Positions 1 to 37,527 of a DNA stretch of 37,527 nt are shown in pieces. The notes under the pieces were generated by a model, which saw only the letters and a program-made list of their open reading frames with translations, ran no database searches and was not told where the DNA came from. The stretch's first letter is position 1. Each line of letters opens with the position of its first letter. Source of the DNA: Chloroflexota bacterium. GTDB lineage: Bacteria; Chloroflexota; UBA11872. The stretch is taken from NCBI GenBank assembly GCA_026707585.1, contig JAPOWQ010000065.1, positions 1-37,527 on the forward strand, given 5' to 3'. The position numbers were made by a program, and so were the translations under genes.

Positions 1-1132
1 GGTGCATTGGATCGATGGTGGACGTGGTGGACCCATGCGTACAGCGGACGTCATCCGCCATGATTTCGAGGCGCGGAATCGAATCCGCCCGCGGGCCGCG
101 TTGCAACATCAGGTTCCGGTTCTGCTGGTAGGCGTTGGAGCGCTGGGCGTGTGGCTGAACCATGATGGTGCCCGCGTAGACCGACCGCGCCGCGCCGTCC
201 AGCACGTTGACATAGAGCAGGTCGCTGGCCGCGTCTGTCGTCCGGTGATCCTGCAGCGTGTGGTGATCGGCAAACTGCGTGCCGTCCAGGTAAGCCACAC
301 CATTCAAGCGCACGTTGGCGCCCGGGCCGGTCAGCGTGGCTGAGATAGCGCCCTTGTGGAATCGCCCCCCCAGCGTCACGTTGGTTGTCGCCAGCTCGGC
401 ATCGCGTGCCACACGCGCGTGCTGCGAAAGAAAGCCACCGGCCTCGCGGTCCCAGGCTTGCACGTGCGTGTAGCTGAGCCTCGAGCCCGACCCAACGAAC
501 AGCTCCACGCAGCCATTGGCAAAGCCTGGACTTGCTTCCATACTCGAACGCCACCACTCCAGCACGTCAGCCGACGACCCGACGCCTGTCGAAACCAGCG
601 TGCGCGGATACATGGGCTTGTCCGCCGCGTCGACCACGATCACGATCGGAGCTGTGAGCTCCGCCCCGGCTGGAATCCGCACAAACGCTCCGCCGGTCCA
701 CAGCGCGGCGTTCATCGCCTGCAGTTTCCCGGCTGAAGGCGGCGCCAGTTCCGTACCCAGACAGTCAGCTACCGTCGCGCCGTCCGTCTCCGCCGCCGCC
801 GCCAGGCTGGCGACGGTGACGCCCGCACGTTGGGCTTCCGGCGAGGCGTACAGCACCTCCACCAGGCTCCCGCGCTGTCGCAGCAGCACGCTGGCGTTCG
901 GAACTTCCATGGGCAGCGCGAGCTTGGCCGGCTCGGCCCCGTTGGGAGCTGGGGCCGCGCCGGCCCAATCCACCCAACTAGTGTCGGTGCGCCGCCACTC
1001 CTCATCGCTCCAGGCCGGGGCGGGCGTCGTCTGGTAGACGTGCCAGGCGGCCGCGCGCCGCTCACGCAGCCAGGCGGGCTCGCCACGCGACGCCGACAGG
1101 TCGGCAATTAGCTCGGGGGTAGTCAAGATCAT
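1..1132 (-). CDS. sufD: Fe-S cluster assembly protein SufD (C-terminus cut off by window edge)
   Basis: SufD is a scaffold subunit of the cytosolic SufBC2D complex that builds Fe-S clusters. The reading frame runs from ATG at 1132 to the window edge, giving 377 codons with no stop, against about 420-440 in the family, so only the C-terminal end is missing. Visible family features are the central beta-helix, including the stretch N-A-A-L-W-T-G-G-A-F-V, which is very similar to SufB's [11 protein letters not shown], and near the cut end the motif DVRCTHGST. This matches the conserved C-S-H-G segment of SufD that carries the His proposed to act in cluster building. It is the third gene of sufC-sufB-sufD and starts 73 bp after sufB. 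No convincing Shine-Dalgarno is visible, but no other start fits the N-terminus. The identification is firm; the missing C-terminus cannot be assessed. Confidence 0.93.
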   Translation of the reverse strand, partial: MILTTPELIADLSASRGEPAWLRERRAAAWHVYQTTPAPAWSDEEWRRTDTSWVDWAGAAPAPNGAEPAKLALPMEVPNASVLLRQRGSLVEVLYASPEAQRAGVTVASLAAAAETDGATVADCLGTELAPPSAGKLQAMNAALWTGGAFVRIPAGAELTAPIVIVVDAADKPMYPRTLVSTGVGSSADVLEWWRSSMEASPGFANGCVELFVGSGSRLSYTHVQAWDREAGGFLSQHARVARDAELATTNVTLGGRFHKGAISATLTGPGANVRLNGVAYLDGTQFADHHTLQDHRTTDAASDLLYVNVLDGAARSVYAGTIMVQPHAQRSNAYQQNRNLMLQRGPRADSIPRLEIMADDVRCTHGSTTSTIDPMH

Positions 1133-1205
1133 TGTTGTGCGCGAGCCGATCTCAACCAGCGGGGCGACCCGTGCTCACGTGCGTCGGCAAGGCTGGTCAG
1201 TAACG

Positions 1206-2612
1206 CTAGCCGATCGAGCCTTCCATCTGGAGTTCGATGAGGCGGTTCATCTCGACCGCGTATTCCATCGGCAACTCCTTGACGATTGGCTCGATGAACC
1301 CGCTGACGACCATCGCCATCGCCTGCTCCTGCGTCAGCCCGCGGCTCATCAGGTAGAACAGCTGCTGGTCGCTGACCTTGCTGACCGTGGCCTCATGCTG
1401 GATGGCGACATCGCTCTCTTCGATGTCCATGTAGGGATAGGTGTCGGAGCGCGAACGGTCGTCGATGAGCAAAGCGTCGCATTCCACGTTTGATCGGCAG
1501 CGCTCGGCCTCCGGCATCACCTGCACGTAACCGCGGTAGGCGGTGCGTCCGCCCTTGCGACTGATTGACTTTGAGGTGATCAACGATGAAGTGTCGGGTG
1601 CGGCGTGCACCATCTTGGCCCCCGCGTCCTGGTGTTGATCTTCGCCGGCAAACGCGATGGACAGCACCTCGCCGTGCGCGCCCGGCTCCATCAGATAGAC
1701 GGCCGGGTACTTCATGGTGACCTTGCTGCCCAGGTTGCCGTCCACCCATTCCATGGTGGCGTCGCGGTACGCGACAGCGCGCTTGGTCACGAGATTGAAC
1801 ACGTCGGTCGACCAGTTCTGGATGGTCGTGTAGCGGCAACGGCCGCCCTCCTTGACGATGATCTCGACAACCGCCGAATGCAGGGAGTCGGTCGCATAGA
1901 CCGGTGCCGTGCAGCCCTCGACGTAGTGCACGTAAGCGCCGGGCTCCACGATGATCAGGGTTCGCTCGAACTGCCCCATGTTCTCGGCGTTGATGCGGAA
2001 GTAGGCCTGCAACGGGATTTCCACTCGCACGCCTTCGGGCACGTAGACGAAGCTGCCGCCGCTCCAGACCGCGCTGTTCAGCGCCGCGAACTTGTTGTCG
2101 CCATTGGGAATGACCGTGCCAAAGTACTCGCGCACGACGTCCTCGTGCTCGCGCAGGCCGGAGTCCATGTCCAGGAAGATCACGCCCTGCTCTTCCAGGT
2201 CGTCGCGGATGCTGTGGTAGACGACCTCGGAGTCGTATTGCGCGCCGACGCCCGCCAGGAACTTGCGCTCGGCCTCGGGGATGCCCAGCTTGTCGAAGGT
2301 GGACTTGATGTCCTCCGGCACGTCGTCCCACGAGCGGGCCTGCCGGTCCTGCGGGCGGATGTAGTAGTGGATGTCGTCGAAGTCGATGCGCGAGAGATCG
2401 GCGCCCCAGGTGGGCATCGGCTTGCGCTCGAACTGGCGCAACGCCTCCAGCCGGAAATCCAGCATCCAGGCCGGCTCGTCCTTCTGGCGCGAGATTTCCC
2501 GCACCACGCTTTCGCTCAGGCCTTTGGGCGACGTGTAGACGGGCTGAATGTCGTCGTGAAACCCGAACTTATAGGTGTCCAGCCCGACTTGGTCGATGTC
2601 TTTGACCGCCAT
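1206..2612 (-). CDS. sufB: Fe-S cluster assembly scaffold SufB
   Basis: SufB is the core scaffold of the SUF system, on which sulfur and iron are assembled together with SufC ATPase and SufD. The 468-residue protein has the usual family length and is highly conserved. Visible segments include [17 protein letters not shown] (about 179-195), the beta-helix stretch [12 protein letters not shown] (223-234) and the C-terminal hallmark [16 protein letters not shown]. Cys378 in the VECDALL segment aligns with the Cys implicated in cluster assembly in E. coli SufB (Cys405); that alignment is by eye. The ATG at 2612 lies 2 bp beyond the sufC stop and is preceded by GAGGA inside the end of sufC, so the two genes are translationally linked. 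Nothing is unusual in composition. Confidence 0.97.
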
Positions 2613-2614
2613 GG

Positions 2615-3388
<774 letters not shown>

Positions 3389-3494
3389 TCGCGGTGGGAG
3401 GTCTCCTGATGCTGGTGGCCGTGACACGCAGTCATAGCGGCTTGGAGTAACGGTGCGCGTCGGGGCTCCTGGCCGGGCCCGACGCCTCAGTCCA

Positions 3495-3523
3495 AACGTA
3501 GCATCGCGCACTCGCGCGGCCAA
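3495..3523 (-). promoter_or_regulatory. Candidate promoter of the sufCBD operon
   Basis: On the minus strand there is a TTGGCC hexamer (3518-3523), a 17-bp spacer and TACGTT (3495-3500), with an extended -10 TGC immediately before the -10. It would give a leader of about 100 nt ahead of sufC. The rest of the 264-bp gap between sufC and kamA (3389-3652) shows no other convincing element; no clear IscR- or SufR-type operator was recognised. The assignment rests only on hexamer similarity and spacing. Confidence 0.4.
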
Positions 3524-3652
3524 GTTTATGCCGGTTTTTCGGTGAAAACCCCCGGCGGGCAGACGGGACGCGCGGCATTTCGTAGGCTTGGAGCAGTCGG
3601 AATCGGCGTCCCGCCGAGACGGGCGGGCGTTTCTCAAGGGGTTGCCGCAGCC

Positions 3653-4783
3653 ATGCCGCCAAAGGTCCGTCGTCCACGCGCCGAATGGCAGGAACAGCTC
3701 GCGCAAGGCGTACGCGACGTGCGGGCCATTCCCGGACTGACCGAGGAGCAGTACAAACGGCTGGAGGCCGTGGCCAGGGAATACCCGTTCTTCACGACCC
3801 CGTACTACCTGAGCCTGATTGAGGAGATGGACGCCAGCGACCCCATCTACATCCAGCAGATGCCGGATGCGGTGGAGTTCGAGGATTCCGAGTTTCTTGA
3901 AGACGATCCGCTGGACGAGGAAGACGACATGCCGGTGCGGCACCTCACCCACCGCTACCCGGACCGCGTGCTCTTTGTCGTCACGCACACCTGCGCCATG
4001 TACTGCCGGTTTTGCACGCGCAAGCGCAAGGTGGGCAAGAACCCGGTGCCGCCGCCGCATGAGTTGGAGGCGGTGTTCGATTACATCCGGGCCCACCCGG
4101 AGATTCGGGACGTGCTGCTCAGCGGCGGCGACCCGCTGACGCTGACCGACGGCGCCCTGGAGTGGATCATCGCGAATCTGTACGACATTCCGCACGTGGA
4201 GTTGATCCGCATGGGGACCAAGATCCCCTGCGTCAACCCGGCCCGCATCACCGACGAGCTCTGCGAGATGCTGGCGCGCTATCAGCCGTTTTACCTGAAC
4301 ACGCACTTCAACCACCCACGTGAACTCACGCCCGAGGCTCGCGCTGCCTGCGGCCGGCTGGTGGACCACGGCATTCCGGTTGGCTGCCAGACCGTGCTCC
4401 TGCGTGGCGTCAACGACGACGCCGAGACTATGAAGCAGCTCATGCATGAACTATTGAAGGCGCGGGTCAAGCCCTACTACATCTACCAGGCCGACCTGGT
4501 GAAGGGAACCGACCACTTTCGAACGTCGGTGCAAAAGGGCCTGGAAATCATGGAAGCGCTGCAGGGGCATACCACGGGGTTTGGGGTGCCGCAGTACATC
4601 ATCGACGCGCCGGGCGGGGGCGGGAAGATCCCGGTGTCGCCCTCGCGAATCGTTGAGCTGACCGACGAGAAGATTGTGCTGCGGAATTACGAGGGCAACG
4701 AGTACGAGTACCCCGCCGCCGGCTACGACGCCGATACCGTCCCCCGGGCGATTCCCGACTACTTCCCCGCCTTTAACGAATAA
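3653..4783 (+). CDS. kamA: Lysine 2,3-aminomutase-type radical SAM enzyme (KamA family)
   Basis: KamA enzymes use a [4Fe-4S] cluster, S-adenosylmethionine and PLP to move the alpha-amino group of an amino acid to the beta carbon. The radical SAM motif CAMYCRFC places cluster ligands at C114, C118 and C121, followed by LLSGGDPLTL. Asp281 (YQADL) and Asp318 (IIDAP) and Lys325 (GGGGKIPV) have the same mutual spacing as Asp293, Asp330 and the PLP lysine 337 of Clostridium lysine aminomutase. Since glutamate aminomutases differ at the two aspartates, L-lysine is the likeliest substrate. The protein is short (376 aa against about 416) because the C-terminal zinc-binding tail is absent. The open frame extends to 3542, but ATG 3653, 11 nt after AAGGGG, fits best. 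No AblB acetyltransferase lies beside it, so the fate of beta-lysine is unknown. An EpmB-like role in EF-P modification is less likely but not excluded. Confidence 0.88.
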   Translation: MPPKVRRPRAEWQEQLAQGVRDVRAIPGLTEEQYKRLEAVAREYPFFTTPYYLSLIEEMDASDPIYIQQMPDAVEFEDSEFLEDDPLDEEDDMPVRHLTHRYPDRVLFVVTHTCAMYCRFCTRKRKVGKNPVPPPHELEAVFDYIRAHPEIRDVLLSGGDPLTLTDGALEWIIANLYDIPHVELIRMGTKIPCVNPARITDELCEMLARYQPFYLNTHFNHPRELTPEARAACGRLVDHGIPVGCQTVLLRGVNDDAETMKQLMHELLKARVKPYYIYQADLVKGTDHFRTSVQKGLEIMEALQGHTTGFGVPQYIIDAPGGGGKIPVSPSRIVELTDEKIVLRNYEGNEYEYPAAGYDADTVPRAIPDYFPAFNE

Positions 4784-4987
4784 GCGCCCATATCGGGCCC
4801 GCCGGCGGCGCCGGCAGGCGCAAGTACCCTCCACAAACCGTCGCGCGGCCGCTGCGCCGGTCGCTGCGGCGCGGGTCCCGCCTTGCGTCGATCACGCTGG
4901 CGTAACAGACTGGCGTCGCTGTCGTTGGATTGCTGTAACGGTGTGTCCTATCGCCGGTCGACGGCTTTCACCGCCTTGGGAGTTGAG

Positions 4988-6934
4988 ATGCGCAAGCTAG
5001 TCATTGGTCTCGTCGTTGCAATGGTCGTGTTAGCACTGGCCGCTCCGACCCACGCGCTCGAATGCGACGGCATCAGGCTCAGCGACGGCTGCCTGTTCAC
5101 CAAGACCGGCGGCGATACGCCAAACGTGCCTGACGATGGCTACGCGGTGACCAATGCTGGCGAGGTGCCGATGTGGGACTTCGTGCGCGACAAGGACCTC
5201 CAGGCGCTGGGCTACCCCATCAGCGGACGTTGGGTGGAAGGCCCCTTCACGCTGCAGGCCTTTCAGAAGGTGATCCTGCAATGGGATTCGGTCAACGGAC
5301 GCATGAACTGGTACAACACGCTCGACGCGCTGGCCAACCGCTATCCGCGGGTTGAACTGCCCAATGTTCCGCCGCACCAGGTCCTGCCTGAAGATCGCGG
5401 TGTCACCAACTTCTCGGTCATCGTCCAGAACCATCTGGCGCTGCTTGACGCGAATCCGAAGATCAAGGCGGAGTTCCTCGCCGAGCCCAACTGGCTGAAT
5501 CTCTATGGCCTCCCCATCCGCTACGAGGAACGGGAAGTCAACGGGAATCCGCAGGGCCTGCAGTTGCTGCGTGCCCAGCGGATCGTGTTCGAGGTCTGGA
5601 ACGTGCCTGCGCCGGGCACCTCGCTCGGACGCGTCGGGCGCCAGAACGTCCCCGACAAGGTGAAAAAGCTCAGCAACGTGATCATTCCGAACGCCGCCAA
5701 GCCACCCATCACGGCGGCCCAGGCCGGTGACGCCGACGCGGTGCCGCCGACGACCACCCCGGTCACGACCACCACCCCCACGACCGACCGCACGCCGGTG
5801 CCCAGCCCCGAGCCCACGGCTCGGACGACACCGGTGCCGGTGTCCAATATCCCCCTGCCGCGAACGCTCCCGCGTGGGCTGACCGGCTTCGGCATCCAGG
5901 GTGAGTTCCGCCGTCCCGACGACGGTCGGCTGGGTGACCTGATAACTGGCGCCGGGCTGAACTGGGTGAAGCAGCAGATTCCCTGGCAGGAAGTGGAAAC
6001 TCGCCCCGGCGTATTCAACTGGGGGCCGACCGACCGCTTCGTCAACACGATGCGCGGCAAGGGCCTGAACATCCTGCTGAGCATCGTGAAGTCCCCGGAC
6101 TTCTACAAGGCCGAGCAAAGCAAAGTCGGCACGACGCACGGTCGTCCCCACAGTCCGGAGACGCTGCGCGACTTCATGCGCGAAATGGCGGCGCGCTACA
6201 AGGGCCGCGTCCAGGCCTATGAGATCTGGAACGAGGAGAACCTCTCGCTCGAGTGGGGCACCTTCTCCAACGCCTCCTACAGCCAGTTCATCCAACTGCT
6301 GAAGAACGGCTACTGGGGCGTCAAGGAGTCGGACCCCAACGCGATCGTGGTGCTCGGCGCGCCGACGCCAACCGGCGTGATGAACAACACCATTGCCATC
6401 GATGACGCGATCTACCTGCAGCGCATTTTCGACTTCAATAACGGCGAGGTCTTCAACTACTTCGAAGCTCTGGGCGTGCATCCGAACGGTGGCCCAAACG
6501 CGCCGGACGATTGGGTCGGCCGCGCCCACAACAGCAACGCCAAGTGCGGCGGCGGCTGGTCCACCCACCCCAGCTTCTTCTTCGACCGCTACAAGGAGCT
6601 CTACAACCTGATGGCGGCCCGTGGGCACCCGGAGAAGACGGTCTGGTTCACCGAGTTCGGCTGGGCCACGATTGACGGCCCCGGCGCGCCCGCCGCGCCC
6701 GCCAAGGGCTACGAGTACGCGGCCTGCAACTCGGAAGCCGATCAGGCCAACTTCTTCGTTCGGTCCTTCGCCAAGGTTCGGGCCGAAAGCCCGTACGTCA
6801 CCCACATGATCATGTGGAACCTGAACTTCCAGCAGGTTGTGCCCAACACGGACGAAAAGTGGGCGTTCGGAATCCTGCGTGCCGATCTGTCGCCGCGACC
6901 GGCCTACAACGCAATCAAGGCGATGCCCAAGTAG
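4988..6934 (+). CDS. Secreted clan GH-A glycoside-hydrolase-like protein with N-terminal repeat domain
   Basis: This is a 648-residue exported protein of unknown substrate. ATG 4988 follows GGGAG and opens a signal peptide with a hydrophobic core at about 4-19 and an A-x-A-type end (THA, 21-23). Residues about 25-235 contain two modules (around GYPISGRW, 75-82, and YGLPIRYE, 173-180) resembling repeats that Chloroflexota attach to many exported proteins. A Thr/Pro-rich linker (about 253-290) leads to a TIM-barrel domain (about 298-648) with the clan GH-A signatures W-N-E (Glu416, acid/base) and T-E-F-G-W (Glu556, nucleophile). Cys520 and Cys580 could form a disulfide. It resembles GH39/GH5-like families, but I cannot assign one. 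It stands alone between kamA and a strong terminator and probably acts on polysaccharide or glycoconjugates outside the cell. Confidence 0.8.
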   Translation: MRKLVIGLVVAMVVLALAAPTHALECDGIRLSDGCLFTKTGGDTPNVPDDGYAVTNAGEVPMWDFVRDKDLQALGYPISGRWVEGPFTLQAFQKVILQWDSVNGRMNWYNTLDALANRYPRVELPNVPPHQVLPEDRGVTNFSVIVQNHLALLDANPKIKAEFLAEPNWLNLYGLPIRYEEREVNGNPQGLQLLRAQRIVFEVWNVPAPGTSLGRVGRQNVPDKVKKLSNVIIPNAAKPPITAAQAGDADAVPPTTTPVTTTTPTTDRTPVPSPEPTARTTPVPVSNIPLPRTLPRGLTGFGIQGEFRRPDDGRLGDLITGAGLNWVKQQIPWQEVETRPGVFNWGPTDRFVNTMRGKGLNILLSIVKSPDFYKAEQSKVGTTHGRPHSPETLRDFMREMAARYKGRVQAYEIWNEENLSLEWGTFSNASYSQFIQLLKNGYWGVKESDPNAIVVLGAPTPTGVMNNTIAIDDAIYLQRIFDFNNGEVFNYFEALGVHPNGGPNAPDDWVGRAHNSNAKCGGGWSTHPSFFFDRYKELYNLMAARGHPEKTVWFTEFGWATIDGPGAPAAPAKGYEYAACNSEADQANFFVRSFAKVRAESPYVTHMIMWNLNFQQVVPNTDEKWAFGILRADLSPRPAYNAIKAMPK

Positions 6935-6951
6935 CGCCAAGGCTGCTAGCG

Positions 6952-6986
6952 AGGCGGGGCCTGGACGGGCAGTCCAGGTCCCGCCT
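6952..6986 (+). terminator. Strong hairpin after the secreted hydrolase gene
   Basis: A 15-bp stem is formed by 6952-6966 and 6972-6986, with one G-T wobble and a 5-nt loop (GGGCA). It begins 17 bp after the stop codon. The tail (CTTGTC) is poor in T, so termination may be weak or factor-assisted. It separates the hydrolase from rsmI. Confidence 0.7.
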
Positions 6987-7020
6987 CTTGTCAAGTCGGC
7001 CCAGGCCGCTCCGCGCTGCG

Positions 7021-7026
7021 TAGACT
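7021..7026 (+). promoter_or_regulatory. Possible -10 element (TAGACT) directly ahead of rsmI
   Basis: TAGACT ends 6 nt before the rsmI ATG at 7033, so a start site at the usual distance would give a leaderless or nearly leaderless mRNA. It lies just after the terminator hairpin, where a new promoter would be expected. No good -35 hexamer is present at 16-18 bp, so this is a weak call. Confidence 0.3.
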
Positions 7027-7032
7027 CGTTGC

Positions 7033-7878
7033 ATGGGCACGCTCTTCGTGGTCGCGACCCCGATCGGCAACCTGGAGGACCTGACCTTCCGGGCGGCCCG
7101 TGTTCTGCGCTCGGTGGAGGTAGTGGTAGCCGAGGACGCGCAGCGCGCCCGCAAGCTCTTGGGGCACTTGGGCTGCGCCCCCAAGATCATCACCTACCGC
7201 GAGGACAGTCCCGAGAGCCGCGAGGACGCCGTCATCGAACGGCTGCGGGCCGGCGACGCGGCGCTCATCGTTGACGCGGGAACGCCCGGCGTCTCCGATC
7301 CAGGCCCGGACCTGCTGGCGCGTGTGCGGGCCGAAGGGTTGCCTATCGTCCCCATCCCAGGACCCTCGGCGCTTGCGGCGGCGCTCTCCGTCGTGTCGTT
7401 CGCCCGCCAGCCCGTGGCATTTCTGGCTTTTCTGCCGGAGCGGCGGGTTCGGCGGCAGCGCCTCGTACGCCGCGCCGCCGACACGGCGCGCACGCTGGTC
7501 ATCTACCTGCCGCCGCACGGCGCGGCGGCGCGCCTGGCCGAACTGGAATCGTGGTTGGGCGATGTTCCGGCGGCGCTGTGCCGCGAACTTACGAAGCTCC
7601 ACGAGGAAATCCTGGAGTCCACCCTGGCTCACATTGCCAACCGCGTGGCCGTCGTAGGCGCCCGCGGCGAACTCACGGTCGTAATCGACGTCGGCGGCGT
7701 GGCTGAGGCGCCTCAGGTCGACCAGGCGACGGTGGAGGAGCAGCTGCGAATCCATCTGGACGCTGGAACGCGACCGGCCAAAGCGGCCGGTGCCGTGGCG
7801 CGGGCGCTGAATCTGCCCCGCGAGGATGTTTACCGAATTGCGCGTGAGCTGCGCGAACCGCCGCGCGGCAGCGCGTAG
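7033..7878 (+). CDS. rsmI: 16S rRNA (cytidine-1402-2'-O)-methyltransferase RsmI
   Basis: RsmI methylates the ribose 2'-OH of C1402 in 16S rRNA using S-adenosylmethionine, tuning decoding in the P site. The 281-residue protein matches the family length. It opens with LFVVATPIGNLEDLT (residues 4-18), the signature of this tetrapyrrole-methylase-fold family, followed by EDAQRARKLL, DAGTPGVSDPG and PIPGPSALAAALS. The C-terminal part (about 235-281) carries the small helical domain usual in RsmI. The ATG at 7033 has no clear Shine-Dalgarno but sits 6 nt after a TAGACT hexamer, which suggests a leaderless transcript. The gene starts the housekeeping run that continues with metG 39 bp downstream. 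Confidence 0.95.
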   Translation: MGTLFVVATPIGNLEDLTFRAARVLRSVEVVVAEDAQRARKLLGHLGCAPKIITYREDSPESREDAVIERLRAGDAALIVDAGTPGVSDPGPDLLARVRAEGLPIVPIPGPSALAAALSVVSFARQPVAFLAFLPERRVRRQRLVRRAADTARTLVIYLPPHGAAARLAELESWLGDVPAALCRELTKLHEEILESTLAHIANRVAVVGARGELTVVIDVGGVAEAPQVDQATVEEQLRIHLDAGTRPAKAAGAVARALNLPREDVYRIARELREPPRGSA

Positions 7879-7917
7879 AATCGCGCTGTCGACCACCGCA
7901 CGGCCACTAGTCCCACC

Positions 7918-9441
7918 TTGTCGCGCTACTACCTGACCACGTCCATCCCCTACCCCAGCGGCGAGCCGCACGTGGGGCACTCGTTCGAGATGATCACGGC
8001 CGATGCCATGGCGCGCTATCGGCGGCTGCGCGGGCAGGACGTCTTTTTCTTGGGTGGCCTGGACGAGAACAGCCAGCGCGTCAGCCGTTCGGCTCGCGAG
8101 GAAGGGATCGAACCCCAGGCCTACGTGGATCAGGCCGCCGTGCGCTTTCGCACGGCCTGGGATCTGGTGGGCGTGGAGTTTGACGACTTCGTGCGCACCA
8201 CGGAGCCGAGGCATCTGCAAACGGTGCGCGCGTTCTACCAACGGGTGTTCGATAGCGGCGATATCTACTTGGGCCGGTACGAGGGCTGGTACTGCGTTCG
8301 CTGCGAGGCCTTCTACGGCGACGACGAACTGGTCGATGGCTGCTGTCCAACGCACCGCGTGCCGCCGGAGTGGGTGGAAGAGGACAACTACTTCTTCGCC
8401 CTGTCGCGCTACCAGGAACCGCTGCTGGAGCTCTACGAACAGCGCCCGGACTTCGTCTGGCCCGAGTCGCGGCGTAACGAGATGCTGGGGTTTCTCCGGC
8501 AGGGGCTCAAGGACTTCAGCATCTCGCGAGCCACCGGCGGCTGGGGATTGCCGTTGCCGAACGATCCCAGCCACGTCATCTACGTCTGGTTCGACGCGCT
8601 CATCAACTACATCACGGGGATTGGCTTCGGTCAGCCCGGTGGTGACGACCTGTTCGCGCAGCGCTGGCCCGCGGACGTGCATGTCGTCGGCAAGGACATC
8701 GTGCGCTTTCACGCGATTTACTGGCCGGCCATGCTCATGGCGGCGGGCGTGGAGGTGCCGCGGCAGGTCTGCGTGCACGGCTGGGTCAACTTTGCCGGCG
8801 AGGAGTTGAGCCAGAGCGGCGGCCACGTCGTGCGCCCCGCCGAGGTCGTTGAACGGTTCGGCTCGGACGCGCTGCGCTATTTCCTGCTGCGCGAGGTGGC
8901 CTATGAACGCGACGGCGACTTCACCTGGGAAGGCATGGCGCGCCGTTATCAGCACGACTTGGGCAACGACCTGGGCAACCTGGTGTTGCGCAGCACCTCC
9001 ATGTTGCATCGCTACCTGGACGGTGTGGCGCCTGAACTCACGAACCTGACGAGTCAGGAGTCTGAGCTGCGCGCGGCCGAGCAGACCGCCTGGGAAGTGG
9101 CTGCCCACCAGTACGAGAACTGGCGCTTCCACTTGGCCCTGGCCGCCGTCTGGCGCTATGTCACCGCTGTGAATCAGTACATCGAGCGGACCGAGCCCTG
9201 GCGGCTGGCCAGGGACGACGCCCGGCAATCGCGGCTGCGAACGGTCCTCGCCATGCTCATGGACGCGCTGCCTCGTATCGCCACCATGATTCGTCCAGCT
9301 ATCCCGCAGACGGCGGACGCTATCGAGGAGCAACTGGGAATCGTGGGACGGCCGGCAGTCTGGGGTGACGACGGCGGGGTGATCGAAGCCGGACAGCAGG
9401 TCCCCGGCGGCCCGCCGCTGTTCCCGCGTCTGGACGGGTAG
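7918..9441 (+). CDS. metG: Methionyl-tRNA synthetase with an aberrant KMSKS motif
   Basis: MetRS charges tRNA-Met with methionine in the cytosol. The 507-residue protein has the class I Rossmann start with the HIGH-type motif HVGH (18-21), a Cys/His cluster in the connective-peptide region (C126, C129, C142, C143, H146), and the anticodon-binding helical domain after about residue 340 (DLGNDLGNLVLR). It ends without the C-terminal EMAP-II-like tRNA-binding domain, as in many bacterial MetRS. The striking oddity is at 296-300: where family members have KMSKS followed by K/R/L-G-N-V-V, this protein has ELSQS-GGHVV, so both lysines of the ATP-handling loop are missing. The surrounding sequence (HGWVNF before, ALRYFLLREV after) is normal. 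The start is TTG 7918; no ATG/GTG fits. It could be a specialised paralogue rather than the housekeeping enzyme. Confidence 0.9.
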   Translation: MSRYYLTTSIPYPSGEPHVGHSFEMITADAMARYRRLRGQDVFFLGGLDENSQRVSRSAREEGIEPQAYVDQAAVRFRTAWDLVGVEFDDFVRTTEPRHLQTVRAFYQRVFDSGDIYLGRYEGWYCVRCEAFYGDDELVDGCCPTHRVPPEWVEEDNYFFALSRYQEPLLELYEQRPDFVWPESRRNEMLGFLRQGLKDFSISRATGGWGLPLPNDPSHVIYVWFDALINYITGIGFGQPGGDDLFAQRWPADVHVVGKDIVRFHAIYWPAMLMAAGVEVPRQVCVHGWVNFAGEELSQSGGHVVRPAEVVERFGSDALRYFLLREVAYERDGDFTWEGMARRYQHDLGNDLGNLVLRSTSMLHRYLDGVAPELTNLTSQESELRAAEQTAWEVAAHQYENWRFHLALAAVWRYVTAVNQYIERTEPWRLARDDARQSRLRTVLAMLMDALPRIATMIRPAIPQTADAIEEQLGIVGRPAVWGDDGGVIEAGQQVPGGPPLFPRLDG

Positions 9442-9446
9442 CCCGG

Positions 9447-10217
9447 CTGTTCGACAGTCACGCGCACCTGGCCGATCCGGGCTTTACCGAGGACCTGGAC
9501 GCCGTCCACGAGCGCGCCCGCGACGCCGGGGTCTCGGAGGCGCTGGCGGTGGCGACCGACCTGGGCACGAGCGAGCGAGCCATTGCCATCTGCCGGAACT
9601 TTGCCGGCTGGTACCCCACGGTGGGCGTACATCCGCACGATTGCGGCGGCTTCCACGCCGCCACCGTCCAAGCTCTTCGCGACCTGGCCGGCGACGCCAA
9701 CGTCCGGGCAATCGGCGAAACCGGCCTGGATTTCTACCGCGAGCATCAGCCGCGGGCGTTACAGGAACGCGCCTTCCGTGCCCATTGCCGCCTGGCGGCC
9801 GAGCTTGAATTGCCGCTGGTCGTGCATCAGCGAGACAGCCTGGACGAAGTCGAGCGCGTACTGGCTCAGGAGCTTGGACCAGCCGGCGGGGTCATGCACA
9901 GCTTTACGGGACCGCCCGAATCCGTCGGGCGCTTCGTGGACCTGGGGCTGCACCTCTCGATCTCAGGCATCGTGACCTTCAGGCGGGCGGACCAGATGCG
10001 CGAAACGGCGGCCGCCGTTCCTGCCGAGCGGTTGCTGATCGAGACGGACGCCCCCTACCTGGCGCCGACGCCCCTGCGCGGACGCCGCAACGAGCCGGCC
10101 TACCTCGCGCATACCGCCGCCGTGGTCGCGGCAGTGCGAAACGTGTCGGTATCCTCGCTGCACGCATTCACCACCCGAAACGCTCGCAAGCTCTTCCGGT
10201 GCGCTCCCACGTCGTGA
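9447..10217 (+). CDS. tatD: TatD family metal-dependent hydrolase (DNase), CTG start
   Basis: TatD proteins are amidohydrolase-fold, divalent-metal-dependent nucleases linked to DNA repair and RNA turnover. From CTG 9447 the protein has 256 residues, the normal size. All metal-binding landmarks are present: F-D-S-H-A-H-L (H5, H7), G-E-T-G-L-D-F-Y, H-Q-R-D, M-H-S-F-T-G and E-T-D-A-P-Y-L-A-P. No ATG, GTG or TTG exists in frame between an upstream stop at 9366-9368 and GTG 9549, and a start at 9549 would remove the HxH motif. The start is therefore most likely CTG at 9447, 5 nt after the metG stop, probably by translational coupling. The stop overlaps the next gene's GTG. Confidence 0.9.
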   Translation: MFDSHAHLADPGFTEDLDAVHERARDAGVSEALAVATDLGTSERAIAICRNFAGWYPTVGVHPHDCGGFHAATVQALRDLAGDANVRAIGETGLDFYREHQPRALQERAFRAHCRLAAELELPLVVHQRDSLDEVERVLAQELGPAGGVMHSFTGPPESVGRFVDLGLHLSISGIVTFRRADQMRETAAAVPAERLLIETDAPYLAPTPLRGRRNEPAYLAHTAAVVAAVRNVSVSSLHAFTTRNARKLFRCAPTS

Positions 10218-11209
10218 CGGACCGCCGACCGCCGCGCGATCTGGCGGCCATCCTGGCTCCCGTCCAGGCGGGACAAGCGCAGGTCGAGGCGGTGCTGGAC
10301 CGCTGCGCGGCCGACAGCGAAATCCCGCTCTTGCAGACGGTGCTGGCTTCGGTTCTGGGCAGCCAGGGCAAACGCTTGCGCCCCGCCATCGCGCTACTCA
10401 TTGGGCAGGCGTACGGCGTGGACCGCGAGCAGGTCGTCCTGCTGGCCGCGGGCACGGAAGTCCTGCATAGCGCCACGCTCGTGCACGACGACATCGTGGA
10501 CGAGGCGGATTCGCGGCGCGGGCAGCCCTCAATTCACGCCGCCTGGTCCACGAAAGTCGCCGTGCTGGCGGGTGACTACCTCTTCGCCAGCGCGGCCGAC
10601 CTGGTAGCCCGGCTGAACCGCCCCCAGATCGTCCGGCAGTTCGCCGACACGATTCACGTCATGTCGCGCAGCGAGTTCGTTTTTCCGAGTTTCAACGGCG
10701 ACCCGGAGGCAACGCGCCGGCAGTACTTGGAGAAGATCAGCGGCAAGACCGCCGCCCTCATTGCCCTCGCCTGCGACGCGACGGCGGTGCTGGCCGACGC
10801 GTCAGGCAGCGAGGCCCGGGCCCTGCACGACTTTGGGTGGGCGCTGGGCATGGCCTTTCAGGTCACGGACGATGTCCTGGACATCGCCGGTGTCTCGCAG
10901 CAGACCGGTAAGCCCGTCGGCGGCGACCTGCGCGCCGGCCTGCTGACCCTGCCAGTGGTCGAATACCTGGCTGGCGCCGCATCGCCACCCCTCGCGATGC
11001 GGCGGCTGGCGGACGGCGAAAGTCTGTCCGAGGCCCAGGCGGCGGAAGCGATCCAGACGCTGCGAGCCTCCGGCGCGCTGGATGCGGCGCGCGCCGTGGC
11101 GCGGTCCTTCGCGGACCAGGCGCGTGCGGCGCTGACCCGACTGCCGCCAGATCCGGCCTTCGACGCGCTGGCCGATCTCGTCACCTACGCGACCGATCGG
11201 CACACCTAG
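10214..11209 (+). CDS. Long-chain polyprenyl diphosphate synthase (IspB/HepT type)
   Basis: This is a class I trans-prenyltransferase that condenses isopentenyl diphosphate units into the side chain of a quinone, here probably menaquinone. It has the first aspartate-rich motif LVHDDIVDEADSRRG, the GDYLFA segment and the second motif FQVTDDVLDIAG. The residues just ahead of the first motif are small (S-A-T-L), which in this family goes with longer products than farnesyl or geranylgeranyl. The frame is open to GTG 10199, but GTG 10214 overlaps the tatD TGA as GTGA, giving 331 residues and a coupled start; I prefer it. It is followed 18 bp later by menG/ubiE, supporting a quinone role. Chain length cannot be read from sequence alone. 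Confidence 0.9.
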   Translation: MTDRRPPRDLAAILAPVQAGQAQVEAVLDRCAADSEIPLLQTVLASVLGSQGKRLRPAIALLIGQAYGVDREQVVLLAAGTEVLHSATLVHDDIVDEADSRRGQPSIHAAWSTKVAVLAGDYLFASAADLVARLNRPQIVRQFADTIHVMSRSEFVFPSFNGDPEATRRQYLEKISGKTAALIALACDATAVLADASGSEARALHDFGWALGMAFQVTDDVLDIAGVSQQTGKPVGGDLRAGLLTLPVVEYLAGAASPPLAMRRLADGESLSEAQAAEAIQTLRASGALDAARAVARSFADQARAALTRLPPDPAFDALADLVTYATDRHT

Positions 11210-11227
11210 GTCCCGCGGCTGACCGCC

Positions 11228-11935
11228 GTGCCAGCCCGCAAGGCCTCCTGGGTCCGGCCGATGTTCAATGCCATTGCGCCGCGCTACGACCTGCTCAATC
11301 TCCTGATGAGCTTCGGCATGCATCACGGCTGGCGGCGGCGCGCCGTTCGGGAAGTCCTGGCGGTTCAGCCGCGGGTCGTGCTGGACGTCGGAACCGGAAC
11401 GGGCGACCTGGCCTTGGCGCTGGCTCGCCACTCCGGCGCGGGACCCGAAATCGTCGGCCTGGACTTCGCGGGGGGAATGCTCAGCGTGGCGAAGCGGCGC
11501 GCCGACGAAGGCCAGGCCGGCTCGGGTGCGCGCTTCATTCTGGGCGACGCCTTGCGCCTGCCGCTGGCCGACGCGTCCGTGGACGCGGTCGTGAGCGGCT
11601 TCCTGCTACGCAATGTTGACGGGCTGGCCCAGGTCTTTGCGGCCATGGCGCGCGTCCTTCGGCCCGGCGGCCGTCTGGTGATCCTGGAAATGACACCAAT
11701 GCGGCGCCCGCTGCCGCGCGCCCTCTTTCGCCTCTACTTCAATCGCTGGGTGCCGCTGCTGGGGCGCCTGGTCAGTCGTCATGCCAGCGCCTATTCCTGG
11801 CTGCCGCAATCGGTTGACGAATTCCTGGGCGCGGAGGCGTTGGCGGACGTGATCGCCGCGGCCGGGTTCGTCGACGTGCGCGTGCATCGCCTGGGGCTTG
11901 GAAGCGTGGCCCTGCACACCGCGACCCGGGTGTAA
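11228..11935 (+). CDS. menG: Demethylmenaquinone methyltransferase (MenG/UbiE)
   Basis: UbiE/MenG catalyses the C-methylation that completes menaquinone (or a step of ubiquinone) from S-adenosylmethionine. The 235-residue protein begins with VRPMFNAIAPRYDLLN, a family hallmark, followed by the SAM-binding motif LDVGTGTGDLAL, LGDALRLPLADASVD and GFLLRNVDGLAQVFAAMARVLRPGG. The position directly after a long-chain prenyl synthase supports menaquinone. The start is GTG 11228, 18 bp after the previous stop. The next gene begins 2 bp after its stop, so the genes are probably co-transcribed. The choice between menaquinone and ubiquinone is from context, not from a diagnostic residue. Confidence 0.93.
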   Translation: MPARKASWVRPMFNAIAPRYDLLNLLMSFGMHHGWRRRAVREVLAVQPRVVLDVGTGTGDLALALARHSGAGPEIVGLDFAGGMLSVAKRRADEGQAGSGARFILGDALRLPLADASVDAVVSGFLLRNVDGLAQVFAAMARVLRPGGRLVILEMTPMRRPLPRALFRLYFNRWVPLLGRLVSRHASAYSWLPQSVDEFLGAEALADVIAAAGFVDVRVHRLGLGSVALHTATRV

Positions 11936-11937
11936 CC

Positions 11938-12975
11938 GTGTCTGCCGCCTGGTCGGTATCGAGCCCTGCCCAGTGGAACGACTTCGCGGCCGCCCACCCG
12001 GCCGCCAACCTGCTGCACGCCGGCTCCTGGGGTGACCTCAAGGCGCGCTACGGCTGGCGGGTGACGCGGCTGGCCGTGGGCGACGTTAACGCTCCGCGCG
12101 CGGGACTTCAGGTTCTCACTCGAACCCGCCGCGTTCCGCCGCTGGGACCGTCGATAGGTCTGGCCTACGTTCCGCGGGGTCCGCTGGCGGATTCCGACGC
12201 CGACGCGCGGGCGTTGATCGAGGCGGCGTCCCAGGATGCCCGGCGCCTGGGGGCATCGCTCCTGCGTGTCGAGCCCGTGCGCGCTCGGCACGCGGCCGTG
12301 CTGAACGCGCTGGGCTTTCGTCAGACCGATGCATTCGTGCAAGTCCCGCGGACGGCGGTAGTGGATCTGGCGGCCGACGACGCCGAATTGCTGGCGTCGT
12401 TCAAGTCCAAAATGCGCTACAACATCCGGCTGGCGGCTCGGCGCGGGGTGGAGGTGGCCAGAGAATCGAGCGAGGCCAGCTTCCACGCCTTCTATGAGTT
12501 GACGACCGCCACGGCGACCCGGCAGGGCTTTGCGGTCCATGCCGCCTCGTATTACCAGGACGTAGCGCGCACATTCGGGGATGACGCCGGACTCTTCGTG
12601 GCGCGCCATGACGGGCGCGCCCTGGCGGCGCTCCTGGTCGTGGCCTTCGGCCCGGAGGCCGTCTACCTGTATGGCGCGTCCTCCAGCGCCCAGCGGAGCC
12701 GCATGGCGCCGCACGCCACGCAGTGGGCGGCCATGCAGTGGGCGCGCACACGCGGCTGTCGACACTACGATCTGTGGGGGATGGCCGATCCCAACGATCC
12801 CAACGACCCGATGGCCGGCGTGCATCGCTTCAAGCTGGGATTCAACCCGCGGCTGGTGGAATACCCCGGCACCTTCGACTTGCCGCTCCAGCGCCTTCGG
12901 GCCTGGGCGCTGACGTCCGGCGCGTTGCGCGCGCGCGCGGCGCTGCAGCGCCGGCGCGGACGGCCACAGAACTGA
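11938..12975 (+). CDS. FemAB-like peptidyltransferase (aminoacyl-tRNA-dependent peptidoglycan branching family)
   Basis: FemABX proteins use aminoacyl-tRNAs to add amino acids to the peptide stem of lipid II. This 345-residue protein has two tandem GNAT-like folds. The segment LLASFKSKMRYNIRLAARRGVEV (about 150-172) is the typical K-x-R-x-N-I-x-x-A motif, and the second domain ends with Y-D-L-W-G-M followed by an acidic Asn/Asp-rich segment and F-K-L-G-F-N-P, as in Fem proteins. GTG 11938 follows the menG stop by 2 bp, and murE begins 11 bp downstream, so the gene is part of a cell-wall/quinone run. A true interpeptide-bridge function is inferred from family and from murE; related proteins also act in exopolysaccharide modification. 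Confidence 0.82.
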   Translation: MSAAWSVSSPAQWNDFAAAHPAANLLHAGSWGDLKARYGWRVTRLAVGDVNAPRAGLQVLTRTRRVPPLGPSIGLAYVPRGPLADSDADARALIEAASQDARRLGASLLRVEPVRARHAAVLNALGFRQTDAFVQVPRTAVVDLAADDAELLASFKSKMRYNIRLAARRGVEVARESSEASFHAFYELTTATATRQGFAVHAASYYQDVARTFGDDAGLFVARHDGRALAALLVVAFGPEAVYLYGASSSAQRSRMAPHATQWAAMQWARTRGCRHYDLWGMADPNDPNDPMAGVHRFKLGFNPRLVEYPGTFDLPLQRLRAWALTSGALRARAALQRRRGRPQN

Positions 12976-12986
12976 GGCGAGTCACG

Positions 12987-14486
12987 GTGGAGGCGGCCTT
13001 CGAGTCGTTGATTGTGGATCTGCCGGGGGCGGAGCTGCTGCGTTCCGCCAGCGCACCAATCCGCGACATAGCTCACGATTCACGCAACGTGAAACGGGGA
13101 AGTTGCTTCGTTTGCCGGCGAGGTCTTCGGGTCGACGGCCACGACTATGTAACCGCCGCTCTGGCCGCGGGCGCCGCGGCAGTCGTGGCGGAACGCCGGG
13201 TTCACGCCCCTCCAGGCGTTGGCTTGGCCATCGTGCCCGACGGTCGCCTGGCGCTGGCCAGCCTGGCGCGCCGTTTCTGGGGCGAGCCGGACCGCCGGCT
13301 GGGGCTGGTTGGCGTGACCGGCACCGACGGCAAGACCAGCACGTCGCGACTGATCGCCTGGATGCTGGGCGCCTACCTGCCAGGAGTCGGCGAGCTGACT
13401 ACCGTCAACACGCGCGCCGGCGGCGCCGATCTGGAAAAGACCGGACGACTCACAACCCCTGAAGCCCCCACCGTGGCCCGGCTGCTAGCCCGAATGGTCC
13501 AGGGCGGCGACGCCTGGGCCGTCGTCGAGGTGGCGTCGCACGCCCTGGAATTGGCGCGCGTAGACGGTTTTGCGTTTGACCGCGCGGTGATCACCAACGT
13601 GACGCATGAGCATCTGGACTTGCACGGCACGCTTCAGGCCTATCGAGCCGCCAAGCGACGGCTCCTGGAATTGGTCGAACGGAGTCCGGACGACGCGCGC
13701 GGCAAGGCCGCCGTGCTCAATGCCGACGATCCGGTGACGGCTGGCTTCGCCGACGGATGCCCAGTTGACGTCCTGACCTTCGGGGAAACGAATCCCGCCG
13801 ATATCTCGGCACACTGCGCTGGCGTCACGCCCGACGGGCTGGTGATAGCGGGCGACTCGCCGTGGGGCTCGTGGGAGGCGTCCACGCAACTGCGCGGGCG
13901 CTGGAATGTGGCCAATGTGGCTGCCGCGGTGGCCTGTCTTGGCAGCATCATGGGCGACCTATCGGCCGGCGTGGAGCGATTGGCGTCGTTTGCACCCGTC
14001 AAGGGTCGAATGGAGACCGTCGCGGCCGGGCAGCCGTTTCACGTCATCGTGGACTTCGCCCACACCCCCGCCGCGCTGGCCGCGTGTCTGGCCGAAGTTC
14101 GGGCGGACACCCGTGGCCGCGTGCTGGCGGTATTCGGCAGCGCCGGGGATCAGGACGAGGAAAAGCGCCCGATGCTGGGCCGCGCCGCCGCCGAGGGCGC
14201 GGACGTGGCGATCGTCACCAACGAGGACCCGCGACGGGAACGCCCCGAAGACATCGCCCGCGACGTGATCGCCGGGCGTACCCGTGGCGGTGCGCGCTTC
14301 GAAACCATGCACGACCGGCGCGCGGCCATCGCTCGCGCCTTCGAACTGGCCCGCGCGGGCGACACGGTGGTGCTGGCCGGCAAGGGCCACGAGCAGTCTA
14401 TTCAGTTCGCCGACCGCGAGGAGCCGTGGGACGAAGCCGGGGCCGCGCGCGCGGCGCTGGCCGATCTGGGCTACGGCGAAGGCTGA
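12987..14486 (+). CDS. murE: UDP-N-acetylmuramoyl-tripeptide synthetase (MurE)
   Basis: MurE adds the third amino acid to UDP-MurNAc-L-Ala-D-Glu in the cytosol. From GTG 12987 the protein has 499 residues; the open frame upstream (to 12723) overlaps the FemAB gene and is not coding. Motifs are the N-terminal DSRNVKRGSCFV, the ATP loop GVTGTDGKTSTSRL, the UDP-substrate region TTPEAPTVARLL, ITNVTHEHLDLHG with the downstream YRAAK lysine (the residue carbamylated in Mur ligases), and VDFAHTPAALAACL. The loop that selects the third amino acid reads N-E-D-P-R-R-E instead of the D-N-P-R of diaminopimelate enzymes. Arg is kept, so DAP or ornithine is more likely than lysine, but this is uncertain. 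A GAGGCGA sequence precedes the start. Confidence 0.93.
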   Translation: MEAAFESLIVDLPGAELLRSASAPIRDIAHDSRNVKRGSCFVCRRGLRVDGHDYVTAALAAGAAAVVAERRVHAPPGVGLAIVPDGRLALASLARRFWGEPDRRLGLVGVTGTDGKTSTSRLIAWMLGAYLPGVGELTTVNTRAGGADLEKTGRLTTPEAPTVARLLARMVQGGDAWAVVEVASHALELARVDGFAFDRAVITNVTHEHLDLHGTLQAYRAAKRRLLELVERSPDDARGKAAVLNADDPVTAGFADGCPVDVLTFGETNPADISAHCAGVTPDGLVIAGDSPWGSWEASTQLRGRWNVANVAAAVACLGSIMGDLSAGVERLASFAPVKGRMETVAAGQPFHVIVDFAHTPAALAACLAEVRADTRGRVLAVFGSAGDQDEEKRPMLGRAAAEGADVAIVTNEDPRRERPEDIARDVIAGRTRGGARFETMHDRRAAIARAFELARAGDTVVLAGKGHEQSIQFADREEPWDEAGAARAALADLGYGEG

Positions 14487-14499
14487 AAGAAGCCGGCGC

Positions 14500-14967
14500 T
14501 CAGGCCGTGCAGCCCCCCGGCTTCACGCCACTGCCGTTAGTGTTGAACGAACTCCCGCAGCCGCAGGTCTGCTCCGCGCTGGGATTCCTGACCGTGAAGC
14601 CGCGACCCATCATGCTGTCGATGAAGTCGATCTCGGCCCCAACCATCATGTGGGCGCTGGAGCTGTCGACAAAGATGTCCACGCCGCGGGACTCCAGGAC
14701 GATGTCGGTGGGTTCGGGCGCGCGGGCGATAGCCATGGCGTACTGGTTGCCGGCGCAACCGCCTCCCATGACGGCGACTTTGAGCGCTCCGTAGGGCTCG
14801 CCCTTGCCCTCCAGGATCTCGCGAAAGGCGCGCGCGGCGCGCTGGGACAGCGTCACCGCGGCGGGCGGTTCGGGTGGCGGCGGTGCGGACATAGGCAGCG
14901 ACATCCGCTCGGCCGGTGGCTTGTCTTGCGGCAGGCCAATGCGTTCGCCTGTTTCAACCGCGCTCAT
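14500..14967 (-). CDS. A-type Fe-S carrier (IscA/ErpA/SufA family) with N-terminal extension
   Basis: A-type carriers accept Fe-S clusters from scaffolds such as SufBCD and hand them to target enzymes. The conserved domain (about 37-141) begins V-T-L-S-Q-R-A-A and has the three ligand cysteines, C71 in G-G-G-C-A-G-N-Q-Y and C135/C137 in T-C-G-C-G-S-S-F. An N-terminal extension of about 36 residues is Pro-rich, and a fourth Cys (C153) lies three residues from the C-terminus. I chose ATG 14967, preceded by GGGGGA; ATGs at 14904 and 14892 would give the usual family length and cannot be excluded. It is convergent with murE. With sufBCD at the other end of the window, it fits the Fe-S delivery route for enzymes such as KamA. 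Confidence 0.88.
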   Translation of the reverse strand: MSAVETGERIGLPQDKPPAERMSLPMSAPPPPEPPAAVTLSQRAARAFREILEGKGEPYGALKVAVMGGGCAGNQYAMAIARAPEPTDIVLESRGVDIFVDSSSAHMMVGAEIDFIDSMMGRGFTVRNPSAEQTCGCGSSFNTNGSGVKPGGCTA

Positions 14968-15146
14968 GCGATCCCCCAGCGACTGTTGGTAAGAGTCTTC
15001 CGTGCGCTCCCCTGAAACTAGCACGCAAAGGCGATCTGCCGGTAACGGCGCTCCGGCATGGCCCGCTGCGCCGATAAGATAGGCGCCGACGACGCCTCGC
15101 CAGCCAAGGACACGCAGCCATCCGCGACGCATCCTGTCAGCGCGAC

Positions 15147-16142
15147 GTGCGCGGCGCGGTGGTGGCTCGGATTCGGCGGGCCAGGCGACCGCTGATCGTT
15201 TCGCATCGGAACCCCGACCCCGACAGCCTTGGATCGGCCCTTGGACTGGCGGCGATTCTCGAGGCCTTGGGCGCGTCCCCCGTCTTGGCGGTCAATGAAC
15301 CCGAGAACATAGATGCGGTCATGGCCTCAATCCCGGGAACCGCGCGCTTCCGGGCCTTGACCGCTGACTTGCTGGCGGCGCCGCCGGACGGCCATCCGTT
15401 TGACGCCCTCTTTTCCGTCGACACGGCCAGCATCGACCTGTTGAGCGCGGACGAGCGAGTCCGAACGGCGCTACGCGCGATCCGACCCATCATCAACATC
15501 GACCACCACATCACCAACGAGCGCTACGGCGACGTGAACTACGTCGTCTCGGACGCCGCCGCCGCGGCGGAAGTGATCTGGATGCTCTCGAGCACGCTGG
15601 GCGGCGGCATTTCGCGCGCTGGCGCGATCGCGCTTCAGGCCGGGCTGGTGGCCGACACGCTGGGCTTCCAGACCCAGGAAACCGGGCCGCGCACGCTGCG
15701 CGCCGCCGCCGCGCTGCAAGCCCTCGGCGGCGTCACGTCGGACATCCCGCGCCGGGTGCTCAACGTGCGTTCCTTCCAAGCGTCGCGCTTGTTGGGCGCC
15801 GCCCTCGCCGCGGCGGTGCGCTCGGCGGACGGACGCGTGGTCTGGACGCAAGTCAGCGCCCGGATGGCGGCGGACGTCGGCGCCCGCATGGCCGATGCGC
15901 AGGGCATTCCGAATGCCCTGCAATACGTCGCGGATACGGAGGCCGTGGCAGTGTTCTACCAGGCGGATGCTTCGCGCACCCGGGTCAGCCTGCGCTCGCG
16001 GGGGACACGCATCGACGGCGTGGCCGCGGCCTTCGGCGGCGGCGGCCATGCGCTGGCGGCGGGCGTCACCCTGGCCGAACCGCTTGACATCGCGACCGAG
16101 CAGGTACTGGCGCGCTTGGACCGGACACTCAACGGACGCTAA
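15147..16142 (+). CDS. DHH/DHHA1 phosphoesterase (NrnA-like oligoribonuclease / pAp phosphatase)
   Basis: The family hydrolyses short RNA oligonucleotides, 3'-phosphoadenosine-5'-phosphate, or linear products of cyclic dinucleotides with Mn2+. The 331-residue protein has the DHH motifs: S-H-R-N-P-D-P-D-S (H20, D24, D26), the V-D-T segment (D92), and I-N-I-D-H-H-I-T (D119-H121). The C-terminal DHHA1 domain carries the substrate motif G-G-G-G-H-A-L-A-A-G near residue 293. The start is GTG 15147; GTG codons slightly downstream would shorten it by a few residues only. It is divergent from the A-type carrier. A DarA-type c-di-AMP receptor in the same window makes a role in pApA or cyclic-dinucleotide turnover possible, but this is inference. 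Confidence 0.85.
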   Translation: MRGAVVARIRRARRPLIVSHRNPDPDSLGSALGLAAILEALGASPVLAVNEPENIDAVMASIPGTARFRALTADLLAAPPDGHPFDALFSVDTASIDLLSADERVRTALRAIRPIINIDHHITNERYGDVNYVVSDAAAAAEVIWMLSSTLGGGISRAGAIALQAGLVADTLGFQTQETGPRTLRAAAALQALGGVTSDIPRRVLNVRSFQASRLLGAALAAAVRSADGRVVWTQVSARMAADVGARMADAQGIPNALQYVADTEAVAVFYQADASRTRVSLRSRGTRIDGVAAAFGGGGHALAAGVTLAEPLDIATEQVLARLDRTLNGR

Positions 16143-16280
16143 GTCTGCGACGGGCGTAACGCCGGGACGCTCTGTTGCGGTCCCATAGTGACCGAAAGTT
16201 CACCTGATCGTTGGTAGACTTGAGGCACGCTGGGCGAGTGTCATGGCTCCTTGGGTGAGTCTGAGCCTGATGCTTGATAG

Positions 16281-17126
16281 ATGCTGCGGCGACTGTTGAG
16301 GGCCATCGTGCGACGCTGCACTTCACGAGCGAGGTCCTGCGCCAGAGCGACGGTTTGTGGCGTGTGTCTGGTACTGGTCCTCGCTCTCATGGCGGCGTGC
16401 AATGGCGACCCTGTTGCGCCGACCAGCGTGGATGTTCCTACGCAACCGCCCCCGAGTACCGACAGTCCCTCACCGGTTGCCGTCGCGCAGACCGCTTCGC
16501 CGGCGGTCGCCGCGCCGCTGGTGGCCGCCCCGCGGGTTACACCAACGGTCGCCGACACGGCTGCGCCGGCGCCCACCACACAAGCGCAGCCACCGTCCAG
16601 GCTCGATCCGACCGCGCCGCCGAGTACAGCCACACCGCTGCCGCTATCGCCCAGCCCCTCGCCGGCTGCATCGCCCGTCGCGTCTCCGTCGCCCTCTCCC
16701 CGGCCAACGACCGCGCCCGCAACGCATTCACCGGACCCGACCGAACCCCCGGCGGCCTCCCCCACCGCGGCGCCGACTCCAGCGCGCGCCGTCGTTGGGC
16801 GGATCGCCACCGCGCTCACGGTCGATGGTCTGCAGCGACCGCAGGATCTCTCGGAGCAGTTTGGGCTCGACGACCGCATCTACATCAGCGTTGAGTTTCG
16901 CGATGTGCGCGAGGGCGCGCGGCTCGGCTTCCGCTGGAGTTCCGGCAGTTGCGGCGGCGAATACGAGACAGGCCCCCAACAGGCGCTGCGCCGCGGCTAC
17001 TTCGCGTTCTATGTGGACGAGACCAATTGCATCGGCGAGCATGCGGTAGAGATCACGGTGGACGGTGCTGTGGCGGCTGAGACCTCGTTCGTGGTGGTGA
17101 ACCAGCCAAGCGTGGCGCCTTCGTGA
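16281..17126 (+). CDS. Probable lipoprotein with long Pro/Ser/Thr/Ala-rich linker and C-terminal beta domain
   Basis: I do not recognise a family. The N-terminus is strongly basic (residues 1-22), followed by a hydrophobic stretch (about 27-38) and a lipobox-like L-M-A-A-C at C40, so the mature protein is probably lipid-anchored outside the membrane. Residues about 45-163 are almost only Pro, Ser, Thr, Ala and Val with many S-P and T-P repeats, an extended wall-spanning linker. Residues about 165-281 form a compact domain with alternating hydrophobics, including a pair of cysteines in SSGSCGG and ETNCIG that may form a disulfide; it looks Ig-like. ATG 16281 has no clear ribosome site. The gene stands alone between the DHH enzyme and the dehydratase. 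Confidence 0.7.
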   Translation: MLRRLLRAIVRRCTSRARSCARATVCGVCLVLVLALMAACNGDPVAPTSVDVPTQPPPSTDSPSPVAVAQTASPAVAAPLVAAPRVTPTVADTAAPAPTTQAQPPSRLDPTAPPSTATPLPLSPSPSPAASPVASPSPSPRPTTAPATHSPDPTEPPAASPTAAPTPARAVVGRIATALTVDGLQRPQDLSEQFGLDDRIYISVEFRDVREGARLGFRWSSGSCGGEYETGPQQALRRGYFAFYVDETNCIGEHAVEITVDGAVAAETSFVVVNQPSVAPS

Positions 17127-17190
17127 TTGACCGAGCGTTGGCCGCCGTGGTTTGCTGCGCGCGTTCGACACAGCCCATGCGAGCCGCCGC

Positions 17191-18303
17191 GTGAAGATCA
17201 CCGAGGTTTCCGCCGCGTTGTACGCCAAGCCGTACGACACGCCGATCAGTAACGGGAAGTACACCTACACCGCGTCCAAGAGCGTGGTCGTGCGGATATC
17301 AACGGACGATGGTCTGGAGGGCTTTGGGATCTGCGGCGCGGGCGGCATCGCGGCGACGGCGGACGGCGACGCCACCATCGCCACCGTCAACGACATGCGG
17401 CAGGCCCTGATCGGCGAGGACCCGCGCAACGTCGAACGGATTTGGGAGTCGCTCTACCAGCCCAAGATCTTCGGCCGCAAGGGTCTGACGACGAGGGCAA
17501 TCTCCGCCATCGACATCGCGCTCTGGGACATCGTGGCCAAGTCGTTCGAGTGCCCGCTCTACCAGGTGCTCGGTGGCTTCACTGACGAGGTTCGCGCCTA
17601 CATTGCCGGCGGATACTACGCCGAGGGCAAGGGCCTGTCCGAGTTGCAGGACGAGATGCTCGGCTACGTGGAACAGGGCGCCAACGCCGTCAAGATGAAA
17701 GTCGGCGCGGTCCCGCTTCGCGAAGACGAGGTCCGCATTCGCGCCGTCCGTGACGCCATCGGCCCCGAAATCGACCTGCTCGTGGACGCCAACAACGCCT
17801 ACGTGCAGGCCGACGCGGTTCGCATGGCGCGCATTCTGGAGGAATACGACGCCTTCTGGTTCGAGGAACCAGTCTCACCGGACAACATGCGCGGCAGCGC
17901 GGCGACCGCCCGATCGTCAACGGTTCCGGTCGCCGCCGGCGAGAACGAATACACCCGCTGGGGGTTCCGCGAACTACTCGAGACCGGCGCCGTGGACATC
18001 CTGAACCCCGACGCGATGGTGCTCGGTGGAATCACCGAATACCGCAAGGTTGCCGCGCTAGCCGCCGCCTACGAGATTCCCATCGCCCCCCACGGCCTAC
18101 AGGAGGTTCATATCCACTTGCTGGCCGCCTTCCCGATGCCGCTGATCCTGGAGTTCTACAACCCCAACGTGGCGGGCCTGAACGAGGTCATGTTCCACGA
18201 GAAACTGGAATTGACCGAACGGGGCACCGTCCGGCTGCCCCAGGGACCAGGGCTGGGCATGGAGGTCAACTGGGACGGTCTGCGCGAGTACCTGGTGACC
18301 TGA
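17191..18303 (+). CDS. Mandelate racemase/muconate lactonizing enzyme family dehydratase
   Basis: The enolase-superfamily MR subgroup abstracts the proton alpha to a carboxylate; most members dehydrate sugar acids to 2-keto-3-deoxy acids. The 370-residue protein has the K-x-K base motif (K168, K170 in AVKMKVG), metal ligands D199 (LLVDANN), E225/226 (WFEEP) and E251 (AAGENE), the D274-H301 dyad (LNPDAMV and IAPHGL), and E321 (LEFYN). This full MR set argues for an active acid-sugar dehydratase or racemase. I chose GTG 17191, where the conserved N-terminus (K-I-T-E-V) begins, over TTG 17152. The next gene, 74 bp on, encodes an HpcH-family aldolase homologue, the usual partner for cleaving the keto-deoxy acid. 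The exact substrate cannot be given. Confidence 0.88.
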   Translation: MKITEVSAALYAKPYDTPISNGKYTYTASKSVVVRISTDDGLEGFGICGAGGIAATADGDATIATVNDMRQALIGEDPRNVERIWESLYQPKIFGRKGLTTRAISAIDIALWDIVAKSFECPLYQVLGGFTDEVRAYIAGGYYAEGKGLSELQDEMLGYVEQGANAVKMKVGAVPLREDEVRIRAVRDAIGPEIDLLVDANNAYVQADAVRMARILEEYDAFWFEEPVSPDNMRGSAATARSSTVPVAAGENEYTRWGFRELLETGAVDILNPDAMVLGGITEYRKVAALAAAYEIPIAPHGLQEVHIHLLAAFPMPLILEFYNPNVAGLNEVMFHEKLELTERGTVRLPQGPGLGMEVNWDGLREYLVT

Positions 18304-18377
18304 CGGTTCCAGCCTGAGACGCCGGGCGGGGCGGTGTGAAACACTGCGCCGCAGCCGACACCTATGGGTAACCCTCC

Positions 18378-19172
18378 ATGCGCCCTAACCGTCTTCGCGA
18401 ACTGCTGGATGCCGGCAAGCCCAGCTACAGCACGCACGTCCTCATCTCCTGGCCCGCCATCGTTGAGCTGGTCGGCCAGACCGGTCAGTACGACTACGTC
18501 GAGTTCGTGGCCGAGTACGCGCCCTACGACCTCTACGCGCTGGAAAACATCGGTCGGGCCATTGATCTCTTCGACAACTTCAGCGGCATGATGAAGATCG
18601 AGCAGGAGCCGCGGACCTACCTCACGGTTCGGGCTATCGGCTCCGGCATTCAGAACCTGCTGTTTGCCGACGTCCGAAACCCGGAGGAAGCGCGCGAATG
18701 CGTGCAGGCCGTTCGCGCCAGCACCCCGTCCACCGGCGGTCGGCACGGCGCCGGTTCGCGCCGCGACACCGGGTACGTGCGCGAAGGCGGCAGCCAAGCC
18801 TTCGTGGACGCGCTGGAGCAAGCCGTGGTGATGCTGATGATCGAGAAGGACGAAGCTGTCCGCAATCTCGAAAACGTGATCGGCGTCGGCGGCGTGGACA
18901 TGGTTCAGTTCGGTCCCACCGACTACGCCATGAGCATCGACAAGCCCGGCCAGGGTGGTGCCCCTGAAGTCCGCGAAGCCGAGGCCTACGTCATCAAGAC
19001 CGCGCTGGGCATGGGCATTCAGCCGCGCGCCGAAATCGGCTCGCCGGACCACGCCAAGCGCTACCTGGACATGGGCGTCACCCACTTCTCGATCGGCACC
19101 GACATCGGCATCCTGTCCAGCTGGTGGGCCCAGAACGGCGAAGCGCTGCGCGCGGCGGTGGACGGGGGCTAG
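18378..19172 (+). CDS. HpcH/HpaI aldolase family protein with altered active site
   Basis: Family members are divalent-metal-dependent class II aldolases cleaving 2-keto-3-deoxy acids to pyruvate and an aldehyde. The 264-residue protein keeps the metal-ligand candidates E156 (L-M-I-E-K) and D182 (G-P-T-D-Y) and the conserved arginine (R85 in T-V-R-A). It differs at two catalytic places: the usual E-H-x-P reads E-Y-A-P (E46-Y47), replacing the active-site His, and the usual Q-I-E reads M-I-E. The segment with GGRHGAGSRRDTGY resembles the glycine-rich loop after the conserved R/G-x-R-G. ATG 18378 is the start. It pairs with the upstream dehydratase, suggesting a shared sugar-acid pathway, but the substitutions make the reaction uncertain. 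Confidence 0.8.
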   Translation: MRPNRLRELLDAGKPSYSTHVLISWPAIVELVGQTGQYDYVEFVAEYAPYDLYALENIGRAIDLFDNFSGMMKIEQEPRTYLTVRAIGSGIQNLLFADVRNPEEARECVQAVRASTPSTGGRHGAGSRRDTGYVREGGSQAFVDALEQAVVMLMIEKDEAVRNLENVIGVGGVDMVQFGPTDYAMSIDKPGQGGAPEVREAEAYVIKTALGMGIQPRAEIGSPDHAKRYLDMGVTHFSIGTDIGILSSWWAQNGEALRAAVDGG

Positions 19173-19259
19173 ACGCAACTCGTCCCACAGAGAGGCCTTT
19201 ACATAACGCCCCTCGTTCTCCAAGGCGCGACGGCCCCTGCTCCTGCCCCGGGGGATAGA

Positions 19260-19396
19260 AACGGTGCTCGGTCTCAAACCAATCGAGGGGACGCCATTCT
19301 TCACCCTCTCCAAGGGGAGAGGCAGACTCGGCCGTCTTCGAACGAATTCGGTGAGGGGTCTTCCGCGCACCTAGCCTTGGGTTACATAAGGGTCTC
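19260..19396 (+). repeat. Intergenic repeat, copy A
   Basis: This 137-bp segment aligns without gaps to copy B at 20651-20787 (about 114 of 137 identical by hand count; 84 of 94 in the core 19283-19376). It contains a small hairpin, CCTCTCC (19305-19311) with GGAGAGG (19316-19322), then a conserved block with C-G-A-A-T-T-C-G and GGTGAGGGGTCTTCCGCGCA. It fills most of the 307-bp gap between the aldolase homologue and the FAD oxidase. No open frame or transposase is visible. It resembles the non-coding REP/PAL-like repeats of many GC-rich genomes. Confidence 0.8.
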
Positions 19397-19398
19397 CC

Positions 19399-19460
19399 GT
19401 GGGAGAAGGCTGGGGTGAGGGTCTTCCGCGCAACCACCCCGGGATTGGGCAAAGGTCTCC
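19399..19460 (+). repeat. Intergenic repeat, shortened copy A'
   Basis: Immediately after copy A, the segment from GGGAGAAGGC through GGTGAGGGTCTTCCGCGCA to AAAGGTCTCC repeats the second half of the same element. It lacks an inner block of about 25 bp and the left arm of the hairpin. It ends 19 bp before the GTG start of the oxidase gene, so it probably forms part of that gene's leader. Confidence 0.65.
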
Positions 19461-19479
19461 ACAGAGGACTGGCGCGGCG

Positions 19480-20574
19480 GTGAGCCGCGGCAGATCCGCC
19501 GACGTGGCCGTCATCGGCGGCGGCATCGTTGGCCTGGCCTGCTCCTGGGAGTTACGCCGGCGCGGCCTGAGCGTCACCCTGATCGAGCGCGGGCGCCCGG
19601 CACGCGAGTCCACCTGGGCGGCGGCGGGGATCATCGCCGCGCACCACTACGGCGCCACACCCGGTCCGCTGTTCGACCTGCTGCGGCGGTCGCTCTCGGC
19701 CTATCCCGAGTTCCTAGAGAACGTTGGGGCTGGCCAGGCAGACTGGCGTTCCCACGGGATGCTCGCCGTGGCGCGCACTGACCAGGAAGATGCGGAACTC
19801 ACGGCGCGGGTCTCCTGGCTGACCGACGCCGGATACGAAGCCGAGTTGCTCCCACCATGGGAGCTGCGCGACCTGGAACCTGCATGCACGGGAAGCGTGG
19901 AGACCGCGGCGTTATTCCCCTCCGACGGGTCGCTCGACCCGCGGTTGCTGGCCGCCGCCCTGGAAAAAGCCGTTCGCTCGACTGGCGTGGACGTCCTGAC
20001 AGACGCCAGGGCAACCTCAATTGAGATCGGCGACAGCCGTGTTTCGGGTGTGCGCCTGGTGGACGAAGTTGTCGCGGCCCCCGCCGTGGTTCTGGCCGCG
20101 GGCGCCTGGTGCGCCGGCCTGGCGCCCGCGTTCCGGCTGCCGGTCCGGCCGTGCAAGGGCCAGATGTGTGCGGTTCGCGGCGAGGGTCCACGTCGCGCCG
20201 TGAACTATCCCGAGGGCGTCATCGTGCCGCGCGCGGACGGACGAATCGCGCTGGGCGCCACGCAGGAAGACGTAGGGTTCGATGCCCATGTCGACGCCGA
20301 CGCCATCCGGCAGGTCCACGGCGATGCCGCCGCCATCGTCCCCGGACTCGCCAATGCCGAGATCGTGGAGACCTGGATGGGATTCCGCCCGCAATCCGCC
20401 GACGGCTTTCCCGTGATCGGTCCGACTCCCGTCGAGGGACTGGTCGTCGCCACCGGCCACTTCACCAAGGGCATCGCCCTGGCGCCCGTCACGGCCGAAC
20501 TCGTAGCCGACCTCGTCTGCGACGCCCGCCTGGACCCGCTCCTCCGGCCCTTCGGGCCCGACCGCTTCGCCTGA
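19480..20574 (+). CDS. FAD-dependent DAO-family oxidase, probably glycine oxidase ThiO
   Basis: DAO-family flavoenzymes oxidise amino acids; ThiO makes iminoglycine for the thiazole of thiamin. The 364-residue protein starts with the dinucleotide-binding motif V-I-G-G-G-I-V-G-L (about residues 10-18) and E-R-G, followed by E-S-T-W-A-A-A-G, close to the ThiO flavin-binding segment. It ends with M-G-F-R-P-Q-S-A-D-G-F-P-V-I-G and A-T-G-H-F-T-K-G-I-A-L-A-P-V-T-A, which resemble ThiO more than sarcosine oxidase. GTG 19480 is chosen; the open frame to 19399 lies in repeat DNA. The gene is flanked on both sides by copies of the same direct repeat. The thiamin cluster begins 3.8 kb further on, which supports ThiO weakly. 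Other amine substrates remain possible. Confidence 0.75.
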   Translation: MSRGRSADVAVIGGGIVGLACSWELRRRGLSVTLIERGRPARESTWAAAGIIAAHHYGATPGPLFDLLRRSLSAYPEFLENVGAGQADWRSHGMLAVARTDQEDAELTARVSWLTDAGYEAELLPPWELRDLEPACTGSVETAALFPSDGSLDPRLLAAALEKAVRSTGVDVLTDARATSIEIGDSRVSGVRLVDEVVAAPAVVLAAGAWCAGLAPAFRLPVRPCKGQMCAVRGEGPRRAVNYPEGVIVPRADGRIALGATQEDVGFDAHVDADAIRQVHGDAAAIVPGLANAEIVETWMGFRPQSADGFPVIGPTPVEGLVVATGHFTKGIALAPVTAELVADLVCDARLDPLLRPFGPDRFA

Positions 20575-20650
20575 GCCGCAACGGAGCCCTCTACGAAACT
20601 CCCTTGGTCCTCGAACTCGCGGACGCTTCCTGTCCCTCCCGGGGCAAAGC

Positions 20651-20787
20651 AACGGTGTTCGGCGTCGATCTACTCGAGGGGACGCCGGTCTTTCCCCTCT
20701 CCTGGGGGAGAGGCAGAATCGGCCGTCTTCGGACGAATTCGGTGAGGGGTCTTCCGCGCACCCAACCTCGGGTAAAGCACGGGTCTC
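20651..20787 (+). repeat. Intergenic repeat, copy B
   Basis: This is the direct-orientation partner of copy A, at a constant offset of 1391 bp over the whole 137 bp. Its hairpin is CCTCTCC (20696-20702) with GGAGAGG (20707-20713); the loop differs from copy A while the stem is kept. It lies between the convergent ends of the oxidase gene and the M24 hydrolase gene, a 262-bp gap with nothing else recognisable. Confidence 0.8.
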
Positions 20788-20836
20788 AAACGGCCGAGCC
20801 GCCAGCCCACATGGCTCCGCCGCGCGCGGCCGCCCG

Positions 20837-22105
20837 CTATCCGAGACGAAGCGGGTCGCGCGGATAGTCGGTCAGCACCTCGCAGCCGTCGGCGGTGACG
20901 GCCACCGTCTCGCTCACGCCCACGCCCGCCCGGCCCACGTCGCGCACCACCGCCCGCACGTGAAACACGTGACCGGGCTCAAGCGTTGGATAGGCGGCCA
21001 GCAGCCGCTCGCTGTGGCTGACGGGGGGACAGATCCGCAGCCCGGGCACGTCCAGCCAGTCCGGCTCGAAGCTCAGCCCCACCGAATACCCGCGCAGGCC
21101 GTCCCTGAAGACGCGCGGCGGCAACTCGTGTAGCGGCTCGGATGCGTGCTCTCCGAGCTCGCGCGTTGACACCCCCGGCCGCATGCCGGCGATCGTTCGC
21201 TCCACCGCCGCCAGGCACGCCGCGTACATCGTGTCCCACAGCGGATCGGCCAGCTCACCGATCACGCCCGTGCGGATCATGGGCGCGGTATAGCGCTTGA
21301 CGCACGCGCCCCACTCGAGAATTGCCGGATGTCCGGGCGTGAGCCGTGAACGCCCGAACGTCGTGTGCGGAATGCCGGAGTTCCGGCCTGCGGTGACGAT
21401 GGGCTGAATCGACATGCGCTCGCTGCCGGCGCCCACCAGCGCCTGGTAGGCGGCCGCCGCCACATTGGTGTCGGGCGCGTCCGGGCGCAGCTCGGCCCGG
21501 GCGGCGTCGAATCCGCGCGGCGTGATCGCCCCGGCGGACCGGATGGCGGCGATCTCGGCGGCGCTCTTCCGCGCCCGCACCCCGTCCACCAGCAAGTGGA
21601 CGTAGCTCCACGAGGCGCCCACCGACTCCGCGGCGCGCAGATAGCCCTGATACGCCCCGCCGTGCTGATGGTGCTCCCAGCCCAGCCTCGCCTTGGCCCA
21701 GCCCCGATGTCGCAGCACGTCCACGAGCACGGCGGCGGGATCTTCCCCCCACGGAAATGTGACCACGTCCTCGACCCAACTCGACACTATGGCGTTGAAG
21801 GCCTCGAAGTCGTCCACCAGCAGCGTGGGCTCGCGGTCGATCCCGACGATGAGGAACATGGGTGCGAACGACGCCAGCGTCTCGTAGCCGCTGACATAGC
21901 AGACGCTGGGCGCAAAGGTGCACACCAGCGCGTCCAAACCTTCGGTCCGCATCGCGGTCCGCAGCGCCTCGTGGCGGCGCTGGAATTCGGCCTCGTCAAA
22001 GGTCAGCAATCGGATGTCGCCGGCATCGGCCGGACGCTTGAGCTCACCAAACAGCGGAATGGGCCTGGTCCCTCGGCAGCTGGCTGCACCGCCCGAAGAT
22101 CGCAC
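20837..22105 (-). CDS. Creatinase/ectoine hydrolase (DoeA)-like M24 family protein without metal ligands
   Basis: The pita-bread M24 fold covers metal-dependent aminopeptidases and metal-free hydrolases such as creatinase and ectoine hydrolase. The N-terminal domain (about 30-170) and the C-terminal pita-bread domain (about 170-420) are both present. At the five metal-ligand positions of M24 peptidases this protein has other residues: I-L-E-W-G-A for the first Asp, Y-T-A-P-M-I-R-T for the second, G-Y-S-V-G for the His, H-V-R-A for T-I-E-P and V-S-E-T-V for the last Glu. The segments G-Y-S-V-G-L-S-F-E-P-D-W and V-S-E-T-V-A-V-T-x-D-G recall creatinase/DoeA-type enzymes. A cyclic amidine, ureido or amide compound is therefore a likelier substrate than a peptide. 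The most upstream start is GTG 22105; the true start may be some residues inside. It is divergent from the solute-binding gene. Confidence 0.78.
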   Translation of the reverse strand: MRSSGGAASCRGTRPIPLFGELKRPADAGDIRLLTFDEAEFQRRHEALRTAMRTEGLDALVCTFAPSVCYVSGYETLASFAPMFLIVGIDREPTLLVDDFEAFNAIVSSWVEDVVTFPWGEDPAAVLVDVLRHRGWAKARLGWEHHQHGGAYQGYLRAAESVGASWSYVHLLVDGVRARKSAAEIAAIRSAGAITPRGFDAARAELRPDAPDTNVAAAAYQALVGAGSERMSIQPIVTAGRNSGIPHTTFGRSRLTPGHPAILEWGACVKRYTAPMIRTGVIGELADPLWDTMYAACLAAVERTIAGMRPGVSTRELGEHASEPLHELPPRVFRDGLRGYSVGLSFEPDWLDVPGLRICPPVSHSERLLAAYPTLEPGHVFHVRAVVRDVGRAGVGVSETVAVTADGCEVLTDYPRDPLRLG

Positions 22106-22187
22106 AGCCGCCGCAAATGCGCTTGACAGTCATAAGCTGATACATGACGTTGACGCCCGTGCCGATCGGAAGCAGTTGAACCCCAGA

Positions 22188-24386
22188 ATGTCTGCTACCC
22201 GTGTAACCCGATTCCGTTTGACCCGTCTTGCCGTCATCCTGGCGGTTCTGGCTGCGGCGGCAGCCTTGGTTGTGAGCCCGTCGAACGCGGCCGCGTCGCA
22301 TTCCGGCCTGCCGGGTCTGTCGGTCAGCGCCACTTGCGACGGTGCGACGGCAGCGCCCGACGACACGCTGAGCTGCAGGGTCCGCATTTCCAACACTGGC
22401 GGGACCCCGCTGACCGGCCTCTTCCTCCTGCACTACCCGTATCGGACAGATCGCCCCACGCCGAACTACGCGGGCTATCCGCCGCTGCCCCTGGGCAACC
22501 TGGCCACGCACGAGTCGCTGATCGTGCTCACCTCCTATACGGTCACCGACGAGGACCTTCCCGGACCGCTCGTTCAGACCTTCGGAGCCGACAGCGATCA
22601 GACCGCAGAGGCGTGGGCCTACGCCACCACGCCGCTGGTTGCGCCGACCACTGCCGAGACCGCACCCGGGCCCCGCAGCGCGACTGTCGCCGAATTGCAG
22701 GCCAACGCCGAGGCCTTCGAATACACCGTCGGCACGCGGGGTGGGAGCGTCACCTACTCCGCCATCGGCGGACCGCTGACCTTGAATCTGGCCCTGGCCA
22801 ACGACTCGTCGTCGTCCGGAATCCTCAGCTATCTCTTCGACGGCCTTACCGAGACCTCGTGGCTGAACAATCAGGTGGAGCCGAGCCTGGCCGAGTCATG
22901 GGAGCACTCGGACGACGGGTTGACTTGGACCTTCCATCTGCGTCGTGACGTCACTTGGCACGACGGCCAGCCGTTCACGGCCCACGACGTGGACTTCACC
23001 TTCAATCGCATCATCTACAACGACGACATCCCAACCAGTGATCGCGCGTCCTTCACGTTCCGTGTATTCGACGAGGCAACCGCGGAGTGGCGCGAAGAGC
23101 GCATGACCGTCAGCGCCATCGACGACTACACCGTCCAGTTCGTGCTGCCTGTGCCATTTGCGCCCTTCCTGCGTTCCATGGGCAACGCCATCTATCCCAG
23201 GCACATCCTTGAGCCGCACGTTGACGAGGGGACATTCGACTCGGTCTGGGGAATCGACACCGACCCGGCCGAGATCATCGGCACCGGACCCTTCACCATT
23301 GCCGTGCTCGAGCACGATGAGCGCATCGTCCTGCGGCGTAATCCCAGCTATTGGCTGACGGACAGCGCCGGAAACCGGCTGCCGTACCTGGACGAGGTCA
23401 GGTACCAGATCGTCGGCGGCCTGGCCGAGGAACTCCCGAAGTTCCGGTCCGGCGAGACGGATGTCCACGGTGTGCTGGGCGAGGAGTTCGCGACGCTCGA
23501 TCCGTTACAGGGGGAGGAGAACTTCACGCTCTACAGTCGCGGGCCGGCGTTCGGTTCGAGATTTCTCGTCTTCAACCTGAATCCTGGCAGCGACGCCGAG
23601 ACCGGCGAGCCGTTCGTGGCGCCCGAGAAGCTCCGCTGGTTTGAGAACACGCGATTCAGGCAGGCCGTGGCGCATTCTGTGGACAAGGACGCCATCATTC
23701 GTGATGTCAATCATGGATTGGGCTACCCGCAGTGGGCCTTCATCAGCCCGGCCGCGGGCGACTTCCACAACCCGAACGTGCAGCGCTACGAATACGACAT
23801 CGAAGAGGCCAACGCCATCCTTGACGGCCTGGGCTGGATGGATGGAGACGGTGACGGCATCCGCGAAGACTACGCCGGCAACAACATCAGGTTCAGGTTG
23901 ACCACCAACTCGCGCAACGAGGTTCGCCTGCGAGTGCTGGAAATCATCCAGGCCGGTCTTTCCAGCATCGGCATTCAGGGCGACATTGAGGTGATTGACT
24001 TCGGCGAGCTCGTCGATCAGCTGACGAGCACCTACGCCTGGGAATCGATCCTGATCGGCTTCGGCGGCAGTTCGGAACCCCATTTCAGCATCTCGCTCTG
24101 GCACAGCGGCGAGTCGCTGCATCTCTGGAACCCGAACCAGTCCGAACCGGCCACGACCTGGGAGACCGACATCGACTCCCTGTTCATTCGGGGCAGCCAG
24201 GAACTGGATCGCGAGCAGCGGGTTCGGTTCTACTACGAGGCGCAGGAGATTGCGGCCGATAACGTGCCGGTTGTCTACACGACGCACTCGGAGCGGCTTA
24301 CCGCGGTCCGCAACGTGTTTGGCAATCTGACGCCCACCCTGTTCGGGCTTTGGGATATTCGCTACGTGTACCGGACGGATCTTTAG
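22188..24386 (+). CDS. ABC transporter substrate-binding protein, family 5 (peptide/opine type), with extra N-terminal domain
   Basis: Family 5 binding proteins capture peptides, nickel or other solutes for an ABC importer. The 732-residue protein begins with a signal peptide (hydrophobic residues about 12-30, ending S-N-A-A-A-S). There is no lipobox cysteine, although binding proteins of monoderm bacteria are usually lipoproteins. Residues about 42-165 form a beta-rich domain (V-S-A-T-C-D, I-S-N-T-G-G-T-P-L-T-G) resembling CARDB/DUF11-type modules. The binding-protein domain follows, with L-A-E-S-W-E-x-S-D-D-G-L-T-W-T-F-H-L-R, R-R-N-P-S-Y-W and F-R-Q-A-V-A-H-S-V-D as family marks. ATG 22188 was chosen; the open frame before it lies antisense to the M24 gene. 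No permease or ATPase gene adjoins it, so it is an orphan subunit and its ligand is unknown. Confidence 0.87.
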   Translation: MSATRVTRFRLTRLAVILAVLAAAAALVVSPSNAAASHSGLPGLSVSATCDGATAAPDDTLSCRVRISNTGGTPLTGLFLLHYPYRTDRPTPNYAGYPPLPLGNLATHESLIVLTSYTVTDEDLPGPLVQTFGADSDQTAEAWAYATTPLVAPTTAETAPGPRSATVAELQANAEAFEYTVGTRGGSVTYSAIGGPLTLNLALANDSSSSGILSYLFDGLTETSWLNNQVEPSLAESWEHSDDGLTWTFHLRRDVTWHDGQPFTAHDVDFTFNRIIYNDDIPTSDRASFTFRVFDEATAEWREERMTVSAIDDYTVQFVLPVPFAPFLRSMGNAIYPRHILEPHVDEGTFDSVWGIDTDPAEIIGTGPFTIAVLEHDERIVLRRNPSYWLTDSAGNRLPYLDEVRYQIVGGLAEELPKFRSGETDVHGVLGEEFATLDPLQGEENFTLYSRGPAFGSRFLVFNLNPGSDAETGEPFVAPEKLRWFENTRFRQAVAHSVDKDAIIRDVNHGLGYPQWAFISPAAGDFHNPNVQRYEYDIEEANAILDGLGWMDGDGDGIREDYAGNNIRFRLTTNSRNEVRLRVLEIIQAGLSSIGIQGDIEVIDFGELVDQLTSTYAWESILIGFGGSSEPHFSISLWHSGESLHLWNPNQSEPATTWETDIDSLFIRGSQELDREQRVRFYYEAQEIAADNVPVVYTTHSERLTAVRNVFGNLTPTLFGLWDIRYVYRTDL

Positions 24387-24401
24387 ACCGGAGGGCGTCG
24401 C

Positions 24402-25067
24402 GTGGGCTCCGGCCTGACGGTGCTGGTGGTGCTGAACGGCGACATCGACTCGGCGTTTCTCGCTCAGCAAGTAGCCGCGGCCGATTACGTCGTCGCCGCC
24501 GACGGCGGGGCAAGTGCGGTCACGGCGCTGGGCGCCCACTGCGACGTCATCGTGGGCGACGGCGACTCGCTGGGCGAGGCGGGCTTCGCCCAGGCGCGAG
24601 CGGCCAATCCGGACGTGGAAATCCGTCGATTCCCCACCGCCAAGAACGCCACCGACGCCGAGCTGGCGCTCCGCACCGCGCTGGAAGCCGACCCTGAGCG
24701 CATCGTGGTCGTCGGAGCCTTCGGCGGCGCCCGCCTCGACCACGAACTGGCCACCGTGATGCTGCTCGCCAGCCCGCGCTGGCGCGATCGCGAGGTAGTG
24801 CTGGCCGACGGTTGCCGCGATGTCCGGCTCGTGACTGATCGAGCCGAGATACGCGGTCGGGTGGGCGACCTGGTGACCCTGCTGGCTGTCGGCGGATCCG
24901 CGGAGAATATCCAATCCAGTGGCCTGGCCTACGAGCTTGACGGCCGCAGCCTTGAGGTCGGAACAAGCCTCGGCGTCAGCAACGAACTCACCGGTTCAAC
25001 GGCCAGGCTGGCGGTCGGTTCAGGCATGCTGCTGCTGGTGCATGAGCACGGGTCGGGGGGCAATTGA
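24402..25067 (+). CDS. thiN: Thiamin pyrophosphokinase
   Basis: The enzyme transfers pyrophosphate from ATP to thiamin, giving the cofactor TPP directly from salvaged vitamin. The 221-residue protein has the family's motifs in order: A-A-D-G-G-A (about 32-37), V-G-D-G-D-S-L (51-57), K-N-A-T-D-A-E-L-A-L (about 80-89), G-G-A-R-L-D-H-E-L-A (about 106-115) and the C-terminal L-G-V-S-N-E-L-T-G. GTG 24402 follows GGAGG at a good distance. It lies just upstream of the TPP riboswitch, so it is not itself under that riboswitch, and starts 15 bp after the solute-binding gene. With the ThiXYZ importer downstream it forms a salvage route. Confidence 0.92.
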   Translation: MGSGLTVLVVLNGDIDSAFLAQQVAAADYVVAADGGASAVTALGAHCDVIVGDGDSLGEAGFAQARAANPDVEIRRFPTAKNATDAELALRTALEADPERIVVVGAFGGARLDHELATVMLLASPRWRDREVVLADGCRDVRLVTDRAEIRGRVGDLVTLLAVGGSAENIQSSGLAYELDGRSLEVGTSLGVSNELTGSTARLAVGSGMLLLVHEHGSGGN

Positions 25068-25142
25068 CACACCCATCAGCGCGTGCGAGCGTTAGGTGTA
25101 TGACGTAACGGCTCGCGCTGCGACGAGCCTCAACAACTGAAT

Positions 25143-25236
25143 CGTGGGGGAGCCGGGGGCTAGCCCGGCTGAGAAGGTGACCAGGGCCGTCACCGACCCG
25201 TGGAACCTGATCTGGGTAATGCCAGCGTAGGGAATA
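25143..25236 (+). promoter_or_regulatory. TPP riboswitch (THI box)
   Basis: The segment carries the conserved THI-box blocks in order: GGGGGAGCC (25145-25153), GGCTGAGAA (25167-25175), and GACCCGTGGAACCTGATC running into TGGGTAATGCCAGCG with the terminal TAGGGAA (25195-25234). GCCGGG/CCCGGC (25152-25157 with 25164-25169) makes the P3 arm, and GGTGAC/GTCACC (25176-25181 with 25189-25194) makes an optional P3a hairpin. It precedes the thiamin-binding protein and thiXYZ genes. Binding of TPP should shut off these genes. Confidence 0.96.
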
Positions 25237-25247
25237 GGCTCGGGCAT

Positions 25248-25288
25248 ATCCGCAGGTTGCACGGCAACCCGCGGATTTCGTCGTTCTT
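25248..25288 (+). terminator. Intrinsic terminator of the TPP riboswitch (expression platform)
   Basis: A 13-bp stem pairs 25248-25260 with 25264-25276 (one A-C mismatch, loop ACG), followed by TTTCGTCGTTCTT. It begins 12 nt after the aptamer and ends just before the ribosome site of the next gene. The layout fits transcription attenuation in the presence of TPP. The alternative antiterminator pairing was not worked out. Confidence 0.8.
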
Positions 25289-25301
25289 GAGGAGGATGGC
25301 G

Positions 25302-25607
25302 ATGCCACGAGCAACACTGGGAATCCAAGTGCAGTCGCTTGAAGGCTGCGACGACCTGGAGCCGATCAACGCGGCCATCGCGCACATCCAGGCGGCCGGC
25401 TTCGAGTACGAAGTCGGTTCGCTGGAAACCACCATCGAAGGCGACGACGCCGGCGAACTGATGCAGGTAGCAATCGGCGCCCACCGCGCGGCCATTGCCA
25501 AGGGCCCGGATGCGATCCAGACCAACATCCGCTTGCTGGAGCGTCCCACCGGCCTGCAGACTATGCGCGAGCGCGTCGCCCCCTTTCGCAGTACGACGGC
25601 CGCTTGA
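25302..25607 (+). CDS. Thiamin-binding protein of the MTH1187/YkoF family
   Basis: These small ferredoxin-like-fold proteins bind thiamin or its pyrimidine moiety and often sit in TPP-riboswitch operons with ABC importers. The 101-residue protein has the family's typical pattern, L-G-I-Q-V-Q-S-L near the start, I-N-A-A-I-A-H-I-Q-A-A-G-F-E-Y-E-V-G-S-L-E-T-T-I-E-G around 23-48, and a second alpha/beta half. GAGGAGG (25289-25295) touches an ATG at 25296 directly, so initiation at the second ATG, 25302, 6 nt after the Shine-Dalgarno, is preferred. It is the first gene after the riboswitch and its stop overlaps the permease start (TTGA). A cytosolic role in handling the imported precursor is inferred. 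Confidence 0.85.
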   Translation: MPRATLGIQVQSLEGCDDLEPINAAIAHIQAAGFEYEVGSLETTIEGDDAGELMQVAIGAHRAAIAKGPDAIQTNIRLLERPTGLQTMRERVAPFRSTTAA

Positions 25608-26380
25608 ACACGCATCGCGTTGCCCGGATTGCCCCGGCCATTGCTGTGCTGGCGGCGCTGGTTGGCGTCTGGGAGTTGGTCACCCGGTTGGCCGCCGTAC
25701 CCGAGTGGCTGCTGCCGGGTCCGTCCGTAATCGTCATCGAATTCATCGAGTCGCTTCCGCAGCTGGCGCCGCACACCGCCCGCACGCTGCTGGAAGCAGT
25801 TATCGGCTACGGCGCAGCCCTGCTGTTGGCGTTCCTGGTGGCTGCGCTGATCGACCAGTCGGGCCTGGCCCGGCGCGCGTTGTCGCCGCTGTTGGTGACC
25901 TCGCAGACGATTCCAATCTTCGCGCTGGCGCCGTTGCTGGCCATCTGGTTCGGCTTCGGCATCACGCCCAAGATCCTGATCGTGGCGCTCGCCTGCTTCT
26001 TTCCCATCGCAGTCAGCCTGGCCGGCGGACTGCGCAACGCCGACCCGGACATGCAGGCGCTGGTGCGCTCGATGGGTGGGAGCCGCCGGCAGGTATTCAG
26101 CAAGGTGAAGCTGCCGTCGGCGATTCCAGCGCTGCTGAGCGGCATGAAGATCGCGGCGAGCTATAGCGTGATCGCGGCCGTGATCGGCGAATGGGTCGGC
26201 GCCAGCCAGGGGCTTGGGCTGTACATGCTGCGTGCGTCGAGTTCCTTCCAGACCGCGCGCGTGTTTGCGGTCATTGCGGTCATTGCGGTCTTGAGCGTTG
26301 CGCTGTTTCTGGCTGTCGATGTCGTGGGGCGCCGAATTGCGCCCTGGATATACGTTCGAACGGAGGAGGCCCAGACATGA
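25604..26380 (+). CDS. thiX: ABC transporter permease for a thiamin precursor (ThiX type)
   Basis: This is the membrane subunit of an importer of the SsuC/TauC/ThiX class. The 258-residue protein has about six membrane segments, such as I-A-V-L-A-A-L-V-G-V-W and L-L-L-A-F-L-V-A-A-L. It also has the cytoplasmic EAA-type loop M-G-G-S-R-R-Q-V-F-S-K-V-K-L-P-S-A, which docks on the ATPase. TTG 25604 overlaps the preceding TGA as TTGA, giving a coupled start. The substrate (hydroxymethylpyrimidine or a formylated aminomethyl-pyrimidine) is inferred from the riboswitch and from the next gene. Confidence 0.88.
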   Translation: MNTHRVARIAPAIAVLAALVGVWELVTRLAAVPEWLLPGPSVIVIEFIESLPQLAPHTARTLLEAVIGYGAALLLAFLVAALIDQSGLARRALSPLLVTSQTIPIFALAPLLAIWFGFGITPKILIVALACFFPIAVSLAGGLRNADPDMQALVRSMGGSRRQVFSKVKLPSAIPALLSGMKIAASYSVIAAVIGEWVGASQGLGLYMLRASSSFQTARVFAVIAVIAVLSVALFLAVDVVGRRIAPWIYVRTEEAQT

Positions 26381-27369
26381 GACTCACACGACGGCGCGCC
26401 CTGGGCGCGCTTGGCGCGGCCGCGGCGATTCCGCTGCTCAGCGCCTGCGGCGAAGCAACGTCCGGACCGGCGAGCGTGACCGTCATGCTTGACTGGGTGC
26501 CCAACACGAATCACACCGGGCTCTACGTGGCGCAGGCCAAGGGCTACTTCGCGGAGGAGGAGCTTGAGGTCACGATTGTCGAACCCGGCACGGCTGGCGT
26601 TGAAGCCGCCGTGGGTTCGGGCGCGGCCAGCTTTGGCGTCAGCTACCAGGAGGCCGTCACGCTGGCGCGTGTCGAGGATGTGCCGGTGGTTTCCATTGCG
26701 GCGGTGATCCAGCACAACTCCTCCGGCTTCGCTTCGCCGGCGGACCGTCGCATTCGCCGGCCCAAGGATTTCGAGGGCAAGAAGTACGGGGCCTTTGGCT
26801 CCGATGTCGAGCGCCAGGTGCTCACCTCGCTGATGGAATGTGACGGTGGGGATGTCAACGCCATTGAGTTCGTGGATATTGGCTTCACCGACCCCTTCGT
26901 GGCCTGGGAACGCGGCGATGTCGACTTCGTCTGGATCTTCGAGGGTTGGACCGGCATTGAGGCACAGCTGCGAGGCGTTGAGTTGAATTTCGTCCGAATG
27001 GTGGACCTCGACTGCGTGCCCGACTACTACACACCCGTGTACGTCACCGGCGAGCAGTTGATTGCCGACCGACCGGATGTCGTAAAGCGCTGGACCCGAG
27101 CGCTGAAGCGTGGCTACGACTACGCGATCAAGTACCCGGAGGACGCGGCGGAGATTCTGATCGCGAACGCCGAGGGCATCAACGCCGACCTGGTGCGCCT
27201 GAGCCAGCCGTGGCTGAGCGCCCGCTATGCCGAGGGCGCCGACCGATGGGGCGACCAGTCCCAGGCGGTCTGGGACGCTTACTCGCGTTGGATGGTTGAC
27301 CGCGGCCTGCAATCCAGGGTGATCAACACCGAGGACGCCATGGACAACAGCTTCATCCGGAGCAGCTAG
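26377..27369 (+). CDS. thiY: Thiamin-precursor substrate-binding lipoprotein (ThiY/NMT1 family)
   Basis: ThiY-type proteins deliver pyrimidine precursors of thiamin to the ThiXZ transporter. The 330-residue protein starts at ATG 26377, which overlaps the permease stop (ATGA) and lies 7 nt after GGAGGAGG. Its N-terminus has R-L-T-R-R-R-A-L-G, a hydrophobic stretch and a lipobox L-L-S-A-C with Cys24, so it is lipid-anchored; the Arg cluster could also allow Tat export. The segment L-D-W-V-P-N-T-N-H-T-G-L-Y-V-A (about 38-52) is very characteristic of the NMT1/ThiY family, as is G-Y-F-A-E-E-E-L. It follows a TPP riboswitch, so expression should rise when TPP is low. Confidence 0.92.
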   Translation: MRLTRRRALGALGAAAAIPLLSACGEATSGPASVTVMLDWVPNTNHTGLYVAQAKGYFAEEELEVTIVEPGTAGVEAAVGSGAASFGVSYQEAVTLARVEDVPVVSIAAVIQHNSSGFASPADRRIRRPKDFEGKKYGAFGSDVERQVLTSLMECDGGDVNAIEFVDIGFTDPFVAWERGDVDFVWIFEGWTGIEAQLRGVELNFVRMVDLDCVPDYYTPVYVTGEQLIADRPDVVKRWTRALKRGYDYAIKYPEDAAEILIANAEGINADLVRLSQPWLSARYAEGADRWGDQSQAVWDAYSRWMVDRGLQSRVINTEDAMDNSFIRSS

Positions 27370-27375
27370 CCCCGC

Positions 27376-28152
27376 ATGCCTGTCGCCGGACCGCCGGTAT
27401 TACGGCTGGTCGGCGTGTCCAAGTTTTATCCGGCCAGCGGCGGGCCGTCGGTTCAGGCGTTGCGCGACGTTAGCCTGGAGGTAGGCCGCCGGGAATTCAT
27501 CTCCCTGGTCGGTCCCAGCGGCTGCGGCAAGAGCACGCTGCTGGGACTGATCGCGGGCCTGGACGATCCGAGCGCTGGCTCCATAGAGATTGCGGCCGGG
27601 CCGGACGGCGCGTCCGGTGAGGTCGCCTTCATGCCGCAGCGCGATCTGCTGTTGCCCTGGCGTTCGCTGCTGGACAACGCGACGTTGGGCGCCGAGGTCG
27701 GCGGCGGAGACCGCGCCGCCGCGCGCAAGCGCGCGCGGTTGCTGCTGCCCTCCTTCGGCCTAGAAGGCTTCGCCGACGCGCTGCCGCATACCCTCTCCGG
27801 CGGCATGCGGCAACGCGCGGCCCTCCTGCGCACGGTCCTGCTCGACCGGGAGATCCTGCTGCTGGATGAGCCGTTCGGCGCCCTCGATGCGCTGACGCGC
27901 GCAGCGCTCCAGGAATGGCTGCTCGAAATCTGGGAACGGCTCAAGGCAGCGGTGCTGTTTGTCACGCACGACGTCGAAGAAGCCCTTTGGCTGTCGGACC
28001 GCGTCTACGTGATGACCCGACGCCCGGGCAGTATTCAGCTGAATCTGCCCGTCGGACTGTCCAGGCCCCGCACGCGCGCCGTGCGCGGCACGCCGGAGTT
28101 TGCCGCCCTCAAGCAGCGTCTCTTGGACGCCTTGCTGGCTGACACGTCCTAG
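27376..28152 (+). CDS. thiZ: ABC transporter ATPase for a thiamin precursor (ThiZ type)
   Basis: This is the energising subunit of the ThiXY importer. The 258-residue protein has Walker A G-P-S-G-C-G-K-S-T, the Q-loop in F-M-P-Q-R-D-L-L-L-P-W (typical of the SsuB/TauB/ThiZ class), the signature L-S-G-G-M-R-Q-R-A, Walker B I-L-L-L-D-E-P-F-G-A-L-D and the H-loop V-T-H-D-V-E-E-A. ATG 27376 begins 6 bp after thiY. Without the flanking genes it could be read as a nitrate, sulfonate or taurine ATPase, but the riboswitch and ThiY fix its role. Confidence 0.92.
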   Translation: MPVAGPPVLRLVGVSKFYPASGGPSVQALRDVSLEVGRREFISLVGPSGCGKSTLLGLIAGLDDPSAGSIEIAAGPDGASGEVAFMPQRDLLLPWRSLLDNATLGAEVGGGDRAAARKRARLLLPSFGLEGFADALPHTLSGGMRQRAALLRTVLLDREILLLDEPFGALDALTRAALQEWLLEIWERLKAAVLFVTHDVEEALWLSDRVYVMTRRPGSIQLNLPVGLSRPRTRAVRGTPEFAALKQRLLDALLADTS

Positions 28153-28200
28153 CGCCAGATTGGCATCATGGCCGCCACTCGCGTCAACGGAGTCAGAGCC

Positions 28201-28662
28201 ATGAAGCCGAACCCGCTGGTCGGAGCCTGGCGACTCGTAAGGTACGAGGCCCACGCGGGTGATGAGGTGACGTACCCGTTGGGCGAGGACGCCTCCGGCT
28301 ACATCATGTACACGCCCGACGGCTACATGTCCGTCCTCATCATGGCCGCGGGCCGGACCAACTTCGCGTCGGACGACATTCTCGGTGGCACCGACGAGGA
28401 AAAGCTGGAGGCGGCACGTACGTTCCTCTCCTACTGCGGCGGGTACGAGTTCCTGGGAGACCGGGTCATTCACAAGATCGAGACGGCCTCGTACCCGAAT
28501 CGCGTCGGGACCGAGCAGGTCAGATACGTTCGCCAGGAGGGCGACGAGCTCGTCTTGACCACCCCGCCGATGGTCATCCATGGGACGTCGCGGTCAGGGC
28601 GTCTCCTGTGGGAACGCGCGGCGCCGCGCAGCCGGTGGGCCCGCGGCACCGGAGCCGGCTGA
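28201..28662 (+). CDS. Lipocalin-like domain protein
   Basis: The protein (153 residues from ATG 28201) resembles the small lipocalin-like family of unknown function: N-P-L-V-G-A-W-R-L-V-R-Y-E at the start, G-Y-I-M-Y-T-P-D-G-Y-M-S-V-L-I near 37-51, and Y-C-G-G-Y-E-F-L-G-D-R-V-I-H-K-I-E at about 80-97. There is no signal peptide. ATG 28201 follows GGAG; an in-frame ATG at 28168 would add 11 residues and lies in a 13-bp sequence repeated upstream of the next gene. It follows thiZ by 48 bp and may be co-transcribed, but nothing ties it to thiamin. Ligand unknown. Confidence 0.72.
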   Translation: MKPNPLVGAWRLVRYEAHAGDEVTYPLGEDASGYIMYTPDGYMSVLIMAAGRTNFASDDILGGTDEEKLEAARTFLSYCGGYEFLGDRVIHKIETASYPNRVGTEQVRYVRQEGDELVLTTPPMVIHGTSRSGRLLWERAAPRSRWARGTGAG

Positions 28663-28720
28663 CACGGCTTGCCGACGTCTTGGCATCATGGCGGGGCCGT
28701 GCGCCGCCGAGTTCACTGCC

Positions 28721-30094
28721 ATGACGAGCAACCCCTCACGCAATCTCGCCGAGTTTGCGGCCGCGGTCTCTCCGGACGGATTGCATCCGGACGTCGAGGC
28801 GCGTGCTCGCGATTTGCTGCTCGATTACTTCGGCGTGTTGATTGGCGGCAGCGCGCTCTCCGTTTCCAGGCGCGTTGCGGATTACGCCATTCAGGCCGAT
28901 GACGGTGAAGCCTCGGTGCACTTGCGCGAACGGGCGCCGGCGCCCGCGGCGGCGCTGGCCAATGGGATGGCCGCCCACGCGCTGGAACTGGACGACGTAA
29001 CCAACGAGTCCTCATTGCACCCGGGTGTGGTGGTCTGGCCCGCTGCCATGGCGGCGGTGGAGCGCAGCGGGGGAACGCTCGCTGATCTGCTGGCGGCCGG
29101 TGTTGCCGGCTACGAGGTCACCATGCGGGTCGGCGACGCCCTATACGCGCCGGCGACGTATCCGCGCGGCTTTCACCCCACCGGGATTGCCGGTGCGCTG
29201 GGCGCGGCGGTGGCCGCCGCGCACGCGGGCGGGTTGGACGCTGACGGCATTCATCAGGCGCTTGGCCTCGCCGGGGGGCTGGCGGCCGGCTCGATGGCCT
29301 ACATCCAGAATGGCAGCGACGGCAAGCGACTGAACGCGGGCTGGGCCGCGCATGCCGGCTTCGTGGCCGCTGACCTGGCCGCGGCTGGTGTCATCGGCCC
29401 CACCGACGCCCTCACCGGGGACTACGGCCTACTGGAGGCCTTCAGCAACGACCCGCGCCCCGAGCTCCTTCAAACGCTCGATCCCGACCACCCGGCGCTG
29501 CTCGATGTCGCGATCAAGCCCTACCCGTGCTGCCGCTATATCCACCCGGTGATCGACGCGTGCCGCGAGCTACGCGCCACAGACGGCTTCCGGCTCGACG
29601 AGCTGCGTCGCGTCATCGTGAGCGTGCTTCCCGGAGGCGGCGCGATCGTTGCGGATCCGCCCAAGCCCAAGCGGCGTCCAGCCAACCGGGTGGACGCGCA
29701 ATTCAGCGTCTACTACGCAGCCGCGCAGGCGCTGGTCCACGGCCGGCCAACGCTGGACAGTTTCGGCGAGCCGCATCTCTGGAATCCGGAGGTGCTGCGT
29801 GTGGCCGACCGCATCGATGTCAGCAGCGATCCGGCTCTGGACGCTGCCTACCCGCAGCGCTGGGGCTGCGATCTCAAGGCCGAGTTTGCGAGCGGCGAGG
29901 CTCGCACCGTCCGCGTGGAAGTTCCGCGCGGCGATCCGAGACGACCGCTGAGTGATGTGGAACTCGTAGCGAAGTTCCGAGCCGCCGCTGATCCGGTCGA
30001 TACGGACCTTGCCGATGCCACCCTCCGTGGCGCGCTGCGCGCTCCACGCGACACGCCCCTGGCTGACCTGGTTCAGGTGGCCCAGCCGGTATAG
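28721..30094 (+). CDS. MmgE/PrpD family protein
   Basis: The family includes 2-methylcitrate dehydratase and cis-aconitate decarboxylase, but most members have unknown substrates. The 457-residue protein shows the helical-domain landmarks L-L-D-Y-F-G-V-L-I-G-G (near the start), A-H-A-L-E-L-D-D-V (about 86-94), H-P-G-V-V-V-W-P-A-A, G-Y-E-V-T-M-R-V-G, F-H-P-T-G, and later K-P-Y-P-C-C-R-Y-I-H, all typical. ATG 28721 is chosen, as the conserved region starts soon after; in-frame ATG 28688 would add 11 residues. No prpB or prpC lies nearby, so a methylcitrate-cycle role is not supported. Similar genes often occur beside dehydratase and creatinase-like genes in catabolic regions. Confidence 0.85.
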   Translation: MTSNPSRNLAEFAAAVSPDGLHPDVEARARDLLLDYFGVLIGGSALSVSRRVADYAIQADDGEASVHLRERAPAPAAALANGMAAHALELDDVTNESSLHPGVVVWPAAMAAVERSGGTLADLLAAGVAGYEVTMRVGDALYAPATYPRGFHPTGIAGALGAAVAAAHAGGLDADGIHQALGLAGGLAAGSMAYIQNGSDGKRLNAGWAAHAGFVAADLAAAGVIGPTDALTGDYGLLEAFSNDPRPELLQTLDPDHPALLDVAIKPYPCCRYIHPVIDACRELRATDGFRLDELRRVIVSVLPGGGAIVADPPKPKRRPANRVDAQFSVYYAAAQALVHGRPTLDSFGEPHLWNPEVLRVADRIDVSSDPALDAAYPQRWGCDLKAEFASGEARTVRVEVPRGDPRRPLSDVELVAKFRAAADPVDTDLADATLRGALRAPRDTPLADLVQVAQPV

Positions 30095-30114
30095 GACCAG
30101 CGGTGGGCTCACGC

Positions 30115-30156
30115 TAGAATGTGGGCTAAGAGTCTCCAATCAGGAGCGAGAGACTC
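30115..30156 (+). promoter_or_regulatory. Candidate -10 box and leader inverted repeat ahead of pdxS
   Basis: TAGAAT (30115-30120) lies about 64 nt before the pdxS ATG, with no good -35 at the right distance. Downstream, GAGTCTC (30130-30136) and GAGACTC (30150-30156) form a perfect 7-bp inverted repeat around 13 nt. It may be an RNA hairpin in the leader or an operator. No regulator gene of PLP synthesis (PdxR type) is adjacent. Confidence 0.35.
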
Positions 30157-30183
30157 CATCGGGGAGATGCGTCTGGGGTAGCC

Positions 30184-31083
<900 letters not shown>

Positions 31084-31098
31084 CGACACGAGGCACGC

Positions 31099-31677
31099 GT
31101 GAGCGTTCGCATTGGCGTCCTCGCGCTTCAAGGCGATTTCGCCGAACATGGCGCCATGCTCGGCAGGCTTGACGCCGAACCCGTTGAGGTACGGCAGGTC
31201 TCCGATATGCACGGGATAGCCGGATTGATCATTCCCGGTGGCGAGAGCACCACCATCGGCAAGCTGATGGAGCGCTATGGCTTCCGCCAGCCGATCCGCG
31301 ACCTTGCCCAGGCCGGCAAGCCAATTTGGGGCACCTGCGCCGGGCTGATTCTCATGGCTCGGGACGTCGGCCGGTGCCAGCCGTTGCTCAACTTGCTTGA
31401 CATATCCGTGGAGCGGAACGCCTTCGGCCGGCAGACTGACAGCTTTGAAACGGATCTGGAGATTGAGGGCATTGGCGGCGATCCCTTCCCCGCGGTCTTT
31501 ATTCGCGCACCCGTCGTTCGCGCGGTAGGTCCCGGTGTTCAGGTGCTCAGTCGGCTTGAGGACGGAACGATAGTGGCGGTCCGGCGCGGTCGACTCTTTG
31601 GCACGGCCTTTCATCCCGAGCTGACGGGAGATACGCGGCTGCACGCCAGCTTTGTCGAGATGGCCAGGCACGCGTGA
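31099..31677 (+). CDS. pdxT: Pyridoxal 5'-phosphate synthase, glutaminase subunit PdxT
   Basis: PdxT hydrolyses glutamine and channels ammonia to PdxS. The 192-residue protein shows the class I glutamine amidotransferase triad: C80 in W-G-T-C-A-G-L-I-L, H172 and E174 in A-F-H-P-E-L-T-G-D. It also has the N-terminal V-L-A-L-Q-G-D-F-A-E-H and G-L-I-I-P-G-G-E-S-T-T-I typical of PdxT. The start is GTG 31099. Its stop overlaps the start of the next gene (GTGA), so that gene is probably co-translated. Confidence 0.97.
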   Translation: MSVRIGVLALQGDFAEHGAMLGRLDAEPVEVRQVSDMHGIAGLIIPGGESTTIGKLMERYGFRQPIRDLAQAGKPIWGTCAGLILMARDVGRCQPLLNLLDISVERNAFGRQTDSFETDLEIEGIGGDPFPAVFIRAPVVRAVGPGVQVLSRLEDGTIVAVRRGRLFGTAFHPELTGDTRLHASFVEMARHA

Positions 31678-32657
31678 CGCCGCGGGTCTCGCGACTCCGC
31701 CCATGGCACGCGCCGGCGCTGGCGCGCAATTTCATCCTCACCGCAGGTCCGCGTGAAAATGTTGCGCCGGTGGCCGACCCCACGCCCCCGGCGCTCATGG
31801 CCCTGGCGGCCACGCTCCCGGGGCTGGTGCCGGACGTTCAGGGCTACGCGGCTTGGTCTGGCGACGACGTGCTGGGCTTCGCGCTAGCGGAACTGGTTCC
31901 CGACCGGCGTCGGGCCAATGTTTCCGCACTCACCATCGCACTGGCGGGCGCTGATTCCGCCCCCGAGTCAGGTGAACTCGCAGCCTGCGCGGCCTTGCTG
32001 GAACGCCTGACCGTCGATGCCGCAGCCCGCGGCTACGTCAGCGTCTTTGCCCGCCTGCCGCGTGACAGCCGTTTTCGCGACGTGTTTGGACACCTGGGGT
32101 TTGTCGGCGCCGTCAGCGAGGACGTATATACGCGTCGCCCCGGCCCGATCGCCGATCCAGGGGACATTGTCGGCCTCCGGAACGTTGAGCAGGCGGATGC
32201 GTGGGACATCTCTCAGCTCTACCGCACCATTACGCCGGCGGCCCTGCAACTGGCGGAATCGCCGGGCGGCGAGCGCCCCACACTCTCTCGGCGGCGCTTC
32301 TCGCTGCTTGGTGGGCGACCAGGCCCGCAGGAATTCGTCGTCGACAGCGAGCTGGGGCTCGATGGCTGGCTGCGGGTGCACCCGGGCACGCGAGGCCGCC
32401 ATACGGCGGCACTGATGGTTCATCCCCGTCGCGCCGCCCTTACACGTCAGCTGCTCCGCTTTGCCGTCTGGTCGCTCACGGACTCCCGGCGGCTGCCGGT
32501 CCGCGTGGTCGTTCACGCTCACGAAGATGCGCTGCGACGCGCCGCCGAGGCCGAGGGCTTCACAAAGACCGCGGTACGCGAGTTGCTGGTCAAGCACATG
32601 ACGGTGCGAATCGCCGCCGAAGTCCCGGCACAGGCCCTGGACCGGGCGACGAGCTAG
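31674..32657 (+). CDS. Divergent GNAT-like protein of unknown function
   Basis: I cannot name a function. The 327-residue protein looks like two acetyltransferase-type folds in tandem: the first half includes L-A-A-C-A-A-L-L-E-R-L-T-V-D-A-A-A-R-G-Y followed by G-H-L-G-F, as in the C-terminal part of GNAT domains. The second half repeats this pattern with A-A-L-M-V-H-P and A-A-E-A-E-G-F. The acetyl-CoA loop R/Q-x-x-G-x-G/A is not evident, so enzymatic activity is doubtful. GTG 31674 overlaps the pdxT stop as GTGA. The next gene starts 6 bp after its stop, so it belongs to the pdxST-tmk run. Confidence 0.6.
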   Translation: MTPRVSRLRPWHAPALARNFILTAGPRENVAPVADPTPPALMALAATLPGLVPDVQGYAAWSGDDVLGFALAELVPDRRRANVSALTIALAGADSAPESGELAACAALLERLTVDAAARGYVSVFARLPRDSRFRDVFGHLGFVGAVSEDVYTRRPGPIADPGDIVGLRNVEQADAWDISQLYRTITPAALQLAESPGGERPTLSRRRFSLLGGRPGPQEFVVDSELGLDGWLRVHPGTRGRHTAALMVHPRRAALTRQLLRFAVWSLTDSRRLPVRVVVHAHEDALRRAAEAEGFTKTAVRELLVKHMTVRIAAEVPAQALDRATS

Positions 32658-32663
32658 GCCGCC

Positions 32664-34157
32664 GTGGCGACCCCCGATCTCCTTAAGCCCCCGAGGTCCG
32701 TTGACGCGCCGCACATTCAGTCGGGCGACGACGACGAACTGAGGGACTTGGTCTCGGCTCTCCCGGCCCGCCTGCAGGACGACTTACGCACCTTGACCGG
32801 GTGGACCGAGGTTGTTGAGATCGTGCTTGACCTCGGGCGCGTTCCTGAGATTCGCCTCAGCGATGGATCCGAGCGGCTGCTGCCCTGGAAGGTTGAAGCC
32901 GGGCATATCGCGGCGGTGGTGGAAGCCATTGGCGAGTTCACCGACGACAACCGGGCCGGGGTGCCGGGAACCTTGCATCGCTTCTCCGCAATTCGCAATC
33001 GTTCGGGTCGCGTTGTCGGCCTGACGGTTCGGCGCGGACGTGCGCTCTTCGGCACCACGGCGATTGTGCGGGACATCGTGGCCGGCGACCGCAGCCTGCT
33101 GCTGCTCGGACCGCCCGGCGTCGGCAAGACCACCATGCTTCGCGAGATGGCGCGCGTGCTGGCCAACGACCACGGTGCCCGCGTGGTGATCGTCGACACC
33201 TCGAACGAAATCGGCGGCGACGGCGACGTTCCCCACCCGGGGATCGGCCGCGCCCGGCGCATGCAGGTAGCTGCTCCCGACCGCCAACACCGCGTCATGA
33301 TTGAGGCCGTCGAAAACCACATGCCCGAGGTCATCGTGGTGGACGAGATCGGCACCGACCTGGAAGCCGATGCCGCTCGCACCATCGCCGAACGCGGGGT
33401 GCGTCTCATCGCCACAGCCCACGGTCAAACGCTGGACAACGTGCTCCTCAATCCCTTGCTGAGCGACCTCGTCGGCGGCGTCGAATCCGTAACGCTCAGC
33501 GACGACGAGGCGCGTCGCCGCCGTACCCAAAAGACCGTGCTCGAGCGCCGGTCGCCTCCGACGTTCGACACGCTGATCGAATTGCACTCGAGGGACGCCT
33601 TCGTCATCCACCACAACGTCGCCGGTTCGGTCGATGCCATTCTTCGGGGCGGCGCCGTGCGCGCCGAGTCGCGCATGCGGCTGCCCGATGGACGCGTGCT
33701 GCGCGATACCAACGCCGAAGCCCGCGTCAGCGTTGAAGGGGCCTTGCCCGAGCCGAAAGACTCCGTCGATACCCCTGCGGATGACGGCCGCCTGCTCGTG
33801 TTTCCATTCGGCGTCAGCCGCAGCCGCATGGAACATGCCATCGCCAACAGCGCAACCGACATGGTCCGGCTGGTTCGTCACCTGGCCCAGGCCGACGTCG
33901 TCGTCACCCTGCGCAGCTTCCATCGCAAGCGGGCCCGAGTCCTGCGCGATGCCGAGGCCAGGGGCGTCCCTGTCTACGTGCTGCGAAATAACACGGTGAC
34001 CCAAATGGAAGCCTGCCTGGCAACCCTGCTGGACATGGAACGACCCGAAGAGTCCCCATCCCGGCCTCCCGCGCAGCCGAGCGCGGTCGCCCGCGGCAAC
34101 GGCTCGCCCCGGCAGCACGTGCGCACACCGATGAGTTCGCGGCCGAGACTTGCATGA
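32664..34157 (+). CDS. Ycf45/SpoIIIAA-like AAA ATPase
   Basis: This is a conserved P-loop ATPase of cyanobacteria, plastids and Chloroflexota whose role is unknown. The N-terminal part (about 30-130) resembles the SpoIIIAA-type region, including D-L-G-R-V-P-E-I-R-L and I-R-N-R-S-G-R-V-V-G-L-T-V-R-R-G. The ATPase domain (about 130-300) has Walker A L-G-P-P-G-V-G-K-T-T, D-T-S-N-E-I-G-G-D-G-D, Walker B E-V-I-V-V-D-E-I-G-T and the sensor segment R-L-I-A-T-A-H-G-Q-T. The C-terminal part (about 370-470) includes F-P-F-G-V-S-R-S-R and L-R-N-N-T-V, as in Ycf45. GTG 32664 is the start. Its stop overlaps the tmk start (ATGA). A link to nucleic acid is inferred from the family only. Confidence 0.82.
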   Translation: MATPDLLKPPRSVDAPHIQSGDDDELRDLVSALPARLQDDLRTLTGWTEVVEIVLDLGRVPEIRLSDGSERLLPWKVEAGHIAAVVEAIGEFTDDNRAGVPGTLHRFSAIRNRSGRVVGLTVRRGRALFGTTAIVRDIVAGDRSLLLLGPPGVGKTTMLREMARVLANDHGARVVIVDTSNEIGGDGDVPHPGIGRARRMQVAAPDRQHRVMIEAVENHMPEVIVVDEIGTDLEADAARTIAERGVRLIATAHGQTLDNVLLNPLLSDLVGGVESVTLSDDEARRRRTQKTVLERRSPPTFDTLIELHSRDAFVIHHNVAGSVDAILRGGAVRAESRMRLPDGRVLRDTNAEARVSVEGALPEPKDSVDTPADDGRLLVFPFGVSRSRMEHAIANSATDMVRLVRHLAQADVVVTLRSFHRKRARVLRDAEARGVPVYVLRNNTVTQMEACLATLLDMERPEESPSRPPAQPSAVARGNGSPRQHVRTPMSSRPRLA

Positions 34158-34867
34158 TCGACGGCACGCCGTCCGGCCTCTTTGTCGTCTTCGAGGGCCC
34201 CGAGGGCAGCGGCAAGACTACCCAGGCCCAACTGCTGGGTGACGCGCTGCGTCAGCAGGGGTTGGACGTGGATTTGACCCGCGAACCCGGCGGCACTCCG
34301 CTGGGCGAGCGCCTGCGCCGCGTGCTGCTACAGGAACAGGACATGCAGGCTGTCGATCCGCGTGTGCAGGCGCTGCTGATGTCGGCCGCCCGCTCGCAGC
34401 ACGTCGCGGAACGCATTCGGCCGCACCTTGAACGTGGTGGTGTCGTGATCTGCGACCGCTTTGCTGCGTCGACCCGCGCCTACCAGGGCGGCGGCTTCCG
34501 GCTGCGGCGACGCGACCTCGAAGTTCTGACCTCGTTCGCAGTGCAGGGCGTTGTGCCCGACGTCACGGTGCTGCTGGATGTCGAAGTCGAGGCCGGGCTC
34601 AAGCGCAGCCTCAGCCACCGCAACACCGACTGGGAGAAGGCCGGCGGCATCAATTGGCACGGCCTGCCGTTCCACCGACGCGTTCGCGACTCCTATCTGG
34701 ACCAGGCGGCTGATGAACCCGACCGATGGTTCGTAGTGGACGGACTACTGTCGCCGCGCGAAATCGCCAGGTCAATCCTCGAGCGCGTGCAGCCCGAAAT
34801 CGATGACCGCGAGCTTCGGCGGGTCACGTCGCCGGTCCAGCGCCTTCTGCCGTTCAGCATCGCGTAA
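34154..34867 (+). CDS. tmk: Thymidylate kinase
   Basis: Tmk phosphorylates dTMP to dTDP for DNA synthesis. The 237-residue protein has the P-loop F-E-G-P-E-G-S-G-K-T-T (about 13-23), the substrate motif L-T-R-E-P-G-G-T-P and C-D-R-F-A-A-S-T-R-A-Y-Q-G-G-G, with the LID-type region around S-L-S-H-R-N-T-D-W-E. It is slightly longer than usual (about 205-215) because of a C-terminal extension. ATG 34154 overlaps the preceding stop. The next gene is DarA-like, the same order as tmk-yaaQ of Firmicutes. Confidence 0.96.
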   Translation: MIDGTPSGLFVVFEGPEGSGKTTQAQLLGDALRQQGLDVDLTREPGGTPLGERLRRVLLQEQDMQAVDPRVQALLMSAARSQHVAERIRPHLERGGVVICDRFAASTRAYQGGGFRLRRRDLEVLTSFAVQGVVPDVTVLLDVEVEAGLKRSLSHRNTDWEKAGGINWHGLPFHRRVRDSYLDQAADEPDRWFVVDGLLSPREIARSILERVQPEIDDRELRRVTSPVQRLLPFSIA

Positions 34868-34909
34868 GCTGCCCGCAACGCGTTCCAGGCTTGCCTGAAT
34901 GGATCTCAG

Positions 34910-35239
34910 CTGAAGCTCTTCTTCGGGATCGTGCAGGAGCCGGATGCCGACCTGCTGGCCGATGCGCTCGTCTCCGGTGGCTTTCGGTTCACGCGTGTTC
35001 CCACCGCGGGAGGATTCCTGCGCGAAGGCAACACGACCTTCATCATTGGCGTTGACGAGAAACGAGTCGGCGATCTGCTCGGAATCGTGCGCCGCAACGC
35101 AACCACACGCATGCAGATCGTGAGTCCCGCGCAGGCGCCCCAGGATTCAGGCGAAGCGCGTCTGCCCTTCCCGGTCGAGGTTCAGGTCGGCGGCGCCACC
35201 ATGTTCATGTTCGACCTCGACCGCGTCGAACAGATCTAG
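34910..35239 (+). CDS. darA: Cyclic-di-AMP receptor, PII-like (DarA/PstA, DUF970), CTG start
   Basis: DarA/PstA are small trimeric PII-like proteins that bind c-di-AMP. The 109-residue protein has the family pattern: L-K-L-F-F-G-I-V-Q-x-x-D-A at the start, L-A-D-A-L-V-S-G-G-F-R-F-T-R (about 16-29), S/A-G-G-F-L-R-E-G-N-T-T-F-I-I-G-V (about 33-48) and V-G-G-A-T-M-F-M-F-D-L-D-R-V-E near the end. The only ATG/GTG/TTG-type start in frame is GTG 34931, which would cut off the first strand. CTG 34910 gives the usual family length. It follows tmk by 42 bp, as yaaQ follows tmk in Firmicutes. No diadenylate cyclase is in the window. Confidence 0.9.
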   Translation: MKLFFGIVQEPDADLLADALVSGGFRFTRVPTAGGFLREGNTTFIIGVDEKRVGDLLGIVRRNATTRMQIVSPAQAPQDSGEARLPFPVEVQVGGATMFMFDLDRVEQI

Positions 35240-35256
35240 GCGGGCGCCGCGCCGAC

Positions 35257-36444
35257 TTACCGGCAGGCGGCCAGGACTGGACGCATGCGCTCCACGGCGC
35301 GCTCCAGATTTTCGACGGAGTTCGCGAACGACAGGCGCAACGAGTCGGCGCCCACCGTGCCAAAAGCCGTCCCCGCCAGCACCGCCACGCCCGCCTCGTT
35401 CAGCAGTCGGTCGGCGATATCGTCGGTGCTGACACCGAATCCGCTGAGCTGGGGAAACACGTAAAAGGCCCCGGCCGGTCGCTGGCAATCCACGCCTTCC
35501 AGGCTGTTCAGGCCGTCCACGATGACGTCGCGCCGCCGCTGGAACTCCGCCACAAAGCCATCCACGGCGTCCTGCGGCCCCGTCAGGGCTTCGACGCCGG
35601 CCATCTGGATGAACGCGGCCGTACAGCTGGTGCAGTTGGTCTGCAGCTGAGCTACCGCCTCGGCCAGTTGGGCATTCATCACGCCGTACCCGAGCCGCCA
35701 GCCGGTCATCGCATACGTCTTCGAGAATCCGTCCAGGATCATCGTCTTGTCGGCCATTCCGGGGCACGACGCAATCGAAGCCTGTTCGACTTCCCCGTAC
35801 ATGATGCGCCCGTAGATCTCGTCGCTGAGCACATGAACCGGCCGGTCCGCAACCAGGTCCGCGACCGCGGCAATGTCCTCTGGCGGCAGCACGCCCCCGG
35901 TGGGATTCTGCGGCGAGTTGAGAATCAGCAGCTTGGTCCGATCCGAGAGCTTGTCCCTCAGTTCGTCCAGGTCCAGCCGGAACTGGTTCTCCGGCCGCAG
36001 TGCCATCGGCACCGGCGTGGCGCCTACAAAACGAATCACCGACTCGTAAATCGGGAATCCCGGGTCCGGATAGATCACTTCGTCTCCCGGACCGCAAAGT
36101 GCCGTGATTCCGAAGTACATGATTGGCTTGGCGCCGGGTGTGATGACCACCTGCTCCGGTTCGACCGCGATCCCGCGTGACTCGGCCACGTCGGCGGCAA
36201 TCGCCTCTCGTGCTTCGGGAATACCGGCGGACGGCACGTAGTGGGTGAAGCCATCATCCAGTGCCCGCTTGGCCGCTTCGATGATGTTGGCCGGCGTGTC
36301 GAAATCCGGCTCCCCGATCTCGAGATGGATGATGTCGCGTCCTTCGCGCTCCAGGGCTTTGGCTCGCGCTAGGACGGAGAACGCAGTTTCGGTGCCCAGC
36401 CGGCTCATGGCGCCAGCCAGGTCGGGATGAGGCAGCGTGGTCAT
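35257..36444 (-). CDS. Class I PLP-dependent aminotransferase (AspB-like)
   Basis: The enzyme transfers the amino group between an amino acid and a 2-oxo acid, most likely aspartate/glutamate-type substrates. The 395-residue protein has the fold type I landmarks: E-I-G-E-P-D-F-D-T-P (43-52), H-Y-V-P-S-A-G-I-P-E-A-R (about 68-79), N-S-P-Q-N-P-T-G (N-P-T-G substrate motif), S-D-E-I-Y-G-R and the PLP lysine in G-F-S-K-T-Y-A-M-T-G-W-R-L-G-Y. The substrate-binding arginine near the C-terminus sits in D-S-L-R-L-S-F-A. ATG 36444 is the start. It is convergent with darA (17-bp gap). The exact substrate within the AspB group cannot be read. Confidence 0.93.
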   Translation of the reverse strand: MTTLPHPDLAGAMSRLGTETAFSVLARAKALEREGRDIIHLEIGEPDFDTPANIIEAAKRALDDGFTHYVPSAGIPEAREAIAADVAESRGIAVEPEQVVITPGAKPIMYFGITALCGPGDEVIYPDPGFPIYESVIRFVGATPVPMALRPENQFRLDLDELRDKLSDRTKLLILNSPQNPTGGVLPPEDIAAVADLVADRPVHVLSDEIYGRIMYGEVEQASIASCPGMADKTMILDGFSKTYAMTGWRLGYGVMNAQLAEAVAQLQTNCTSCTAAFIQMAGVEALTGPQDAVDGFVAEFQRRRDVIVDGLNSLEGVDCQRPAGAFYVFPQLSGFGVSTDDIADRLLNEAGVAVLAGTAFGTVGADSLRLSFANSVENLERAVERMRPVLAACR

Positions 36445-36524
36445 CGGTGCGGCAATTCGTTTCGGGGGTCAGACTGCGGCTACGGAAGCGCCGCTGCACG
36501 GATTCTATCGTGGCTGAATCGAAT

Positions 36525-37442
36525 ATGAACGCGCAGGCCCTGGTGCGTCGCATGCGCGACGACGATGCCGAGGCGGTGGCCCAGCTGCTGCGTGCGGCGT
36601 ACGGCACGCCTGACGCCGGGGCAATCTCCGTAGTCGGCCTTGCCAGTCTGCCGCTCACCGCCAGCCGGGTTCGCAGGTGGCATCAGGCTTCCGCAGCCAC
36701 CTGGATTGCCGAGGTGCCAGGCTTTGGCCCCGTTGGCGCCGTGTTTGCGGTGGCCGAGCCGGGAGCGGCCTGGATGGCCGGCCTGGGTGTGGCGCCCAGC
36801 TTTCGCGGCGCTGGCGTCGGCGCCGCGCTCACTGACCACGCACTCGAGTTCCTGGCGGCCAGTGGCCGGACGGTCACCGGCATGGACGCGGCATCGACGG
36901 CCGTAGGTGCCCTCGGGCTGTATGCACGCCGCGGTTTTCGGCCAGCGGATCTCACGGTGCGTCTTCGCGGCGCGGCCGCGCAACTCGCGTCCAATCTCGA
37001 CCGGCGAGGCTGGCGAGAGATCACAGGCCCCGACCTCAGCCTCCCCGATCACAGTGGCGGAGCGGAGGCTGAGACCGGGGTCCATGCGCATCCGTGCTCG
37101 GCGGCCAGCTACCTCCTTGAAGGCCCCGGCGTCACTCTGCTGTGCGATCCCGATCCACTGATACCCGCCGACGGAGGGTCGTTAGACCTCCGGCTCGTCA
37201 GCGCGAGCGCCCGGCATGACCGCGACGTTTCGACGTTGGTCGGTGTGGCCGCGCACTCAGCGTGGCGCCGGGGCCTGGCGGCGCTTGACGTCGATCTGGC
37301 GCTGGCGGACGGCGTCGTGCTGGGTCGGCTGCGGCGAATGGGTCTGGCGCCAATCGCGTCCACGATCCGACTGGTCAGCGACCTGGAGGCCTACGTGGAT
37401 TGGCGCAGGCGCAATGGTCCTATTGGGCGCTGGTCCTTTTAG
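36525..37442 (+). CDS. GNAT-family N-acetyltransferase-like protein (tandem domains)
   Basis: A 305-residue protein with an N-terminal GNAT domain: L-V-R-R-M-R-D-D-D-A-E-A-V (about 5-17), W-M-A-G-L-G-V-A-P-S-F-R-G-A-G-V-G-A-A-L (about 83-102) containing the acetyl-CoA loop, and A-L-G-L-Y-A-R-R-G-F-R-P (about 130-140), which is the usual end of the fold. The second half (about 160-305) looks like a degenerate second domain. The frame opens further upstream; ATG 36525 is chosen, since the conserved region begins soon after, although GTG 36510 is possible. It is divergent from the aminotransferase and ends 3 bp before a convergent gene. The acyl acceptor is unknown. Confidence 0.75.
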   Translation: MNAQALVRRMRDDDAEAVAQLLRAAYGTPDAGAISVVGLASLPLTASRVRRWHQASAATWIAEVPGFGPVGAVFAVAEPGAAWMAGLGVAPSFRGAGVGAALTDHALEFLAASGRTVTGMDAASTAVGALGLYARRGFRPADLTVRLRGAAAQLASNLDRRGWREITGPDLSLPDHSGGAEAETGVHAHPCSAASYLLEGPGVTLLCDPDPLIPADGGSLDLRLVSASARHDRDVSTLVGVAAHSAWRRGLAALDVDLALADGVVLGRLRRMGLAPIASTIRLVSDLEAYVDWRRRNGPIGRWSF

Positions 37443-37445
37443 CGC

Positions 37446-37527
37446 CTACCCCTCGGGCCTGGTCGCGACAAAGATCATGCGGTCGCATTCAGGCTCAAAG
37501 GCATCCAGTTGCGCGCTCCCGTAAAGC
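37446..37527 (-). CDS. 3' end of a probable class I SAM-dependent methyltransferase (start outside window)
   Basis: The last 26 codons of a minus-strand gene read L-Y-G-S-A-Q-L-D-A-F-E-P-E-C-D-R-M-I-F-V-A-T-R-P-E-G and a TAG at 37446-37448. The pattern Y-G-x-x-x-x-x-x-F-x-x-x-x-x-R-M-I-F-V-A matches the final strand pair of many small-molecule methyltransferases, in which the Y-G-D-F-D-G-S-P-F segment precedes a hydrophobic last strand. The catalytic part lies outside. The reading frame is clear; the family call is a moderate guess. Confidence 0.45.
   Translation of the reverse strand, partial: LYGSAQLDAFEPECDRMIFVATRPEG

Follow-up and report, generated by a model that had tools for sequence, protein, structure and literature searches.

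The window analyzed here, a stretch of 37,527 nucleotides, carries on its forward strand an open reading frame at 7918-9441 that encodes 507 amino acids from a predicted TTG start codon and contains ...VHGWVNFAGEELSQSGGHVVRPAEVVERFGSDALRYFLLREV..., in which residues E296-L297-S298-Q299-S300 are located. Despite missing the KMSKS lysines, the protein passes the curated MetRS1 models NCBIfam NF008900 (629 bits, cut-off 598) and TIGR00398 (475 bits, cut-off 336) and has a match to PF09334. Together with an AlphaFold2 model, these matches identify the gene as metG, coding for a methionyl-tRNA synthetase (MetRS) of the MetRS1 type. It is flanked on the same strand by rsmI, the gene for the 16S rRNA C1402 2'-O-methyltransferase (7033-7878; TIGR00096), and by a gene for a tatD-family nuclease (9435-10217, approximate start; TIGR00010) that overlaps the end of metG. 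Both are conserved neighbours by synteny: the order rsmI-metG-tatD is found in both genera of the family, and in relatives tatD, a prenyltransferase gene and menG run downstream of metG. Upstream of rsmI lies an open reading frame of 683 amino acids (4883-6934, +) with no Pfam match at 1e-8, a homologue of which occurs twice in tandem in genome G013 (L165).

The AlphaFold2 model of the window MetRS has a pLDDT of 93.1 and a pTM of 0.91, with pLDDT of ~76-84 in the KMSKS-loop region, residues 291-310. The 50 PDB matches listed are all MetRSs, the best with TM-scores of 0.94-0.95 (2x1l/6ax8); the leading ones listed are the enzymes of M. smegmatis (2x1l), Brucella (4py2) and M. tuberculosis (6ax8) and the S. 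aureus MetRS with ATP. Identity to the best structural matches is ~37-42% over the whole length. The predicted structure is a normal MetRS1 fold, made up of a Rossmann core and the CP, stem-contact and anticodon domains. The HVGH signature (H18-V-G-H21, 7969-7980) is intact, as the first-pass annotation had stated. The cysteine-rich knuckle of the CP domain, C126-x2-C129 ... C142-C143-P-T-H146, is encoded at 8293-8355, and its residues C126, C129 and C143 are nearly invariant in the alignment. K259 (8692-8694), in the invariant GKDI motif, is a remaining active-site lysine. The fold, the HVGH-type signature, GKDI and the CP and anticodon domains are shared with other bacterial MetRS1 enzymes (2x1l from M. 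smegmatis, 6ax8 from M. tuberculosis, 4dlp from Brucella, 2csx from A. aeolicus). In contrast, those structures keep the loop lysines (KMSKS/KMSKT in the alignments shown), where the window MetRS has ELSQS, H303 and R306.

Textbooks list the lysines of KMSKS among the catalytic residues of class I synthetases. In the window MetRS, the position of this loop (8803-8817) reads E296-L-S-Q-S300, followed by G301-G302-H303-V304-V305 (8818-8832) and R306-P. The earlier description of an ELSQS loop followed by GGHVV in an otherwise intact MetRS is thus exact, from the sequence and the curated models alike. Two replacements go beyond the lysines named there. H303 (8824-8826) takes the place of the Asn of KMSKSxGN, and R306 (8833-8835) that of an Asp or Glu. 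Both lysines are missing in 18/18 aligned members of the family; it is noted that a KMSKS loop with both lysines is characteristic of MetRS1 and not strictly defining, as characterised MetRSs with KFSTS exist. His303 is likewise present in all 18 members and is not among the common residues of 86 outgroup sequences. Arg306 is found in 17 of the 18, with Thr in UBA6622.

The alignment confirms that relatives outside the family carry the lysines, with Lys at position 299 in 86/86 outgroup sequences and Lys or Arg at position 296 in 83/86. The altered loop is fixed, as far as the 13 genomes of the window's genus tell: the 12 other species, whose enzymes are 71-95% identical to the window MetRS, have ELSQS, with one ELTQS. 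In the sister genus the loop is PMSQT in five of six species. Common to the whole family are therefore K299Q and N303H (18/18), with Glu at 296 in one genus and Pro in the other. Loops in the neighbouring family are KMSKS, KLSKS and AMSKT, with Ala at 296 in two lineages, which indicates that the first loop position was already loose there. Within the window's genus the loop codons vary synonymously (GAG/GAA for Glu, TTG/CTG/CTC/CTA for Leu, CAG/CAA for Gln), and among close species their changes are synonymous only. The dN/dS of the window metG against closer species is 0.044-0.096 (Nei-Gojobori), and the family's metG is under strong purifying selection.

Further family-specific substitutions lie near the substrates, namely Y/D11P, I19V, A22S, T25M and T46G. 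In M. tuberculosis MetRS, Ile10 and Tyr12 line the wall at the site matching the codon of residue 11 (7948-7950) (PMC6038951). G46 (8053-8055), Thr elsewhere, lies three residues before the invariant D49. Family-specific changes fall on 11/49 substrate-binding positions against 16/147 equally conserved ones, a marginal enrichment (Fisher p = 0.055) for which the substrate-binding segments were our own choice from published MetRS structures. With the enrichment marginal, H303 stands as a candidate, and we infer that it is the best one, for a compensating residue. A plain charge swap, with E296-R306 replacing K296-D306, was also considered and is unsupported by the loop combinations in relatives. 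The PMSQT enzymes have R306 without E296, UBA6622 has E296 with T306, and another MetRS of the window's genome, described below, has Lys with Arg.

In a TIGR00398 search, the variant enzyme was the sole MetRS in 17 of the 19 genomes of the family. Most of these genomes are fragmented metagenome assemblies, 76-97% complete, so that a second MetRS may possibly have been missed in some of them, but not plausibly in all 17. In the gene tree the MetRSs of the family form one clade (support 100), and the other family of the order is its sister group, in agreement with taxonomy. Because it is fixed across the family, is strongly constrained by purifying selection and is the sole MetRS in 17 of 19 genomes, the variant enzyme very probably charges tRNA-Met.

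The two remaining genomes differ from this pattern. In that of the window (G000), a second MetRS1 gene lies on contig C72 (25434-26954, minus strand; L009:8432-9955). Its product scores 659 bits against NF008900, is 42% identical to the variant enzyme and has the loop KVSKS, keeping both lysines, with Arg at the position corresponding to 306. It is placed on a long branch outside the Chloroflexota MetRS clade, and the gene was not found in the other 18 family genomes; it was probably acquired late and horizontally. A contaminating contig was considered and is unlikely: the flanks of the gene have 75-88% nucleotide identity to genus relatives, so the contig is probably part of the window's genome. 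Its neighbours include genes for a GNAT acetyltransferase, an ABC-2 transporter and a homocysteine S-methyltransferase. The genome search for an intact metG, proposed in the first-pass annotation, thus had a positive outcome in the window's genome and a negative one in the sister species. As the enzyme is missing from the latter, it offers no explanation for tolerance of the altered loop across the family.

The other exception is a genome of the sister genus (G018), in which only a metG remnant of 77 codons is left between rsmI and tatD (C24:101212-101442; L160:8213-8443), with approximately the first 39 residues joined in frame to the last ~20. The remnant lies away from the edge of a 317-kb contig. 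Loss of the native gene seems to have followed the arrival of another MetRS, though there is a small chance that the deletion is an assembly artefact. The sole MetRS of this genome is of the unrelated MetRS2 type (C19:106874-108472; NF001100, 588 bits against 587), with HAGQ for HIGH and KASSS for KMSKS. Loss with replacement is what would be expected if the job of the native gene is tRNA-Met charging. The MetRS2 gene adjoins an ftsH-like gene.

The rarity of such loops was evaluated in 400 Chloroflexota genomes, the scope of the scan, with a DNA pattern for MetRS1 loops in which the codon of the second lysine starts with C, G or T. As a control, the pattern and its lysine version recovered 103 of 109 fetched loci. 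The pattern is blind to Thr, Asn, Ile, Met and AGY-encoded Ser and to MetRS2 types. The 18 family members expected were all recovered, and the single additional MetRS-like loop was RLSRS, from a different Chloroflexota family (G368:C10:27366-27470; L248), with Arg as a conservative replacement of both lysines. Outside the family, no MetRS1 with the second lysine changed to a non-basic residue was found among the replacements visible to the pattern in these 400 genomes. Four further matches belong to a different gene (NTYHLLLRPG...TDSGGFQVFSLG), which we read from its sequence as a putative queuine tRNA-ribosyltransferase.

From these comparisons we propose, with considerable confidence, that the variant enzyme is the ordinary and essential MetRS of this lineage, charging tRNA-Met through an ATP loop that has neither KMSKS lysine. 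Methionine activation with ATP and the charging of tRNA-Met would continue via the altered loop. The second lysine would have been lost on the family stem (K299Q) and the first at 296, to Glu or Pro according to genus, with S298, S/T300, the glycine after the loop and the HVGH histidines kept. ATP binding and stabilization of the transition state may then rest on HVGH, K259 and backbone contacts of the loop, assisted by the co-fixed H303 and perhaps by R306 or a bound cation, and the catalytic rate or the inhibitor profile has probably changed. Compensation is the weak step of this scheme: the enrichment has p = 0.055, and R306 is found as well in the C72 enzyme, which has both lysines, and is missing in UBA6622. 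The compensated active site envisaged in the first-pass annotation accordingly stands as regards fixation, purifying selection and the status of sole MetRS, and not as regards compensation itself, which we infer. The fuller proposal, that the essential MetRS of the whole family has a re-engineered ATP loop in which neither lysine is needed and H303 with its neighbours, or a cation, provides stabilization, is put forward tentatively, at somewhat less than an even chance.

Loss of the second lysine has precedents. The archaeal-type MetRS2 of P. abyssi (PDB 1rqg, KFSTS) is likewise a MetRS without it; however, it keeps the first lysine and belongs to the other MetRS subfamily. Among other class I enzymes, the TrpRSs of human (KMSAS) and of P. 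falciparum (KMSST) also lack the second lysine (PMC3680381), but they keep the first and have another amino-acid specificity. Nearer to hand, the CysRSs of relatives from three families in the same Chloroflexota class have KMAHS or KMGHS (L214-L242; L007:1369-2787), with His in place of the second lysine in these same genomes, whereas the first lysine and GN are kept and the distribution is much broader. According to the literature, the second KMSKS lysine is hardly ever missing (PMC5370406). In S. aureus MetRS the KMSKS loop, along with HIGH, closes over the phosphates of ATP (PMC9071491), and in LeuRS the second lysine touches the phosphate and the first touches C75 of the tRNA (PMC5059758). 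Wide occurrence of the variant in characterised active MetRSs, which the first-pass annotation had named as grounds for refutation, holds for loss of the second lysine alone, in P. abyssi, and not for loss of both. In the openly licensed literature we found no paper describing a MetRS that lacks the two lysines. Absence of the pair from a sole MetRS appears to be new, loss of the second lysine being already known.

Among the alternatives, near-neutral degeneration fares best, although we consider it unlikely. The lysines would have drifted away, uncompensated, in slow growers that tolerate a much slower MetRS. The variation at position 296 among relatives (Ala, Pro, Glu), the KM[AG]HS loops of CysRS in the class and the marginal enrichment of active-site changes are all consistent with such drift. 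However, drift should keep changing Q299 and H303, which are fixed in the family, and the gene is strongly constrained.

In human TyrRS (KMSSS), K+ is reported to replace the second lysine. By analogy, a monovalent cation such as K+ might stand in for it here as well: the mechanism is known from this other class I synthetase, and Q299 could offer a carbonyl ligand. Against this, the family-specific H303 is an alternative means of support, and we regard replacement by a cation as rather improbable.

Resistance at the target site could also have driven selection of the loop change, in response to a natural inhibitor of MetRS that makes use of the KMSKS lysines, which we consider improbable. The analogy is with IleRS2, where an altered HIGH motif (GXHH) leaves the enzyme active and mupirocin hyper-resistant (PMC10485003). 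As in the window MetRS, a class I signature motif has changed naturally, and in IleRS2 activity is retained; the motif and the enzyme are different, however, and resistance has been shown for IleRS2 alone. Resistance would fit the family-specific substitutions in the methionine-pocket and HVGH segments, as well as the foreign MetRSs acquired by G018 and G000, such acquisitions being known for resistance synthetases too. On the other hand, the same class has CysRSs without the second lysine, so an inhibitor is unnecessary for a change of this kind.

The first-pass annotation had raised a second MetRS-like paralogue with a different job. In the form of a paralogue working outside translation, with tRNA-Met charged by another MetRS, this reading is very improbable. 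It could draw on the KVSKS enzyme of the window's genome, on a contig with genus-matching flanks, but this gene is missing from the other 18 genomes, 17 of which have the variant enzyme alone, and its position on a long branch outside the Chloroflexota clade points to late acquisition. The agreement of the gene tree with taxonomy and the conserved rsmI-metG-tatD locus also argue against a paralogue. Explanations by faulty sequencing or assembly, or by a pseudogene, can be practically dismissed, since the same residues recur in independent assemblies of 12 other species with differing synonymous codons and the 507-residue frame is open, with dN/dS < 0.1.

The loops KMSKS, AMSKT, PMSQT and ELSQS form a natural series with which the roles of the two lysines, and their replaceability, can be tested. 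A MetRS with neither lysine, as the sole such enzyme in nearly every sequenced species of a family of uncultured Chloroflexota, suggests that rewiring of an ancient catalytic motif is possible in an enzyme with a housekeeping role, and makes the motif alone unsafe ground for calling a synthetase inactive.

Two observations on other synthetases should be mentioned. In G003, the match to the native cysS (C45:8568-9977; L226) has one in-frame TAA, and a second CysRS, 41% identical, is encoded at C19:8134-9546; this is possibly another synthetase replacement in progress. The loop of ValRS usually continues with a GNVIDP-type sequence. In a ValRS-like protein of the window's genome (C65; L198:1384-4092) and in L200, the loop is KVSKT (KVSKS in G002), followed by NYQPGDDP.
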